Assembly: GCA_002401695.1 (NCBI GenBank)
Contig: NVTV01000001.1
Location: 296,501 to 360,500 of the forward strand
DNA from: Alphaproteobacteria bacterium
GTDB lineage: Bacteria > Pseudomonadota > Alphaproteobacteria > Micavibrionales > Micavibrionaceae
DNA length: 64,000 nt
Reading direction: 5' to 3'
Position numbers and translations under genes: made by a program. Positions 1-64,000 of the stretch are shown here, in pieces (within the stretch, counting starts at the first letter, position 1; every line of letters starts with the position of its first letter). The notes below the pieces were generated by a model that saw only the letters and a program-made list of their open reading frames with translations, ran no database searches and was not told where the DNA came from.

Positions 1-1360
1 GCGCAGAACAAATGGCATCAATATATTGTACACCGCTAGGCAAAACCACGATATACCCCGTTTTAATCGGCGTAAGAGCGCTACAACTGGAACTATCCTG
101 TAGATCTAAGAAATGTAAATACATATCAACACCACCATTTGATGATGCGGGGCTTGCATTCGGCGGTGGATTAGCACCTGTATAAGCACTATCCCATGTT
201 GGACTGTCATTAAACACAAGACCAAGGCCAGATATAAAAGTAGATATATCCAATCCCGATGGAAGACCATGCACAACAACGTCACATAAAAACTCACCTC
301 CACTTGGCCAGTCCGGCTCACCATTCGCAGCTGGTATATCACAATACTCCTGAGGAAGGCCATTCTTCACACGATACTGCGTTTGCTCTTTCTTCCTATA
401 ATCGTCACCAGCCGCCGCCATATCGTGATACCGCTCTAACGTATAGAAACTATCATGTTCTCCTCCGGGCGGTGGTAAGGAAGCTGGAGGAAACGGTGGT
501 GCTTCTGGAGGTGTTTCTATAGGGGTGTCAGGAAGCGTGACATGCCTATGCGATTCAGTGGCAAAATCATAACATTTGGTTCTGTTCCACAAATCATTCA
601 TTTTGGTGCAACCGTTATAATTACCACTATCACTGACATCACCATCAGCGTTACCAGCAGATATTCGTGACCATGCCACTCCGGTAGAGTAAGGAAGTGG
701 CGGCGACGGCTGAGGCGGGGGAGTAACATTTATAGCACGAGCCCCAAGCATATCGCCCGAGAAATGCTCAAGATAATATTGCTTTGTGCCTTCAGCTGCA
801 CAAGCAACCAAAAGCGGATTATTTAGAATATCCAGAGCAAGACCAGCAACCGTTACACCATCCACCAACTGATCCAGAACAAGCACCTCAAGCACAGCGG
901 TCATAATCAACCCGCCAGACCCACTGCCGCCATGAAAAAGAGCCGACGGCACAAAGAGTGGCGAAGGAATCAATGGCTCGGCGTTAAGCACAGTTTGATC
1001 AAGACTCAGTATCCCGTATATAACAGAAACCCCCAAAGGAGCGGCACCTTGAGAGTAACGCGGATGGCTGGGGAAATGACTATCCGCATGTGATCCTAAT
1101 TCATCAAGAAACGAATCAAAACATGTCATCTCCAAAACACTGTCAGGACGTGGAAATAAATTTTGATTTTGTGTGACTTCGCGCTGCGCTTCCATCCATG
1201 CTCTATCTTTTAAAACATCCCAAAATTCGGGGTCACAAGTATTGCGCCCTGTGCCAAAAAGCGCAGGCGTTGTAATGGGTACACTCGCAGCGTAACTTTC
1301 CTGAAAAACAGAAAGTATCATAAAAAATGAAATGCATAGAATACGTAATAAAAGAAACAA
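1..1360 (-). CDS. secreted protein of unknown function, 3' end outside the window
   Basis: An open frame runs without a stop from 1360 down to the left edge, about 453 codons. The best start is a TTG at 1360, preceded by GGGAA about 8 nt upstream. It gives a signal peptide with a short hydrophobic core (MFLLLRILCISFFMILSVF) and likely cleavage after SYA. An in-frame ATG at 1321 would remove most of that signal. An upstream in-frame TAA bounds the frame. The mature part is Cys-containing (TGRNTCDPEFW, MTCFDSFL, YNGCTKMNDLW) and has two Pro-rich stretches, TPPPQPSPPLP and a PPEAPPFPP run. I do not recognise the family. The proline linkers and scattered cysteines suggest an exported, disulfide-bonded protein, possibly part of an envelope or secretion apparatus encoded further left; that is inference. 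Confidence 0.7.
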   Translation of the reverse strand, partial: MFLLLRILCISFFMILSVFQESYAASVPITTPALFGTGRNTCDPEFWDVLKDRAWMEAQREVTQNQNLFPRPDSVLEMTCFDSFLDELGSHADSHFPSHPRYSQGAAPLGVSVIYGILSLDQTVLNAEPLIPSPLFVPSALFHGGSGSGGLIMTAVLEVLVLDQLVDGVTVAGLALDILNNPLLVACAAEGTKQYYLEHFSGDMLGARAINVTPPPQPSPPLPYSTGVAWSRISAGNADGDVSDSGNYNGCTKMNDLWNRTKCYDFATESHRHVTLPDTPIETPPEAPPFPPASLPPPGGEHDSFYTLERYHDMAAAGDDYRKKEQTQYRVKNGLPQEYCDIPAANGEPDWPSGGEFLCDVVVHGLPSGLDISTFISGLGLVFNDSPTWDSAYTGANPPPNASPASSNGGVDMYLHFLDLQDSSSCSALTPIKTGYIVVLPSGVQYIDAICSA

Positions 1361-1444
1361 ACTAAATTCCCAAACTAAAAAATAAAAACCGTCACAGACA
1401 CCTTAACATATTGCAAAAGCATCTGCATAGTTTTGAATTTTTAT

Positions 1445-1876
1445 TTATAACACCCCTTGATAATGCTGATCGGCTATATCCTGCATATCATCATCCGAAA
1501 ACTCAAAATACCGCCCCAACTCCTCTATAATGATTTGCCGAAGAACAGATTGTAAATCTTCTTCCGTTTCACACCACATATCTAATAACGAACGCCTATA
1601 TAACACTAAAACATCATCATCATTTGCAACTTTTCGCTCAATTCCCGGGGAAATTTCCTTACCGTTTTTATACAGAGCCAAGAGATCAAAAGGATCATCC
1701 AAATTGAGATCCCCTTGTACAGTCTCATCAACAATCTCTTCAATAAGAATGACAAGCCCTTCACAATGTTGCAGCAATTCCTCTGGCATGCCCTGTAATA
1801 AACCAACAGCCAACGTTTCCAAGTCCTCAAGACTGGGCGGAACCGTATGATTCATGATGATACTCTGGCATTCCAT
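1445..1876 (-). CDS. zincin-like (MMP-like, DUF1025) family protein lacking the HExxH ligands
   Basis: The 143-residue product matches the small 'metallopeptidase family' proteins (PF06262-like) in length and layout: an N-terminal helix with the family's LP-EE-type motif (here GMPEELLQHC), an acidic strand (LVILIEEIVDE), a LLALYKNG loop, an LYRRSLLDMW strand, then the active-site helix. In normal members that helix reads H-E-x-G-H-x-F-G-(I/L)-S-D. Here it reads EELGRYFEFSDDD at about residues 120-132, so both histidines are replaced (by E and R) and the following Gly by E. The ATG at 1876 has GAGG 6-9 nt upstream. The gene points the same way as the secreted protein at 1-1360, with an 84-bp gap. 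The fold assignment is fairly confident; enzymatic activity is unlikely. Confidence 0.7.
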   Translation of the reverse strand: MECQSIIMNHTVPPSLEDLETLAVGLLQGMPEELLQHCEGLVILIEEIVDETVQGDLNLDDPFDLLALYKNGKEISPGIERKVANDDDVLVLYRRSLLDMWCETEEDLQSVLRQIIIEELGRYFEFSDDDMQDIADQHYQGVL

Positions 1877-2041
1877 AAAAAACCTCGGATGAGAAGTGCA
1901 AAAAATAAATACAATGTATCAATATGATAAGGTGAGTCGCACAATTGAACAATAGATGAAGTAAAAACGTCCTCATAAATAATATTTTTGAAATAAAAAC
2001 TGTAATCGACTATAATGGTGAGGTTAGAAGGATTCGAAACT

Positions 2042-2218
2042 ATGGAATTACCCCCAACAATAGCAGCAAATGCAGCCCTCGCCCGTCAAAACGTGACCCT
2101 TTCCGTTATCAAGCATAACGCCGAACAGGGACAGGCCATTGCCAAAATATTGGATGATGCAACGCGCTCTGCGCCTGTTGGTCATGCGCGCGGAACACAC
2201 GTTAACCTATCTGTATAA
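2042..2218 (+). CDS. YjfB-like putative motility small protein
   Basis: A 58-residue product starting MELPPTIAANAALARQNV. The start at 2042 is chosen over an upstream ATG at 2015 because AGAAGGA lies at a suitable distance before it and nothing comparable precedes 2015. The pattern of an N-terminal Ala/Gln-rich helix, a central VIKHNAEQGQAIAKIL helix and a short C-terminus ending RGTHVNLSV matches the small YjfB family (often annotated 'putative motility protein', real function unknown), whose members end in a similar LG-x-N-I-D-V tail. No flagellar gene is visible nearby, so a motility role has no local support. Confidence 0.6.
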   Translation: MELPPTIAANAALARQNVTLSVIKHNAEQGQAIAKILDDATRSAPVGHARGTHVNLSV

Positions 2219-2245
2219 ATCATTAAATTAAAAGATTTTAGGTAA

Positions 2246-3469
2246 CTAGGCCACTGCGCGTAAAGCGTGGTTATTTTCCCACATATGTTGCAATGTGTTC
2301 ACCATAAACTTCACATCTTCTTCCGAATGTGCCGCCGTTGCGGTCAAACGTAAACGCTCCGTTCCTTTTGGAACCGTTGGATAGTTAATCGGCTGTACGT
2401 ATATGTCATATTCATTGATCAAAAGATCACTAACCTCTTTACAACATGTCGGCTCGCCCACGATAAGCGGAACGATATGACTCTCGCCGCGCAGAAACGG
2501 TAAATTTGCGCTTTCCAACATATCTTTAAACAAAGCCACATTCTTGCGTTGCTTGAAACGCTCGACATCTGAAACCTTCAAATGCTCCACCGCAGCATGC
2601 GCCGCCGCCAAAATAGAAGGAGGAAGACTGGTCGTAAAAATAAACACAGAGGAATAACAACGGATAGCATCAATTATAGATGCGCTTCCGGTTATAAAGC
2701 CGCCCATCGAGCCATAAGCCTTACCGAATGTACCTTCAATGATATCAACACGATCCATCAAGCCGCGCTCCTCGGCAACACCGCCACCACGTGCACCATA
2801 AAGACCAACGCCATGAACTTCATCCAAATACGTCAACGCATTATATTTCTCGGCCAAATCCAAAATCTCTTTAATCGGTGCAATATCACCATCCATTGAA
2901 TACACAGACTCAAAGGCAATAATTTTAGGACGTTCAATATCGACAGATTTAAGAAGCTCTTCCAGATGTTCGACATCATTATGACGGAAAATATGTTTTT
3001 CGCGTTTGCTCTCTCTAATACCGTGAATCATGGACGCATGGTTCATCTGATCAGAAAACATCACACAATCCGGCAAAAGTTTACCCAACGTACCCAGCGC
3101 GCCTTCATTGGCAACATAACCGGAAGAAAAAACAAGGCCGGCCTCTTTCTGATGAAGATCAGCAACCGATTTTTCCAACTGAACATGATAAAACGTTGTA
3201 CCTGAAATATTACGTGTGCCACCTGCACCCGCCCCACAAGAATCTATCGCAGCCTTAGACGCAGCGACAACTTTTGGATGTTGCCCCATGCCCAAGTAAT
3301 CATTACTGCACCAAATTGCGACCTCTTTCACATTACCATTTTCGTCATGGTAATTCGCATACGGAAAACGTCCAGCAATGCGCTCCATCGTCGTAAATAT
3401 ACGATAACGCCCTTCGGATTTAATGGTCTCTACACAGCCTTTAAAATGATTATTATAGTCAATCGACAT
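2246..3469 (-). CDS. hemA: 5-aminolevulinate synthase
   Basis: This cytoplasmic, PLP-dependent enzyme condenses glycine and succinyl-CoA to 5-aminolevulinate, the first step of haem synthesis by the Shemin pathway typical of Alphaproteobacteria. The 407-residue product has the usual family length. It opens [20 protein letters not shown], contains [26 protein letters not shown] and [10 protein letters not shown], and has the PLP-lysine in [13 protein letters not shown] at about residue 250. The start at 3469 is chosen because AAGGCAGG precedes it and it begins the conserved N-terminus; an in-frame ATG 14 codons upstream adds only a basic tail unlike the family. It is convergent with the YjfB-like gene and divergent from the PfkB-like gene. 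No Fur-like box is seen upstream. Confidence 0.95.
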
Positions 3470-3583
3470 ATTAACCTGCCTTTGTTTTCTTTTTATTATT
3501 TTATTACGCAACAGATATCAAGTGTTTCCTTATTATATTTTAGCTATAATATAACCAAATAGAATATATAATACCTATATAAG

Positions 3584-3592
3584 TTAGCACTC
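3584..3592 (+). other. isolated CIRCE-like half-site in the hemA/PfkB intergenic region
   Basis: TTAGCACTC matches one arm of the HrcA operator CIRCE (TTAGCACTC-N9-GAGTGCTAA), but the second arm is absent; an A-run follows instead. The intergenic region 3470-3610 is very AT-rich. Recorded only so that it is not mistaken for an operator. Confidence 0.15.
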
Positions 3593-3610
3593 TATACACA
3601 GAAAAAAAAT

Positions 3611-4495
3611 ATGATCCTTGATTTTGGTTATCTTTGTATGACATTTCGACTGAATTTATCCAATTCTTTCAACTTCCCTAGCCATATGACAGCAGAGAAG
3701 AGTCATACATACGTAGGCGGCCATGCTGCGAGCCAAGCCATTGCGGCCGCGCGCAGTGGTGCAAAGATAGCATTAATAGGCACGATTGGTAATGATGTTT
3801 TTGGAAAAACGATTCTTACGACACTGCGTAGAGAAGGCATTAACACTTCCGGCATCGCCAAAAGTGATACCCCGACGGGGGTTATCCATACCCTGATTAA
3901 TCACGAACAACAAAAAGCGATAATTTTTTCGGCCAACGCCAACCTTGAAAGCGTGCCCGACCAGCTTCCTGATAATATGTTGAGTGAACGCACCCTTATC
4001 CTTTTGCAAAATGACATGGCACCAGACATAAATAAAGCAATCTTAAAGCGCGCAAAAACGCGCAATGCATACGCCATTATGTGTTTCTCTCATACCGAGA
4101 ATATAGAGCTCACAATGTTTGATAATCTGGACACCGTTATTCTTGATGAAAACATTCTTCCCAAGATCTGTGAACAACTTTCCATTCCATTAGAAACATG
4201 CGCGCAATCTTTAGCCCAAAAAACGAAGACCCACTGTATTATTACAAAAGATCAGGGGGCATCCGGTGCATACGCAATCAATGCGATCGGAGAAAAACAC
4301 GAGCAAGGTACATCTAAAGATGCACTAACAAACCACGCCGATATATTTGATTCATTTTGCGGGACGTTTGCCGCCTGCATTCAGGCAAGGCTCCCCATTC
4401 CCAAAGCCATGCAATATGGTGTATCCGCCGCAACACTTACCGCACAAAACAATGCGTTCCCCTATCTCGGTGATATTGAAGATAATTTAGATTAA
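3611..4495 (+). CDS. PfkB-family sugar kinase-like protein with a degenerate catalytic motif
   Basis: The 294-residue product has the ribokinase/PfkB layout: an N-terminal strand (ILDFGYLCMTFRLNL), the substrate-side GGHAASQAIAAARSGAKIALIGTIGNDVFG motif region at about residues 36-65, and a C-terminal nucleotide lobe (CIITKDQGASGAYAI). The signature that normally reads D-T-T-G-A-G-D-T-F is FDSFCGTFAACIQA here. The anion-hole glycines are lost and the catalytic Asp is Gly. The start at 3611 is kept because the first strand needs it. It is divergent from hemA and overlaps the convergent TetR-type gene by 4 bp at the stop codons. It may be a pseudokinase or a binding protein; an intact PfkB kinase lies 650 bp downstream. 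Confidence 0.65.
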   Translation: MILDFGYLCMTFRLNLSNSFNFPSHMTAEKSHTYVGGHAASQAIAAARSGAKIALIGTIGNDVFGKTILTTLRREGINTSGIAKSDTPTGVIHTLINHEQQKAIIFSANANLESVPDQLPDNMLSERTLILLQNDMAPDINKAILKRAKTRNAYAIMCFSHTENIELTMFDNLDTVILDENILPKICEQLSIPLETCAQSLAQKTKTHCIITKDQGASGAYAINAIGEKHEQGTSKDALTNHADIFDSFCGTFAACIQARLPIPKAMQYGVSAATLTAQNNAFPYLGDIEDNLD

Positions 4496-5070
4496 AACCC
4501 GAGGATATTGGCTGCTTTTTCCGCGCGCTCAAGTGCCTTGTCCAAGGCAGACATCGTTTTAGAGAGATCAGCGCTCTCATCCTCCGCCCAGACTTTCAGC
4601 ACCTTAATATAGACACCCGTTAACCCAACAACCTTAAGCGCACCTTTTATGCCCGCCGTTTCAATGCCTGACACCTCCAGCATCCATCCCATAGACTTAC
4701 ACAAATGCGGCATAGAAATGACAGCCTGTTTTGGATCATGCTTAAAAGACTCAAGAATAGAGACAACGCCCTCGCGATATTCATTCAACGCCTCATAACG
4801 ATCCATCATAATATCGAACAAGCGATCACGTGAATTTGTCGCACCATCATCGGAAAGGTCAATATCCCCCATAATCTCTTTATCAATCTTACGACCTAAT
4901 ATGACGAGGATATCATTTTTATCATCTATCGCATCGTATAAGTCAGAGGCAGATACCCCCGCATGCTCGGCAATATCGCGCAGCGTTGTATATTCCCATC
5001 CCTGCGCGACCGCCAAATGTAAGGCGGATACAAGAATTTTTTGTTTAATATCTATTTTTTTTGCAGACAT
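4492..5070 (-). CDS. TetR-family / COQ9-like protein
   Basis: The 192-residue product begins with a basic N-terminus and a TetR-type helix-turn-helix at about residues 10-55 (TTLRDIAEHAGVSASDLYDAIDDKNDIL). An all-helical ligand or dimer domain follows and ends ALERAEKAANILGF. The C-terminal half resembles the COQ9-like branch of TetR proteins found in Alphaproteobacteria, which is linked to ubiquinone metabolism or acts as a regulator. It is divergent from the adenosine kinase gene across a 74-bp gap, a common position for an autoregulating repressor, but I see no clear operator palindrome. Family assignment is good; the role is inferred. Confidence 0.75.
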   Translation of the reverse strand: MSAKKIDIKQKILVSALHLAVAQGWEYTTLRDIAEHAGVSASDLYDAIDDKNDILVILGRKIDKEIMGDIDLSDDGATNSRDRLFDIMMDRYEALNEYREGVVSILESFKHDPKQAVISMPHLCKSMGWMLEVSGIETAGIKGALKVVGLTGVYIKVLKVWAEDESADLSKTMSALDKALERAEKAANILGF

Positions 5071-5144
5071 AGCCGTGGCCTTTTTCTTCTCGGTGCTATA
5101 AAACTATATTTTGAACAAACAAACAAGATACGGGATCAAGTAAT

Positions 5145-6137
5145 ATGTCTGATACAAAATACGGCGTGGTTGCAGTCGGAAATGCACTGGTTGATATCCT
5201 TTCACAAGTCTCCGAAGACTTCATCGCCCAGCAAAAAACAGAACACGGCATGGAAAAAGGCGCAATGACACTGGTTGAAGAAACCCGCGCCATTGACCTT
5301 TATGCACAAATGCCACAAGGCATTGAAACCTCTGGTGGTTCTGCAGCCAATACGATGGCCGGTTTTGCTTCCTTTGGTGGTAAAGGTGCGTTCATTGGTA
5401 AGGTTGCCGATGATCCATTAGGAAAGACTTATAAAACCGATATTCAATCTTTGGGCGTTACGTTCGAGACCACCCCCCTTATCCTTGGCGCATCTACAGG
5501 ACGTTGCATGATTCTGGTGACACCGGATGCAGACAGAACAATGAACACATTCCTTGGCGCAAGCGTTGAGCTTAACCCTATCGATGTGGATCAAGATCTT
5601 ATTGCTTCTGCAAAGGTGACTTATTTAGAAGGGTATCTCTTCGATCGTGAGCAAGCAAAAGAAGCTTTCATAGCCGCCGCAGAATATGCGCATGAAGCAG
5701 GACACAGAATCGCCCTGACATTATCCGACCCATTCTGCGTTGATCGTCACCGCCATGATTTCCTACAGCTTGTGGAAAACCATGTAGATATCCTGTTCGC
5801 AAATGAAGATGAAATCAAATCCCTGTTCATGCAGGAAAATTTTGACGATGCAATCAGCGCGATCAGCAAACATGTCGAAATTGCAGCAATAACACGCAGC
5901 GACAAAGGTGCTGTCATCATCTCTGGTGATCAACAAATCAAAATTGACGCTGTTCCGGTTGAAAATATCATTGATACAACAGGCGCTGGCGATCAGTTCG
6001 CAGCAGGATTTCTCTATGGCTTTACAGAAGGGAAATCACTGGAAGAAAGTGGTAAGCTTGGCGCGATTGCAGCTGCGGAAGTCATATCACATATGGGCGC
6101 ACGCCCTGCCGTTAAGCTCGCAGAATTAGCCGCTTAA
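5145..6137 (+). CDS. adenosine kinase (PfkB family)
   Basis: The 330-residue product is an intact PfkB kinase. It starts VVAVGNALVDILSQV, has the substrate motif SGGSAANTMAGFASFGGKGAFIGKV at about residues 64-88, and the catalytic IIDTTGAGDQFAAGFLYG with its Asp at about residue 286. The alphaproteobacterial adenosine kinase subgroup has this length, the QKTEHGMEKGAMTLV segment and the LSDPFCVDRHR segment. It would phosphorylate adenosine to AMP in the cytoplasm (purine salvage). It is divergent from the COQ9-like regulator and convergent with the macro domain gene. Adenosine specificity is inferred from subgroup resemblance. Confidence 0.85.
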   Translation: MSDTKYGVVAVGNALVDILSQVSEDFIAQQKTEHGMEKGAMTLVEETRAIDLYAQMPQGIETSGGSAANTMAGFASFGGKGAFIGKVADDPLGKTYKTDIQSLGVTFETTPLILGASTGRCMILVTPDADRTMNTFLGASVELNPIDVDQDLIASAKVTYLEGYLFDREQAKEAFIAAAEYAHEAGHRIALTLSDPFCVDRHRHDFLQLVENHVDILFANEDEIKSLFMQENFDDAISAISKHVEIAAITRSDKGAVIISGDQQIKIDAVPVENIIDTTGAGDQFAAGFLYGFTEGKSLEESGKLGAIAAAEVISHMGARPAVKLAELAA

Positions 6138-6168
6138 ATATAAAATATCAGGGATCAGGAGGGTATTA

Positions 6169-6735
6169 TTATCCTCCATCCCACCCCAAAACACGCAGCT
6201 TTCCATCATATGTTTCAAGCATTTGTTCATCGGAACAAACAATACGAATATCCTCAAAGCTCTCTTCCAGACGATCCATAACCCCCTGACACACCAAACG
6301 GGCGGCCTTCGCCTTGGGATAACCATGACGCCCCGAGGCCAGTGGCGGAAAAGCAATGCTGGTCAGCAGCATACACCGCGCCAACTCCATCACGCGGCGC
6401 ACAACGCTAGATAAATACGACGAATTCATATCAAACTCAGTGCGAAACTTTGGCAAAACACCAACAAGAATATGTTTGGCCGGCAAATTGAACGCGGGCA
6501 ACGCATAAACCTCCCCGACCTTCGGCTTATAAATATTGTCCAGAATAAATTCATCCATATTGTGTCCGGATGCAATCTGCACAGCCTCATTGATACTGCC
6601 CCGATACTCCAGCGTTTGAGGAATTAAAATCACGATAGCATCAACCTCTTGCTCGGTAATATCCCCCTGCATAAGATGGATACGATCAAGAAACGGTTTG
6701 GCGGCATGCCCAGAGTTTGATATCACTACTTTCAT
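6169..6735 (-). CDS. macro domain protein
   Basis: The 188-residue product carries a macro (ADP-ribose-binding) fold: HLMQGDITEQEVDAIVIL at about residues 20-38, RGSINEAVQIASG in place of the usual G-G-V-D-x-A-I-H segment, and FPPLASGRHGYPKAKAARLV, the counterpart of the phosphate-binding G-T-G-x-x-x-x-P motif. The Asn-rich N-A-A-N motif typical of de-ADP-ribosylating members is replaced by ILIPQT, so binding without hydrolysis is possible. Its ATG lies at 6733-6735 and overlaps, in the opposite strand, the ATG of the solute-binding protein at 6734, so each gene's promoter must lie inside the other or be weak. Confidence 0.7.
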   Translation of the reverse strand: MKVVISNSGHAAKPFLDRIHLMQGDITEQEVDAIVILIPQTLEYRGSINEAVQIASGHNMDEFILDNIYKPKVGEVYALPAFNLPAKHILVGVLPKFRTEFDMNSSYLSSVVRRVMELARCMLLTSIAFPPLASGRHGYPKAKAARLVCQGVMDRLEESFEDIRIVCSDEQMLETYDGKLRVLGWDGG

Positions 6736-8503
6736 GAGAAAATATTACACACTGTTTATTACCATATCCTTTATTTTTTTGAGCTTTTCAGTACGCGCAG
6801 AAAAACCGATATTCGGCTTAGCCATGCATGGAGAAACCAAATACGACGAGACCGCCGCAAACCTGTCCTATGCCAATCCATCAGCACCAAAAGGCGGTGC
6901 CCTTAAAATCGCGCAAATCGGCACATTTGACAGCCTGAACCCCTACTCTATCAAGGGGCAAGCCGCAACAAGTATGAACTTGGTTTATGACCGCCTGATG
7001 CGCCGCGTTTGGGATGAACCATTCACAATGTACCCATTAATAGCGGAACATATCGAGGTCGCGGATGATCGCTCCTCCATCACCTTCCACCTTAATCCCA
7101 ACGCGCGCTTTCATGACGGCACGCCGATTACTGCTGAAGATGTACTGTTCTCCTACCAAACGCTCAAAGAGTTTGGCCGCCCGAATATGCGCAATATCTA
7201 TAAGTTGGTCAAAAACTCCGAAATCCTAAAACCTCTCACCATCAAGTTTAGTCTTGGCAAAGGCTATGATCGTGAAACCGTTATGATCTTGGCGATGATG
7301 CCTGTGCTATCCAAAACATGGTGGGCAACGCGCAACTTTGACTCTACGATTTCTGAAACACCTCTCCTTAATGGCCCTTACCGCATCAAGGAATCACAAA
7401 TCGGCAAAAAGATAGCCTATGAACGCGTTCCCGATTACTGGGCCAAAGATCTGTTCGTTAATAAGGGACACTATAATTTCGACACCGTCACCTATGAATA
7501 TTACCGTGATGACACAATCGCACTGGAATCCTTCAAAAAAGGTGATCTGAATTTAAGGCGTGAATGGGACATCACAAAATGGCAAAAAGCATATGGCGGT
7601 ATGAGCGCAGATCAAGTGCGCCTCAGCGTCCCCCATCAGCGCCCCGAACGCGCGCACGGTTTTATCTTTAACCTTCGGCGCGCACCATTTAATAACCACG
7701 GTATTCGCAAAGCTCTATCACTGGCATTTGACCATGAGTGGGTTGGAAAAAACCTGTTCCACAGCGAATTTAAACGTATCGAGAGCTTTTACCCAAACTC
7801 GAATCTGGATGGCTCTCATCAAATCTCGGGCGAAGCCCTTACAGAAATGCGCAAATGGTCAGACGATATCCACCCTACGGCCTATAACACAGAACCTAAC
7901 CTCGCATCCCCCGACACACGCACGCGTCTGCGCAAAGCCAACGCCTTATTAAAGAATGCCGGCTGGATCATTGAAAACGGCAAACGCATGCATAAGGACT
8001 CAAAAGAGCCATTCACCTTTGAGCTTCTCCTCTCCACCCCGCAAGAAGAAAGAATTGCCCTAACCTATAAGCGTTCCTTGGAACGCCTCGGCATAGATCT
8101 GCATATTCGTATGATGGACAGCGCAACATTCCAGAAACGTAAAAATGATTATGATTACGATATGATCTCATTTTACTGGCAAAATAGCCTATCCCCCGGC
8201 ACGGAACAAACGCTTTACTGGTCATGTAAAGCCGCAGATGAGCCTTCGCGCTTTAACTTTTCCGGTATTTGTAACCCTGCGCTTGACCATTTTTCCCGCG
8301 CCATACCAAACGCAAAGACCTATCAGGATTTAACAAATTACGCGCATATTATTGACCGAATATTACTGTCTGAATATGTCTCTATCCCTTTGTTTTATAA
8401 GGGTGTTGACTACATCGCACACAACAAGAATATACAACATCCACAAGAAACACCAACATACGGCGCCGTCACCGAAACATGGTGGATGAAACCTGTTCAA
8501 TAA
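6734..8503 (+). CDS. ABC transporter periplasmic solute-binding protein, family 5 (YejA-like)
   Basis: The 589-residue product has an N-terminal signal peptide (YYTLFITISFIFLSFSVRA) followed by the family-5 solute-binding fold: PSAPKGGALKIAQIGTFDSLNPY near residue 50, YDRLMRR, and FHLNPNARFHDGTPITAEDV at about residues 115-135. The opening motif HGETKYDETAANLSYANPSAPKGG resembles YejA-type oligopeptide or microcin-C-type binders. The ATG at 6734 is chosen because the signal peptide begins there; the longer frame from 6698 would bury it. No permease or ATPase gene follows, so this is an orphan binding protein here, and the transporter is presumably encoded elsewhere. The substrate is unknown, probably a peptide. 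Confidence 0.85.
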   Translation: MRKYYTLFITISFIFLSFSVRAEKPIFGLAMHGETKYDETAANLSYANPSAPKGGALKIAQIGTFDSLNPYSIKGQAATSMNLVYDRLMRRVWDEPFTMYPLIAEHIEVADDRSSITFHLNPNARFHDGTPITAEDVLFSYQTLKEFGRPNMRNIYKLVKNSEILKPLTIKFSLGKGYDRETVMILAMMPVLSKTWWATRNFDSTISETPLLNGPYRIKESQIGKKIAYERVPDYWAKDLFVNKGHYNFDTVTYEYYRDDTIALESFKKGDLNLRREWDITKWQKAYGGMSADQVRLSVPHQRPERAHGFIFNLRRAPFNNHGIRKALSLAFDHEWVGKNLFHSEFKRIESFYPNSNLDGSHQISGEALTEMRKWSDDIHPTAYNTEPNLASPDTRTRLRKANALLKNAGWIIENGKRMHKDSKEPFTFELLLSTPQEERIALTYKRSLERLGIDLHIRMMDSATFQKRKNDYDYDMISFYWQNSLSPGTEQTLYWSCKAADEPSRFNFSGICNPALDHFSRAIPNAKTYQDLTNYAHIIDRILLSEYVSIPLFYKGVDYIAHNKNIQHPQETPTYGAVTETWWMKPVQ

Positions 8504-8611
8504 CAACACAAACCGCCTCCAAAAATTAATTTTTATAATTATATTGAGCTAAAGCATTATATTTGTTATTCTTTCATCTGATTTATAGTAAACAAAGTAA
8601 AGATTTTTCTT

Positions 8612-9148
8612 ATGATGATTATGCGTTCTTTTCTACTTCTAGGTTTAGCCCTTACATTTTCTTCCCCCGTAGCGGCTGGTATAAACGACAAAATAACTCG
8701 TGGCGGTCAATATTGGCAAAGGGTTCATACATCCTCTGCTCTATATTTACGTGGCCCCAAAGCACAACAAATGCTCAATAGAGGTATTGCGCGCTGTGTT
8801 ACCGAGCTGCGCGAGCTTGAGCGTTTAGGCTCAGTTAAAGATGCAATTCCATTATATGCCAATAATAATTTTGATGATGGTTTAGTTCTAAGCAAAGAAG
8901 AAGCGGAACTTGCAGGTTGGGATACACCCGAACGTGATAAAGAGCTTTTTGCAGAACATTCCGATTATATCGACTTCGAAGGCTGTATGCTTGCCAAAGG
9001 TTGGGAACGTATTGAATATGTCCCGTTTGATGTTTCTGGTGAAGCACGTGAAAACTACAAAATCACACATACAAGCACCAGAGTGAAAGCCCGCAAAAAA
9101 GGCTATGCAGCACCTAAGAAAGATGACTATGCTCATCTGAACGATTAA
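8612..9148 (+). CDS. secreted protein of unknown function
   Basis: The 178-residue product has a clear signal peptide (MRSFLLLGLALTFSSPVAA) with cleavage before GINDKIT. The in-frame ATG at 8621 is an equally good start. The mature part has two Cys (IARCVTEL and FEGCMLAKGW), which could form a disulfide, and ends in a basic then acidic tail. The FEGCMLAKGWERIEYVP segment is a pattern seen in small periplasmic 'C-x-x-x-K-G-W' proteins, but I cannot name the family. It stands alone between the solute-binding gene and a convergent glycosyltransferase, behind an AT-rich 108-bp leader. Confidence 0.7.
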   Translation: MMIMRSFLLLGLALTFSSPVAAGINDKITRGGQYWQRVHTSSALYLRGPKAQQMLNRGIARCVTELRELERLGSVKDAIPLYANNNFDDGLVLSKEEAELAGWDTPERDKELFAEHSDYIDFEGCMLAKGWERIEYVPFDVSGEARENYKITHTSTRVKARKKGYAAPKKDDYAHLND

Positions 9149-9167
9149 GCACTCTGCATTATTCTAA

Positions 9168-10160
9168 TTATTGAGAGCTGGACGTGATATGCGGCCAGCT
9201 TTTTTCTATGGCAGCCTTCACCATATCAACCGACAAGCTGTTCATAAGGCACCCTGCTGTCTGGGCAGAATATCCCTCATAATCAATCAACTCATCAAAA
9301 GTTTCCTGCGTTGACGTATAAGCAGTATGCGCACCCCATGGACGATAAATATGCGGATAACTAGGCCCGAACACCCCAAAGGTAGGCACACCCGCCGCAG
9401 CCGCACAATGCATCAGCCCTGAATCATTGCCTATATAGAAATTACAACGTGCAATCGTCGCTGCGGCCGTTCCCGGATCCGTCTTGGCAATAATATCCAA
9501 TTGCTTATCTGCCGGAATAGATGAAAGCACCGTGCGCGCAGCCTCTTCTTCCCCTGGCGCAGCAAAAACCGCAACGCGTGCTGCCGCCATAAAACCATTA
9601 TCAGAAGTCAGCCACTTAACCACCTCTATAAACCGATCTTCAGGCCATGTTTTACCTGCCCAATTTGACGTCGGCCCAACACCAAGAACCAGCCCCTCAC
9701 CATCAGGAATCAGAGCCTTCGCCTTTTCACGTTGCGCCTCATTAAACCATAATTTCGGTGATGGAGGCACACCGGATAACCGCATAACAGAAGAGTTTTG
9801 CTCCACCTTATGCAGCTTTTTATCAACGTAAGAGCCATAAATATAACGATGCTGCGTACGTATCAGACGCGATACAGCAGAATTCCTAAGGTCAACAACA
9901 ATATCAAAACGCGTCCCGACAATATCCTTCCAAAGGCCTATCCAATGCTTATTATATTTTTGTTTTTTAAGGGGAATAATCCGCTCTAAATTCGGAAGGC
10001 CTTCAAATAAAGACACAGCCAAAGGGCCACAAGATATCGTGAATTTTGCATTGGGGTATTCGGATTGCATATAATTTAACAAGCCAGATGACAAAACAGC
10101 ATCACCAATACGGCTGGATGTGATAAACAATATATGCTGAACTTTGGAACTTGGGATCAT
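9168..10160 (-). CDS. glycosyltransferase family 9 (heptosyltransferase-like)
   Basis: The 330-residue product has the GT9/GT-B layout: N-terminal LFITSSRIGDAVLSSGLLNYMQ (nucleation of acceptor-side Rossmann domain), DIVVDLRNSAVSRLI, LGVGPTSNWAGKTWPEDRFIEV at the start of the donor domain, and the ADP-sugar-binding CNFYIGNDSGLMHCAAAAGVPTFGVFGPS near residue 250. Members transfer heptose or a related sugar in lipopolysaccharide core assembly at the inner-membrane face. The ATG at 10160 is preferred over a TTG at 10178. The gene is divergent from ygfZ, with starts only 9 bp apart, and no other lipopolysaccharide gene adjoins it. Confidence 0.85.
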   Translation of the reverse strand: MIPSSKVQHILFITSSRIGDAVLSSGLLNYMQSEYPNAKFTISCGPLAVSLFEGLPNLERIIPLKKQKYNKHWIGLWKDIVGTRFDIVVDLRNSAVSRLIRTQHRYIYGSYVDKKLHKVEQNSSVMRLSGVPPSPKLWFNEAQREKAKALIPDGEGLVLGVGPTSNWAGKTWPEDRFIEVVKWLTSDNGFMAAARVAVFAAPGEEEAARTVLSSIPADKQLDIIAKTDPGTAAATIARCNFYIGNDSGLMHCAAAAGVPTFGVFGPSYPHIYRPWGAHTAYTSTQETFDELIDYEGYSAQTAGCLMNSLSVDMVKAAIEKSWPHITSSSQ

Positions 10161-10169
10161 TCGAATATC

Positions 10170-10862
10170 ATGACACAAACGCCTTTCTACACAAAACTAA
10201 AAAAGCGCGGAAAAATTGTAGTTTCTGGCGTAGACAGAATAGACTTCCTGCAAAGCCTTATTAGTAATGATGTTACATTATTGGATCAACAAGACTGCGT
10301 TTATTCATGCCTGCTTACACCGCAAGGAAAGTTCATTTACGATTTTTTCATTACCGAAATCAACGGCGATTCATTGCTTATGGATTGCGAAGGTGGTGAA
10401 CGCTTGCAAAGTTTAGCCAAACTGTTGGGCATGTATAAATTACGCGCAGACGTTACAATTGAGCTGCAAGATAATAGTGATGTTTATGCCATTATCGGCG
10501 CAAAGTACGGAACAAAAGACCCCCGCCATCCTGATATGGGATATCGCAGCTTTGAAAAACCAGACGGACTGGAAGAAAAGCCTTTCGAAGAATGGGACAT
10601 GCATCGCATATCCCTGACCATTCCCGATGGCAGCCGCGATATGATCCCGAATAAATCAACATTATCAGAAGGCAATATCGATAAACTGAACGGCCTATCC
10701 TATGAAAAAGGATGCTATATCGGGCAAGAACTCACCGCCCGTATGCATTATCGCGGGCTGGCAAAGAAACATCTACAAACAATAAAACTGGATGCCCTGC
10801 CCGAAAAATCGGAGCTACGCTCATCTTGTGGAGATATTGGGATTGTTTTGGTGAGAATCTAA
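10170..10862 (+). CDS. ygfZ: YgfZ/CAF17-type folate-binding iron-sulfur cluster assembly factor
   Basis: The 230-residue product resembles the tetrahydrofolate-binding fold of aminomethyltransferases. It contains the YgfZ hallmark K-G-C-Y-x-G-Q-E (here YEKGCYIGQELTARMHYRG) at about residues 183-201 and an N-terminal SGVDRIDFLQSLISNDV segment. Members act in the cytoplasm in maturation or repair of some iron-sulfur enzymes. The start at 10170 is chosen because MTQTPFYTKL begins the conserved part; the frame can be read from 10134 but that overlaps the divergent gene. It is somewhat short at the C-terminus compared with typical 250-300 residue members. Confidence 0.85.
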   Translation: MTQTPFYTKLKKRGKIVVSGVDRIDFLQSLISNDVTLLDQQDCVYSCLLTPQGKFIYDFFITEINGDSLLMDCEGGERLQSLAKLLGMYKLRADVTIELQDNSDVYAIIGAKYGTKDPRHPDMGYRSFEKPDGLEEKPFEEWDMHRISLTIPDGSRDMIPNKSTLSEGNIDKLNGLSYEKGCYIGQELTARMHYRGLAKKHLQTIKLDALPEKSELRSSCGDIGIVLVRI

Positions 10863-10949
10863 CATAAATTCAAAAACTAAATCATACTGCCAATGCCTAC
10901 AGCTAAAATAATGTGAATAATTTCCACTAACAGACCACCTTAATAACGA

Positions 10950-13652
10950 TTAAGCACTCTTCTTATCTTTTATATCAACTGTTTTGGCATTTTCCATACG
11001 AATAGCCGCCTGAGAGGCAGCCAAACGTGCGATTGGAACGCGATATGGTGAGCAGGACACATAATCCAGACCAACGCTTTCGAAAAATTCGATGGAGGCT
11101 GGATCGCCGCCATGCTCGCCGCAAATACCCAACTTGATACCTGACTTAGTTGAACGCCCCTTTTCACAGGCCATTTCAACCAAAACGCCCACGCCGTCTA
11201 TATCAATAGAAACAAAGGGGTCACGCTCATAAATGCCTTTTTCTGTATAATAAGGCAGGAAGCTGGACGCGTCATCGCGGCTCATCCCTAATGCGGTTTG
11301 TGTCAGGTCATTCGTGCCAAAGCTGAAGAAATCTGCACTTTCTGCTATTTTATCAGCCGTCAACGCGGCGCGCGGCAATTCGATCATCGTGCCAACCATA
11401 TATTCTACAGAAGAGCCCTTTTCCTCAAACACCGCCTTCGCTGCATTTTCAACAACATCACGCATTAAGTCCAATTCCTTACGCGCACCAACCAGCGGAA
11501 TCATAACTTCCGGAATAATGCTGTTCCCTGTTTTAGCCGCCACATTCACCGCCGCTTCAAAGATTGCACGGGCTTGCATTTCATAAATCTCAGGATATGT
11601 AACACCCAAACGACAACCACGATGACCAAGCATCGGATTTGTTTCGTCCAACTCTGACAGGCGAATACGCACACGCCCCTCATCAAGACCGGCCTGACTT
11701 GCGAAGGCGGCGATATCTTTCTCGCTATGTGGCAAGAACTCATGCAACGGTGGATCAAGCAAACGAATCGTTATAGGCAACCCGTTCATAATTTCAAACA
11801 AATCTTCGAAATCGCTGCGCTGTTCAGGCAATAATTTATCCAGTGCGGCGCGGCGTTCAGCTTCATTGGACGCAAAAATCATCTCGCGAACATTTTGAAT
11901 ACGCTCGGGGTCAAAGAACATATGCTCTGTACGACAAAGACCAATACCTTCCGCGCCAAAGGATAGAGCCGTCTCCGCATCCAACGGTGTTTCCGCATTG
12001 GTACGAATAGCCATACGGCGGCGTTCATCCGCCCAGCCCATCAATATTTCAAAATCACCGGATAATTTCGGCTTAATTGTTTCAACACGGCCAATCATAA
12101 TTTCACCGGTTGCACCGTCAATTGTCACGATATCACCTTCTTTGATCTCAATATCACCTTTACGAATAACTTTTTCATGCTGGTCAATATAAAGCTCCCC
12201 CGCTCCAGCGACACAGGGCTTACCCATTCCGCGCGCAACCACAGCCGCATGGGATGTCATCCCCCCGCGCGATGTTAGGATACCTGCCGCAACATGCATT
12301 CCATGAATATCTTCCGGTGATGTTTCTTGACGACAAAGGATAACAGCCTCCCCCGCATGGGCCTTAATTTCCGCTTCATTGGCGGTGAAAACAACAATAC
12401 CTGACGCCGCACCAGGCGAAGCAGGCAAGCCTTTTGAAATCACATTACGCTTTGCCTTTGGGTCTAATGTCGGGTGTAAAAGTTGATCCAGCGATTGCGG
12501 CTCAACGCGCAGCAATGCCTCTTCCTGTGTAATAAGACCTTCTTCAACCATATCCACCGCAATTTTCAGAGCCGCCGCCGCCGTACGTTTTCCGGTGCGG
12601 GTTTGCAACATATAAAGCGTACCTGTTTGCACCGTAAATTCAATATCCTGAATATCGCGAAAATGCTTTTCCAATTTGAAACGCAGATCATCCAGCTGTT
12701 TAAACACCTCCGGCATATTCTCTTCCATGGAAAGCAGCTTACCGCCCTCTTTCTCGCGCCCTAACTTCGTCAGGGACTGCGGTGTTCTGATCCCTGCAAC
12801 AACGTCTTCACCTTGTGCATTAACCAGATATTCGCCATAGAAATAATTCTCACCAGTTGACGGATCACGCGTAAAGGCAACGCCCGTTGCGCAATCATCG
12901 CCCATATTCCCGAAAACCATAGACTGCACATTAACCGCAGTCCCCCAAGTCGCAGGAATTTCATTAATTTTACGATATGTGATCGCACGCGGAATCATCC
13001 ATGAACTAAAGACCGCGCCAATCGCGCCCCAAAGCTGTTCCTTCGGATCAGTAGGAAATGGTTTGCCTAATTCACGCTCAACCAATTCTTTATATTCAGC
13101 AACAATTTCTTTCCAGCCCTCTGCCGTAATATCCGTATCCTGCGCCAAACCTTCATCACGTTTATAAGTATCCAGAACATCCTCAAAATCATGATGATCC
13201 ACGCCCAAAACAACATCGCCATACATTTGAACAAAACGACGATAAGAGTCCCATGCGAATCGTTCATCGTTTGCTTGTTTTGCCAAGCCAACAACTGTTT
13301 CATCATTCAGACCCAAATTCAAAACCGTGTCCATCATCCCTGGCATAGAAACACGCGCACCGGAGCGCACCGAAACCAACAACGGGTTATCAACACCGCC
13401 AAATTCCATACCCATAGTTTTTTCAACAGCCGCCAAGCTCTCTTCCACTTGAGCAATTAATTCTGCAGGATATTCGTTGCCGTTATCATAGTAATGAGTG
13501 CAAACTTCAGTGGTTATTGTAAAGCCAGGAGGGACAGGCAAACCAAGGGAAGCCATCTCTGCCAAGTTAGAGCCTTTACCGCCCAAAAGATTACGCAAAG
13601 ATGCGTCGCCATCGTTATTATCTTTACCGAAATTATAAACCCATTTAGTCAT
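10950..13652 (-). CDS. ppdK: pyruvate, phosphate dikinase
   Basis: The 900-residue product is full length for PPDK, which interconverts pyruvate + ATP + Pi with phosphoenolpyruvate + AMP + PPi. It has the N-terminal nucleotide-binding domain (NLLGGKGSNLAEMASLGLPVPPGF), the central phospho-His swivel domain (GGMTSHAAVVARGMGKPCV, His near residue 455) and the C-terminal TIM barrel with GIGLCRTEHMFF, FSFGTNDLTQTALGMSRDD and KLGICGEHGGDP. The start at 13652 follows AGGAGCGCAGG; the earlier in-frame ATG at 13679 does not begin a conserved segment. It is monocistronic, convergent with ygfZ. A role in gluconeogenesis or PPi-linked glycolysis is inferred from the family. Confidence 0.95.
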   Translation of the reverse strand: MTKWVYNFGKDNNDGDASLRNLLGGKGSNLAEMASLGLPVPPGFTITTEVCTHYYDNGNEYPAELIAQVEESLAAVEKTMGMEFGGVDNPLLVSVRSGARVSMPGMMDTVLNLGLNDETVVGLAKQANDERFAWDSYRRFVQMYGDVVLGVDHHDFEDVLDTYKRDEGLAQDTDITAEGWKEIVAEYKELVERELGKPFPTDPKEQLWGAIGAVFSSWMIPRAITYRKINEIPATWGTAVNVQSMVFGNMGDDCATGVAFTRDPSTGENYFYGEYLVNAQGEDVVAGIRTPQSLTKLGREKEGGKLLSMEENMPEVFKQLDDLRFKLEKHFRDIQDIEFTVQTGTLYMLQTRTGKRTAAAALKIAVDMVEEGLITQEEALLRVEPQSLDQLLHPTLDPKAKRNVISKGLPASPGAASGIVVFTANEAEIKAHAGEAVILCRQETSPEDIHGMHVAAGILTSRGGMTSHAAVVARGMGKPCVAGAGELYIDQHEKVIRKGDIEIKEGDIVTIDGATGEIMIGRVETIKPKLSGDFEILMGWADERRRMAIRTNAETPLDAETALSFGAEGIGLCRTEHMFFDPERIQNVREMIFASNEAERRAALDKLLPEQRSDFEDLFEIMNGLPITIRLLDPPLHEFLPHSEKDIAAFASQAGLDEGRVRIRLSELDETNPMLGHRGCRLGVTYPEIYEMQARAIFEAAVNVAAKTGNSIIPEVMIPLVGARKELDLMRDVVENAAKAVFEEKGSSVEYMVGTMIELPRAALTADKIAESADFFSFGTNDLTQTALGMSRDDASSFLPYYTEKGIYERDPFVSIDIDGVGVLVEMACEKGRSTKSGIKLGICGEHGGDPASIEFFESVGLDYVSCSPYRVPIARLAASQAAIRMENAKTVDIKDKKSA

Positions 13653-13753
13653 GAATCCTGCGCTCCTGAAAAATTCCAAATTCGCATTGGGTTTAGCACA
13701 TTTAATACCGGAAAAGGAAGGAGATAATCACGCGACGACCTATAAAAATACAT

Positions 13754-14272
13754 TTAAATCAATGTTTTTACCATCATGAGAGACAAGTTCTCATCAATTG
13801 GCCTGAATTCCCCCGTAGCGACCACCTTTCGGTCATAGCTAACGCCGTACCCGTCGGGGATATATCCATGGCGAACATACAGGCGTTGCGCCGCACCGAA
13901 TGAACTGTTCAGACCAACACCAATCCCCATTTCCTTATGCCCTTTATCACGTGCAATACCCTCGCAATATTCCACCAACGCCTTGCCAATGCCGCGCTGC
14001 CGATATTGGCGAAGAACGTTCAAATCCTGTATCTCCGGTAAAGACAGCGTCTTGAAATATGCGTATTTAGGCTGCCAGTTTAACAAACAATATCCAACAT
14101 CCTGCCCATCGACAGAAGCCACCAGCAACACTAGTTCTCCATTTTCATGGCGTTCTATACAGCGTTCATAATATCCACGATCAATATGGAACGTAAATTC
14201 ATCCAGCATCCCCCAGAATTTTTGCGCTATATCGGGGGTAAAACGATGAATAGATAATGATGATTCTTGCAT
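13754..14272 (-). CDS. GNAT-family N-acetyltransferase
   Basis: The 172-residue product has the GNAT fold with the acetyl-CoA-binding motif A, RQYRQRGIGKALVEYCEGIARDKGHKEMGIGVG, at about residues 92-124. It is preceded by LPEIQDLNVL and followed by AAQRLYVRHGYIPDGYGVSYDR, the usual C-terminal substrate strand. The acetyl acceptor is unknown. It is divergent from the Lys/Glu-rich secreted protein gene at 14342 across a 69-bp gap and lies in tandem with ppdK on the same strand, about 100 bp upstream of it. Confidence 0.85.
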   Translation of the reverse strand: MQESSLSIHRFTPDIAQKFWGMLDEFTFHIDRGYYERCIERHENGELVLLVASVDGQDVGYCLLNWQPKYAYFKTLSLPEIQDLNVLRQYRQRGIGKALVEYCEGIARDKGHKEMGIGVGLNSSFGAAQRLYVRHGYIPDGYGVSYDRKVVATGEFRPIDENLSLMMVKTLI

Positions 14273-14341
14273 AATGCCCTATATTTCAGTTACCGTATTT
14301 CTGATTATTATATTTACTTAAGAATTATAGAGAATAAAGCA

Positions 14342-14908
14342 ATGATGAATCGAGCTAAAGTTTTTTGTTTAAAATTATTATTCTGCGTCACCGCAATGAC
14401 GTTTTGCGCCGCCACGCCCATTTTGGCAGAGGAAGGCAGTGCCATGCCACCAATTCTGGATTTAAAGCCAACGGATCATGATGCCGGAAAGACAATGAAA
14501 AGCACCTCTTTCAAATCTTCCGAAAAGAAAAAAGAAAAAGAGGCGGAAGAAGCAGAAAAAGAGGATAAACCTGCCTTAGAGGACATAGAAGAAGCAGATT
14601 TTGATGAATCGGCAAACAATATTGCGGAAAAAGAGAAAAGCCCGGAACAAAAACTTTGGGATAAATATAAAGATCTCAAAGAAAATGCTAAAAAAGAAGC
14701 AGAAAAAGAATCAGAAAAAGACAAAGGTAAAAATAGCAAAAAAGCCGCTGATGAAGACCAGACAGACAAAACCGACTTAAGCGAAACAGAAGAAGCCACA
14801 GGCGAAAAGAAAAAGAGTACCGGAATAGCTGGTATTATAGATGACTATAAAAAATCGCAGCAAGGCAAGGGCAGCCTAAACACACGATCATTTGGCAATA
14901 TTGATTAG
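14342..14908 (+). CDS. exported Lys/Glu-rich low-complexity protein
   Basis: The 188-residue product has a signal peptide (KVFCLKLLFCVTAMTFCAATPILA) then a highly charged body rich in KEKEAEEAEKE-type runs at about residues 60-150, ending SLNTRSFGNID. Such a body is probably helical or disordered and may span the periplasm; I do not recognise a domain. Translation could start at 14342 or 14345 (adjacent ATGs). A longer frame from 14267 is rejected because the signal peptide begins at these ATGs. The polyprenyl synthase gene starts about 60 bp after its stop, so co-transcription is likely. Confidence 0.65.
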   Translation: MMNRAKVFCLKLLFCVTAMTFCAATPILAEEGSAMPPILDLKPTDHDAGKTMKSTSFKSSEKKKEKEAEEAEKEDKPALEDIEEADFDESANNIAEKEKSPEQKLWDKYKDLKENAKKEAEKESEKDKGKNSKKAADEDQTDKTDLSETEEATGEKKKSTGIAGIIDDYKKSQQGKGSLNTRSFGNID

Positions 14909-14970
14909 TATTGAGCATTCACAGTGCCTTTTCACTTGCTCCCCTTCCTAAAAGCTGTTCTAAATCGAGT

Positions 14971-16002
14971 ATGCAAAATCAATCGGCGCAACGTGCCACA
15001 AACGACACAAACAACACCGCAGAAGATAACCCACTAAATAGGTTATCCGACCTTCTTGATGCCGACATGGACAAAGTGAATGCGTTAATTATCCAGAATA
15101 TGCGCTCTGACGTACCGCTTATCCCGAAACTTGCACAATATTTGATTTCTGCAGGTGGAAAGCGTATCCGCCCGCTTTTAACATTGGCATCTACCGCTTT
15201 ATTTGACGGCCCCATGGATAAATCATACCACCTTGCCGCCGCAGTAGAATTTATTCATACCGCAACTCTTCTGCATGATGATGTTGTAGATGAAAGTTTT
15301 GAGCGCCGCGGAAAGAAAACCGCAAACCTTGTATTTGGAAACCAAGCCAGCGTTCTGGTAGGCGACTTTTTATTCTCTAAATCATTTCAAATGATGGTGG
15401 AAAGCGGCTCGCTGGATATTCTGCGCATTTTATCGAGTGCTTCGGCGGTTATAGCACAAGGTGAAGTCCTGCAACTTGCGGCCACAAATGATATCGAAAC
15501 AGACATGCCGACTTATCTACATATTATAGAGTCCAAAACCGCAGCCCTATTCGCCGCATCATGCGAAGTTGGCGCCGTACTTTCCGATCAGGATGAAAAT
15601 ACGGTCACAGCCATGCGCACTTATGGAACGAAATTAGGCACCGCATTCCAAATCATTGATGATGCACTGGATTATGCAGCAGATCAGGAAAAACTCGGCA
15701 AAGAAATCGGTGATGATTTCAAAGAAGGTAAAATGACAGCACCTGTTATTTTTGCGCTCGAAAACGCCAGCGAAGAAGAGCGTATTTTTTGGAAACGCAC
15801 GTTGGGGTACAAAAAACAGGAAGACACAGATTTCGACCATGCCATGGAGATCATCACGTCACACAATGCCTTGGATAAAACCATTGCTCTGGCAAAAAAA
15901 TATGCAGATGATGCAACGAAAGCCCTCTCTGCATTACCCAACAGCCAAGTCAAAACTCTACTATGTGACCTCACAGGATACACGATCACCCGCAGTTTTT
16001 AG
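14971..16002 (+). CDS. ispB: polyprenyl diphosphate synthase (octaprenyl/decaprenyl type)
   Basis: The 343-residue product is a trans-prenyltransferase that makes the ubiquinone side chain. It has GGKRIRPLLTLAS, the first Asp-rich motif in TLLHDDVVDESFERRGKKTAN at about residues 94-114, VLVGDFLFSKSF, and the second Asp-rich motif FQIIDDALDYAADQEKLGKEIGDDFKEGKMTAPV at about residues 227-260. An ATG at 14971 is preferred over a TTG at 14911, because the extra 20 residues are not conserved in the family. Chain length cannot be read from sequence alone; octaprenyl or decaprenyl is typical in Alphaproteobacteria. Confidence 0.9.
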   Translation: MQNQSAQRATNDTNNTAEDNPLNRLSDLLDADMDKVNALIIQNMRSDVPLIPKLAQYLISAGGKRIRPLLTLASTALFDGPMDKSYHLAAAVEFIHTATLLHDDVVDESFERRGKKTANLVFGNQASVLVGDFLFSKSFQMMVESGSLDILRILSSASAVIAQGEVLQLAATNDIETDMPTYLHIIESKTAALFAASCEVGAVLSDQDENTVTAMRTYGTKLGTAFQIIDDALDYAADQEKLGKEIGDDFKEGKMTAPVIFALENASEEERIFWKRTLGYKKQEDTDFDHAMEIITSHNALDKTIALAKKYADDATKALSALPNSQVKTLLCDLTGYTITRSF

Positions 16003-16012
16003 GATATAATCC

Positions 16013-17074
16013 ATGGAACACGAACACATCGATAACTGCTGCCCCTCAAAAACACCTAAAGGCAAAAAAGACTGGTTGCTGATTGTCAGTACAATTGTCA
16101 TTGCTGTATCTATTGGCCTGAATGTAGTCCTGTCTTTATTAGATTTATCACCCGTATTACTGCATCATTTCGCCCATGCTTGCCTACAAATATTACTAAC
16201 CATGTGGTGGGGTGTTGCGCTCGGCATTGTTATTATTGGCTTAATGAGCAAAATCCCGCGCGATTTCTTTACCGGCATGATGGGACGTAGTGATAACTTT
16301 TCCGGCCTTTTGCGCGCGGTCTTTGGCGGCCTATTGCTCGATTTATGCTGTCACGGTATTTTACTGGTCGCGGCAAAGCTATATGAACGCGGGGTTGGCC
16401 TGCCACAAGTGGTTACCTTTTTGGTGGCAAGCCCATGGAATTCCCTCTCTCTGACGCTGGTTCTTATAACGTTGATCGGCTTTAAATGGACAATGCTCTA
16501 TATTTTGGGATCAGTGGTTATTGCACTTACCACCGGCGTTATTTTACAACGCCTTATCAAAAGCGGACACTTACCCGATAACCCAAACAAACCTGAAATT
16601 GACGAGAATTTTAATCTCGCACGTGAAAGCAAAGCATTGCTGAAAACAATCACATTCACCAATGCAGGATGTAAGGATATATTAAAATCCGGCTGGCATG
16701 ACGGTAAAATGATTATCAAATGGCTGCTCTTTGGAACCATCATCGCCGCATCCCTGCGCACCTTCGTTCCTACCGAACTATTTGCACTATGGCTTGGCCC
16801 ATCAGTGGCCGGTCTGTTCATTACATTATTTATCGCCACCATCGTTGAAATTTGTTCAGAAGGCTCAGCCCCCATCGCAGGTGAAATTTTCACCAATGCC
16901 CATGCACCAGGCAACAGCTTCACATTTTTGATGGCTGGCGTTGCAACAGATTATACGGAATTAATGGCCGTACGCGAATTTACAAAATCATGGAAGATCG
17001 CCCTGATGATCCCACTCATCACCGTTCCGCAGGTCTTATTAATTGGGTGGTTAATGAATATGGCCAGTGTTTAG
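16013..17074 (+). CDS. putative permease of the DUF318/ArsP-like family
   Basis: The 353-residue product is an integral membrane protein with about eight hydrophobic segments in two halves, each containing the family-type S-x-x-P or S-E-G-S-A-P motif: LVASPWNSLSLTLVL near residue 142 and EICSEGSAPIAGEIF near residue 283, followed by FTFLMAGVATDY. This pattern belongs to the permease family PF03773, which includes ArsP organoarsenical exporters and YraQ. The N-terminus has HEHIDNCCPSK, a possible metal-binding His/Cys pattern. It begins 10 bp after the polyprenyl synthase stop, and its stop overlaps the convergent gene by 4 bp. The substrate is unknown. Confidence 0.8.
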   Translation: MEHEHIDNCCPSKTPKGKKDWLLIVSTIVIAVSIGLNVVLSLLDLSPVLLHHFAHACLQILLTMWWGVALGIVIIGLMSKIPRDFFTGMMGRSDNFSGLLRAVFGGLLLDLCCHGILLVAAKLYERGVGLPQVVTFLVASPWNSLSLTLVLITLIGFKWTMLYILGSVVIALTTGVILQRLIKSGHLPDNPNKPEIDENFNLARESKALLKTITFTNAGCKDILKSGWHDGKMIIKWLLFGTIIAASLRTFVPTELFALWLGPSVAGLFITLFIATIVEICSEGSAPIAGEIFTNAHAPGNSFTFLMAGVATDYTELMAVREFTKSWKIALMIPLITVPQVLLIGWLMNMASV

Positions 17075-17595
17075 AAAATAAGATTTACAAACGCACCATA
17101 GAGTAATGCACAAAAGCCCAATGCATTCAGCGGATAAGACGCAACTCTGGGCAACATATCCTTAACAAAGAAAAAATAAATCAGAATAAATATAGGCACA
17201 GATAAAATGAAATAAACTTTAAGCCCATACACATCAGCTTCAGGAAACAATAAAAAACTAAGGGCTATCGTAACCACCATTAACCCCGCCAAAATTTTAT
17301 ACCAGAGATCAGCAACATGCCGAAACATCGGGCTACCGTTCAATAAAACCCATATAATTGCAGGCCCTGAAACCCAAAAAACAAGAAACAGCCCCATCGT
17401 ATAGGCCGTACTATCTTGAAACATATAATAGATAAAAGCACCTTTGTTCAAGGCAATCCCAATAACACTCACAAGATAGGACAAGCTGAGAACCGGTAAA
17501 AAACGGTGCACAATAGTATCAAAGAACCCTACCGGAAGAATATTATCTTCGGCATCCCTATCTAATCTTATCGTATATTGCTGCTTTTTAGACAT
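17071..17595 (-). CDS. integral membrane protein of unknown function
   Basis: The 174-residue product has an N-terminal cytosolic segment (KKQQYTIRLDRDAEDNILP) and about five transmembrane helices: near residues 30-50, 65-85, 98-115, 125-145 and 155-173. No enzymatic motif is visible and I do not recognise the family. The gene is convergent with the permease (4-bp overlap) and lies about 70 bp downstream of the Rap1a-like gene on the same strand, so it may share its transcript. Confidence 0.6.
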   Translation of the reverse strand: MSKKQQYTIRLDRDAEDNILPVGFFDTIVHRFLPVLSLSYLVSVIGIALNKGAFIYYMFQDSTAYTMGLFLVFWVSGPAIIWVLLNGSPMFRHVADLWYKILAGLMVVTIALSFLLFPEADVYGLKVYFILSVPIFILIYFFFVKDMLPRVASYPLNALGFCALLYGAFVNLIF

Positions 17596-17661
17596 AATCC
17601 CCCTAATAAAGCTAGTTTTAAACCCTTCGACTTTTCAAACTACAGGATAAACCTTACTATT

Positions 17662-18063
17662 TTATTTATGACATGGATATAGCGAATACAGTGCCATTGA
17701 CACTGCCGGCGCAGCAACGAATTTTCGATGCAATTTCACATGCTCATACAAATAAACCAGAACCCGAATATGCAATTCGTTCAACGTGACTTTATCCGGA
17801 ATACAAAAGTCCATCCCAGAGGTTAAACCCATTGCACGCAACACATTATGATAATCAATCACCCCTGATATGTAGGCCTGACACGCGATTTTACCGCCCG
17901 CGATACGCTCGTTTCCGTCCCTGTTCACAGAACAAACCTTCAGCAAATAATCACCGGAAAATTGCGCAGCATAGGATTTAGAAGGAGACGAAAACAAACA
18001 AGCCGCACCAATGACAAAAAAAGCAACAACATTAAAGATACTTGGCTTTGATCGTTTGGCCAT
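17662..18063 (-). CDS. Rap1a/Tai-type periplasmic protein
   Basis: The 133-residue product has a signal peptide (VVAFFVIGAACLFSSPSKSYA) followed by a fold matching the Rap1a/Tai immunity family: FSGDYLLKVCS, then CQAYISGVIDYHNVLRAMG, DFCIPDKVTLNELHIRVLVYLYEHVKLHRKFVAAPAVSMALYSLYPC. The four conserved cysteines and F-C-I-P are present. Classical members neutralise type VI amidase effectors in the periplasm, but many are found without an effector and have unknown roles. No effector or secretion gene is nearby. The gene lies 12 bp after the helicase C-module gene on the same strand, implying an operon. Confidence 0.75.
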   Translation of the reverse strand: MAKRSKPSIFNVVAFFVIGAACLFSSPSKSYAAQFSGDYLLKVCSVNRDGNERIAGGKIACQAYISGVIDYHNVLRAMGLTSGMDFCIPDKVTLNELHIRVLVYLYEHVKLHRKFVAAPAVSMALYSLYPCHK

Positions 18064-18075
18064 TACTCTCCCATT

Positions 18076-19212
18076 TCACTTTTTCAATTGCTGTAAAATC
18101 GCAAAAGGAGAATCCTCATCATTAACTTTCGCTTCTGCAGACATGATACGTGGAGAATTATCTTTCTTGGGTCTCTTTTTTGCATCCCTTTTAGGCTTCG
18201 CACTCTTGGGCTTCTTGGCTTTATTACGCTCAGACGCAGCACCGCCACCCACAGTCCCTTTTTGAAAAGCCTTACCCTTTTTCAATCTAAATGTGGCAAG
18301 CACCGGCTTCACTTCTTTTACTTTTTCTTTCGGCTCATCTTTATCTGTTTTGTCGTCCGGCTTCTCTTCTGGTGTTTCTGCCTCTGTAACAGGATTCGCA
18401 GCAGCCTCTTCTTCCTCTTTTGCCTTCACTTCTGCGGGATCGTAAACTTTTGTATGCCCCATCGAAATTAAGATTTTATAGAGTTCATCAATCGGGCAAC
18501 CCAACCATTCCGCCATTTCATGACGTGCCTGAAATTTACCATCCTGCGCATTATCATAAACACAGCTAATCACTCTATCCAGCATATCAATACGCACCGC
18601 ACGACCACCATAAAGGGGGTACCCAATGGAGCGATAATAATCTTCATTTGCCTTCGCATCTTCAATCTTCACAGAAACAATACCATCCGCGGGGGTCATC
18701 GCAGGTAACTCTTTGCCATGAAATAACGACCAAAGCAGCGCCCGCAACTTCACCGCAGCAGGTTTATTAAGTGCAGGGATAAACGCCAATATAGGCCCTA
18801 AACGGATTTTCTTCGCACGTAAATCTGCCCGCGTTTCAGGCGTTAACGCCGCGATCATGCTTTCAAGGTCGCCACGCGGCACAATCCCAAGCCCACTATA
18901 CATTTTTTCAGAAATCTGCGAGACAGCATCATCTTTAACAGCCATGCCTTGAGGCACTTCCAATAACATCAACGGCTCTAAAACCGTATTGAAGTGCATA
19001 TTGAGCCATATCTTCAAACTATTTTTAAGCTCAAGCGGATCATATTTCGCCGTGTGTTCATTCTCCAGAACCTTCAACACAGGCTTCAAGGCTGAGTCTC
19101 CCTTTTCCAGAAGAGCAATCGCGACTCCCGGTAATGGATTATTCAACTTTTCCTGCCAAAGGATTTGCCCTTCCGCGGACAATATAAATTGTGATGCTTT
19201 TGCTTCTAACAT
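18076..19212 (-). CDS. stand-alone C-terminal module of alphaproteobacterial helicase-related proteins
   Basis: The 378-residue product resembles the region that follows the SUV3-like helicase core in long alphaproteobacterial 'helicase-related' proteins: FILSAEGQILWQEKL, PGVAIALLEKGDSALKPVLKVLENEHT, LKIWLNMHFNTVLEPL, FIPALNKPAAVKLRALLWSLFHG, YPLYGGRAVRIDMLDRVIS and the GCPIDELYKILISMGH helix. The C-terminal 110 residues are a Lys/Glu/Pro-rich tail with basic KPKSAKPKRDAKKRPKK runs suited to RNA binding. No Walker A or B motif occurs, and directly upstream lies a divergent gene, so the helicase core is absent here. The ATG at 19212 is preferred to a TTG at 19230. The family match is from memory of the motif series; moderately sure. 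Confidence 0.6.
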   Translation of the reverse strand: MLEAKASQFILSAEGQILWQEKLNNPLPGVAIALLEKGDSALKPVLKVLENEHTAKYDPLELKNSLKIWLNMHFNTVLEPLMLLEVPQGMAVKDDAVSQISEKMYSGLGIVPRGDLESMIAALTPETRADLRAKKIRLGPILAFIPALNKPAAVKLRALLWSLFHGKELPAMTPADGIVSVKIEDAKANEDYYRSIGYPLYGGRAVRIDMLDRVISCVYDNAQDGKFQARHEMAEWLGCPIDELYKILISMGHTKVYDPAEVKAKEEEEAAANPVTEAETPEEKPDDKTDKDEPKEKVKEVKPVLATFRLKKGKAFQKGTVGGGAASERNKAKKPKSAKPKRDAKKRPKKDNSPRIMSAEAKVNDEDSPFAILQQLKK

Positions 19213-19338
19213 AACCTGTAAATACGCCAATTGTTATTCTGTTTGGATATTAATGCCGTTTATCCTTGGACACGGCAAGAGTTTTTCTATAAATTCACCA
19301 AACAAAAGTACTTTATTACCATTTTTAAAGGAAAACCC

Positions 19339-20919
19339 ATGATCCGGCTCGCTTCAATCCTCTTTGTTATACTCATCCTGCCCCTTAATGTTATGGCGGC
19401 GGAAATCAGCGATCAGGGCGCTCAAAAACTAAAAACATCGTTTGAAGATATTCTTGCATATCAAAAAGAAGTCAACGAAGCCTTTGGATCTGTTCGCGTT
19501 ATCTATGAAGGTGAACTCACGGTTAAGCAAGAAAGCGAATATTATACAATCACCCTACCCCGTATTTTATTAAAAAATCCGGAAATAACGCCCGCACAAT
19601 ATAATGAAAAAACAAAGACCAAAGATCAAACCTTTGATATGGGCGTCATCTCCATTAATGCAATGCCCGATGACAAGGCTGGATATTGGAAAATGGTCTG
19701 GGCACTGCCCGAATCCATGACAATGTCCAGTGAGACCGAAGAAGATTTCACAATAAGTTTTGGATCACAGAATGTCATTGCCCTGTTCGACGATACACTT
19801 GGCTATTTCACTAAGCTCAACATGAACTTATCAGATGTACATTTTAAAATAGGAGAGCAAGACACCGGAACATCCATTGGGAACCTTCAGCTCTACACAA
19901 ATTTGGACAGAGGTGAGACAGGCACATTTTCTGGCCCCGGACATTTCCTTATAAGCAATTTATTCATCGTAAAGCCGGAAGACGGAATCTCGATAAAAAC
20001 AGAGGAATTAAAAATATCATCTACCGTAACAGACTTGGTTTTACCGACACTTCTAGAATATAAGGCCAAACTTCTGAAACATGCCGGTGTTTTTGATTCC
20101 TTAGAAAACATCGACAATGAAAGCGATGCTAAAGACATTGATAGCCAAAGCGTTTTAGACATGATGCTTGACATGTACGATATCCAGATGAGCAGTATAA
20201 ACGTCAAATACAATCTTAAAAATATAGAAATCATTTCTACTGCCGAAGCTGAAGCCAAAAACGAAGATGATGATCTCAAGAGTGTAAAAATCGGTTCTGC
20301 ATTTATAGAGTTTGGTTCCGACAATATAAATACCGAGAATGGTACATTACATATCAAAATGGGACATGACGCACTTGATATACAATCAGACAACCCCCTG
20401 ATGCTCTCTGCGTTCTTGCCAACACACACCAATTTAGATGTCAGAGCAGAGAATATTCCATATAGCACACTCTCTAAAATGATAAAGAACAGCGCCGCAG
20501 CTTTGGTTGAAAACCCGAGTTCTGCGGTAATGGTCGGATTTACCACCCTAATGAAACTACCTGCCATTCTCTCGCAAGCAAACACACAATTGATCGTAAA
20601 AGATAATATCATCAAAAATAACGTGTATGACATCTCTTTAAACGGGAAAGTTATAACGGATATAACTGCCGTCATGGGGTTTTCGGCAAAATTCAAGACA
20701 GTATTTAAAGGTCTGGATGACCTACTCTCCAAAGTGCCGCGTGATCCTGAAAATGAAGAAGCCGTAAACACCATCAAACAGTTAGAAAAGCTAAAATCTT
20801 TAGGTAAGGTAAGTACCGATGAGAATGGAAAGACGGTTTATACCTTTGATTTTGAAGCCAACCCACAAGGTTCGTTTACTCTCAATGGGCAAGACACATC
20901 AACTATTGATTTCGACTAG
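19339..20919 (+). CDS. periplasmic protein of unknown function (YdgA/DUF945-like architecture)
   Basis: The 526-residue product has a signal peptide (MIRLASILFVILILPLNVMAA) then a long beta-rich region with repeated short strand patterns and acidic loops, without cysteines. The start at 19339 follows AAAGGAAAA and begins the signal peptide; the frame extends upstream to 19231 but the extra residues are not signal-like. Motifs such as HTNLDVRAENIPYSTLSKMIKNSA recall the YdgA/DUF945 or DUF2125-type periplasmic proteins, whose function is unknown, but the match is weak. It is divergent from the helicase C-module gene (starts 126 bp apart) and convergent with hemW. Confidence 0.55.
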   Translation: MIRLASILFVILILPLNVMAAEISDQGAQKLKTSFEDILAYQKEVNEAFGSVRVIYEGELTVKQESEYYTITLPRILLKNPEITPAQYNEKTKTKDQTFDMGVISINAMPDDKAGYWKMVWALPESMTMSSETEEDFTISFGSQNVIALFDDTLGYFTKLNMNLSDVHFKIGEQDTGTSIGNLQLYTNLDRGETGTFSGPGHFLISNLFIVKPEDGISIKTEELKISSTVTDLVLPTLLEYKAKLLKHAGVFDSLENIDNESDAKDIDSQSVLDMMLDMYDIQMSSINVKYNLKNIEIISTAEAEAKNEDDDLKSVKIGSAFIEFGSDNINTENGTLHIKMGHDALDIQSDNPLMLSAFLPTHTNLDVRAENIPYSTLSKMIKNSAAALVENPSSAVMVGFTTLMKLPAILSQANTQLIVKDNIIKNNVYDISLNGKVITDITAVMGFSAKFKTVFKGLDDLLSKVPRDPENEEAVNTIKQLEKLKSLGKVSTDENGKTVYTFDFEANPQGSFTLNGQDTSTIDFD

Positions 20920-20925
20920 ATATAT

Positions 20926-22083
20926 TCACTGAAGAATAAACGGAATAAGGGCATTCAAGCGCAGTAAGCCTTCACGTGTTAGCTGTACCTGATCGCCCGC
21001 GACATGCGCCCAACCTTCATCACAAATGGTTTGCAGCTTATCACTGTCAACAACACGATCAAATGCGAGTCCCGATAGAGCTTCACACCGCTTAATCGAC
21101 ACACCATCGCGTAAACGTAGCCCCATCATAAGACATTCAACAAAACGATCATCTGCGCTCAACGTCTCAAGTTCATGCGCGCCATAGCCCTTTTCTTGCA
21201 CACGCTTCAACCAAATTTCAGGCGCACTATGATCCCTGCTCGCAAACTTAGCGCTACCGTTCATAAAGCGCCCATGCGCCCCCGCACCGACACCAATATA
21301 ATCTGCCATATGCCAATACACCAGATTGTGACGGCATTCCTGCCCCTCTTGTGCATGATTAGACACTTCATACGCAGGCATACCCGCACCCTCCATAATA
21401 TCTTGAGTCAAGTGATAGAACTCTGCACCCTTCACATCATCAGGAATAGAAAACTCGCCGCGATTATACTGCATATAAAAAGGCGTATTACGTTCAATCG
21501 TTAGCTGGTAAAGCGACATATGCCCGCGCGCATAAGACAAACCACGCGTTAATTCCGCTTCCCAGTCCTGCAAAGACTGTTCAGGACGCCCATAGATTAA
21601 ATCAAAGCTATAACGCTCAAAACATTCTCCCGCTATATCAATGGCCTTGAAAGCCTCATCAACGCTATGCTCGCGCCCCAGAAATGCGAGGTCTTTATTA
21701 TTAAGCGCCTGCACCCCCAGTGATATGCGCGTAATCCCCGCCCCTTTAAAAGCTTTGAACTTTCCGATTTCAACCGAGGTCGGGTTCGCCTCCAGCGTGA
21801 TTTCCACGTCATTGACCGCAGGCCATAATCTCTGAACCGCATCAATCATCACCTGCACCGTTTCAGGCGACATTAAAGACGGCGTGCCGCCCCCGAAAAA
21901 GATCGACACCACCTGCTTATTTGGTAAAAGTTCCGCATAGTATTCAAGAGATTTAACATACGCCTCTGCCCATTCCTTCTGGTCAAAAGCGCCGCGAACA
22001 TGGGAATTAAAATCGCAATACGGGCATTTTGCCGCACAGAAAGGCCAATGAATATAAACCCCCATCTGATTATCACGAAACAC
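20926..22083 (-). CDS. hemW: HemW-type radical SAM protein (CPO-III-like)
   Basis: The 385-residue product has the radical SAM cluster motif CAAKCPYCDFNSHV at about residues 17-30 (C-x3-C-x2-C), FFGGGTPSLM for SAM binding, LEANPTSVE, and GVQALNNKDLAFLGREHS, with the C-terminal HemN-like domain. HemW proteins are haem chaperones rather than coproporphyrinogen oxidases. It follows rdgB with a 7-bp gap on the same strand, the usual rph-rdgB-hemW order in Alphaproteobacteria, which supports the call. Translation may start at 22083 or at the Met of QMGVYIHWPF, 18 bp further in. Confidence 0.9.
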   Translation of the reverse strand: MFRDNQMGVYIHWPFCAAKCPYCDFNSHVRGAFDQKEWAEAYVKSLEYYAELLPNKQVVSIFFGGGTPSLMSPETVQVMIDAVQRLWPAVNDVEITLEANPTSVEIGKFKAFKGAGITRISLGVQALNNKDLAFLGREHSVDEAFKAIDIAGECFERYSFDLIYGRPEQSLQDWEAELTRGLSYARGHMSLYQLTIERNTPFYMQYNRGEFSIPDDVKGAEFYHLTQDIMEGAGMPAYEVSNHAQEGQECRHNLVYWHMADYIGVGAGAHGRFMNGSAKFASRDHSAPEIWLKRVQEKGYGAHELETLSADDRFVECLMMGLRLRDGVSIKRCEALSGLAFDRVVDSDKLQTICDEGWAHVAGDQVQLTREGLLRLNALIPFILQ

Positions 22084-22090
22084 GGGCGGG

Positions 22091-22687
22091 TTATCCTTTT
22101 AAACAGTTCTCGACCAGCAGCTTAAACGCATTTGCCCGATGAGAAATCGCCTGTTTTTTCTCAGACTCCATTTCGGCGAAACTGATATCATAGCCCTCCG
22201 CCTGAAAAATAGGATCATAACCAAAACCGCGCGATCCGCGCATCGGCCACGTAATTGATCCATGAACGAACCCTTCAAATACTTCTGAATGTCCATCAGG
22301 CCACCCAAGCGCAAGTACGCACACAAAGGAGGCGCTGCGATCATCGTTATCCCCCAACGCGTCATGCACTTTCTGCATCGCCAGATTAAAATCCTTATCC
22401 GCGCCGCCCCAACGCGCGGAATAAATCCCCGGATCGCCGCCAAGCGCATTGACCGCCAAGCCACTATCATCCGCAAGAGATACCTTGCCGCTGGCCTGCG
22501 CCGCCGCTTGTGCTTTTAAAATCGCGTTCTCAATAAATGTCGCGCCCGTTTCTTCCGGTTCCGGTAAGCCAAGCTCATCCGCCGTACAAAAACGCGATAC
22601 ATAAGGCGAGAGCAACGCCGATATTTCACGCGCTTTGCCCTTATTATGTGTCGCGATCAGCAGCTCATCGCCATCGAATTGACGCAT
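22091..22687 (-). CDS. rdgB: XTP/dITP diphosphatase (non-canonical purine NTP pyrophosphatase)
   Basis: The 198-residue product hydrolyses dITP, XTP and ITP, cleaning the nucleotide pool. It has [18 protein letters not shown] at the N-terminus, [40 protein letters not shown] at about residues 70-94 and [13 protein letters not shown], with the [10 protein letters not shown] tail. The ATG at 22687 starts the conserved part; the frame can be read further upstream to 22732 but that overlaps rph. Its start lies one base after the rph stop, so the two are translationally coupled. Confidence 0.93.
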
Positions 22688-22688
22688 A

Positions 22689-23408
22689 TTACAACCCCAA
22701 AGCCTTGTTTTGTATCTCGGTAAGATCTGCACAACCTGCCTTGGCCAAAGCCAATAGCGCTAAGAACTCTTCCTCTGAAAACGGTTCTTTCTCGGCGGTG
22801 CCTTGAATTTCACAAATACCGCCCTTGCCTGTAATCACAAAATTCGCATCTGTATCGGCGTCAGAATCCTCATCATAATCAAGATCAAGCACAGGCTCGC
22901 CTTTATAAATACCGCATGAAATTGCAGCAACACTGTCGCTCATCGGGATTTCATCTAATGCGCCGATATTCACCAAATGCTGCATCGCCAAGTGAAGTGC
23001 CACATATCCGCCGGTAATCGCCGCCGTGCGCGTGCCGCCATCGGCCTGAATAACATCGCAATCAATACGCACCTGACGCTCACCAAGTTTCTTCATATCA
23101 ACCACCGCCCGCAAAGCGCGCCCAATTAAACGTTGAATTTCCTGTGTACGGCCTGATTGCTTACCACGTGCCGCTTCACGATCCATACGGGAATTAGTAG
23201 AGCGCGGCAACATGCCATATTCCGCTGTAACCCAGCCTTTACCAGAGTTTTTCATCCATCCGGGAACGCGTTCTTCAACACTGGCGGTACATAAAACATG
23301 CGTATCGCCAAACTTGATCAAACATGATCCTTCTGCGTGTTTTGAAAAGCCTGGAATAATCTCTACGGCTCTTAAATCATTTAAATTGCGACCTGATGGA
23401 CGGGGCAT
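22689..23408 (-). CDS. rph: ribonuclease PH
   Basis: The 239-residue product is a phosphorolytic 3'-5' exoribonuclease that trims tRNA 3' ends. It opens [28 protein letters not shown], has [15 protein letters not shown] at about residues 58-72, [39 protein letters not shown] at about residues 115-138 and [21 protein letters not shown]. All the family's catalytic features (the R-T-Q, D-C-D and GGTR motifs) are present and the length is typical. It is the first gene of the rph-rdgB-hemW operon. Confidence 0.95.
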
Positions 23409-23609
23409 ATTACGTTATCCTTATATAATATTTAAAATAGTGCGACACCATTACGCACATAAAACCAATTGTCAATTTCACGCATGCTTAAGATCAAATA
23501 TAAACCGAAAAAAGACAAAAAACCTTACTTATCAAAGATATGTTTTGCGTAATATCGTTTTCCACTGTAAGATCAGTGCGCATTAGTACACTAATTTGGG
23601 TTTTATATT

Positions 23610-24500
23610 ATGATACAAAAATTATTTTCTTCTTTCTTATTCTCAATGATCTTAATCAGCATGACTCTTCCCCTCTCTGCACGCGCAGATGTGAAAGACT
23701 ATGAGCAGGAAGAAGGAACCTCCGCAAATATGTTCTCTCACAATGCATATGAGATTGCCTTTTTCAATACACCGCATTTATCGGATAACACCTTTACAAT
23801 GCGCGTCAGTGCGACTGGAAAAGTTTCAGGCTGCACCCATATGACAGGAAGTTATGTTGAAGTTAAGACAGTCGGTGACACACTGAAAATCGAAGTTGTT
23901 GAATCCGAGGCCCTGCTTAACGATAAAGAACCTCTGTACGCTCATTATTCCTGTCAGATAAAGGGGAGTGAATCATTCTTTGACGTACTGCTTGATCGTG
24001 ACAAATTAATAGCCGATAAAGTTGAGCATATACAACTGAGAAGTAGAGCATATGGCGACTTTCAGACCGTTGACATAAAAATTAACAAGAACAATATAAA
24101 ATTCACAGCGACCCTGCCTCGGGAAGAAAAACACATTGTTTTCTGGTTCCACCCAAAGAGCACGGTAACACTACAAGCACCGAATGCGAAAAGCAGAGAC
24201 GATGTACGTGATGCCATTCGCGCGTTTGGTATGGCGCAAGGGCTTACACCAATCGAGGATGTTGTTAAAGGCTATCATTTTCCACATGATGCTCATAACT
24301 ACGTTGTTTTTTCCGATACAGATGGACGTTTAGTAAAAGACTTGGACACTCTTGATACCAGAATTCCTGTTGGTCAAATCACCGTCACCGAAACAAGGTA
24401 TGGTGCCAACGGCCCCGTTGAAGAGCAGTATCATCTGAAAATCATTGCTAAGCGCACAAATAATACCTTCAACAGAAGATATTCAAAACGCCTGCATTAA
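23610..24500 (+). CDS. exported protein of unknown function in the place usually held by hrcA
   Basis: The 296-residue product has a signal peptide (MIQKLFSSFLFSMILISMTLPLSARA). The mature part is beta-rich with two Cys (SGCTHM and YSCQIKG) that could pair, an adhesin-like series of strands (VDIKINKNNIKFTATL), and a basic end (IIAKRTNNTFNRRYSKRLH). I do not recognise the family. It sits between rph and grpE, where many Alphaproteobacteria have hrcA; no HrcA-like sequence or full CIRCE operator is present. The 200-bp region upstream is AT-rich with no clear box. Confidence 0.6.
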   Translation: MIQKLFSSFLFSMILISMTLPLSARADVKDYEQEEGTSANMFSHNAYEIAFFNTPHLSDNTFTMRVSATGKVSGCTHMTGSYVEVKTVGDTLKIEVVESEALLNDKEPLYAHYSCQIKGSESFFDVLLDRDKLIADKVEHIQLRSRAYGDFQTVDIKINKNNIKFTATLPREEKHIVFWFHPKSTVTLQAPNAKSRDDVRDAIRAFGMAQGLTPIEDVVKGYHFPHDAHNYVVFSDTDGRLVKDLDTLDTRIPVGQITVTETRYGANGPVEEQYHLKIIAKRTNNTFNRRYSKRLH

Positions 24501-24587
24501 TGAGACCTTTATCACCACACAACATGTGTAATATAAGATACTTGTGTAGCTTTTATACAACAAATCACCACGTTAGGATGCGACAAA

Positions 24588-25283
24588 ATGTCTCATGAAG
24601 AGGATAATTCTGCTCAAAGAACACAGGCAGAACAAGACGCACAAAATGAATTTCGCACGGACGACAATGAAGATCTGGAATACGATTCTTTTTCCGCCGA
24701 TTTAGACTCGGAAACAGCGGCCCCTCCTGCTAACAACCAGCCAAGCGAAGATCAGGTACGTATCACCCTTCTGGAAACAGAGCTGGAGCGCACAAAAGAT
24801 TTAATGATGCGCACCGTCGCAGAGGCCGAAAATGGCCGAAAACGCGCTTTGAAAGAGCGTGAAGATGCTTCAAAATTTGCCATATCGGGTTTTGCTCGCG
24901 ACATTTTGAGCGTTGCAGACAATCTCCGCCGTGCCCTTGATGCCATCCCAGCAGAATTACAAGCCCAACACCCACAAGTCAAAAACCTAACCGATGGCAT
25001 TGATGCCACGGAACGAGAGCTTCTACGCTGCTTCGAAAAAAACGGCATCAAAAAGACAGAACCTCTAGACGAGCGTTTTGACCCCAATTTCCACGAAGTG
25101 ATGTTCGAAACCCCCATGCCTGACAAGACAAGAGGTACTATTATTCAAGTGATAGAACCTGGATACACCCTTAATGGGCGCCTTTTACGCCCCGCCCGTG
25201 TTGGTATTGCCAAGAATGATGGCTCCGTCAGCAAAGAACAAACATCACAAGAACCCGGACAAACTATAAACACCGAAGTCTAG
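24588..25283 (+). CDS. grpE: nucleotide exchange factor GrpE
   Basis: The 231-residue product is the DnaK nucleotide-exchange factor. It has an acidic N-terminal extension, a long coiled coil at about residues 55-110 (LLETELERTKDLMMRTVAEAENGRKRALKEREDASKFA), and the C-terminal beta domain ending NGRLLRPARVGIAKN. The signature FDPNFHEVMFETP...GTIIQVIEPGYTLNGRLLRPARVGI is clear. The dnaK gene follows 149 bp later; a heat-shock promoter of the sigma-32 type could not be recognised before either gene. Confidence 0.93.
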   Translation: MSHEEDNSAQRTQAEQDAQNEFRTDDNEDLEYDSFSADLDSETAAPPANNQPSEDQVRITLLETELERTKDLMMRTVAEAENGRKRALKEREDASKFAISGFARDILSVADNLRRALDAIPAELQAQHPQVKNLTDGIDATERELLRCFEKNGIKKTEPLDERFDPNFHEVMFETPMPDKTRGTIIQVIEPGYTLNGRLLRPARVGIAKNDGSVSKEQTSQEPGQTINTEV

Positions 25284-25432
25284 GCACATAAAATATTATA
25301 AATTGGCATTCTTATGCTGGATTTTTGTATTCCCCCTTGATATAATCTCCCCCTAAATGAAAACCTTCGGGAATTTATGCGGTGCCACTGGTGTGGGCTG
25401 CTTATAATTTGCCAAAACAAAAGGAAACTAAA

Positions 25433-27385
25433 ATGAGCAAAGTAATCGGTATTGACTTAGGTACTACCAATTCATGTGTATCCGTGATGGACGGTAAAGA
25501 GCCACGCGTGATCGAAAATGCAGAAGGCGCGCGGACAACCCCATCCATGATCGCTTTCACAAAAGATGGAGAGCGTTTGGCCGGACAACCTGCAAAACGC
25601 CAAGCCGTCACAAACCCTGAAAATACAGTGTACGCCATCAAACGTCTTATCGGGCGTCCATTTGATGACGAACAAGTACAGGAGATGGCCAAGAAAGCCC
25701 CTTTCAAAATTATCAAAGGCGATAATGGCGATGCATGGGTCGAAATTGAAGGCGAAAAATACGCCCCGTCCCAAATCGCTGCAATGATCTTACAAAAAAT
25801 GAAGGAAACTGCCGAGAGCTATCTTGGCGAACCTGTAACAAAGGCCGTTATTACGGTACCTGCATATTTCAATGATGCACAACGCCAAGCCACAAAAGAT
25901 GCGGGTAAAATCGCCGGTCTTGAAGTTGAGCGTATCATTAACGAGCCCACAGCCGCGGCATTGGCCTATGGTCTGGACAAAAGTGCATCAGGCACAATTA
26001 TTGTCTATGACCTTGGTGGTGGTACCTTCGACGTATCCATCCTTGAAGTTGGCGATGGCGTTTTCGAAGTAAAGGCGACCAATGGTGATACCTTCCTTGG
26101 TGGTGAAGACTTTGATGCGCGCATTATTGACTATCTCGCCGATGAATTCAAAAAAGAGCAAACCATTGACTTGCGCGAAGACACTGTTGCGCTTCAACGC
26201 TTAAAAGAAGCCGCAGAAAAAGCAAAGATTGAGCTATCCAGCACAACACAAACGGAAATTAATCTGCCCTTTATCACAGCAGATGCCTCCGGCCCGAAGC
26301 ATTTACAAATTTCGCTCAGCCGCGCAAAACTGGAAAGCATCGTTGCCGACCTTATTAAGCGTACGACGACACCGCTTAAATCCGCACTGAAAGATGCCGG
26401 GCTAAAAGCATCTGAAATTGATGATGTTGTTATGGTTGGTGGGATGACCCGCATGCCTAAAATCATTGAAACGGTTAAAGATTTCTTCGGTAAAGAGCCA
26501 CATAAAGGTGTTAACCCTGATGAAGTAGTTGCCAATGGCGCTGCCATTCAGGGCGGTATCTTACGCGGCGACGTGAAGGATGTTCTGCTTCTTGATGTGA
26601 CACCACTTTCACTTGGTATCGAAACACTGGGCGGCGTATTCACACGTTTGATTGAACGTAATACGACAATCCCGACCAAGAAATCTCAAGTGTTCTCTAC
26701 AGCTGAGGATAATCAGAATGCTGTTACCATCCGCGTTTTCCAAGGGGAGCGTGAAATGGCCGCAGACAATAAAGTATTGGGACAGTTCGATCTTGTTGGC
26801 GTTCCTCCCGCTCCACGCGGTATACCGCAAATCGAAGTCACCTTCGATATTGATGTTAACGGTATCGTCAATGTTTCTGCCAAGGACAAAGCCACAAATA
26901 AGGAACAGCAAATCCGTATTCAGGCGTCCGGCGGTCTATCTGATGAAGATATCGACCAAATGGTCAAAGACGCAGAAGCCAACGCAGATTCCGACGCAGA
27001 AAAACGCGAAGCCGTTGAAATGCGTAATCAGGCAGAAGCAATGATCCACGCGACAGAAAACTCAATAGAAGAGCTAGGCGATAAAGTCCCTGAAGACGAA
27101 AAAGCAATAGTCGAAACGGCGGTCTCTGATCTGAAAACAGCGTTAGAAGGCGAAGATGCAACAGACATCAAAGAAAAAACCGATGCTCTGACACAGGCAA
27201 GCATGAAACTTGGCGAACTGGCATACCGTCAGGCACAAGAAGATGCCGCTGGTGATGCGGATAGCGAAGACACATCCACTGCCACTGATGCAGAAAGCCC
27301 TTCTGATGATGATGATGCAATTGACGCTGACTTCACTGATCTTGAGATCGAAGAAGAAACAGACGATGAAGAAAAATCTGCTTAG
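25433..27385 (+). CDS. dnaK: molecular chaperone DnaK (Hsp70)
   Basis: The 650-residue product is a full-length Hsp70: [18 protein letters not shown] at residue 3, the phosphate-binding [54 protein letters not shown], the substrate-binding beta domain [16 protein letters not shown], and a helical lid ending in a highly acidic tail. The start at 25433 is the ATG of MSKVIGID; the open frame extends to 25382 but no conserved residue precedes it. AAGGAAACTAAA gives a reasonable ribosome binding site. It is part of the grpE-dnaK-J protein-dnaJ block. Confidence 0.97.
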
Positions 27386-27408
27386 TCTATAATTAAATAA
27401 ATATATCC

Positions 27409-27447
27409 AAGGATATCGGCGCGCTTTATTTGGCCTTCGGTATCCTT
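27409..27447 (+). other. stem-loop between dnaK and the short J-protein gene
   Basis: AAGGATATCG (27409-27418) can pair with CGGTATCCTT (27438-27447) over ten base pairs including one U-G, with a 19-nt loop. No U-run follows, so it is not a typical rho-independent terminator. It may be an mRNA processing or stabilising element setting dnaK above downstream genes; that is inference. Confidence 0.4.
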
Positions 27448-27475
27448 GTAAACATGCAATAAATATGGTGACTTG

Positions 27476-27856
27476 ATGTTTAAACAAGAAAACAAAAGCA
27501 AATCCTACTATGACATTCTAAAGATATACCCCGATTCATCTGACGCGGATATCAGGAAGTCCTATTTGGAATTGGCGCAAATTTATCACCCCGATAAAAA
27601 TCCGGGAAATAAGAAAATTGCCGCTCTACGCTTTCGTTTGATTAACGAAGCATATGCCGCACTGAAAACACCTGATGGACGCGCACGTTATAATCGATTG
27701 CTGCTTTCACAACGCGGTCAGCCCAAAGGCATTAACCTTAAGGCCGATAACGACAATAGATCAGTCTCTAATGATACAGGACTATGGGATAGCTTCGTTG
27801 AGTTTTTCATGCCACCTAAAACAGCACCGCAGAAACACAACTCCGGAAAAGAGTAA
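27476..27856 (+). CDS. short J-domain protein
   Basis: The 126-residue product is little more than a J domain: [66 protein letters not shown] at about residues 12-78, with the catalytic HPD tripeptide in IYHPDKN. A 45-residue tail (ending [17 protein letters not shown]) has no Gly/Phe region, zinc finger or client domain. It would stimulate DnaK ATPase as a specialised co-chaperone. It lies between dnaK and dnaJ, 5 bp before dnaJ's start. An ATG at 27476 is preferred over the TTG at 27473. Confidence 0.85.
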
Positions 27857-27861
27857 CCATT

Positions 27862-29022
27862 ATGGCTGAACAAGATTTTTACAAGGTAATCGGCGTTGAT
27901 AAATCCGCCGAGGCGAGCGAAATTAAAAAAGCATACCGTAAGTTGGCGATGAAATACCATCCCGACCAAAACCAAGATAATCCCAAGGCAGAAGAAAAAT
28001 TCAAGGAAATCAATCAGGCCTACGATATCCTGAAGGATGAGCAAAAACGTGCCGCTTATGATCGATACGGTAATGCGGCTTTTGACGGCAGTATGGGTGG
28101 CGGCGGTGGCGGTCATCCCGGTGGCATGGGCGGTGCGGGTGCATTTTCCGATATCTTCGAAGATATGTTTGGCGATTTCATGGGCGGCGGCGGCGGTGGT
28201 CGACGCAGTAATGGCCCTGCACGTGGCTCTGACATGCAATATACGATGGAGCTGTCATTAGAGGATGCCTATAAAGGCAAAGAAGCCACAATAAAAATCC
28301 CTGTTAATGATTCATGCGGCGAATGCGATGGATCCGGCGCACAAAAAGGTACTTCCAGCCAAAATTGCGGCACCTGTAACGGCGCAGGACGCGTACGCCA
28401 ACAACAAGGATTTTTCACAATTGAACGCGCCTGCCCTACCTGTCACGGTGAAGGTAGCTTCATCAAAGATCCCTGCAAAAAATGTTCTGGTGCGGGGCGC
28501 GTTAAGAAAACAAAAACACTCAAAGTTAAAATCCCTGCTGGCGTCGAAACCGGACGCCGTATTCGCCTAACAGGTGAAGGCGAAGCAGGCTTACGTGGCG
28601 GCCCGCGCGGCGATCTATACGTGATGATGAACGTCAAACCGCATAAACTATTCCAACGTGACGGCGCAAATCTTTATTGCCGCGTACCAATCACCGTCAC
28701 TCGCGCCGCCCTTGGTGGTGAAATTGATGTTCCGACAATTGAAGGAAAGCGCGCCAGCGTAAAGATCCCCTCAGGCACACAAACAGGCCAACAATTCCGC
28801 CTGCGCGGCAAAGGCATGAGTATGCTACGCTCTGATGCACACGGCGATATGTATATCAATATTTTTGTGGAAACCCCTGTTAATCTGAATAAAAAACAGC
28901 AAGACTTACTACGTGACCTCGATAAATCTATGGATGATGGTAAATCTTCAGGTAATAATTCTCCGGAAACGAGCGGCTTTTTCAAAAAAATTCGTGAATT
29001 TTGGGATGATTTAAGCGAATAA
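27862..29022 (+). CDS. dnaJ: chaperone protein DnaJ
   Basis: The 386-residue product is a full type I J-protein: J domain with KYHPDQNQ, a Gly-rich region ([15 protein letters not shown]) at about residues 78-112, the four C-x-x-C-x-G-x-G zinc repeats ([32 protein letters not shown]) at about residues 152-220, and the C-terminal client domain ([19 protein letters not shown] and later). It directs unfolded clients to DnaK. It follows the short J-protein by 5 bp and precedes dapB by 31 bp. Confidence 0.96.
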
Positions 29023-29053
29023 TATAAAACACGATAAAAGAAAGATATTTAAC

Positions 29054-29827
29054 ATGAAAATCGGTGTTGTCGGCTGTAATGGGCGCGTTGGAAAACTTAT
29101 TATTGACGAACTTCTTTCAGGAGATTGGGAGACACATGGCCTTGAACTCGCCGGAGGTTCTTCTCGCGAAGCTGTGGATAATGGCGATCAATACTTCACA
29201 ACCGACAGCGAAGAAGATCTCTTTAAAGCCTCTGATGTTATTATCGATTTCACATTGCCCGAAGGTACACGAAATCACGCAAAGCTTGCCGCCGAGCATA
29301 AAAAAACATTAATCGTTGGCACAACAGGCTTGACACAAGAAGATGAGCTGGTTCTTCAACAAGCCGCAGAAAAAACCACAATCGTCTATGCCGCAAATAT
29401 GAGCATCGGCGTAAACCTACTTCTGGCTTTGGTTGAACAAGCAGCAGCCCGACTTGACCCTGAATGGGATATAGAAATTTTTGAATCCCACCACAAATAT
29501 AAAGTCGATGCACCATCTGGCACGGCTCTGGCCATTGGAAGAGCCGCCGCCGCAGGGCGCAACAACAGCTTGGAAAACCTTGCTGATTATAATCGGCATG
29601 GGGCGATTGGTGTCCGCGAAAAAGGGAAAATCGGATTTTCCGTTGCACGTGGCGGTGATGTCGTGGGCGAACATACAGCATTTTTCTTTGGTAATGGAGA
29701 GCGCCTTGAACTCACCCACAAAGCAACAAATAGAAAACTATTCGCAAAAGGTGCATTACGCGCAGCATTGTGGAGCGCGGAAAAACCCGCAGGGCTATAC
29801 TCTATGCGTGACGTTTTAGACCTCTAG
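29054..29827 (+). CDS. dapB: 4-hydroxy-tetrahydrodipicolinate reductase
   Basis: The 257-residue product catalyses the NAD(P)H step of lysine and diaminopimelate synthesis. It has the nucleotide-binding start MKIGVVGCNGRVGKLI, IDFTLPEGTRNHA, LIVGTTGLTQEDE and the catalytic EIFESHHKYKVDAPSGTALAIG at about residues 139-160 (HH-x-x-K-x-D-x-P-S-G-T-A). Length is typical. It lies immediately after dnaJ on the same strand, the frequent dnaJ-dapB order in Alphaproteobacteria. Confidence 0.94.
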   Translation: MKIGVVGCNGRVGKLIIDELLSGDWETHGLELAGGSSREAVDNGDQYFTTDSEEDLFKASDVIIDFTLPEGTRNHAKLAAEHKKTLIVGTTGLTQEDELVLQQAAEKTTIVYAANMSIGVNLLLALVEQAAARLDPEWDIEIFESHHKYKVDAPSGTALAIGRAAAAGRNNSLENLADYNRHGAIGVREKGKIGFSVARGGDVVGEHTAFFFGNGERLELTHKATNRKLFAKGALRAALWSAEKPAGLYSMRDVLDL

Positions 29828-29836
29828 AATCACAAT

Positions 29837-30343
29837 TTAAATTCTAAAACCTTCTTCAAGCAATAGACGGCGTTTTAAATCAACGCCCCAACCAAAATTC
29901 CCGATATCACCTGATTGTTGCACAACGCGATGGCACGGAACAATCAGCGACACCGGATTTGATCCAACGGCGCTGCCAACCGCGCGGGCAGCCATAGGTT
30001 TACCAATATCATTGGCGACATCACCATATGTTTTGACCTGCCCTTTTTTAATCTCCAACAGCACCTGCCACACAGATTTTTGAAATTCCGTCCCGCGTAG
30101 ATCAAGGTCAATACCTGCGATACTTCCCTGCTCCCAAGCGTTCATTAACCGATCACCAACAGATTGAATAGCATCATCATTTTGAACAAAATCAGCCTTC
30201 GGAAAATGCCCTACCATACGATCATACCCATTACCTTTATAGCCCTCAACCATGAAACCAAGCCAACACAACCCTTTTTCACTTTGCGCCAACACCATTT
30301 CACCAATTGGCGATTTATAAAATCCATACGTAATTTTTTCCAT
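29837..30343 (-). CDS. ogt: methylated-DNA--protein-cysteine methyltransferase
   Basis: The 168-residue product is a suicide repair protein removing methyl groups from O6-methylguanine. The active site VPCHRVV has Cys at about residue 137, preceded by GTEFQKSVWQVLLEIKKGQVKTYGDVANDIG and followed by GNFGWGVDLKRRLLLEEG. It is convergent with dapB and divergent from nth with starts 34 bp apart, placing two DNA-repair genes side by side. ogt and ada-type proteins are not distinguishable here except that no Ada N-domain exists. Confidence 0.93.
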   Translation of the reverse strand: MEKITYGFYKSPIGEMVLAQSEKGLCWLGFMVEGYKGNGYDRMVGHFPKADFVQNDDAIQSVGDRLMNAWEQGSIAGIDLDLRGTEFQKSVWQVLLEIKKGQVKTYGDVANDIGKPMAARAVGSAVGSNPVSLIVPCHRVVQQSGDIGNFGWGVDLKRRLLLEEGFRI

Positions 30344-30377
30344 GACTTGGCCTTTCTGTGCTGCTATTTAAACTACT

Positions 30378-31016
30378 ATGAAAAAAGAAAATATTCACGA
30401 ATTTTTTAAACGCCTTCACGCCATAGATCCGGCGCCCAAAAGCGATCTGGAATATACAAACCCATATACCCTGCTGGTCGCTGTTACATTATCCGCACAA
30501 TCCACAGATGTTGGTGTAAATAAAGCCACAAACACACTGTTTAAAACCGTAGACACGCCGCAAAAAATGATCGCGTTGGGCGTTGATGACCTAAAACAAC
30601 ATATCAAAACAATTGGACTTTATAACAACAAAGCCAAGAACGTGATTGCTCTGTCTGAAATTCTGGTACGCGACTATAATGGAGAAATTCCCGATACACG
30701 CGAAGGCCTCATGACCCTGCCCGGTGTCGGACGAAAAACGGCAAACGTGGTTTTAAATATTGTCTTCAAGCAACCAACCATGGCCGTAGACACGCATATC
30801 TTTCGCGTATCAAACCGCACAGGCATGGCGCCCGGTAAAAATCCTGACGCAGTAGAACAAGCCTTACTCAAGATAATGCCGGATAAATATGCGCTGCACG
30901 CACATCACTGGCTGATCCTGCTTGGTCGATATACTTGTAAAGCCCGCAAACCGGAATGCGACAATTGCCCCGTTTATGATTTATGCGCCTTTGAAGATAA
31001 AGCACTAGACGCATAA
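30378..31016 (+). CDS. nth: endonuclease III
   Basis: The 212-residue product is a base-excision repair glycosylase/AP lyase for oxidised pyrimidines. It has VTLSAQSTDVGVNKAT, the helix-hairpin-helix LMTLPGVGRKTANVVLNI with the catalytic Lys, VDTHIFRVSNR with the catalytic Asp, and the [4Fe-4S] loop Cys187-x6-Cys194-x2-Cys197-x5-Cys203. Length and motifs are typical. It starts 34 bp from the divergent ogt. Confidence 0.95.
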   Translation: MKKENIHEFFKRLHAIDPAPKSDLEYTNPYTLLVAVTLSAQSTDVGVNKATNTLFKTVDTPQKMIALGVDDLKQHIKTIGLYNNKAKNVIALSEILVRDYNGEIPDTREGLMTLPGVGRKTANVVLNIVFKQPTMAVDTHIFRVSNRTGMAPGKNPDAVEQALLKIMPDKYALHAHHWLILLGRYTCKARKPECDNCPVYDLCAFEDKALDA

Positions 31017-31149
31017 CGCTCGCCGCCAAAGAAAATAACACACAAAGACTAAAGCCGCACATTTCTGCACGGCTTCATAAAAACTCTTAATTTCAGGGAT
31101 CAAACAAATATTATGTTCAACACACCTCATACGCAAAAACAAATAAAAC

Positions 31150-31184
31150 AGGCCATCCACTTAAGTTAAGCGATATATTGGCCT
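31150..31184. terminator. possible bidirectional terminator between nth and the bactofilin gene
   Basis: AGGCCA (31150-31155) pairs with TGGCCT (31179-31184) around an inner CTTAA/TTAAG arm. On the minus strand the second arm is followed by GTTTTATTTGTTTTT, a U-rich tract suited to ending the bactofilin transcript; on the plus strand ATTTTG follows. The stem is short, so this is tentative. Confidence 0.35.
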
Positions 31185-31200
31185 ATTTTGAATTAAAAAC

Positions 31201-32076
31201 TTAGTATGATGTGTGCGCCTTAGAAAACAGACCACTTTCTGTGTTCGCAGGCTCCCTGTTATCCTTTTTTGATACTATTTCTTTCGTCTTGGCCATCGCA
31301 GAAGCATCACTGCCCGCGCGATATCTATCAACACTTTTCGGATCTACAGTACCTTTCAAAGGTGTCATGCGACCATCAATAACCGCGCCGGATTCAACTT
31401 CAAGTTCACGGTATGCGATAGAACCTGTAATCACACCGGATGATTTAATCGTCAAACGACCATTCACTGTAAGATCACCTTCAAAACGACCTGCAATTGT
31501 CGCCTCTTCAATTTCTACGGTACCGTAGAATGTACCGGACTGCGCAACCTCAAGAAGCTTAGCCCCCTTAAGCGCAGCTTCGACTGTGCCTTCAACCATC
31601 AAATGGTCACACGCATCAATTTCACCGGACATATTAATGCCGCGACCAATCGTCAACGTACGATCATTGCCGGAATACACATCAGGCGCTTGTGGCGCAG
31701 TGTATGAAGACGATGGTGATGATGAACCAGAATACGAACCAGGATAACCACCGGAACGTGCAACAGATGGCTGATAGCTTGATCTGCTTGTAGAATCTTC
31801 GCCACGCTCTTCCTCTGTTGTATCTCGTCCATACTTATTTTGTATAGTAGTCTCTTCTCTTACGCGCATAGTATGTGTTTCTTCCTGAGTTTTAGGTTGT
31901 TTTTTTCCGTATGTAACCTCTTGTGAACGTTCTATTTTTTCTTCGTTCACTTTCGGCTTGTATTGTTCCTGACGAACAGATGACGAACGTGTCTCCACAT
32001 TACGATATCCTTTATCAGATTCGGTTTGTTGTTTTGGTTCAGTAGTCTGAACGTCCGATTTCACTCGATGAAACAT
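31201..32076 (-). CDS. bactofilin (polymer-forming cytoskeletal protein)
   Basis: The 291-residue product has a long Glu/Lys/Thr/Ser-rich N-terminal tail of about 130 residues (many RSSSVRQE-, EETHTMRVREETT-type segments and YPGSYSGSSSPSSSY) and a bactofilin beta-helix core at about residues 140-245: TIGRGINMSGEIDACDHLMVEGTVEAALKGAKLLEVAQSGTFYGTVEIEEATIAGRFEGDLTVNGRLTI. Bactofilins polymerise on the membrane and organise cell shape or stalks. The ATG at 32076 follows GGAAAGG; an in-frame start at 32118 is rejected for lack of a binding site. The tail is longer than in many bactofilins. Confidence 0.9.
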   Translation of the reverse strand: MFHRVKSDVQTTEPKQQTESDKGYRNVETRSSSVRQEQYKPKVNEEKIERSQEVTYGKKQPKTQEETHTMRVREETTIQNKYGRDTTEEERGEDSTSRSSYQPSVARSGGYPGSYSGSSSPSSSYTAPQAPDVYSGNDRTLTIGRGINMSGEIDACDHLMVEGTVEAALKGAKLLEVAQSGTFYGTVEIEEATIAGRFEGDLTVNGRLTIKSSGVITGSIAYRELEVESGAVIDGRMTPLKGTVDPKSVDRYRAGSDASAMAKTKEIVSKKDNREPANTESGLFSKAHTSY

Positions 32077-32309
32077 TTTTAGCACACCTTTCCATAAGAG
32101 TATTAGAGTCCGACACATGCCAATGCATATGCCAAATTTTTAGTTAACTGTGACTGAATTGAGTAAAAGGTAACACGGCACTTTAAGCTCTGCAAGGTAT
32201 GATTCTGAGTTTTCCCCAAACAAAAATGCATCATTTTGATTCAACACAATTTTATTTTTTATCAGTCTTTTTATGCATATTTTATACGTAAAAGCCCATT
32301 CGGTCGTGA

Positions 32310-34157
32310 TTATTTTTCATGAAAATAATCATAAATCACTTGTGCAAGAGCACTGGAAATACCATCCACCCTCAGTAAATCAGTAATACTTGCCCCTTCA
32401 ATCGCCTTCGCAGAACCAAAATGCAGCAACAATTCTTTTTTACGCTTCGCACCAACACCGCTAATATTATCCAATGGCGAGGCAGTGAACGCCTTCGCCC
32501 GCCGCGCACGATGTGACCCAATCGCAAAACGATGTGCTTCATCCCTTAATCTTTGTAGATAATGCAACACAGGGTCATTCACAGGCAACTGGAACATCGC
32601 CCGCCCCAACATAAAGAATTTTTCACGTCCTGCATTTCTATCCTCTCCCTTGGCAATCGCAACCAGCGTTAATTGATCCAGTATACCTAAATCTTCCAAT
32701 GCCTCACGGCACGCGCTCAATTGCCCTAAACCACCATCAATCAATAGAATGTCCGGCCAGCTATCTGATCCAGCCTCATCATCCTGCAAAGCATTTCTAA
32801 AACGCCGTGATAAAACCTCGCGCATCATTCCATAATCATCGGCGCGCCCTGCTTCTCTGATATTGAACGTTCTGTATGATTTCTTCTGAAAACCCTCCTC
32901 GCCCTCAACGATCATCGCACCAACCATGTGCGTACCTGAAATATGGCTGTTATCATAAACCTCAATCCGCGTAGGAACATCATCCAATCCAAATAATTCA
33001 GCCACTCCGCGTCGCATTTTTAACCGCGTTGTTGAAAGACTACGGTGACGTATGAGAGCTTCTTGTGCATTCTTCAGCGCGAAATCAACAGCACGCTTAT
33101 ACTTCCCCCTTTGAGGAACAGAAATGCGTACACTATAAGATGATGTCGCGGAAAACGCCTCCTCAAGAAGAGCTTTATCATCCATATCCTGATTAACGAC
33201 AATCTCCTTAGGCACAGCTTTGTTCTGATAAAATTGCGCAATAAATGCAGATAGCACCGCGCGCGCGCTTTCATCTTTATCGTGACGCGGGAAATACGCT
33301 TTATTCCCCAGATTTTGCCCTCCACGATAAAAGAACACCTGAAGACAGCTCATATCACCACTTTTTATAATGGAGATAACATCTGCATCGCCAAGACCAT
33401 CATTCATCTCATGCTTGGCTTGAATAGAGGTCAACGCGCGAATACGATCACGATAACCTGCCGCTAATTCATAATCCGTTGCCGCGCTCGCCGCCTCCAT
33501 ACGGATCGTTAAATGTTTCTGCACGGCGCGACTTTTCCCCTGCATAAAATCTTGCGCACCGTTCACCTGCTGCGCGTACTCTTCTTTGCTAACTTTGCCG
33601 ACACAAGGCGCGGTACAACGCTTTATATGATACTGCAAGCATGGCCGCTTACGGCTTTCAAGGGTCGTATCACTGCAATTTCTCAGTAGAAAAGCACGCT
33701 GAAGCGCAAAAAGCGTTCTATTCACATCACCGGCACTTGGAAACGGGCCAAAATATTCACCTTTCAGTGTACGCGCCCCACGATGTTTTAATATTTGGGG
33801 AAAATCATGCCCTTCCTTCAACACAATATAAGGAAAAGATTTATCATCACGTAATAAGATATTAAAGCGCGGCTTGTACTGCTTAATTAAATTTGCTTCA
33901 AGAATAAGCGCATCAGCCTCGGTATGCGTATTAATAAACTCCATACGCCGTGTCATCGACACCATACATTGTAGTCTGTGTGGTAATTTCTCAAAATTAG
34001 TGTACGAGACCACACGCTTTTTCAATGCCTTCGCTTTGCCGACATAAAGCACGTCATCCGTATCAGAGATCATCCTATAAACCCCCGGCGTAAGAGGCAA
34101 AGACACAACATAACTCTTAATTGTTTTAATGCCCTGCTCAATCGATGATAATTTCAT
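32310..34157 (-). CDS. uvrC: excinuclease ABC subunit C
   Basis: The 615-residue product makes both incisions of nucleotide excision repair. It has the GIY-YIG domain at about residues 18-95 (TPGVYRMISDTDDVLYVGKAKALKKRVVSY), the zinc-type Cys region CLQYHIKRCTAPCVGKVS, a UVR motif at about residues 205-240, the RNase H-like endonuclease lobe with RIEVYDNSHISGTHMVGAMI and PDILLIDGGLGQLSA, and C-terminal helix-hairpin-helix motifs (NISGVGAKRKKELLLHFG). Length is typical. It lies upstream of the bactofilin gene across 233 bp without a recognisable gene. Confidence 0.95.
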   Translation of the reverse strand: MKLSSIEQGIKTIKSYVVSLPLTPGVYRMISDTDDVLYVGKAKALKKRVVSYTNFEKLPHRLQCMVSMTRRMEFINTHTEADALILEANLIKQYKPRFNILLRDDKSFPYIVLKEGHDFPQILKHRGARTLKGEYFGPFPSAGDVNRTLFALQRAFLLRNCSDTTLESRKRPCLQYHIKRCTAPCVGKVSKEEYAQQVNGAQDFMQGKSRAVQKHLTIRMEAASAATDYELAAGYRDRIRALTSIQAKHEMNDGLGDADVISIIKSGDMSCLQVFFYRGGQNLGNKAYFPRHDKDESARAVLSAFIAQFYQNKAVPKEIVVNQDMDDKALLEEAFSATSSYSVRISVPQRGKYKRAVDFALKNAQEALIRHRSLSTTRLKMRRGVAELFGLDDVPTRIEVYDNSHISGTHMVGAMIVEGEEGFQKKSYRTFNIREAGRADDYGMMREVLSRRFRNALQDDEAGSDSWPDILLIDGGLGQLSACREALEDLGILDQLTLVAIAKGEDRNAGREKFFMLGRAMFQLPVNDPVLHYLQRLRDEAHRFAIGSHRARRAKAFTASPLDNISGVGAKRKKELLLHFGSAKAIEGASITDLLRVDGISSALAQVIYDYFHEK

Positions 34158-34455
34158 GCTTTTCTCATAGCCATTATAAATCCGCTTTTCCCCTAAACGA
34201 TACCTGTCAAAGCCTTAAAATTCAAATACAATAATAACGGTGTAAAGCATTGCTCTATATAGTAACAGCACCCAACACTATACTAAAGCATAGACGTCCA
34301 TAGCTCATATATATTTTAGTTACCGCATTGTTTTATAAGGCTAAACAAGAATGCTCAACTCAAAGTTTACATGCCAACACAAGAAACCGTTTGACAAATA
34401 CTTGCGTGCTGTCAACTATTCGGGTGTGTTAATGCAATATTAAAGGGGAAATTAC
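34158..34455. other. 298-bp divergent intergenic region between uvrC and the pentapeptide gene
   Basis: No open frame of interest. It is AT-rich and holds a promoter-like TTGACA (34391-34396) with 17 bp to AACTAT (34414-34419) and an A/G-rich ribosome site AAAGGGGAAATTAC just before 34456. A GTGTGTTAAT box at 34425 recurs before 35187. Confidence 0.5.
34391..34419 (+). promoter_or_regulatory. promoter-like -35/-10 pair before the pentapeptide-repeat gene
   Basis: TTGACA at 34391-34396, a 17-bp spacer, then AACTAT at 34414-34419. The -35 is perfect and the -10 is weak. It lies 37 bp upstream of the 34456 start. The call rests on sequence match alone. Confidence 0.4.
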
Positions 34456-35118
34456 ATGCAACATTTTAAACTATACAAATATAAAGACCATACAGAAATA
34501 TTTTCTGGTTACTACAGTTCTTTTACAGAGTGCCTTGAAGACGCCGTTAAAAAACAAATAAATCTTTCCCACATTAATTTGCAAAACAAGAATCTTTCAA
34601 ATGCAAATCTGGATAATGCCCATATGCCAAACGCCCTTTTTATAAGTACAAATTTAAGTGGCACCAACCTGTCAGAGGCCAACTTGGCGAATGCTGTCTT
34701 TTACAATTGTTCGCTCTATAACACTTGCTTGTCGTTCTCTGACCTTCGTAGATGTGACTTCAGAAATGCTAATTTTGGAGCAACCCTGATCGACAGTGCC
34801 AATATACAAGATTGCATATTCTCAACTCTATCTTGCTTCGATTTGGATTTCTATTTTACGGCAAACATGACGGGATGTCTCTTTGTATCGGACGATGGCA
34901 AAATACACAGAATGTCAAAACATCCTATGGTATTAAAAGGATTTATGAACACCCATATAATTATCCTCGATCACACCATAAAAATTGGCATGAAAACATT
35001 TCCCAAAACAATCCTGCCCGAGTTAATGAAAATCATCAGCTCATATACCAAACAGCCTTCAACCAATGATAATAGGATCTTTCTGGAATTATTTAAAGAA
35101 GATGAACAACTCGCTTAA
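34456..35118 (+). CDS. pentapeptide-repeat protein
   Basis: The 220-residue product has tandem A(D/N)LXX-type pentapeptides at about residues 32-120: INLSHINLQNKNLSNANLDN, then ALFISTNLSGTNLSEANLANAVF, then SDLRRCDFRNANFGATLIDSANI. These fold into a right-handed quadrilateral helix. The C-terminal hundred residues are non-repetitive (CLFVSDDGKIHRMSKHPM). Some such proteins mimic DNA and protect gyrase; nothing here shows that role. The AAAGGGG ribosome site is strong. The gene is AT-rich compared with uvrC, as are its neighbours to 37.9 kb. Confidence 0.85.
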   Translation: MQHFKLYKYKDHTEIFSGYYSSFTECLEDAVKKQINLSHINLQNKNLSNANLDNAHMPNALFISTNLSGTNLSEANLANAVFYNCSLYNTCLSFSDLRRCDFRNANFGATLIDSANIQDCIFSTLSCFDLDFYFTANMTGCLFVSDDGKIHRMSKHPMVLKGFMNTHIIILDHTIKIGMKTFPKTILPELMKIISSYTKQPSTNDNRIFLELFKEDEQLA

Positions 35119-35186
35119 TCAATAATTGAAAATAATCGTGTGTGTTAATTGGTGCCATTATCGGCATTAAATAAGGGGGATTATAA

Positions 35187-35408
35187 ATGACAATATATTT
35201 AACTTGTGGCAGTGTATTTGCGATTTACTTGGAGATAAACTATAAATTGGGTAAGTCCCCATGCTTTTCGACTAAGAAATATAGATCAGAAACAATTATA
35301 CAACTACCATTTACAACTGTAATTTTTACACCACACCATAAATTAATTGGCCGAACGGACACCAAAAATGAAACAGGACATAGAAAAATTCACAACCCTA
35401 CTGCGTGA
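35187..35408 (+). CDS. small protein of unknown function
   Basis: A 73-codon frame starts ATGACAATATATTTAACTTG after AAGGGGGA, a strong ribosome site with good spacing. The leader shares GTGTGTTAAT and an ATTAAA-GGGG stretch with that of the pentapeptide gene, which suggests it is a real or recently duplicated translation start. The product (MTIYLTCGSVFAIYLEINYK...) matches nothing I recognise, and its 3' end overlaps the MarR-like gene by 41 bp in another frame. It may be a real small gene or a decayed one. Confidence 0.35.
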   Translation: MTIYLTCGSVFAIYLEINYKLGKSPCFSTKKYRSETIIQLPFTTVIFTPHHKLIGRTDTKNETGHRKIHNPTA

Positions 35409-35697
35409 ACTTCAAAAAATTGATTTGGAATTTCCACTTCAATACGCCATATGTTTGTTTGAAATAGCACTAAATGAAGGGCTGTGCCTGACAGACTTAT
35501 CCGAGAAGACCGGAATGCCTCTTTCAACTATATCGAGAATTACCAGTGCCTTGGCAAAGAAAAAGGCGAGAGGCAAAAATTACGGACTTGTACAAGTGAA
35601 AATATCCCCAAAGGAACGAAGAAAAAAACAGCTATTTCTTACAAAAAAAGGGCGAGACACCACAAATAATATATCAAATATCATGTCACAGAGATAA
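35368..35697 (+). CDS. MarR-like winged-helix regulator
   Basis: The 109-residue product has a winged helix-turn-helix at about residues 25-90: LFEIALNEGLCLTDLSEKTGMPLSTISRITSALAKKK, then a wing region GLVQVKISPKERRKKQLFLTKKGRDTTNNI. That ending (R-x-K-x-L-x-L-T-x-K-G) is typical of MarR proteins. It lacks the long dimerisation helices, so it is shorter than the usual 140 residues. The ATG at 35368 is chosen over an upstream TTG at 35347, which has no better site. Its target is unknown. Confidence 0.65.
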   Translation: MKQDIEKFTTLLRELQKIDLEFPLQYAICLFEIALNEGLCLTDLSEKTGMPLSTISRITSALAKKKARGKNYGLVQVKISPKERRKKQLFLTKKGRDTTNNISNIMSQR

Positions 35698-35810
35698 TGA
35701 ATGCAACGCATTATGAATCTTCTATTGACCAAATGAACGATAACCATTATTTAAAAAGCTGCAAATGGGATTAGCACAATAAATAAAAATATATTGATTG
35801 GCTAATATCT

Positions 35811-35896
35811 GGGCCTGTGGCGGAATGGTAGACGCTGCAGACTTAAAATCTGTTGTCCGTATGGACGTGCCGGTTCGAGCCCGGCCAGGCCCACCA
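35811..35896 (+). tRNA. tRNA-Leu (anticodon TAA)
   Basis: Acceptor arms GGGCCTG (35811-35817) and CAGGCCC (35886-35892) pair perfectly, followed by genomically encoded ACCA (35893-35896). The anticodon stem GCAGA/TCTGT closes loop CTTAAAA with anticodon TAA at 35844-35846. A variable arm (TGTCCGTATGGACG) of class II type and a T-arm CCGGTTCGAGCCCGG complete the cloverleaf. The total length of 86 nt suits Leu. Confidence 0.95.
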
Positions 35897-35995
35897 TTCC
35901 CGTAAGTTCATTTTATCACATAATAATATATTTCTGGGCGTATCAACGTCCTTAATATAAAAGGAACTATAACTATTAGTTTGGGATTGATAGCC

Positions 35996-37129
35996 ATGAA
36001 TAAAAAAACGATATCATACACTTTTCTTTCGCTTTTCATTATATGCATTTTAGCATTTAGTGCCTTTAAGCTATCAAACGTAGCTCATGGAAATATAAAT
36101 ACCATTTATAATCTTCAAACATTAGAAAAAATTGCGGAAGCAGGTGATATCGAAGCACAACTGAGACTTATAGACTTTTACCAGAAAAATATAAACAGCA
36201 GGAATAACTACAAAGTAAAACTAGAATATTTATACAAGAAAGTAGAAGCACAAAAATCAACGGATGAATATAAAAAAGTAAACCAAAAGCTAGCTGAAGA
36301 ACGACAGTATGCCAGAAAAGAAGCAAAAAAAATACGAGAGAAAAAAATGGCAGAATTGGCAGTTTTTTCTGAGCAATATAAAAATATAGATCCTAAAGAT
36401 AAAGAAGCGCAAAAACGTGCACACCTAAGATCGTTAGAAATTGTTAATGACAGAAAGAACGTTTATTCATGGAAAGAGCCTTATACTTTGCGGTACCGCC
36501 TGACGGTTAATATAAAAACACCAGAAGGAATTAAGTCAGGTTCCACGGTTCAAGGAATTCATTATCCACTAGCTTTTATCAAAAACACCTATAATCCTGC
36601 GAGTAAAGGAATTCCTAATGGAGAAGCTGCTTATATTGATCTTGGTGAGCGTGGGGTCATTTTTGCAATCATGCCTGCTCCTAGTAGTGCACGACATAGG
36701 TTTTTTGGATTAATAAGAAGTGTTTTCCCAACGGTTCCGACAGTATATGGCCAATACAGATATAAAGAAGTTTTGCATCATTATAATGATTTAAGGAATG
36801 TTAAAGATGAAATATCGTCTGCGCATTATCCTATGCTCATAAGATTCAGAGATATCAATGACCCGCAGACTATTGAGGTTGTATATCAGGTGAAAAGAGG
36901 TGAAACCATTGATCGAATAGAAGAGGTCTTCGGCCAAGGCGTTAGTATAGAAAGCATGTTTTTGGAAATGACTGACGATCCACTCGAATGGAAATTAGAT
37001 AATAAGTTGAGTTGGATTGAAACTATGGAAGAAAAAGATATCACACATGCACTCCGTAAAGCAGAGCCACATGTTCATATTACCAATAGTGTTGCATACT
37101 ATGTTTTCCGGCAAGGGTTTAAAAAATAG
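35996..37129 (+). CDS. membrane-anchored coiled-coil protein of unknown function
   Basis: The 377-residue product has an N-terminal membrane anchor or signal (TISYTFLSLFIICILAFSAF), a Lys/Glu-rich coiled coil at about residues 60-135 (KKVNQKLAEERQYARKEAKKIREKK), and a C-terminal beta domain starting YRLTVNIKTPEGIKSGSTVQGIHY. The R-L-T-V-x-I-x-T-P-E-G-x-x-x-G-S motif occurs in proteins of unknown function of Alphaproteobacteria. The product is AT-biased in codon choice. The ATG at 35996 is chosen over a TTG at 35981. It lies 100 bp after the tRNA gene. Confidence 0.65.
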   Translation: MNKKTISYTFLSLFIICILAFSAFKLSNVAHGNINTIYNLQTLEKIAEAGDIEAQLRLIDFYQKNINSRNNYKVKLEYLYKKVEAQKSTDEYKKVNQKLAEERQYARKEAKKIREKKMAELAVFSEQYKNIDPKDKEAQKRAHLRSLEIVNDRKNVYSWKEPYTLRYRLTVNIKTPEGIKSGSTVQGIHYPLAFIKNTYNPASKGIPNGEAAYIDLGERGVIFAIMPAPSSARHRFFGLIRSVFPTVPTVYGQYRYKEVLHHYNDLRNVKDEISSAHYPMLIRFRDINDPQTIEVVYQVKRGETIDRIEEVFGQGVSIESMFLEMTDDPLEWKLDNKLSWIETMEEKDITHALRKAEPHVHITNSVAYYVFRQGFKK

Positions 37130-37298
37130 ATCATATTTCTTTTCTTAAAAGCTGTTCCCATTTGATCAAAACCCCAAATAAACGGTTCCAAGTGAATCCG
37201 TTGCCCTCCAACATTATCCCGTAAGATATTTCTGTTAATATTTCAGTCCAATGAGTGCTACACTCCCCTCCACAACTCAAGTGACCAGAAAGTTTTCA

Positions 37299-37820
37299 AT
37301 GCGCTACATATTATTTATGTTATTATTCTGCACAATTCCATTCGCACCAGCCTATGCAAATCAACAAGTTGCGGATGCTGTTAAGGCACTAAAAATTGGA
37401 GGCGTAAACGTATTTAGCAGTATGGATCAGGCACAATCCATGATGACCAGCCATGGTTATTCAGAAACGCATTCCAGCCCCAGAGGCACACTATACAATA
37501 AAGGGAATTGCCGTTTTGAGTTTGGCAAAATGATGAGCACAAGTATGATGAAGTATGCTTGCAACAGTTCAAGTGATGCAATTCACGACAATAACATTTT
37601 GAAGACCTTAGAAACGCTATGCGCCATAAAAGATAATGGTAACAAGAATAAAAACGGGTGCCTCCCCAAAGGCGCGCGCGCTACCCCCTCTTTTAACGAG
37701 ATGTTTGTGGTGATAGTTGAAAATGATCATAAATATACTGTCACAATCAGGATGAACCACAACACAGATGGAACACAAAATCTATACCTTACTTTAGTCG
37801 TTATGAGACTAACAAAGTAA
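37299..37820 (+). CDS. secreted protein of unknown function
   Basis: The 173-residue product has a signal peptide (MRYILFMLLFCTIPFAPAYA) and a mature part with four Cys (NKGNCRFEFG, KYACNSSSD, TLCAIKDN, NGCLPKG) able to form disulfides. I do not recognise the family. An upstream in-frame ATG at 37251 is possible but the signal peptide begins at 37299. The gene is AT-rich and precedes the Fur-box gene; a gap of 170 bp upstream of it holds nothing I can name. Confidence 0.55.
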   Translation: MRYILFMLLFCTIPFAPAYANQQVADAVKALKIGGVNVFSSMDQAQSMMTSHGYSETHSSPRGTLYNKGNCRFEFGKMMSTSMMKYACNSSSDAIHDNNILKTLETLCAIKDNGNKNKNGCLPKGARATPSFNEMFVVIVENDHKYTVTIRMNHNTDGTQNLYLTLVVMRLTK

Positions 37821-37858
37821 GAATGAGCGTGGTAATGAAAGTCTTTTTTAACAATTCC

Positions 37859-37877
37859 GATAATGATAATCATTCTC
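37859..37877. promoter_or_regulatory. Fur-box-like palindrome
   Basis: GATAATGATAATCATTCTC differs from the classical 19-bp Fur consensus GATAATGATAATCATTATC at one position. It lies 58 bp upstream of the start at 37935. Fur with Fe(II) would repress here when iron is plentiful; this is inferred from the match, since I cannot see the Fur gene in the window. Confidence 0.75.
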
Positions 37878-37901
37878 ATTGACGCACGTAATTATGCCTG
37901 C

Positions 37902-37931
37902 TAGCCTCCTAACATCATATAAAGGAGGCTA
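37902..37931 (+). promoter_or_regulatory. hairpin sequestering the ribosome binding site
   Basis: TAGCCTCCT (37902-37910) is the exact reverse complement of AGGAGGCTA (37923-37931), with a 12-nt loop between. The second arm contains the Shine-Dalgarno AGGAGG, whose start codon follows at 37935. A perfect 9-bp stem with five G-C pairs would block initiation until melted, as in RNA thermometers or riboswitch-type leaders. The sequence is seen directly; the mechanism is inference. Confidence 0.65.
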
Positions 37932-37934
37932 ACT

Positions 37935-38261
37935 ATGAGTGTATCATTTAGATTTTGTACGGGCTGTCTACTAAAGTTCTGCTCACATCTCTCTTACAGT
38001 AATGCACCTGATAAAGTGCGTTTCTTTGTACCCACCATAGACCACCTTATGCGAGATCATTTTATTTACCTTGAAATAAAACAAAGCGTACTAAGCCAGC
38101 TCTTGCAAAGAGAGACGCCTATAAGCGTGGATTTATCCGAATTTGCCGAAATTTTGCATATCCAGCGAGGCGAATGGCCCAGCGCGCAAGATCAAGAAAC
38201 TATTGAACAAATCTATAACCACACAACAGATGAACACAACATGACGCGCCTTGCCTCTTAG
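37935..38261 (+). CDS. small protein of unknown function behind a Fur box
   Basis: The 108-residue product has three Cys at the N-terminus (RFCTGCLLKFCSH, C8-x2-C11-x4-C16), then a helical body (LMRDHFIYLEIKQSVLSQLLQRETPISVDLSEFAEIL) and an acidic end. The start is supported by the strong AAGGAGG site, though that site lies in the hairpin described above. The cysteines are suggestive of metal or redox chemistry but do not match a known motif. The Fur box suggests iron control. It is convergent with tamB. Confidence 0.55.
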   Translation: MSVSFRFCTGCLLKFCSHLSYSNAPDKVRFFVPTIDHLMRDHFIYLEIKQSVLSQLLQRETPISVDLSEFAEILHIQRGEWPSAQDQETIEQIYNHTTDEHNMTRLAS

Positions 38262-38309
38262 GATAATAATATAGATATAAATTATATAAACCTACTAACA
38301 CACTGCGGA

Positions 38310-40184
38310 TCAATAATCCCAGTTCCAAAAAATACCTGCTCCACCCCGAGCATCTTGCCCGATTTCACTCTCTAATGTGATGTTCGGGGTTAGTTCTATC
38401 TCTATATTGGCGCTACCGCTGCCATCTGCTGAGCCTGCTTCCACTTCCAAATACACCTTATCTGATAAATGTTTACCTGCACCAACACTGGCATTGCCAT
38501 CCTCATCCGCGTCAAAACGCAAATCATCCAGCCCCGTTGTTGTACGTAATAATCCCACAGGATCAAAGCCACCGCCGTTGCTCCCATGTCCTGTGAAACG
38601 CTGCAAGGTTTGTGTTAATTGCACGGCCTGAAAAGGTGAGATGTTCCCCATACCCTCACCAAAAAGAATATGCGCCAAAACCTCATCTTCGGGCAAAGCA
38701 GGATCGGACGAAAATTTTATGCTCGGCTTTAACGCATTGCCCGTTATACCAACCCGCGCCATGATATCGCCCGTCTTGGTTTCAACCAAAATATCAAATA
38801 TCGGATTAGGCGGGATACTGCCCGAAAAATTCAGCGTTGCTTTGGCAACATTGAAACTCTTACCAAATTCATCATAACGCCCCCGTTGCAGTTTCAAAAC
38901 ACCATCAAATTGAGGGTCAGCCAACGCGCCATGTATTTTCACCTTACCGCCAAATTCTGCATCCAGCCCCCAACCACGTACAAAAATCTGATTCGGCGCA
39001 TCCACAACGATATCCAGTGTTATATTCTGCCCCATATTCTGTGTATCTGTCGCACGCGTTTTGGGCGTCTCGACATTAATTTCGGGGATGGCTTGCGTAA
39101 AACGTTCCGGCAATGTGATGTTTATTTTCTCGGGTGAGATATTTCCGTTCAAAATATAAGCAGTCTTGTCCCCTTTGAAATCCAAATCTACATTAATAAA
39201 CCCATCTGCAATGCCGCCCTTTGGCGCATGAAAATGTTTTGCTTTCAAAAACAGATCAACCGCTTCACTGGCCAAATCAACATCACCTGACACCTCAAAA
39301 GTACCATCTTCCAAATCACGGGCTTTCAAAGAGTTCACACGTAGCGTTGATCCTGAAAGATGCATATCCAAATCAATATCCCGCACAGCAATTAAGAAAT
39401 TTTTATTGGCGTAAGAGCGCATCTTCGCCCTTACCGAGGCATTTTGTTTACCATGCGCGACAGCCAGAGTTATATCAAACTTGGCCGTATTCAATTCATG
39501 CCCTGCGCCAATAATATGCTTGTAGAAAGACAATTTATCCAATTGGCCAGAGAACGTCCCCCGCGCCAGATTATTCGATAAATGAACATTGGCAATCCCT
39601 GCCCCGCGCAGATCAGGTGCAGATATTGCAACATCAGACAAACGCAATAATTCATCATCTAAAGAAAACTTAGAGCGCGTAGAAATACTCTCCCCCCGAT
39701 AGAGAGCTTTCACATCAAAGGCCCCCACAATAATATCATCCAGCGTTGCATCCACATGGGCGCGAACATGAGAGATAGAATAAGACGTCGATATTTCCTG
39801 CTCATTATAGAAAATTATATCACGCACGGATAAATCCGCATCAACATCGCCGACCAATAAAGCCCTTATATCAAGATCAAGACTCACCATCTTCATCCGC
39901 AGCAACAATCCCGTTGCATCATATAAATCCAGACGGGCGACAGAGATGTTATCTTCCTCCAGATTGTAATCAAAGTCAGACATCTCCAGACGATAACCCT
40001 GCGCTTTGGCTTGCTGCTCTATATAAGATCGCACAAAGCCTTGCGCAGAATCAGAATGCAGCCAAGCATAGCCCTGCACCAACAACATCGGCAAAAGGAA
40101 CATCATCGCGAACAAAATAGACAAGCCCCCGATAAGAACACGACCACCACGCTTGAATACTGATTTTATAATCTTCATTACCAT
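38310..40184 (-). CDS. tamB: translocation and assembly module subunit TamB
   Basis: The 624-residue product has an N-terminal inner-membrane anchor (GGRVLIGGLSILFAMMFLLPMLLVQGYAWL), a long beta-rich middle (periplasm-spanning), and the conserved C-terminal DUF490 part: LQRGRYDEFGKSFNVAKATLNFSGSIPPNPIFDI, FSSDPALPEDEVLAHILFGEGMGNISPFQAVQLTQTLQRFTG and FWNWDY at the extreme C-terminus. TamB works with TamA in outer-membrane insertion and lipid transfer. It is clearly shorter than the usual 1000-1400 residues. It follows tamA by 15 bp on the same strand, so an operon is nearly certain. Confidence 0.85.
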   Translation of the reverse strand: MVMKIIKSVFKRGGRVLIGGLSILFAMMFLLPMLLVQGYAWLHSDSAQGFVRSYIEQQAKAQGYRLEMSDFDYNLEEDNISVARLDLYDATGLLLRMKMVSLDLDIRALLVGDVDADLSVRDIIFYNEQEISTSYSISHVRAHVDATLDDIIVGAFDVKALYRGESISTRSKFSLDDELLRLSDVAISAPDLRGAGIANVHLSNNLARGTFSGQLDKLSFYKHIIGAGHELNTAKFDITLAVAHGKQNASVRAKMRSYANKNFLIAVRDIDLDMHLSGSTLRVNSLKARDLEDGTFEVSGDVDLASEAVDLFLKAKHFHAPKGGIADGFINVDLDFKGDKTAYILNGNISPEKINITLPERFTQAIPEINVETPKTRATDTQNMGQNITLDIVVDAPNQIFVRGWGLDAEFGGKVKIHGALADPQFDGVLKLQRGRYDEFGKSFNVAKATLNFSGSIPPNPIFDILVETKTGDIMARVGITGNALKPSIKFSSDPALPEDEVLAHILFGEGMGNISPFQAVQLTQTLQRFTGHGSNGGGFDPVGLLRTTTGLDDLRFDADEDGNASVGAGKHLSDKVYLEVEAGSADGSGSANIEIELTPNITLESEIGQDARGGAGIFWNWDY

Positions 40185-40199
40185 GACAACGCCTAGTGT

Positions 40200-41948
40200 C
40201 TAAAACGCCTGACCAATACTAATATAAACTTGGAAATTCTGCTCGGTATTATCCTTGCCAGTTAACGGCACACCAACATCCAACCTTAAAGGCCCGAAGT
40301 CCGTATAATAGCGAAACCCGACCCCCGCGCCAATAGATAGATTATCAACACTTGGGCTGACCTTATCATCAACTTGCCCCGCATCAACAAAAGCAACCGC
40401 GCCCAAGGTCTCCGTCATTTTAAAACGAAGCTCCGCAGAGCCGACAATCAGAGACCGACCGCCTGTAGGATCATTACCCTCAAAAGGCCCGACTTCTTGA
40501 TATCCAAAGCCCCGAACAGAGCCACCGCCGCCTGCGTAAAAACGCTCGGTCGCGGGAATATCATCTGTATTTGCCCCAATGATAGAGCCAACATGCAAAC
40601 GCCCCGCCAACACCACTTTGTCATGCACACTATAATAGCTCTGCGCCCCGATCTTTGCTTTCAAGAATGGATTACTCTGCCCCAATACATCAATAAAAGG
40701 ATGTAATGAACCACTAAGGACCACCCCCTTATGCGGATCAAGCGTATTATCACGGCTGTCATATAACAAAGAGACAAAGGGTGAGAGCAACGCAAAGTTC
40801 TCTGTTTCCGTACTCTCGTCTTTAATGCGCGTTACCTTAATGTCGCCGCCAACACGCCCCGAGAAATTCTTACCAAGAGAACGTTTAACCCCAAACCCTA
40901 CGCCCATACCAAAAGTTTCATAAGCATCCGTGTCTTCCCTATCCAAAAACGCGTTAAAGGCAATAGATTGCCCCTTACGCAGGAAAGGCGATTTGGTCAA
41001 TTTGGTTTTCAAGGATTGTTCCCGCAAAGATAAGGTCAGATTCGCATTAAACTTTTCGCCCGCACCCAAAAAATTGCGATGCTCCCACCCTAGAACCGCG
41101 CCGGGGCCTTCATCTGTGTAATAGCTCATCCCTACGCGAACAGAGCGTTGCAACTTTTCCTTCAACACAAACTCAACAGGAATAATGCCACCATCCTCTG
41201 CTTGCTCAGGCAGCTTTATATCCACGTTAGCAAATAATCCTGTCGCCATAATTTTGCCCCGCACAGAAGCGATTGTATCATGACGGAAACAATCGCCCTC
41301 TTTCCATGACACCATCTGACGTAGATAATCATCCTTCACACTTTCCTGACCGGAAAAAGATGCAGCGCCAAAAGAAGCCTCCTGCCCTTGCGTCACATGA
41401 AATGTTAACGCCGCCATTCTGGTTGCAGGATCAAGTAACACTTTATGCCCGACCTCCAACGCAAAAGCGCAATTTTCCACTTGCAACTCTTTATGCAAGT
41501 CCGCTTGTGCCTTTAAAACGACGGAAGCACTCAACGGATCATCAACTGAAATGGATAAATTTTTCAGATATTTATTATAAGAACGAGGCATAACCCCTAT
41601 ACTTTTAATACGCGTCACCCCCCCTGCAACAACAGTATAGCGGCCGATATCACCATCTTGATACGTCACTGCCGCATCGTAATACCCTTGGGAGCGCATT
41701 CCCTTTAGAACGTCCAGCCGAACAGCCTCTTGTGCATAGTCAATATCATCCTGATTATCCGGCACATCTTCAAATCCATTTGCAACGATAGAAGTAATAT
41801 AGCTTTGCACCGGATCACGATCATCCAGTCCTGTCACTTCATAGCGTTTATGCAAGTCTTCATCAGACCAGAAATTCAAACGATCCGCGACACATCCAGA
41901 CAACAGACCGCAACAAGCAACAATAGATAAACAGTGAAATACTCTCAT
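40200..41948 (-). CDS. tamA: BamA/TamA-type outer membrane protein with a lipoprotein signal
   Basis: The 582-residue product has POTRA-like repeats at about residues 85-265 (the KVLLDPATRMAALTFHVTQGQEASFGAASFSG and GIIPVEFVLKEKLQRSVRVG regions) and a C-terminal 16-strand barrel (TERFYAGGGGSVRGFGYQEVGP with the conserved V-R-G-F lock, and F at the C-terminus). The N-terminus MRVFHCLSIVACCGLLSGCVADRLNFW looks like a lipoprotein signal with lipobox L-S-G-C19. TamA proteins usually have ordinary signal peptides, so lipidation would be unusual. It lies upstream of tamB. Confidence 0.85.
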   Translation of the reverse strand: MRVFHCLSIVACCGLLSGCVADRLNFWSDEDLHKRYEVTGLDDRDPVQSYITSIVANGFEDVPDNQDDIDYAQEAVRLDVLKGMRSQGYYDAAVTYQDGDIGRYTVVAGGVTRIKSIGVMPRSYNKYLKNLSISVDDPLSASVVLKAQADLHKELQVENCAFALEVGHKVLLDPATRMAALTFHVTQGQEASFGAASFSGQESVKDDYLRQMVSWKEGDCFRHDTIASVRGKIMATGLFANVDIKLPEQAEDGGIIPVEFVLKEKLQRSVRVGMSYYTDEGPGAVLGWEHRNFLGAGEKFNANLTLSLREQSLKTKLTKSPFLRKGQSIAFNAFLDREDTDAYETFGMGVGFGVKRSLGKNFSGRVGGDIKVTRIKDESTETENFALLSPFVSLLYDSRDNTLDPHKGVVLSGSLHPFIDVLGQSNPFLKAKIGAQSYYSVHDKVVLAGRLHVGSIIGANTDDIPATERFYAGGGGSVRGFGYQEVGPFEGNDPTGGRSLIVGSAELRFKMTETLGAVAFVDAGQVDDKVSPSVDNLSIGAGVGFRYYTDFGPLRLDVGVPLTGKDNTEQNFQVYISIGQAF

Positions 41949-42014
41949 GTTCCAGACAATACTGATAACATCACAAAATGAAAAGAAATAACTGCGGAGA
42001 CAAGGTTCGCCAGT

Positions 42015-42458
42015 CTAAAAAGGTAATTCAAGGCCACCAAGATCCGCCGAAGTACCAAAATCAGTGCCTCCACCAAAGAAACCACCCGACAAATCACTAC
42101 CGATTAAATCACTGCCCGCCGAAAAGGAATCACCAAGAAAAGTATCTGTAACACCAAATAAGCGGTGAATACCTGTTAAAACGTCTGTCATCACGCTTAA
42201 AACATTCGCACCGAATCCTTCTGAAAAGAACTCTGGCATCGCGCTTGATATCGGACTCATAAATTCATGTGCAAGATTAGCAATAGGCGATTCTGCAAAG
42301 CCGGAGCTATGTAGCAATCCAAAATCCAGAAAAGAATCCAGCATAAAAAAGCCGAAATACCAAGCGACCCCTTTCACTGCATACGAAAAAGCCGTACTCA
42401 GCCCGCCCGGGATCCAGCTCTCATCATCGTCTTCTTTTTTCATTGCATCCGCCGCCAT
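42015..42458 (-). CDS. protein of unknown function, minus arm of the Fur-controlled divergent locus
   Basis: The 147-residue product starts with a short acidic segment (KKEDDDESWIPGG), has a hydrophobic stretch (STAFSYAVKGVAWYFGFFMLDSFLDFG) at about residues 20-46 and an amphipathic middle (PISSAMPEFFSEGFGANVLSVMTDVL), and ends in Gly/Ser/Asp-rich low complexity (SDLIGSDLSGGFFGGGTDFG). It may be a single-pass or peripheral membrane protein. No family is recognised. Translation could start at the Met of KKEDDDES 15 bp further in. The gene is divergent from the exported protein gene at 42580; the shared promoter region carries two Fur-like boxes. Confidence 0.6.
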   Translation of the reverse strand: MAADAMKKEDDDESWIPGGLSTAFSYAVKGVAWYFGFFMLDSFLDFGLLHSSGFAESPIANLAHEFMSPISSAMPEFFSEGFGANVLSVMTDVLTGIHRLFGVTDTFLGDSFSAGSDLIGSDLSGGFFGGGTDFGTSADLGGLELPF

Positions 42459-42494
42459 TTTTAAAATCGACCTTTGATTCTTACCATATTACTA

Positions 42495-42515
42495 TTGCGA
42501 ATAATTATCATTGAC
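42495..42515. promoter_or_regulatory. Fur-box-like palindrome A
   Basis: The core GCGAATAATTATCATTG (within 42495-42515) matches Fur boxes of the TTGCGAATnATTATCATT form. It covers the -10 element TAATTA (42502-42507) of the minus-strand promoter and adjoins the plus-strand -35 element TTGACA (42511-42516). See the promoter entry. Confidence 0.7.
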
Positions 42516-42539
42516 AAAGGACATCGTCAAGCATTAAAT
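42502..42539. promoter_or_regulatory. interleaved divergent promoters
   Basis: Plus strand: TTGACA (42511-42516), 17-bp spacer, TTAAAT (42534-42539). Minus strand: TTGACG (42530 to 42525), 17-bp spacer, TAATTA (42507 to 42502). The two share the core between the -35 elements. A Fur-like box covers the minus -10, and another abuts the plus -10, so repression of both arms together would be expected. Seen in sequence; activity not tested. Confidence 0.55.
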
Positions 42540-42559
42540 TGCGAATGATTATCAATAAA
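42539..42559. promoter_or_regulatory. Fur-box-like palindrome B
   Basis: The core GCGAATGATTATCAATA (within 42539-42559) repeats box A with the same orientation at a 44-bp offset. It starts at the last base of the plus-strand -10 element TTAAAT and would cover the transcription start. The 42580 gene starts 21 bp downstream. Confidence 0.7.
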
Positions 42560-42579
42560 AACAAAGCCAGAGTAAAAAA

Positions 42580-43332
42580 ATGAATACAATCAAATCAAAA
42601 TTATTCAATACTATTGCCGGATTAGGGCTGATTATATCCATGTCCGCCGCCGCGCAACAACCCGCCGCCGCCGATGGCACAATTGACACCGCAAAAGAGG
42701 CGCTTTCTCTGCTCTACCCTGCGGCACTGGCTGTTGATAACGCACAGAAATCAGGCAACGTTGAAGCACAAAGAGCGGCAGGTATACGCCTGACAAACGC
42801 ACAACGACAAATCACTGAATTATTCGGCAAAGGCCCCGAAGGCTATCTCTCTTATAACTACCATGGGCGTGATGTAAACGTGCCAATTGATGGAGACCTT
42901 GCCTTCATCGGTGTGCAAGCCTTCACCGCCAACGAAGATATTGTAAGAGAAAACGGCAATGTCATCGAAAAAGGCCAAAAATATCTACAATTTTTCATGA
43001 AACCAACATTGGCGATGACAACACAATTCCATTTGGCCTTAAACGGTATAACCCCTGACCCGAATCGTGATGTTCAAAGAGATATGATGACCACATCCAA
43101 AACATCGATCTACCCGATTGGCCAAGCAAGCACAAAACAAATTGCAACGCATGTCTTTGCCATCCCCGAAAGCGTTTTCTCAGGCAATCCTAACGACCGT
43201 GATATCCTGCCAAGCATCCACAAAGTGCCTTATTTGCAAGTCATCAACGAGATGCTTGAAATATGTGAAGACAGGTTGGACGATCTGAATGACGATGCCA
43301 TGGACTTGTTCGCAAAGCCGGGACAGCCTTAA
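42580..43332 (+). CDS. exported protein of unknown function, plus arm of the Fur-controlled locus
   Basis: The 250-residue product has a signal peptide (LFNTIAGLGLIISMSAAA) followed by an Ala/Gln-rich stretch. The mature part is mostly helical, with YNYHGRDVNVPIDGDLAFIGV and TFAFAL-like stretches but no cysteine until ICEDRLDD near the C-terminus. I recognise no family. The gene lies 50 bp upstream of the 1229-residue protein on the same strand, so both are likely in one Fur-controlled transcript. Confidence 0.65.
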   Translation: MNTIKSKLFNTIAGLGLIISMSAAAQQPAAADGTIDTAKEALSLLYPAALAVDNAQKSGNVEAQRAAGIRLTNAQRQITELFGKGPEGYLSYNYHGRDVNVPIDGDLAFIGVQAFTANEDIVRENGNVIEKGQKYLQFFMKPTLAMTTQFHLALNGITPDPNRDVQRDMMTTSKTSIYPIGQASTKQIATHVFAIPESVFSGNPNDRDILPSIHKVPYLQVINEMLEICEDRLDDLNDDAMDLFAKPGQP

Positions 43333-43381
43333 AGAATTCTCCGCTCACTAAATCAATACAAAACAAACGTAGAAAACCGCT

Positions 43382-46300
43382 ATGACAACGCATGACATCA
43401 ACGAGCAGTTCCGCAAGAAAGGTACGTCATCGCCCAAAAATAAAATTGGGCTGGCGCATTTCCTGATTGATGAATCATTGCTGGATATGGCGCAAGATTA
43501 TGGTGCATATATAGAGGCCACACCCAACAAATCACAAAGCTACAGCATGACGTTTTTCAACGGCAACGGTGAGCAAAACTTTACAGGCAACCTATCAGAA
43601 CTAAGAACACATCTGCGCGCACTACACCAACCGATCAATGCGAGCATAGAAAAGGCCGTAAAAGAAAGCTCCGGCTATAACACGGTCAGTGCTGGCAGAA
43701 AAATAATGGCGCGCGACACACTCAACACACAAATCCAGAACGAGCGCAAAGATACCCTTGCCCTGTTTCGTGTCATGACAACAAATTCCGCGACCTTGCC
43801 TGAATTCGTAGACCCGAACGACGATGTAGAGCATCAACATGGCCCCGAGCATGAAATCCGCACCGCCGATATGTGGCGCCATACCTGTGAAATAGATGTA
43901 AAAGACCGCGCAAGGCACTATGATCCTGACAGAGACCCAACCGCGTTAGAGCCAGCAATTATAAAGAACAGCCGCTTCCACCCGTCCAAAGGATTCCAGT
44001 TTGAGCTGTCGCCAAAATTTATCGACCAAAACACCGAAAAAGACATTAACGTCACCGTTTGGGACATGATTTCCACCGTTAAAGGGTATGATGCCCGCAG
44101 CAAAGGCAATACGCTCCACTTCACACTGGAAGAAATGGATGATTTTTGCGCCCTTACCCACAATAATCTACAAACGCCGGAATTCATGGCTCTGCTTGAA
44201 GATACACGCCACCAAGAACGCGTAGAAGACGCCATTGAGCGCATTGAAACAGAAGTACAAGATATAAATTCACCAATTTACAAGGCCATTATCAAAGATG
44301 CGGCAATCCCCGAAGATAAAAAAAGTACCCTTAGAAACCTTATCATCGCCAGCTCTGCAATAACGCCTATTCTTGAATCAGACGCAATGAAAGCCCGATG
44401 GGCGCATTACTATTTCATGCAGAGAAAAGACCCCGCAATGGCGGATATTGTTGCTGAGGTAAATGTTCTCAACGATGTTGTTTCACATTACTCTGCCGCA
44501 GAGCATGTCACACAAGCACATATGGAGGCCATCGCGCTGGATCCTAATTTTCAGGAACTGCTATCCTTCCAGAGAAACATTGCGCATGCCATTGAGGATT
44601 CAATCCCGAAAATAAAACACCTGTCAAAAGAGGAAAAATCCGCGTATCAGGAAAGTTATCGTACCATTCAGAAAATGATAGGCGATTTGTCTATATCCGG
44701 ACAAAATATTGCAAATGAACATCTGGATGATGACAAAAAAACCGTAACAGATATTTTTGAAAGAACAATGGGCACAGGGCATGATGGTATCAGCCGCATG
44801 TCCTCTGAGTTTGTCGATAACACCATTGATTTCTTTCAGGACATTTATCAACGCCCCTTTGCCTCTAAGAAAGAATTTGTCGCCTCCGTCGCGGTTTTAG
44901 GCTGGCTGACATATTATATGCAATCAGGGGGCGACGCCGATGGCGCGAACCAATTGCTTGATGCCGCAAATACAATGAACGAAACCGTAGCCGCCGGAGA
45001 GGTGCCAGATGTCATGTCTTTTGATGACATAATGGGTAGTTTAAATGACGGCGGCGGCCTCAGCGAAACAGCAGCTAAAATCGAAGATCTGGATCTTAGC
45101 AAGTTAACCGAAGACGATAAAAAAGAGTTTGTACGCTTTATCCGCGATAACGGTCTGGATATTTCAGATGACCAGATGCGACAACTTTCTAACTACGTCC
45201 ATAATAATTACGGCATTTTAGGCGCTTACAAGCATTTCACTATTGATAACGCGGTCACAGGAACAACACTATCCCTTCTCGACCTTGCGAGAGTCGCGAC
45301 AGAAGGTCTGGTAGAAACCGTCGGCGGAACAGTGAATGAAGCGGCATCCTTCTTTAAATCCGCAAGCAACGGCGCGATTGATGCCGGCGACCAAACATTT
45401 AAAATCAATGTTTTCCAAACAACAATCGGCCATATTCCGATGATCGCCGCCCTTGCACTTATGGCACTGACATCAGGCCCCAGAAACGGCATCAAGCGTA
45501 TTTTCGGGTTCTTTGATGGTTTTACGAACTCAACGATTGCTACGCTGAAAGATCGTCCGCTTGCACTACCCGCCGCCGCACTAACAGCCCTGTTTGAGCC
45601 GCAAACCATTATTCTGGCCAATGAAGCGGATAAGGGTGGCTTTGCCTTCCCTCTGCTTGCCGGAATAGCTGCTGCGGCTTTGTGGAAACGCAAAGCAAAC
45701 TCAACAAAAGAACTTCACGAAGAAATAACCCAGAACGCGCGCACACTAACCAATCACCTCAATAATGATGAGGCACAGTTTAAATTACTGGATGCCCGCC
45801 CCGACATTGTTAGATCCCTATCACAGGCCGCCTTGCTGCAAGAACAAGTCAAAGCCGACCTGCCCGATGATGTCAAAGAAATATCTTATTCCAAAAAACG
45901 CTTGGTGAATAAACTATCGAGCAATTTCAAAATTGCCGCCGATAATCTGGAACCAACACTAACCGCTCTACGTAAGTTTGATTTAGCGATGGATATTTCA
46001 TCGCGCTATATGGGTGAAGAAAATAAAACTTACCACAATTTCATCCACAGTAAGATCGAATCATTCACGCAGGCTCTGAAAGATGTTCAAAACGAAAAGA
46101 TGAGCGTCAAAGAATTCGAACGCCACATCAACAAAGACTTGAAAAAAGTGATGCAAGCACAAGCCTTCCTCGGCGGTAATGCTGAGATATATAATGCGGT
46201 GTACAAGAAGGCCCCATCAGAAAGAATGATGGATCGCTTCAGCCTTGCCGGAGATGTGCAATATAATATCCAAGCGCGCAAAGAAAGCTTTAAGCAAAAC

Positions 46301-47071
46301 AGCCTGAACATTCGCGCCCTTAAAGAGGAAAGAAACAAGATCGGTAAGGGACATATCGACTTCCCGCACATCCCGCCGCATCAACGCAACAGCCTGACAC
46401 AAGCCTCATACACCCTAAGCAATGCCATCGACAAACTGGACATCAGCGCGAAGATTGCATGGGAACGCACAAAGCAAGGATGGAATCCCCTCTGGGATAA
46501 AATTGCACGTAGTGCGCGCGGCGTTCAAAGTATTACCAGAGAAATCCCGCATAAGAAAAAGGCAGGTGTGGCCCTTATCGGTGCTGGTCTCGCCCTTGCC
46601 GGTGCAGATACAGCAGGCCTTGGCGGAGAAGCTCTGCAAAACATCATCCCACACGCAGGATACAGCCTCGGCGTTCTTGGGTCGACGGGTATGTTCTTAC
46701 TGATTAACCCCATTGATGACCTTGTTTTCGCGCATTTAGGTCTGGGTGGATTAGGGTATGGGGCTGGCACAACAGTCTATGGCGCCAATAAATTCGTCGC
46801 AAGACCGGCCTTTAATTACGCGCGCGAGCAAGTAGAATCCTTTATGGAAAAATATGGCAAGACCAGCCAATCACTAGACATTGACCCCGAAGAGGTAGAA
46901 CACATTCAAATTCCAGTGAACTATCTGGGCGCATTATCCGAAACCTGCATTCTTTGTACAATATGCCTTAAAGAAAATGAGGAAACAGAGTGCCCGCAAC
47001 AGATAAATCTGGCACAATTACTCGTCGAAGAACAAACAAAAGAAGAGCATTTTGAAGCATCGACACAATAA
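43382..47071 (+). CDS. very large membrane-associated protein of unknown function
   Basis: The 1229-residue product is mostly helical, with coiled-coil-like segments (residues about 270-490 and 800-1050) and hydrophobic stretches near residues 497-515 (SVAVLGWLTYYM), 684-700 (IPMIAALALMALTS), 725-765 (AAALTALFEP to LLAGIAAAALW), 1060-1075 (GVALIGAGLALAG) and 1090-1125. A His-rich patch (VEHQHGPEHE) lies near residue 155. The C-terminus has Cys1189-x2-Cys1192-x2-Cys1195-x8-Cys1204 (ETCILCTICLKENEETECPQQ region), which could bind metal or an iron-sulfur cluster. No known family is recognised. Its position behind Fur boxes suggests it is made in iron limitation. Confidence 0.7.
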   Translation: MTTHDINEQFRKKGTSSPKNKIGLAHFLIDESLLDMAQDYGAYIEATPNKSQSYSMTFFNGNGEQNFTGNLSELRTHLRALHQPINASIEKAVKESSGYNTVSAGRKIMARDTLNTQIQNERKDTLALFRVMTTNSATLPEFVDPNDDVEHQHGPEHEIRTADMWRHTCEIDVKDRARHYDPDRDPTALEPAIIKNSRFHPSKGFQFELSPKFIDQNTEKDINVTVWDMISTVKGYDARSKGNTLHFTLEEMDDFCALTHNNLQTPEFMALLEDTRHQERVEDAIERIETEVQDINSPIYKAIIKDAAIPEDKKSTLRNLIIASSAITPILESDAMKARWAHYYFMQRKDPAMADIVAEVNVLNDVVSHYSAAEHVTQAHMEAIALDPNFQELLSFQRNIAHAIEDSIPKIKHLSKEEKSAYQESYRTIQKMIGDLSISGQNIANEHLDDDKKTVTDIFERTMGTGHDGISRMSSEFVDNTIDFFQDIYQRPFASKKEFVASVAVLGWLTYYMQSGGDADGANQLLDAANTMNETVAAGEVPDVMSFDDIMGSLNDGGGLSETAAKIEDLDLSKLTEDDKKEFVRFIRDNGLDISDDQMRQLSNYVHNNYGILGAYKHFTIDNAVTGTTLSLLDLARVATEGLVETVGGTVNEAASFFKSASNGAIDAGDQTFKINVFQTTIGHIPMIAALALMALTSGPRNGIKRIFGFFDGFTNSTIATLKDRPLALPAAALTALFEPQTIILANEADKGGFAFPLLAGIAAAALWKRKANSTKELHEEITQNARTLTNHLNNDEAQFKLLDARPDIVRSLSQAALLQEQVKADLPDDVKEISYSKKRLVNKLSSNFKIAADNLEPTLTALRKFDLAMDISSRYMGEENKTYHNFIHSKIESFTQALKDVQNEKMSVKEFERHINKDLKKVMQAQAFLGGNAEIYNAVYKKAPSERMMDRFSLAGDVQYNIQARKESFKQNSLNIRALKEERNKIGKGHIDFPHIPPHQRNSLTQASYTLSNAIDKLDISAKIAWERTKQGWNPLWDKIARSARGVQSITREIPHKKKAGVALIGAGLALAGADTAGLGGEALQNIIPHAGYSLGVLGSTGMFLLINPIDDLVFAHLGLGGLGYGAGTTVYGANKFVARPAFNYAREQVESFMEKYGKTSQSLDIDPEEVEHIQIPVNYLGALSETCILCTICLKENEETECPQQINLAQLLVEEQTKEEHFEASTQ

Positions 47072-47086
47072 GCCCAATTTACGCCG

Positions 47087-50000
47087 CTACTTCGCCTCTG
47101 ACACAATCGAAATATCTGCCTGCGCTTGTTTTATATAAGACGGATAAATTTCAACTTTACAATATTGCCCATACGCCATCAAAGCGTGACAGCGATTATA
47201 AGCCTGCTTTACCGTTATCCCCTGTAAACCCACACGCAAAGTATGCTTTCCTGTTCTGACATCTGCATAACTCTGTGCTGGAGGCACAAACAGATCCCCA
47301 CCCGTCAACATCGTATTATAGCGTGATTGCAATTTATACCAAACTACTGACATCAACAGCCTCGAATTATATTCCCCCAAATTCAAGACAAGATCATATT
47401 CATCCTTTGAAAAATCAATATGAGGGTGACGCGCCTTATAATCATCCAGATCAGACACAAAGGCACTTGGAACGTCACCTTCTCCCATATCAACGTAGAT
47501 ATCATTACCGTAAATAACCGTACCATCATAAGCAATTTCAATTTGCTGAGGCGCAGGCCTGATAAACTTCCCACGCTCTGCGCTTTTCTCATCTACAATC
47601 AAAAGATACCGCCCCGGTGGAATAAAAGAGAAATAGTAAAATCCAGAGGAATCCGTAGAGACACTCTCTTGCAAATCTCCTTCGGCATTATACAATTTCA
47701 AACGAATATTCCGCAAAGCCACAGACTTTGAAATGCGTGCTTCTTCCCCGACACCATCCCCCTGCGGTAATGAGACAGCGCGTGTGTAAACACTGCCATC
47801 TAACTCACCGGATATATGTATCGGGAAATTAACCTCTACTATATTCCCCTCACGCGGTACAACAGACACCCCATCCATCCCCGCAACCCACGTCGGATCC
47901 TGCAAAGTATCAGGATCAACAAACACATCTGTTAAACGCAATCTGCCCATACGCGTAAACAAAGCCATACCATTAACATCCGTAGATTCGCGTCCACCAT
48001 TTTGAGGGGCGCGCACAACGACGCCTTCCAAGGGCTCGTCATCACCATTAAAGATACCATCGCCATCCTTATCCAGATAAACGAAAGCACTCACACTGCC
48101 GGAATTTGTAATATTGTAGTCATATAGCTTTACACGTCCTTGCACCGGATCACGTAAAAGACTAAAGCGCGTATCCAAACCTGCAAAAAATTCTTCTTTA
48201 TTATTATAAGTTACCCTTGGTGAAATACGGGCAAAGCCTGCCTGCCAATCCAGTTTTGCCGAATATTGCGTCAATGATGTATCGTAACGTTTATCAACCT
48301 TCAATTCCAACTTAACTTTGTTGGTAAAGTCCCGTCGGTATGATGCTAAAACACTTTTAAGCTCATTATCCGGCTTTAATTCATAATCCGCCAAAAACCG
48401 CACATGGTTACGCCCATATGCACCCGTAACACTTGTTGTGGAGGTAAGCGTATCATCTTGAAGTATTGAACCTGTGGAATGTATAAGCTGTTCATTCAAA
48501 TATAAGTACTTCACTGTTGTATTGATGCCCACTGTTGATCGCAGGCTATACTCATCATTTGTATCCAACAGATAGTCTGTAGAAAAATTGTATCGGGGAC
48601 TCCTGCCCAACGCAAACGGCAACGGACCGTTTACATTCAGAGTATGGCGCAAAGTACCTATGTCACTGTCACCAGCACCCTGCACATCAAAATTTTTGCC
48701 ACGCCATCTTAACGCACTATTGACTTTATGCTTCCCGAAATCACGACGCGCGACAAGCTGCGCCGACATATCGCCCTCATCATCAACAGCCACCCGTGCA
48801 TTAAGCAACGCCTGCTTTACCACGGCAGACACTCCAAGGTTTCCGACGCTATCACGATCGCCCGCACTCTGATCAACGGTGCTGCGCAGTCCCGAACTCA
48901 AAGTAATACCATCTACAACTGAATATTCATAAAGCGCAGACACGTTAATATTCGTATCTTCACCCACACTCGAATCAGCCCCAAACTTATTATACGTATT
49001 CTTTTTATCCAGACTTATAGAAACGTCATAAATCCCCCCTCCATGAGAAAGAAGATCACGATCAACAGGGATGTATAGATTTTCTTCCCTGACTTCCCCT
49101 TGCGGACCGTAGAATATCAAACGAAAGGCATTATCAGAGTGAAATAAATCAACATCCGAAAATTGATAGAATCCGTCATCACCAATTTCCTTAAGCCCTA
49201 TAAGCTGGCTATCCCGATATAATTCGACATCCCATCCGGGAAACCCTGTGCCGGATATTCCGGTTGTCGGTGTACTAAATGTCCGCAAAGAATCCGTATT
49301 TGTTATTCTGACCCCTAATTCTTGAGATGAAACCCCACCCAAAGGTACGTTCGTCGTCGTAATATCACCGACCTCGAACCGACGCGCCTTTAATGCCCCT
49401 AAAAGATCAGCATCCAAGGATTCCTGCTTATACTTCATCCTTACATTTTTTATATTATCAACATCATTAGCCTGTATTTGCGTTGATAATGTCCCATATG
49501 CAAAATCCCCGGCAGAGCGAAAGGTTGCACTATGAGACGTGCTAGCATCTTTAGTTTCCCCATGTTTTCGATACACAGAGCGTATTGCGACATCCACAGA
49601 AGGTACATTTAGAGCTGTATAACCATCATTGAGGCGAGGACGCGAGGGCTTCGGCACTTTATACCCGCCATGCATGTCCTGCCTACGCCTGTACTTTTCC
49701 TGAATCGGTAATAATTCCTCAGACGTAATACGAAGGTCTTGTGCAGAAACAATAGGCTTAAACTCAAAGTCCATCCACGTTCCCAATTCAGCCGCAGGAA
49801 CCAAGACATCACCATCTTCAATAAAAACATTTGCCGATAAATTAAACTCACCAACATCGGTACGTACAATTCCAGCATTAAGGTCCAATGAGAATTTTTT
49901 ATCTTCCCTGACATACCATCCTTCAACAGTCTTCTTTTCAAGATCAATAACAAAAGGAATCTGAAGCACTTCACTTATATCACGCAGGGATAGCAAAACC

Positions 50001-50320
50001 TTTTCATCCTTCACAACACCATATATAACACCGTCTATACGAAGGTTATTTCCAAGAATTGGTTGCAATAGCAGGGTTTCCCCATCCAACAAAATATTTG
50101 TTTCCATGGTGGCGACAGATACATCCAGATAACTATTTCCACGCGCTAGCCCTGTTTTCATTTTCGAGACAAAAGAGCGCGCCAAAGCCAAACGTTTCTG
50201 ATTCTTTACAAAAGCAGTGTGCCCGACATCCCCCGATTGCTGCGCAGCCAAAGGCCACGGCGCAAAAGCCGCAAACATAAAGACACCATACAAAAAATAA
50301 ATTCTAAAAGAATATTTCAT
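47087..50320 (-). CDS. chaperone-usher-type outer membrane usher with SdrD-B and SPOR-like additions
   Basis: The 1077-residue product has a signal peptide (FRIYFLYGVFMFAAFAPWPLAA). Residues about 90-215 resemble a copper amine oxidase-type N-terminal domain (LLSLRDISEVLQIPFVIDLEKKTVEG, VLVPAAELGTWMDF). A long usher-like barrel follows (about 240-700: LGVRITNTDSL, GFPGWDVELYRDSQLIGLKEIGDDGFYQFSDVDL, then repeated strands). An SdrD-B-like Ca-type domain (YLDKDGDGIFNGDDEPLEGVVVRAP) lies near residue 745, a carboxypeptidase-regulatory-like domain near 870-905, and a SPOR-like end near 1027-1065. The gene is read from 50320 toward 47087, downstream of the pilin/chaperone pair but with the 50647 pilin gene inverted between. 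Confidence 0.75.
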   Translation of the reverse strand: MKYSFRIYFLYGVFMFAAFAPWPLAAQQSGDVGHTAFVKNQKRLALARSFVSKMKTGLARGNSYLDVSVATMETNILLDGETLLLQPILGNNLRIDGVIYGVVKDEKVLLSLRDISEVLQIPFVIDLEKKTVEGWYVREDKKFSLDLNAGIVRTDVGEFNLSANVFIEDGDVLVPAAELGTWMDFEFKPIVSAQDLRITSEELLPIQEKYRRRQDMHGGYKVPKPSRPRLNDGYTALNVPSVDVAIRSVYRKHGETKDASTSHSATFRSAGDFAYGTLSTQIQANDVDNIKNVRMKYKQESLDADLLGALKARRFEVGDITTTNVPLGGVSSQELGVRITNTDSLRTFSTPTTGISGTGFPGWDVELYRDSQLIGLKEIGDDGFYQFSDVDLFHSDNAFRLIFYGPQGEVREENLYIPVDRDLLSHGGGIYDVSISLDKKNTYNKFGADSSVGEDTNINVSALYEYSVVDGITLSSGLRSTVDQSAGDRDSVGNLGVSAVVKQALLNARVAVDDEGDMSAQLVARRDFGKHKVNSALRWRGKNFDVQGAGDSDIGTLRHTLNVNGPLPFALGRSPRYNFSTDYLLDTNDEYSLRSTVGINTTVKYLYLNEQLIHSTGSILQDDTLTSTTSVTGAYGRNHVRFLADYELKPDNELKSVLASYRRDFTNKVKLELKVDKRYDTSLTQYSAKLDWQAGFARISPRVTYNNKEEFFAGLDTRFSLLRDPVQGRVKLYDYNITNSGSVSAFVYLDKDGDGIFNGDDEPLEGVVVRAPQNGGRESTDVNGMALFTRMGRLRLTDVFVDPDTLQDPTWVAGMDGVSVVPREGNIVEVNFPIHISGELDGSVYTRAVSLPQGDGVGEEARISKSVALRNIRLKLYNAEGDLQESVSTDSSGFYYFSFIPPGRYLLIVDEKSAERGKFIRPAPQQIEIAYDGTVIYGNDIYVDMGEGDVPSAFVSDLDDYKARHPHIDFSKDEYDLVLNLGEYNSRLLMSVVWYKLQSRYNTMLTGGDLFVPPAQSYADVRTGKHTLRVGLQGITVKQAYNRCHALMAYGQYCKVEIYPSYIKQAQADISIVSEAK

Positions 50321-50646
50321 CCGAAAAACAACCGATTTTCCTGTATATAAAAAGCGAATAACTCTGTGGATAAGGATTTAAACTCCTTGAACACATTACA
50401 TCACAACCACTTGACAAAGACAATCGGTTAATGATAAAAATAACGAACTTCTCTGGGTGACCATCCAAAGTTAGCCACATGTATTTTAACTAAATTGATT
50501 ACATTAATAATGATTTAACCATTTATGTATGATAATAAGACTTACAGATATGCATTTTATATCGACCACTTACTGAGTATCAGTATTTTATCCCACTCAC
50601 AAACTGAGTAACAGTATCTTAATCTAGGGAAATAAGGAGAAACCTA
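50321..50646. other. 326-bp divergent region between usher and pilin 1
   Basis: No gene. It holds a promoter-like pair TTGACA (50411-50416) to ATAAAA (50434-50439) with a 17-bp spacer, and two dyad repeats ending 31 bp before the pilin start. The first is ACTGAGTATCAGT at 50572, the second ACTGAGTAACAGT at 50603. The offset of 31 bp is about three helical turns. Confidence 0.5.
50572..50615 (+). promoter_or_regulatory. two directly repeated palindromic operator-like sites before pilin 1
   Basis: ACTGAGTATCAGT (50572-50584) and ACTGAGTAACAGT (50603-50615) are each dyad-symmetric and share 12 of 13 bases. Their spacing of 31 bp places them on the same face of the helix. They lie 32-75 bp upstream of the pilin start, where a regulator could bind as a pair of dimers. 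Sequence seen directly; the binding protein is unknown. Confidence 0.5.
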
Positions 50647-51219
50647 ATGAAACGTAACACCCTGAAACTTTTAGCCTTCGCAAGCGCAGTATCGCTTGGA
50701 TTTGGCATCACAAACAATTCTTTTGCAGAAACAGAAACTGTCGCAGTGGCACTTATAACGAACTCGGCCATTACGATCGCATCGGGCGATGATATGGATT
50801 TCGGGACATGGGCTCTTCTCCATCCGGCAACGGGCGGTACGAATGATGTAACCCTGACCCTGAACGCAACGACTGGTGCTGTCGTAGCAAGTGGTATTGG
50901 CGGACTATCCGCTGCCACAGAAATAGTCGCGGCATCCCAACCTGGCAGCCTGACCGTCACGACCCCTGCCGCAGCAACACTAAACGTTTTCGGAAATGTT
51001 AGTAATGCGATTACAGCAGAGGCTGGCCTAACACTATCACTACCATTTTTCTCATATGCCGGAGGGGGTATAACAGCACTTCCCGCTGCAACAGGAACAG
51101 CGACAGCCGCCGCAACTGGTGGTGCAGATAGCGTCACGTTTGGCGCAGCAATTCTTGTCACAGCCACACCGGCAGATGCCACACACGCTGGTGAACTAAG
51201 TGTAACATTTACTTACTAA
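50647..51219 (+). CDS. DUF4402-type pilin (pilin 1)
   Basis: The 190-residue product has a signal peptide (KLLAFASAVSLGFGITNNSFA) then an Ala/Thr/Gly-rich beta domain of the DUF4402 type: ALITNSAITIASGDDMDFGTW near the start of the mature chain and ILVTATPADATHAGELSVTFTY at the end, with no cysteine. DUF4402 proteins are pilus subunits accompanied by a PapD-like chaperone and an usher, both present here. It is transcribed opposite to the usher, chaperone and second pilin. A strong AAGGAG site precedes the ATG. Confidence 0.8.
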   Translation: MKRNTLKLLAFASAVSLGFGITNNSFAETETVAVALITNSAITIASGDDMDFGTWALLHPATGGTNDVTLTLNATTGAVVASGIGGLSAATEIVAASQPGSLTVTTPAAATLNVFGNVSNAITAEAGLTLSLPFFSYAGGGITALPAATGTATAAATGGADSVTFGAAILVTATPADATHAGELSVTFTY

Positions 51220-51245
51220 ATACTTTTAGGTTTCACCTGATATTA

Positions 51246-51272
51246 AAAGGCACCCCCACGGTGCCTTTTTTA
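51246..51272 (+). terminator. rho-independent terminator after pilin 1
   Basis: AAAGGCACC and GGTGCCTTT form a 9-bp stem with a short CCCAC loop, followed by TTTTATT. It lies 27 bp after the pilin stop codon and ends that transcript. Confidence 0.85.
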
Positions 51273-51903
51273 TTGCCATTTACCCCCTAAAGACATACCA
51301 GCATTACAGGAAACGAATCCCCCTCTTCTTTGCACCATCCCGAACAAATATAGGAGCAATGACACAAGAAAAAACGTAAGCTAGGAGGCAAGATAATAAT
51401 AGAACCCTGCAATGACTCAGGGCTAAACGCACAGTGTATTTTATGACACAATAGCTTGGTGAATCACTTCGGAAAAATACGATTTCCCCCGATACCCATG
51501 GAGCGACTACCCAGCCCCACCCATCACAAACCTGACAAAAGAGAACGCCCTCGCATGGATGATCACCATCGCGCCATCTAATGCGTTATCATGTTCTACA
51601 TTGGGAATACCGATAGATTGCGCACCACCCAAATACGAATACCATCCAACCCTTTATAATCGGTGGCCAAAGCGCGGTATCCAGCAGCATTTTCTATGGA
51701 CTACCCTCCGATGAACCAGCAAAACCAGACCACACACATCAAAGCCCAAAGAAAGAAAGAAAGAAAGAAAGAGAGAGGGTCTCTCCCCCCGCGAAGCCGA
51801 AAAAGCTGGCGGACGCCATTGATATACGTCGTTGCGGGCACAACACCACGGCATACACCCTATGTTTTTGGATCTAGGGTGCTATGTGAGACTGCCCCCT
51901 AGA
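51273..51903. other. 631-bp region without an intact gene: AAAG repeat, hairpins and possible decayed frame
   Basis: No convincing intact gene. It contains six tandem AAAG units at 51748-51771, directly followed by a GAGAGA-GGG-TCTCTC hairpin (51771-51785). A 9-bp inverted repeat, GATCTAGGG (51871-51879) and CCCTAGATC (51897-51905), overlaps the chaperone stop codon and could end or attenuate its transcript. On the minus strand, 51507-51694 reads in two frames joined by an apparent shift (ENAAGYRALATDYKGLDGIRI, then LGGAQSIGIPNVEHDNAL), which looks like a decayed protein gene. I cannot identify it. Open frames of 66 and 79 codons crossing the AAAG tract look spurious. Confidence 0.5.
51748..51771. 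repeat. AAAG tetranucleotide repeat, six units
   Basis: Six perfect AAAG units followed by AGAGAG. Such tracts are slippage-prone and are known in phase-variable genes, but this one lies outside any supported gene, between the chaperone and pilin 1 transcripts. Confidence 0.9.
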
Positions 51904-52722
51904 TCACTCAACATCAAATACGCGCTCATCATAAATAAAATCATTCTTCTTATCATAGTAGCGCAAAACGACTTTCAACGCCCCGCCGGTTATTTCCTTG
52001 GTTAAATGCACATCAAACACCCGACTATTAATTTCAGAGAAAATATTCGCATTACTCAATTCTCCAACAAGCTCTTCCTGCCCATCAACAACATGGAAAA
52101 TACGAAGATATCCCAACACAGAATAATTTCCCTCGACCCTAACGACAGGTACCGCCACATTAATAAAACCTGATCGCGCATCCCGAGATAAACTAATTTC
52201 GCCTATATCCGCCTTAACCTGAACCTCACCAACACGAAAAACAACAGGGATCGCATAACTAACAGCAATATTAACCCCCATTGCCACCCTACCATTTAAA
52301 GTTTTATCGACTGAAAGATCGTTAGGGGCAGAAGAAAACTTAAAATGGACATGATAATCCCCATCAGGAATTTCTGCGGAACGACGCAACGCCATACGGA
52401 CTCTTTGCTTTGCCCCCGGAAGCAAGGTCACACGTCTGGGCGCAAAAACGATATGCTGGGACAAATCAAAATCAGTAGCAGGCTTATCTTGTAATGTGTA
52501 TGTCCCATCCTCTTCCTTCATATCAAAGAATTCCCAGCCAAATTCATACGCTTTGACCTTATCCCCCGTATTCACAATCGTAACTGTCGCAAAACGATCT
52601 CGCCCCTCAAACACGACCATAGTCGGTGTAATAAGCATATCCGCCAACGCAACGCGCGCACCACCCAAACAAGACAAACCGACAACCAAGCCGACAACAA
52701 ACCTAACCAAACATTTTTTCAT
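51904..52722 (-). CDS. PapD-like periplasmic pilus chaperone
   Basis: The 272-residue product has a signal peptide (LVRFVVGLVVGLSCLGGARVALA) and two Ig-like domains: MLITPTMVVFEGRDRFATVTIVNTGDKVKAYEFGW (G1-donor side), VFAPRRVTLLPGAKQRVRMALRRSAEIPDGDYHVHFKF with the R-V-x-L-x-P-G-x-x-Q-x-V-R motif at about residues 95-135, and a second domain to residue 272. It would ferry pilin subunits to the usher. The start at 52722 follows AGGAGA; a TTG at 52728 is possible. It lies 32 bp after pilin 2 on the same strand. Confidence 0.85.
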   Translation of the reverse strand: MKKCLVRFVVGLVVGLSCLGGARVALADMLITPTMVVFEGRDRFATVTIVNTGDKVKAYEFGWEFFDMKEEDGTYTLQDKPATDFDLSQHIVFAPRRVTLLPGAKQRVRMALRRSAEIPDGDYHVHFKFSSAPNDLSVDKTLNGRVAMGVNIAVSYAIPVVFRVGEVQVKADIGEISLSRDARSGFINVAVPVVRVEGNYSVLGYLRIFHVVDGQEELVGELSNANIFSEINSRVFDVHLTKEITGGALKVVLRYYDKKNDFIYDERVFDVE

Positions 52723-52754
52723 TCCCAAAACTCTCCTGCTTCAACTCTGTATTT

Positions 52755-53213
52755 TTAAAAATTAATTTGAATCTGCAACTGCCCATTTAATGTCTGATCA
52801 ACATATAGGGTACCACTACCATCTGTACGCGCCGTTCCGCCAATAACTATTCTGGCGACACCACTTGCATCCGTCGAACCGGGATGCGTTTCCTGTAAAT
52901 TCACCATATTAATATCGGGGCCAATGCCAACCAACGGTGCCGTTTGCGTAATAATCACACTTGCAATCGCAGTATTTAGCGCCAAACCACCAAAATCATA
53001 CACACCCTCTTGCGGTGCTGAAAGTTCAATAAACCCAGCCGCATCAAAGGTATAAGAGCCATTCGTATTGACCGTTATATCATATTGAGCATCATTTGCT
53101 ATGGTCACAAACTCACCAAAGCTCAATGCCTGTACCGTTACAATAGACGCATAGGAAACACCCGAAAATACATGGAAATAAAATATACTTATAAACAAAA
53201 AAAGCAGCCGCAT
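52755..53213 (-). CDS. DUF4402-type pilin (pilin 2)
   Basis: The 152-residue product has a signal peptide (LLFLFISIFYFHVFSGVSYA) then a beta domain resembling DUF4402: ALSFGEFVTIANDAQYDITVNTNGSYTF, FIELSAPQEGVYDFGGLALNTAIASVIIT and, at the end, GTLYVDQTLNGQLQIQINF, the strand likely used for polymerisation. The ATG at 53213 is chosen for the strong GGAGGGG site; the in-frame start at 53249 is rejected. It opens the minus-strand pilin 2-chaperone pair and may be the tip or major subunit. Confidence 0.7.
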   Translation of the reverse strand: MRLLFLFISIFYFHVFSGVSYASIVTVQALSFGEFVTIANDAQYDITVNTNGSYTFDAAGFIELSAPQEGVYDFGGLALNTAIASVIITQTAPLVGIGPDINMVNLQETHPGSTDASGVARIVIGGTARTDGSGTLYVDQTLNGQLQIQINF

Positions 53214-53471
53214 GTAATCCCCTCCATCTGTGAACAATAATGGAAACATTACAAAAGCCTAGCACCACTTGCAATCACTATATGCGCGCGCCCCCGCGAA
53301 ATACAACAAATTTCAAAAAAACCCCTAAATCAAGCCATATTTTATTGTTTATTTTAAATATCCTATTGCTGCCAATGGCCTTTTTAGGCTAGAATCTAAT
53401 CTGGTGTTTTCTGCTGCGTACTTTTTTAGTTCTTTAATGTCTCTATTCTGAGGCCTGTGGTTCTTTACTAT

Positions 53472-54455
53472 ATGTATAAAAAAATAGCTTTGAGTCTATG
53501 TTTCACACTATTTCTGGGTCTACTTACCGCGTGTAGTCCTGAAGGACTTTTGCACCTTAAAAAAGCCGAATCATCAAACACAAATATCGTAAAAAAATCA
53601 GAAAACACGAATAAAAAACAGGGCATTAGCACACCGATAGCCCTTCCTCCTGCATTTAATAGCACCCCCTTAAGACCGGGACAGACCAATACGCAGTACA
53701 TGCCCAATGGTTTACCTGCCCTGAAACCAATGAAGGGCATTAATGCAGATACGCTGTTCACAGAAAACATCAAAGACACCAGTGACCGCTTTAATCGCGT
53801 TGAAAATGCTGTCGTTGATCTTAGAAAAGAATTTGAAGTTTATAAACCATCTATCGTCCGGTTAACCGCTGTGGAGTCGGACATTCAGAACCTTATCAAG
53901 GAATTAGAGGTATTGCTGCAGGAAACACCAGCCAATCAGCCCCCTCAAATGTTGGTAGAGACCTCTGGACCTCAGTTGCAAGTAACGCAACTGACACCGC
54001 AGCAAATAACGCCGCCTGAACCAAAGGACATTGCTCAGGTTCCCTACCATATTGAGAAGGAAGCCCACCCCGAAAAGAAAATACCTCCCAAAACAGCATC
54101 ACCGCCCCGGACCCATGATGGCGTTGTTGCCTTGAATCTGCGTGTTGGAGAGCACGCAGATAAGTCGCGTATTGTCTTTGACACAAACCAAAACACCAAC
54201 GTCAGTATTGATCTGGATAATGATGAAAAACTTATTATTATCGAGCTACCTAAAGCACGCTGGATTGACGGAAGCAACAAGACGTTCAAGGGCTCAAAAC
54301 TATTGGAATCCTACAGCATTGAACCTATTAACAATGGTACGGGCACCATGATTGTCTTATCCTTGAAGAAAACAACAAAAATATTGCGTGAAAAGCGCCT
54401 TTCTCCCGATAGTGATAACGCCTATCACCGCATCTATTTTGATTTATCCCCTTAA
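53472..54455 (+). CDS. lipoprotein with AMIN-like C-terminal domain
   Basis: The 327-residue product has a lipoprotein signal (IALSLCFTLFLGLLTAC, lipobox L-T-A-C). A Thr/Asn-rich linker follows, then a short coiled coil at about residues 98-150 (RFNRVENAVVDLRKEFEVYKP and similar), a Pro-rich region and a C-terminal AMIN-like domain at about residues 222-325: VVALNLRVGEHADKSRIVFDT, then LIIIELPKARWIDG and MIVLSLKKTTKILRE. AMIN domains bind peptidoglycan or secretins. An upstream GTG at 53457 is an alternative start. It lies upstream of the sugar transferase but its own role is unclear. Confidence 0.65.
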   Translation: MYKKIALSLCFTLFLGLLTACSPEGLLHLKKAESSNTNIVKKSENTNKKQGISTPIALPPAFNSTPLRPGQTNTQYMPNGLPALKPMKGINADTLFTENIKDTSDRFNRVENAVVDLRKEFEVYKPSIVRLTAVESDIQNLIKELEVLLQETPANQPPQMLVETSGPQLQVTQLTPQQITPPEPKDIAQVPYHIEKEAHPEKKIPPKTASPPRTHDGVVALNLRVGEHADKSRIVFDTNQNTNVSIDLDNDEKLIIIELPKARWIDGSNKTFKGSKLLESYSIEPINNGTGTMIVLSLKKTTKILREKRLSPDSDNAYHRIYFDLSP

Positions 54456-54584
54456 ATCACCGCTATATTTTTTTCGATAGCACTTTTCTGTAACTTCAAT
54501 ATATCTTAATGAGTACAACTTACTATATACCTACATAGTGACGACTATATCGACAATTAAAAACAGCATAAGCCGAGCAAACTA

Positions 54585-55818
54585 ATGTTACCGAGCACAG
54601 AAAAGAACGATAAAACAAGACCTCTGGTCAAAGAGACTGTCAGTATCACCCTGTTCTTCTCTGACATGATTGCGATGAGCTTCTCATTTATACTAGCCCT
54701 GTTAACGGCGCAGTTCTTGAAAGATCTGATACTGCCCGGGACGGCAGATTGTGTATGCTATCGCGCGGGGAAAAGGGATATGGCGTATCCCCACAGTATT
54801 GATCGGAGATATTAATACAATCACAGACGTCCTGTTCGCGTTCAGCGCAGACCGCTATACGGGATATGATATAAAAACAGTTTCTTTGCGTGATCGAAAT
54901 GCCCAAAAAGGCCTCGATATGAATACAATTCCTGCCCAATACAGGGATGTTAATGTGATTCATGGAAAAATTAATTACCGTGACTATATACAAGAAAACA
55001 TCGATCATTTCTTCGTTATATCTCTTGAAACATTCCGCGGAGAAGAACGCGACGACCTTATAAATGCTCTAACCGAGCTGAAAGCCCTCTATGCTATTGT
55101 ACCGCCTGTATCACGCGTCAGCCTATTCGAAATGGAGCCGCGCTACTTCTTTGGCTATGATATTATGCTGCTGCATGCCAAAACATCTATATTCTCCCCT
55201 ATGGGACGGTTTTTGAAACGTACCATGGATATTTCTGCCGCCTCTATCGCACTGCTCCTACTTTCTCCTCTTATGCTTAGCGTCATGGTTTGCCTTAAAC
55301 TTGAAGGGCAAGGCGGTTCATTCTTTTACGGCGGCTATCGTATCGGCAGAAACGGCAACAAATTTAAATGCTGGAAATTCCAGTCGATGGCACCAAACTC
55401 AGATCATCTTCTAGACGAATTACTAGAGCGTGACCCCGAGGCCAAAATACAATGGGAAGAATTCAGAAAGCTCAGAGACGACCCGCGCGTCACAACAAAA
55501 ACCGCACGCATCATTCGCAAAACCAGCATTGATGAGCTGCCGCAACTCTGGAATGTCCTTATAGGTGATATGAGTCTCGTTGGCCCGCGCCCTATCCTTA
55601 GCAATGAGGTTTCCCTCTTTGGTGAAGCAATAAAGCATTACTATCAAGTTCGCCCCGGTATCACCGGCCTATGGCAAGTCAGCGGACGCAGTGACGCCAG
55701 CTTTGACAGACGTGTCTACTGGGATGGCTGGTATGTCCGTAACTGGTCAGTCTGGGGTGATATAGTGATTATGATTAAAACCTTGCGCGTTGTTTTGGGT
55801 GGTTCAGGTGCCTATTAA
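54585..55818 (+). pseudogene. sugar transferase (WbaP-like) with a frameshift and apparently missing segment
   Basis: Two overlapping frames carry parts of one polyprenyl glycosylphosphotransferase. Frame one (54585-54815) has the N-terminal membrane helix (ITLFFSDMIAMSFSFILALLTAQFL). Frame two (54751-55818, GTG start) has the central domain (IPTVLIGDINT) and the transferase core: RFLKRTMDISAASIALLLLSPLMLSVMVCLKLEG, GYRIGRNGNKFKCWKFQSM, KTSIDELPQLWNVLIGDMSLVGPRP and VRPGITGLWQVSGRSD. The frame-one helix is directly followed by RAGKRD where frame two has a stop at 54727. The several helices that normally separate these parts are missing. It may be a pseudogene, or frame two may still make a shortened active enzyme. 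Confidence 0.6.
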
Positions 55819-56544
55819 GCCTTCAACCATATCTGACACATCACCTGCCGCCTGCACCAAATCACTTTCAACACTAGAGCGCAGAACAATATTCACACCC
55901 AACACACCATCTTTGAAATAAGGGTAACTCCCTATATCCACGTGTTTCCAATCATCTTGTATCGCTGTCAGCTCTTTTGCGATGACACTTTCCGTTAAAG
56001 TGCAAGAAACAGTGTGTGATTGAATAACTGCGCCCCCCTTTAACGTACAAGCCACATGATCCATCATTGCCTGCATAATACGCGGCACACCCGCCATAAC
56101 ATGGGTGTTCTCAATGATGAACCCCGGCGCCACAGAAACAGGGTTAGGGATCAGCTCTGCCCCCACAGGAATGCGCGCCATGCGCAAACGCGCAGCACTC
56201 AGATCATTCTCTCCGTAATGTTCCAGCAATAGAGATCTAGCCTCTGGATGCTCTTCCAACACAACGTCAAAAGCCTTCGCAACGCTGGCCGCGGTAATAT
56301 CATCATGCGTCGGCCCGATACCGCCACTGGTAAATATATAATCGACTTTCTCGTATAATTCTCCGATCGTCGAGATAATCACGCTCTCAACATCAGGAAT
56401 GATCCGCACCTCGGCCAAAACAACGCCGCACTCAACCAGCTTCTTCGCAACATAATTAATATTCAAATCCTGCGTTCGTCCGGATAAGATCTCGTTACCA
56501 ATCACAATCATTGCTGCCGTATATTGCTTACCCATTGAATTCAT
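55804..56544 (-). CDS. CinA-like molybdopterin-binding domain protein
   Basis: The 246-residue product has the N-terminal CinA/MoaB-type domain: AAMIVIGNEILSGRTQDLN, DVESVIISTIGELYEKVDYIFTSGGIGPTHDDITAASVAKAF and NPVSVAPGFIIEN, as in the COG1058 proteins of Alphaproteobacteria, which lack the C-terminal NMN deamidase half of CinA. The frame extends upstream to 56706; the start is placed at 56544, preceded by AAGAAGATTGG, but 56535 is as likely. Its stop overlaps the sugar transferase by 15 bp. It is divergent from map. Confidence 0.85.
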   Translation of the reverse strand: MNSMGKQYTAAMIVIGNEILSGRTQDLNINYVAKKLVECGVVLAEVRIIPDVESVIISTIGELYEKVDYIFTSGGIGPTHDDITAASVAKAFDVVLEEHPEARSLLLEHYGENDLSAARLRMARIPVGAELIPNPVSVAPGFIIENTHVMAGVPRIMQAMMDHVACTLKGGAVIQSHTVSCTLTESVIAKELTAIQDDWKHVDIGSYPYFKDGVLGVNIVLRSSVESDLVQAAGDVSDMVEGLIGT

Positions 56545-56626
56545 CCAATCTTCTTTACACATCTTGCACAAAGCTATATTTAACATGTGTAGGAAAAAGA
56601 TGACAGCATTTGCAAAAGGAATAAAA

Positions 56627-57475
56627 ATGGTAACACCAACTTTCACCGCCGAAGGCATCGAATTGCACCCCCCCGAAGACTTCGATGGTATGCGCAAAGC
56701 TGGCAAACTGGCGGCAGAAATTCTGGATATGATTACCGATCATGTTGTTCCCGGTGTAACAACAGAGGAACTGGATCGCCTGTGTCACGATCATTGCACA
56801 AAGGCAGGTGCCATCCCCGCACCGCTTAATTATCAAGGCGGTGGCCCGACCCCTTTCCCAAAATCAATATGTACATCCATTAATCACGTTGTATGCCACG
56901 GCATACCAAACGAAAAGAAACTCCGCGATGGTGATATTGTGAATATCGACGTCACCGTCATCCTTGATGGCTGGCACGGCGATACATCACGCATGTATTT
57001 GGCAGGCGATAAAACATCGATCAAAGCAAAACGCCTATGTGATGTCACCTATGATTCAATGATGGCGGGCATCGAAGCCGTAAAGCCTGGCGCAACCCTG
57101 AATGATATCGGTTACGCTATCCAGCAAGTTGCAGAAAAACAACGCTTTTCCGTTGTACGGGATTTCTGTGGTCACGGACTAGGGCGCGTTTTTCATGCCG
57201 CCCCATCAGTAATGCATTATGGCCTATCTCCTGAACAGCTCGCCAAAAAGAAAACATACAGCACAGTATTAGAACCGGGCATGTTCTTCACAATTGAGCC
57301 AATGATAAATGCCGGACATTACACAACTAAAGTTCTAAAATCAGATGGCTGGACAGCCGTAACGCGTGATCGTTCGCTTTCTGCCCAGTTTGAACATTCA
57401 CTCGCCGTTACAGAGGATGGTTTTGAAATATTCACTCTTTCACCCAAAGGGTTCACAAAGCCTCCATACAGCTAA
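56627..57475 (+). CDS. map: methionine aminopeptidase, type I
   Basis: The 282-residue product removes N-terminal Met. It has NYQGGGPTPFPKSICTSINHVVCHGIPNEKKLRDGDIVNIDVTV with the first metal ligands, GDTSRMYLAG, DFCGHGLGRVFHAAPSVMHYG with the His ligand, and TIEPMINAG and FEHSLAVTEDGFEIF. Residues CHGIPN, IDVTV, GHGIG-like GHGLG and E-P-M, all catalytic, are present. AAAGGAATAAAA precedes the ATG at 56627. A start at 56600 or 56564 would add unconserved residues. It begins a map-radC-YafK run with short gaps. Confidence 0.95.
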   Translation: MVTPTFTAEGIELHPPEDFDGMRKAGKLAAEILDMITDHVVPGVTTEELDRLCHDHCTKAGAIPAPLNYQGGGPTPFPKSICTSINHVVCHGIPNEKKLRDGDIVNIDVTVILDGWHGDTSRMYLAGDKTSIKAKRLCDVTYDSMMAGIEAVKPGATLNDIGYAIQQVAEKQRFSVVRDFCGHGLGRVFHAAPSVMHYGLSPEQLAKKKTYSTVLEPGMFFTIEPMINAGHYTTKVLKSDGWTAVTRDRSLSAQFEHSLAVTEDGFEIFTLSPKGFTKPPYS

Positions 57476-57488
57476 GATCAGGACTTAA

Positions 57489-58193
57489 ATGACCGATTTA
57501 TTCGGAAAGCAAGAAAAGAAAACCCCGCATTATGCAGGCCACAGACAACGGCTAAGAGATCGTTTTGTCAGCGCAGGTACGGACGCGCTGCAAGATTATG
57601 AACTGCTGGAGCTGTTATTATTCATGGCGATCCCGCGCCGCGATGTAAAGGAACTGGCAAAGACCCTACTCTCCACCTTCGGCTCCCTGCCCGAGTTGAT
57701 GAGCGCCTCACATCACGCACTCACACAAATAGACGGCATCAGCGAAAATGTGGCCACCGCAATCAAAACCGTCACCGCCATTGCCGAGCGCATGATGAAA
57801 CAAGAATTCATGCACAAACCAATTCTCAATAACTGGACGCGCCTTATGGATTATTGCCACATGACGATGGCACATGAAAAGAAGGAACATTTCCGCATCC
57901 TCTTCATGAATAAAAAGAACGAATTAATCGCCGATGAAATTCAAGGCTCCGGCACGGTTGATCATACCCCTGCATATCCGCGTGAAATTATGAAACGCAG
58001 TCTTGAATTAGGCGCCACAGCCATTATACTGATGCACAATCACCCCAGTGGTGATCCTAAACCCTCACAAGCGGATATAGACATGACAAATGCCATCATC
58101 GCCGCAGCAAAACCATTTGAAATTACAATTCACGATCATATTGTTGTCGCGCGCAATGGTTACACCTCTTTTCGAAATGAAGGCTTAATCTAA
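57489..58193 (+). CDS. radC: RadC/JAMM-type DNA repair protein
   Basis: The 234-residue product belongs to the RadC family. It has helix-hairpin-helix segments in the N-terminal half (FVSAGTDALQDYELLELLLFMAIPRRDVKELAKTLLSTFGSLPEL and QIDGISENVATAIK) and the JAMM metalloprotease motif with His183-Asn-His185-Pro-Ser-Gly-Asp, followed by PKPSQAD. The radC name is historical; the exact role is uncertain. It starts 13 bp after map and its stop shares a base with the next start. Confidence 0.93.
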   Translation: MTDLFGKQEKKTPHYAGHRQRLRDRFVSAGTDALQDYELLELLLFMAIPRRDVKELAKTLLSTFGSLPELMSASHHALTQIDGISENVATAIKTVTAIAERMMKQEFMHKPILNNWTRLMDYCHMTMAHEKKEHFRILFMNKKNELIADEIQGSGTVDHTPAYPREIMKRSLELGATAIILMHNHPSGDPKPSQADIDMTNAIIAAAKPFEITIHDHIVVARNGYTSFRNEGLI

Positions 58194-58981
58194 TGTATAT
58201 CTGGCCACCTGTCTTGCTGACAGCTCTTCTCGCCCTCGTCTTGTTTTTTTCCACGGGATGCACACCGGATTCACGACGCGCAGGGCCGCCGCCTCTACAC
58301 GGGGAAAAGCTACAGCAGAAAATGGTCAACGCACAGCTTGAAAACCTGCGTAAAAAGAACTTCTCTGTCCTGCGCACTGAAATGGTGATAAAGGGGATGA
58401 GCATGGATAACCCGATGCTGATCCGTGCCTTTAAATCAGAAATGAAGCTGGAACTATGGGTGAAGAGCAGCTACAGCAATGAATATGATCTCTTCAAAAC
58501 ATATAATGTCTGCAGCAAGTCAGGCGTCTTAGGACCGAAACTAAAAGAAGGTGATAAACAAACACCGGAAGGCTTCTACAACGTCACCAAAGACCGCCTG
58601 AACCCGAACAGTCAATATTTCCTATCCTTTAATATCGGTTACCCCAATGCCTATGACAGATCACATAGGCGAACCGGGTCACTCCTAATGATCCACGGAA
58701 ATTGTGTATCCTTAGGATGCCTTGCCATGACAGATAAAAGCATCGGCGAAATTTACCTGATTGTTGAGCAGAACTTTAAATACGGGCATAAATCTATCCC
58801 AATCCATATCTACCCGTTCCGCATGACACAAGACAATATGATGGCACGCAATACATCACACTGGTATCCATTCTGGGAGAACTTAAAAGAAGGCTATGAC
58901 CACTTTGAAAGATACCGCGTTCCCGCACATGCCACAGCAAAGAACGGGCGTTATGTGTTTAATAAGGGTAACTATCTCTAA
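58193..58981 (+). CDS. YafK-like L,D-transpeptidase lipoprotein
   Basis: The 262-residue product has a lipoprotein signal (VLLTALLALVLFFSTGC, lipobox S-T-G-C) then an L,D-transpeptidase-type YkuD domain at about residues 85-200: ELWVKSSYSNEYDLFKTYNVC, GDKQTPEGFYNVT, and the catalytic HGNCVSLGCLAM with its Cys. YafK (DpaA) in E. coli cuts the link between Braun lipoprotein and peptidoglycan; the reaction here is inferred from family. Translation is coupled to radC by overlap at TAATG. Confidence 0.85.
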   Translation: MYIWPPVLLTALLALVLFFSTGCTPDSRRAGPPPLHGEKLQQKMVNAQLENLRKKNFSVLRTEMVIKGMSMDNPMLIRAFKSEMKLELWVKSSYSNEYDLFKTYNVCSKSGVLGPKLKEGDKQTPEGFYNVTKDRLNPNSQYFLSFNIGYPNAYDRSHRRTGSLLMIHGNCVSLGCLAMTDKSIGEIYLIVEQNFKYGHKSIPIHIYPFRMTQDNMMARNTSHWYPFWENLKEGYDHFERYRVPAHATAKNGRYVFNKGNYL

Positions 58982-59148
58982 CCCCCTTGATCCTCCGCCA
59001 AAAATCGAATAAGTTCTGGGCGAATATTCATTTGCATTAAATGAAGTCGTTCATATCTTTATCTGGATAAGGCATGAGTGACGATGCGTATAAATTATAC
59101 GCTAGGATGCGAATAACGATGCTCCAGATAAATAGAGGAACGACTAAA

Positions 59149-60459
59149 ATGATACCGCGCTATTCACGACCAGCAATGACCAGCATCTTCGAACAGGAAA
59201 ACAAATTCCGCATCTGGCTGGAGGTTGAAACGCTTGCTTTGGAGAAAATGGCGGAGCTTGGCACTGTTCCTGAGAGCGCAGCCATAGCCCTTCGTGAAAA
59301 AGGCAATTTCGATATTGATCGCATCAATGAAATCGAAGCTGAAATTCATCATGATGTCATCGCCTTTTTAACCTCTGTTGGTGAATATGTCGGTGAAGAC
59401 TCGCGTTATGTGCATCAGGGTATGACCAGTTCCGATATTATCGATACCAGCTTCGCTGTTATGTTGACCCAAGCGGCGGATATTATTATTGCTGACCTTG
59501 AAAAAGTAATGGCAGCCCTTAAAAAACGTTCACTAGAGCATAAAGACACGCTTTGTATTGGTCGCTCCCACGGTATCCATGGTGAGCCAACAACCTTCGG
59601 CATGAAACTCGCCGGACATTATTCCGCCTTTAAACGTGCGCGTGACCGCATGATTTTGGCCAAAGAAGAGGTCAGCACAATCACCATTTCAGGCGCAGTC
59701 GGCACCTACGCCACGACTGACATGGCCGTTGAACAACACGTTGCTGACAAACTCGGCTTAAAACCGGAAATGGTTGCCACGCAAGTCATCCCGCGTGATC
59801 GCCATGCAATGTTCTTTGTAACGCTTGGCGTGGTTGCCAGCTCTATCGAGAATATCGCCGTTGAAATTCGCCACCTGCAACGCACCGAAGTTCGCGAAGC
59901 AGAGGAATATTTCTCGCCCAATCAAAAAGGCTCCTCCGCGATGCCGCATAAGCGTAACCCGATCGGAACAGAAAACCTGACGGGGCAAGCGCGCATTATC
60001 CGCGCCGCCGTAACGCCTGCGCTTGAAAATGTTGCCCTATGGCATGAACGCGATATTTCGCACTCCGCCGTGGAACGTACAATTCTTCCCGATGCGTTAA
60101 TTTCCGCAGATTACGCGCTTAATCGTTTGGCTGGTATCATTGATAAATTGTTAGTTTACCCTGATCGTATGAAACATAATCTGGAAATGACAGGCGGGCT
60201 TGTCTTCTCACAACGCACAATGCTGGCTTTGACACAGGCCGGAATTTCACGTGAAGATGCTTACCGCATTGTTCAGAAATCCGCCATGACCGTCTGGGCA
60301 GACCGCAGCAGCGGCAAAGGCACATTAACACTGCGTAATGCGCTTGAGAATGATTTGCAAGTCACTGAAAAACTTGACAAAAATGCGCTAGATGCTATAT
60401 TTAAGTATGATGCTTACACGAAGAATATCGGCGCAATATTAGACCGCGCCTTTAAATAA
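59149..60459 (+). CDS. purB: adenylosuccinate lyase
   Basis: The 436-residue product catalyses two steps of purine synthesis. It contains WLEVETLALEKMAELG, GMTSSDIIDTSFAVML, GRSHGIHGEPTTFGMKLAGH at about residues 140-159, and the fumarase-family signature SSAMPHKRNPIGTENLTGQARI at about residues 262-283. The start at 59149 follows AGAGGAACG; an ATG at 59074 would add 25 unconserved residues. The gene lies 168 bp after the YafK-like gene and 31 bp before bacterioferritin. Confidence 0.95.
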   Translation: MIPRYSRPAMTSIFEQENKFRIWLEVETLALEKMAELGTVPESAAIALREKGNFDIDRINEIEAEIHHDVIAFLTSVGEYVGEDSRYVHQGMTSSDIIDTSFAVMLTQAADIIIADLEKVMAALKKRSLEHKDTLCIGRSHGIHGEPTTFGMKLAGHYSAFKRARDRMILAKEEVSTITISGAVGTYATTDMAVEQHVADKLGLKPEMVATQVIPRDRHAMFFVTLGVVASSIENIAVEIRHLQRTEVREAEEYFSPNQKGSSAMPHKRNPIGTENLTGQARIIRAAVTPALENVALWHERDISHSAVERTILPDALISADYALNRLAGIIDKLLVYPDRMKHNLEMTGGLVFSQRTMLALTQAGISREDAYRIVQKSAMTVWADRSSGKGTLTLRNALENDLQVTEKLDKNALDAIFKYDAYTKNIGAILDRAFK

Positions 60460-60490
60460 AGCATTCTAAATATATAAAGAGAGGTACACC

Positions 60491-60979
60491 ATGAAAGGTG
60501 ACAAAAAAGTTATAGAGTTTTTGAACGAAGCCCTTAAAAAAGAGCTAACTGCTGTGAACCAGTATTTTCTACATTCACGTATGCTAGAAGATTGGGGTAT
60601 CACGAAACTCGCCAAGCACGAATATAACGAATCGATAGAGGAAATGCACCACGCAGACAACCTCATCAAGCGTATATTGTTCCTTGAAGGGCTGCCAAAC
60701 TTGCAGAGCCTTGAAAAACTTATGATCGGACAAAACGTCAAGGAAATCCTTGAATGCGATCTAAAGCTGGAGCATGGCGGCGCCGGACATTACCGCGCGG
60801 CTGTTGAACATGCAGAAGAAGTGAAAGATTACGTATCACGTGACCTGTTCGCAAAAATCCTCGCTGATGAGGAAGGCCATATTGATTATCTGGAAACACA
60901 ATTACAGATGATCGAAAATATGGGGCTGCAGAATTATATTCAGATTAACTCTGAAAGCCCATTGGACGCAGAAGGGTAA
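60491..60979 (+). CDS. bfr: bacterioferritin
   Basis: The 162-residue product is an iron-storage ferritin. It has the four-helix ferroxidase ligands (Glu18 in [16 protein letters not shown], Glu51 and His54 in IEEMHHADN, and [12 protein letters not shown]) and the haem ligand Met52. The family makes a 24-subunit shell. The gene follows purB by 31 bp and may share its transcript, and it is ended by the terminator at 61006. Fur-type boxes are not found directly upstream; bfd lies 730 bp further on. Confidence 0.95.
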
Positions 60980-61005
60980 CGCCTTGCTACCTACACAAAC
61001 ATTCA

Positions 61006-61043
61006 ATACCTGCGGCAAAACAAAGCGGCAGGTATTTTTGTTT
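61006..61043 (+). terminator. rho-independent terminator after bfr
   Basis: AATACCTGC (61006-61014) pairs with GCAGGTATT (61028-61036), followed by TTTGTTTT. It lies 27 bp past the bfr stop codon. Confidence 0.8.
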
Positions 61044-61546
61044 TAAGATAATGGGATCCCTAAAAATCCTGCAATATATTTCGTCGAAAAGTTCCCCTGC
61101 TCTACAGTTTTATTATTTTCATCCAGCAAAATAATATGTGGAATAGCCTCCCAAACTTCAACATCAAATCGCTTCAACTCTTTTGCGAGTTTCCACTCCG
61201 GCCCATCAATCACTATGGCTTTAAACGGAACATCATCCAGCTTGTTCATATAACGCGTGAAGTCTTGACGGCTCTCATCAACAGAAATCGCAATAATGGA
61301 ACCTGCTCTGGCACGCTCAATATCTATAATTTGTGGCATCTTCTGCACACAATTCGGGCACCATGACGCGTACAGAACAATGGCGCGCTTCTTGCCCTTA
61401 ATGTCCCTAATATCGCGTGCAATTCGATAAGGCGAAACTCTATGGATTTCGACACCTTGCTTATGCTTATCCGCCGCTTGCACCGCTATTGACGATATAA
61501 AAACAGCCATAAATAAGGTAATTACCATCATTAATTTTAAAATCAT
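61043..61546 (-). CDS. TlpA/thioredoxin-like periplasmic protein
   Basis: The 167-residue product has a signal peptide (LMMVITLFMAVFISSIAVQAA) and a thioredoxin-type fold with the active-site WCPNC in VLYASWCPNCVQKMPQIIDIE at about residues 57-77. The IPHIILLDENN strand with cis-Pro type I-P is at about residues 135-145. Such proteins reduce periplasmic disulfides, for example in cytochrome c maturation. It is divergent from bfd and shares the upstream region holding the Fur box, but the box lies close to bfd. Confidence 0.8.
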   Translation of the reverse strand: MILKLMMVITLFMAVFISSIAVQAADKHKQGVEIHRVSPYRIARDIRDIKGKKRAIVLYASWCPNCVQKMPQIIDIERARAGSIIAISVDESRQDFTRYMNKLDDVPFKAIVIDGPEWKLAKELKRFDVEVWEAIPHIILLDENNKTVEQGNFSTKYIAGFLGIPLS

Positions 61547-61636
61547 TCGACGCTCTCCATAAGTAAAACCGAAACAAGATATACCCTAATTCGTCACATA
61601 AACAAGAATAGATACATTTATTCAGTTGATAGTGAC

Positions 61637-61665
61637 TTGCATTTAGACGTGCCAGATGATAATAA
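61637..61665 (+). promoter_or_regulatory. promoter-like -35/-10 pair overlapping the Fur box before bfd
   Basis: TTGCAT (61637-61642), a 17-bp spacer, then TAATAA (61660-61665), which lies within the palindrome at 61656-61672. The match is fair, and the overlap would permit direct Fur repression. Confidence 0.45.
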
Positions 61666-61673
61666 TTATCATT
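61655..61673. promoter_or_regulatory. Fur-box-like palindrome before bfd
   Basis: ATGATAATAATTATCAT at 61656-61672 is a perfect dyad (8-bp arms around one base) of the Fur type. It lies 36 bp upstream of the bfd start. Bfd is iron-regulated in many bacteria, which supports the call. Confidence 0.8.
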
Positions 61674-61708
61674 ACTAACAACGAATCAAACATGTTGGAA
61701 ATAATTCT

Positions 61709-61951
61709 ATGTATATATGCATATGCAACCCTTTTACTGACACAGATGTTCGTAACCATTTGGATACGACAAAGAAAAGCGCACGCGTTAAAGATGTGTA
61801 CGCTGCGTGCTCAGGCGGCTCAGAAATAAATTGCGGAACATGCGTAAACGAACTTAAAACGATGGTCGATACACATAATAATGCCCGCACCATTGAGGGC
61901 ATCTCCCAAAAGATGAACGACGTTACCGAAAAAAACAAAGAAACAGTGTAA
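61709..61951 (+). CDS. bfd: bacterioferritin-associated ferredoxin
   Basis: The 80-residue product has the [2Fe-2S] ligands Cys4-x-Cys6 (MYICICNPFT) and Cys42-x2-Cys45 (NCGTC), in the Bfd-type arrangement. The C-terminus is somewhat longer and more charged than usual (KMNDVTEKNKETV). Bfd reduces haem of bacterioferritin to release stored iron. Together with bfr 730 bp away and a Fur box upstream this fits iron mobilisation. Confidence 0.9.
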   Translation: MYICICNPFTDTDVRNHLDTTKKSARVKDVYAACSGGSEINCGTCVNELKTMVDTHNNARTIEGISQKMNDVTEKNKETV

Positions 61952-62032
61952 CAAATTCCATCCATCCCCTTGCATTTACGCCCGTGGTATGTAACCAATA
62001 ATCTTTAATGTTAACTCTTAAGAGGATATAGA

Positions 62033-62632
62033 ATGCTTAAGAAATTTATGCTTACACTTGGAGGTCTTTTGATCATGACAGCAGGAACAGATGCTAAAGC
62101 GGATTCCGCGAATACAGTACATATGGAAGTATCTGGCGGCGGCACAGTCGTTATTGACCTACTACCCGATATTGCCCCTAAACATGTTGAACGCATTAAA
62201 ACGCTGATCGGCGAAGGGTTCTACGATGGAATTATTTTTCACCGTGTCATAAGCGGCTTCATGGCGCAAACAGGCGATCCGACAGGCACAGGCATGGGTG
62301 GTTCAAAATACCCTGACATTCCTGCAGAGTTTAGCCCATACGCATATAAGCGTGGAACAATCGGCATGGCGCGTTCTAATAATCCGGACAGTGCGAATTC
62401 ACAATTCTTTTTCTGTTTCACAGACAGTGGTTGTAGTTTTCTAACCGGTCAATACACCGTGCTTGGTCAAGTAACATCCGGCATGGAATTCATTGATAAA
62501 CTTGCCGTTGGTGAGCCACCATCCAGCCCCGACAAGATTGTTAAAATGACAATTGCTCCGGTTGCTGAAGAAGCCACAGAAGAAGTTTCTGAAAAAGAAG
62601 CGCCTGCTGAAGAAAAAGCAGCAGCAGAATAA
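62033..62632 (+). CDS. exported cyclophilin-type peptidyl-prolyl isomerase
   Basis: The 199-residue product has a signal peptide (FMLTLGGLLIMTAGTDAKA) and a cyclophilin domain: IAPKHVERIKTLIGEGFYDGIIFHRVISGFMAQTGDPTGTGMGG at about residues 45-90, then RGTIGMARSNNPDSANSQFFFC. Catalytic-type Arg in FHRVISGFMAQ is present. A Glu/Ala-rich tail (EEATEEVSEKEAPAEEKAAAE) follows. It would catalyse proline isomerisation in the periplasm. It lies 81 bp after bfd and 17 bp before the PhzF gene. Confidence 0.9.
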   Translation: MLKKFMLTLGGLLIMTAGTDAKADSANTVHMEVSGGGTVVIDLLPDIAPKHVERIKTLIGEGFYDGIIFHRVISGFMAQTGDPTGTGMGGSKYPDIPAEFSPYAYKRGTIGMARSNNPDSANSQFFFCFTDSGCSFLTGQYTVLGQVTSGMEFIDKLAVGEPPSSPDKIVKMTIAPVAEEATEEVSEKEAPAEEKAAAE

Positions 62633-62649
62633 TTCTGCAAGCACAGCAC

Positions 62650-63438
62650 ATGGCAGATATAGACATATATCAAATTGATGCATTTACAGATACGGTTTTC
62701 GGCGGCAACCCAGCCGCCGTTTGCCCATTAGACACATGGCTTCCCGATGAGATATTAAAGAACATCGCCGCAGAGAATAATCTCTCTGAAACGGCATTTT
62801 TTGTTCCAGAGGGTAAAGGCTTTCACCTCCGCTGGTTTACCCCAACAACAGAAATAGATTTATGCGGGCACGCGACGCTGGCCAGTGCATATTGCATTTT
62901 CGAAAATTTAGGTTTCACGCAAGATACGGTATATTTCAGCTCTCGGTCAGGTGAACTAAGCGTCAAAAAAACATCCGCAGGCTACACACTCAATTTCCCA
63001 ACATGGGATTATACAGTTCAACAAGATGTATCCAATATTGAAGATATCCTTGGGCTGAAAGTCCAGACAGTCCTTAAAAGCACAAAGACATTTGCTGTTC
63101 TTGAAAATGCTGATGCCGTACAAAATTACAAGCCTAATATTGCAAAAATAAAGACTTTGACCGATACGCTAGGCCTCGTCATCACCGCGCGCGGGACAGG
63201 TGATACAGATTTTGTCTCGCGTTTATTCGCACCTCAAATCGGCATTGATGAAGATCCCGTCACAGGCGCCATCCACTGCCTCCTAACGCCATATTGGGCA
63301 AGTATTCTTGGCAAAACCACAATGAATGCAAAACAACTTTCCGCACGTAGCGGCGACCTAATCTGCACTCTGAAAGGTGATCGGGTTGAAATATCCGGTC
63401 AGGCTGTTCTCTATATGCAAGGAAAAATCCATGTCTAA
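62650..63438 (+). CDS. PhzF-family isomerase
   Basis: The 262-residue product has the two-domain PhzF (diaminopimelate epimerase-like) fold: YQIDAFTDTVFGGNPAAVC, the catalytic Glu in ENNLSETAFFVPEG, LRWFTPTTEIDLCGHATLASA at about residues 58-78, and FAPQIGIDEDPVTGAIHCLLTPYWA. It is a short member of the family whose substrates are mostly unknown; involvement in phenazine synthesis is not implied. Its stop overlaps the next gene's start by 8 bp. Confidence 0.85.
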   Translation: MADIDIYQIDAFTDTVFGGNPAAVCPLDTWLPDEILKNIAAENNLSETAFFVPEGKGFHLRWFTPTTEIDLCGHATLASAYCIFENLGFTQDTVYFSSRSGELSVKKTSAGYTLNFPTWDYTVQQDVSNIEDILGLKVQTVLKSTKTFAVLENADAVQNYKPNIAKIKTLTDTLGLVITARGTGDTDFVSRLFAPQIGIDEDPVTGAIHCLLTPYWASILGKTTMNAKQLSARSGDLICTLKGDRVEISGQAVLYMQGKIHV

Positions 63439-64000
63439 CGATGTGGATTGGTGGCGCGGCGCAATTATATACCAAATCTACCCGCGCTCATTCTATGACA
63501 GCAACAATGATGGCATTGGAGATCTTGCCGGCATCACACAGAGACTGAGCTATGTTTCGGGGCTTGGCGTTGACGGCATATGGATATCACCCTTTTTCAA
63601 ATCACCGATGAAAGACTTTGGCTATGACATTTCCGATTATCGGGATGTAGACCCCATCTTTGGCAACAACGATGATTTTGATGCTCTGCTTGAAAAGGCA
63701 CATGACCTCAATTTAAAAGTAATTATCGATCTCGCTTTTTCCCATACCTCCAACGAACATCCATGGTTTTCCGACGAGAGCAAAAAAGACTGGTACGTTT
63801 GGGCGGATGCTAAATATGATAAGACTAACAATCGCATTCCTCCCAATAACTGGGTCTCTGTTTTTGGGGGCTCTGCATGGGAATGGGATGAAAATCGCGA
63901 GCAATATTACTTTCATAATTTTTTAAAAGAACAGCCGGATTTAAACTTTCATAACTCAGACGTACAGAGTGAAATTATCGATATTTGTAAATATTGGTTA
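63431..64000 (+). CDS. alpha-amylase family (GH13) enzyme, 3' end outside the window
   Basis: The first 190 residues match GH13 alpha-glucosidases or trehalose-type hydrolases: WWRGAIIYQIYPRSFYDSNNDGIGDLAGI, DGIWISPFFKSPMKDFGYDISDYRDVDPIFG and the first conserved region VIIDLAFSHTSNEHPWF (usual D-x-x-x-N-H with Ser in place of Asn). The catalytic Asp/Glu regions lie beyond the window. The ATG at 63431 overlaps the PhzF stop, implying coupling. A role in trehalose, isomaltose or sucrose-type glucoside use is likely, but exact substrate is unknown. Confidence 0.9.
   Translation, partial: MSNDVDWWRGAIIYQIYPRSFYDSNNDGIGDLAGITQRLSYVSGLGVDGIWISPFFKSPMKDFGYDISDYRDVDPIFGNNDDFDALLEKAHDLNLKVIIDLAFSHTSNEHPWFSDESKKDWYVWADAKYDKTNNRIPPNNWVSVFGGSAWEWDENREQYYFHNFLKEQPDLNFHNSDVQSEIIDICKYWL

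What the first reader, a model, noticed from the sequence alone, without database searches (positions are those of the whole stretch)
42015..47071. Unrecognised three-gene divergent locus under apparent Fur control
Three proteins that match no family I know (147, 250 and 1229 residues) surround a shared promoter region carrying two Fur-like boxes. One is exported, one is large and membrane-associated, one has a low-complexity tail. They lie between tamA and a pilus locus. A dedicated iron-starvation locus of this composition is not one I can place among known siderophore, haem or ferrous uptake systems.
Basis: partly seen in the sequence, partly recalled or inferred. Interest (0 to 1): 0.8.

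Follow-up and report, generated by a model that had tools for sequence, protein, structure and literature searches.

The report
Horizontally swapped Fur-controlled three-gene cassette
Three neighbouring genes of no known family, apparently switched by the bacterial iron sensor Fur, turn out to be a compact cassette conserved as a unit and swapped between species of one bacterial family, with a sister gene pair that appears to be switched by the zinc sensor Zur, so they probably form an unrecognised way of coping with metal starvation.

Summary
In detail: a 147-residue bitopic membrane protein, a 250-residue exported protein and a 1229-residue membrane protein flank a divergent promoter with two Fur boxes. 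Pfam, NCBIfam, PHROGs and PDB sequence searches recognise none of the three. The same trio occurs in 25 of 142 genomes of the window's order, all in its own family and one per genome, and in no other sampled class or phylum genome. All 25 divergent gaps carry Fur boxes, although the proteins have diverged to about 20% identity. The big protein has a long form (16 genomes) and a short form (9). The three proteins co-diverge, their tree ignores genus, and at one locus with 94-98% identical flanks a long cassette is replaced by an inverted short one: an exchanged cassette. Two genomes, including this one, also hold a homologous small+exported pair beside zur, with a Zur box and no Fur box. All 27 exported proteins share two invariant histidines plus near-invariant Asp and Cys; the big protein has paired N..[E/Q]N..H and N..ED...H motifs at membrane segments. 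Best reading: an unrecognised metal-starvation system, probably capturing and importing iron. Regulation is strongly predicted; transport is inferred. Fold comparison was not possible.

The parts
42015..42458 (-). Small bitopic membrane protein (147 aa) with G/S/D-rich tail; divergent member of the trio
   Evidence: one hydrophobic helix; homologues in all 25 trio loci
42459..42579 (.). Shared divergent promoter region
42497..42515 (+). Fur-like box 1, GCGAATAATTATCATTGAC, overlapping the -35 of the rightward promoter
   Evidence: boxes conserved in all 25 loci; one of the 8 best sites in the genome scan
42541..42559 (+). Fur-like box 2, GCGAATGATTATCAATAAA, just downstream of the -10
42511..42539 (+). 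Sigma-70-type promoter TTGACA-N17-TTAAAT for the exported and big genes
   Evidence: in many relatives a TTGAC[AT]-N17-TAT[CT]A promoter has its -10 inside a Fur box
42580..43332 (+). Exported protein (250 aa) with signal peptide; invariant H191 and H214, near-invariant C229 and D104
43382..47071 (+). Large membrane protein (1229 aa): N-terminal soluble part, membrane segment near 500-515, predicted periplasmic part, segment near 677-695, helical cytoplasmic part, segments near 1062-1126, Cys-containing tail
   Evidence: topology inferred from hydropathy and charge
45407..45433 (+). Motif A of the big protein (residues 676-684, NVFQTTIGH; family form N..[EQ]N..H) at the start of a membrane segment
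   Evidence: H684 invariant
46706..46735 (+). Motif B of the big protein (residues 1109-1118, NPIDDLVFAH; family form N..ED...H) in the C-terminal membrane hairpin
   Evidence: N1109 invariant and D1113 nearly so

Best explanation
A metal-starvation cassette that captures iron in the envelope and helps bring it across the inner membrane. When iron is plentiful, Fur-Fe sits on boxes overlapping the divergent promoters and silences all three genes (strongly predicted from sequence, not measured). When iron falls, all three are made: an exported protein with a conserved His/His/Cys/Asp set that binds metal in the periplasm (conservation shown, binding inferred), a large inner-membrane protein whose paired N..[E/Q]N..H and N..ED...H motifs at the start of membrane segments form a metal path or docking site (inferred), and a small bitopic protein that assembles with them (inferred). 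A homologous small+exported pair under a Zur box in two genomes suggests that the binding pair comes in metal-specific versions, possibly sharing the one big protein (inferred). Species exchange the cassette horizontally as a block (shown by synteny and tree).
For: Trio conserved as a unit in 25 genomes. Fur boxes in all 25 gaps, best 13-17 of 19; only 2 of 102 other intergenic gaps reach 14. Same motif beside two FTR1-family genes of this genome. Fur and Zur identified against solved structures. Zur-type pair homologous to the trio's pair (hhalign E 2e-11 exported, 8e-6 small; reversed controls 0.2-0.5), with Zur boxes and no Fur box. Exported protein: two His in 27/27, D 24/27, C 26/27; shuffled and realigned controls reach at most 11 His per column. 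Big-protein motifs recognised in nearly all 25. Co-divergence r 0.68-0.78, 0/2000 permutations.
Against: No transporter family matches at sequence level, and membrane segments are only moderately hydrophobic (mean hydropathy mostly 1.4-1.8). No outer-membrane receptor or ATPase travels with the cassette. The internal-repeat idea for the two motifs is weak (E 0.04 in the short set, absent in the long). The window's own exported protein has D-G-D where most have D-C-D. Cassette swapping at one locus is more typical of proteins facing other organisms than of a housekeeping permease. There are no expression or metal-binding data.
Confidence: 0.45

Rival explanations
1. An iron-starvation-induced interaction cassette: the big protein is a secreted or injected membrane-inserting effector, or a variable surface component, used against competitors or hosts when iron is short, with the exported and small proteins as chaperone, anchor or immunity partner.
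For: The big protein has no signal peptide, a large soluble N-terminal part and only moderately hydrophobic segments. The cassette is patchy (25/142), very divergent, exchanged between genera, inverted and replaced at one locus with 94-98% identical flanks, and often beside a tRNA gene. The nearest relative sits next to a type I secretion locus.
Against: No toxin, effector or immunity family matched. The Zur-type pair lacks the big protein. An immunity gene would not be expected to share strict Fur repression. The His/Cys set of the exported protein is not explained.
Confidence: 0.22
2. A metal-starvation envelope or signalling module, not a transporter: the exported protein senses periplasmic metal and signals through the big membrane protein's large cytoplasmic parts, or the trio remodels the envelope when metal is scarce.
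For: Large, mostly helical regions outside the membrane segments (one search is a low-confidence model); exported protein with a metal-binding-like residue set; Fur and Zur versions.
Against: No kinase, cyclase, GGDEF or receptor domain was found; residues with E/D/N/H at membrane segments are conserved better than the soluble parts.
Confidence: 0.2
3. Ordinary lineage-specific hypothetical genes with a chance Fur-like sequence.
For: The trio is restricted to one bacterial family.
Against: Boxes in 25 of 25 loci despite about 20% protein identity, dN/dS of 0.10-0.22, strict conservation of layout.
Confidence: 0.03

Closest known systems
EfeUOB / FTR1-type iron permeases (PF03239)
   Same: Fur-type control, an exported iron-handling protein next to an inner-membrane protein with paired acidic motifs; two FTR1 genes with Fur-like boxes occur in this genome.
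   Different: No sequence match to FTR1, cupredoxin or M75 domains; motifs are N..[E/Q]N..H and N..ED...H rather than REGLE; the big protein is two to four times larger; an extra divergent small membrane protein; a Zur version of the pair exists.
Zur-regulated exported zinc-capture proteins, e.g. ZepA of Anabaena (PMC10957091)
   Same: An exported protein made under zinc starvation; in the Zur-type pair the gene lies beside zur.
   Different: ZepA is a stand-alone exoprotein; here there is a divergent membrane partner and a Fur-controlled sister cassette. ZepA itself was not compared directly.
MavN of Legionella (large iron-regulated iron-transport effector; recalled from memory)
   Same: Iron-regulated, large multi-segment membrane protein without a classical signal.
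   Different: No Pfam or NCBIfam match points to it; the trio layout with an exported partner differs; not tested directly or by structure.

Membership tests
Fur regulon member | Fur box overlapping the promoter | tested here: met
   Two boxes flank/overlap TTGACA-N17-TTAAAT; conserved in 25/25 loci
Fur regulon member | Fur protein encoded in the genome | tested here: met
   PF01475 E 8e-40; best PDB matches are Fur proteins
Fur regulon member | Derepression on iron limitation; Fur binding in vitro | not testable with these tools
   Needs RNA levels and EMSA
FTR1/EfeU iron permease | PF03239 domain | tested here: not met
   No Pfam match to FTR1 for any big protein scanned
FTR1/EfeU iron permease | Partner with cupredoxin or M75 peptidase domain | tested here: not met
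   The exported family has no such Pfam match
Known metal transporters (ZIP, NRAMP, FeoB, ABC, TonB receptor) | Pfam/NCBIfam family match | tested here: not met
   big proteins other than the window's were scanned with Pfam only
Known metal transporters (any fold) | Fold similarity | tested here: inconclusive
   AlphaFold2 with two sequences gave mean pLDDT 33-37; fold search not run because it would be meaningless
Zur-controlled sister pair | Zur box in the divergent gap and zur gene adjacent | tested here: met
   GTTATGTTATAAC and GTTATATTATAAC score 12 and 13 of 13 against a recalled consensus, best Fur match only 10/19; zur matches 4mtd, E 9e-27
Chaperone-usher pilus locus | Trio always linked to usher genes | tested here: not met
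   Usher adjacent in only 4 of 25 loci

The most novel reading that the evidence does not exclude
A new class of metal importer in which one large inner-membrane protein is served by interchangeable, metal-specific pairs of a small membrane protein and an exported His/Cys metal-binding protein: a Fur-controlled pair for iron and a Zur-controlled pair for zinc.
Probability: 0.22. Interest if true: 0.82.

Novelty: categorically new. Interest (0 to 1): 0.64.

Why it matters
Three protein families absent from Pfam, NCBIfam, PHROGs and PDB sequences form a conserved, metal-regulated and horizontally exchanged cassette. The presence of Fur- and Zur-type versions in one genome gives a direct, testable handle on function. 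If it is a metal importer it adds a system type outside the siderophore, haem, Feo, FTR1 and ABC classes. If it is an interaction cassette it links iron starvation to cassette swapping in a little-studied alphaproteobacterial family. The label 'categorically new' refers to the protein families and layout; a hidden fold relationship to a known system has not been excluded.

Tried and rejected
Weak Pfam hits (DUF3839, Baculo_p24, Grg1, DUF7553; a holin model for one small protein) are isolated and not shared across members, and were rejected. PDB profile hits at E 0.2-0.8 were rejected as chance. Internal duplication of the two big-protein motifs was tested without preselection: site A is the top match to site B in the short set (score 17.8 against a best of 15.7 in 60 column shuffles) but not convincingly in the long or combined set, so it is kept as a suggestion only. 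Plasmids and viral contigs hold no relative. A mechanistic link to pili was rejected because the usher gene is adjacent in only 4 of 25 loci. Paper searches found no description of the trio.
Full report
OBSERVATION. The three ORFs lie exactly as described, around a 121-bp gap with two Fur-like boxes at 42497-42515 and 42541-42559. A TTGACA-N17-TTAAAT promoter at 42511-42539 overlaps the first box and ends next to the second (sequence). Two sites of at least 13/19 were found where shuffled sequence gives 0.15 on average. The ORFs are genuine genes: against the nearest relative, an environmental alphaproteobacterial MAG (NORP84, L012), dN/dS is 0.10, 0.16 and 0.22.

NO KNOWN FAMILY. None of the three window proteins matches Pfam, NCBIfam or PHROGs. 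Sixteen to seventeen diverse relatives of each also give nothing consistent in Pfam, nor do short big proteins or the exported family in NCBIfam. Profiles of the long big, short big and exported families find no PDB relative.

THE TRIO IS A CONSERVED UNIT. A profile of the big protein finds 16 genomes in the order of 142 species, all in the window's own family. A more sensitive profile and a second one built from short members (about 540-710 aa) find nine more. Long and short forms are homologous (hhalign E 1e-10, probability 97%), and no genome was found to hold both. In every one of the 25 the layout is the same: small gene divergent, exported gene, then big gene. In one genome (L053) the big gene is split into two frames and may be broken or misassembled. 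Nothing outside the window's family was found among 385 genomes sampled across the class, nor anything but the window itself among 398 across the phylum; plasmids and viral contigs are also empty. The distances of the three proteins are correlated across loci (r 0.78, 0.68, 0.77; 0 of 2000 permutations as high), as expected of co-inherited partners.

FUR CONTROL IS CONSERVED. All 25 divergent gaps hold one to three Fur-like boxes, best match 13-17 of 19, whereas 2 of 102 other intergenic gaps in the same loci reach 14. Because the proteins are mostly only about 20% identical, this is not simple sequence drag. In many loci the -10 of a TTGAC[A/T]-N17-TAT[C/T]A promoter lies inside a box; promoter-like pairs occur for 20 (rightward) and 24 (leftward) of 25 gaps, against a 38% per-strand rate in controls. 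The genome encodes Fur. A genome scan finds 86 Fur-like sites against 13 for the reversed control pattern, with the trio's first box among the eight best. The same scan lands on two FTR1-family genes, one with a cupredoxin partner, which serves as a positive control.

A ZUR-TYPE SISTER PAIR. Beside the second FUR-family gene of this genome, identified as Zur by its PDB matches (4mtd, E. coli Zur, E 9e-27), lies a divergent pair of an exported and a small membrane gene (L094 7066-7455 - and 7545-7844 +). The same pair in the same position occurs in one relative that also has the trio (L137). Both proteins are homologous to the trio's (hhalign E 2e-11 and 8e-6; hmmsearch about 1e-7 and 1e-6 to 1e-5, against 0.15 or worse for 400 shuffled copies). 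Their gaps hold GTTATGTTATAAC and GTTATATTATAAC, matching a Zur consensus recalled from the literature at 12 and 13 of 13, and no Fur box (best 10/19). No big gene accompanies them. A further profile search found the pair convincingly in these two genomes only, with weak hits elsewhere. So the small+exported pair exists in iron- and zinc-regulated versions, which points to metals as the subject of the system.

METAL-BINDING SIGNATURE. Across the 27 exported proteins two histidines are invariant, usually as H-hydrophobic-x(2,3)-H. A Cys near the C-terminus is present in 26, an Asp in 24, and Cys at the following position in 20. Shuffled and realigned sequences never put more than 11 His in a column. 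In the window protein these are H191, H214, C229 and D104; the residue after D104 is Gly there, not Cys. Metal binding itself is inference.

BIG PROTEIN. Hydropathy and charge suggest a soluble N-terminal part, one membrane segment, a periplasmic part, a second segment, a large helical cytoplasmic part and a C-terminal membrane hairpin (topology inferred). Conserved motifs N..[E/Q]N..H and N..ED...H open the second segment and the hairpin in nearly all members, and H684 and N1109 are the only invariant residues of the 17-row alignment of long members. Whether the motifs are an internal repeat is open. Short members also carry a CH[DN]H...HC-like pattern in the predicted periplasmic part.

A MOBILE CASSETTE. 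Neighbouring genes differ in nearly every genome. The big-protein tree does not follow genus: the five members from the window's genus fall in four places. In one genus, three species hold the cassette between a tRNA-Phe/ribonuclease-G-like gene and an usher-like gene. The ribonuclease-side flanks are 94-98% identical and the usher is 96% identical between two of them (54% in the third), yet one species has a long cassette and the other two a short one in the opposite orientation. A second pair (L158, L159) shows the same inversion. In 7 of 25 loci a tRNA gene lies within 300 bp of a cassette end, with five different tRNA types. No integrase was noticed beside it.

INTERPRETATION. Solid from sequence: a three-gene cassette, Fur boxes, a Zur-type sister pair, conserved His/Cys/Asp, horizontal exchange. 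Inferred: that the exported protein binds iron or zinc, that the big protein moves it or receives it, and that the small protein assembles the complex. I give metal capture/import 0.45, an interaction or effector cassette 0.22 (swapping at one locus favours it), and a sensing or envelope module 0.2. The structure models were too poor to use, so a fold relation to something known remains possible.

TAXON. The tools name no genome except the NORP84 MAG (Alphaproteobacteria). I suspect the family is Micavibrionaceae from genome size and class, but this was not tested.

Noticed in passing
window 37859-37877: The best Fur-box match in the whole genome scan (GAGAATGATTATCATTATC, no mismatch) lies just upstream of an unannotated 108-aa ORF (37935-38261 +) without a Pfam match; probably another Fur target.
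   Followed up: partly
L094 7066-7844 (G000:C8) and L137 6826-7549: Divergent small+exported pair beside zur with a Zur box: a zinc-regulated sister of the trio's first two genes.
   Followed up: yes
L050, L156, L157: Same locus between tRNA-Phe/ribonuclease-G-like gene and an usher-like gene holds a long cassette in one species and an inverted short cassette in two others, with 94-98% identical ribonuclease-side flanks: natural cassette replacement.
   Followed up: yes
L012, L050, L051, L052, L055, L156, L157: Seven of 25 cassettes end within 300 bp of a tRNA gene (Pro, Phe, Gly, Trp, Ala) although no integrase was noticed.
   Followed up: partly
window 47087-50320: Usher-like protein without a Pfam usher match; its Pfam hits are SdrD_B/SpaA-like domains. 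It is 37-38% identical to the usher-like proteins beside the cassette in L050, L156 and L157.
   Followed up: no
L088 2597-4214 and L089 1838-2617: Two FTR1-family permease genes in this genome, one preceded by a cupredoxin gene, both with Fur-like boxes upstream.
   Followed up: partly
L053 6513-9919: Big gene split into two frames in one genome: pseudogene or assembly error.
   Followed up: no
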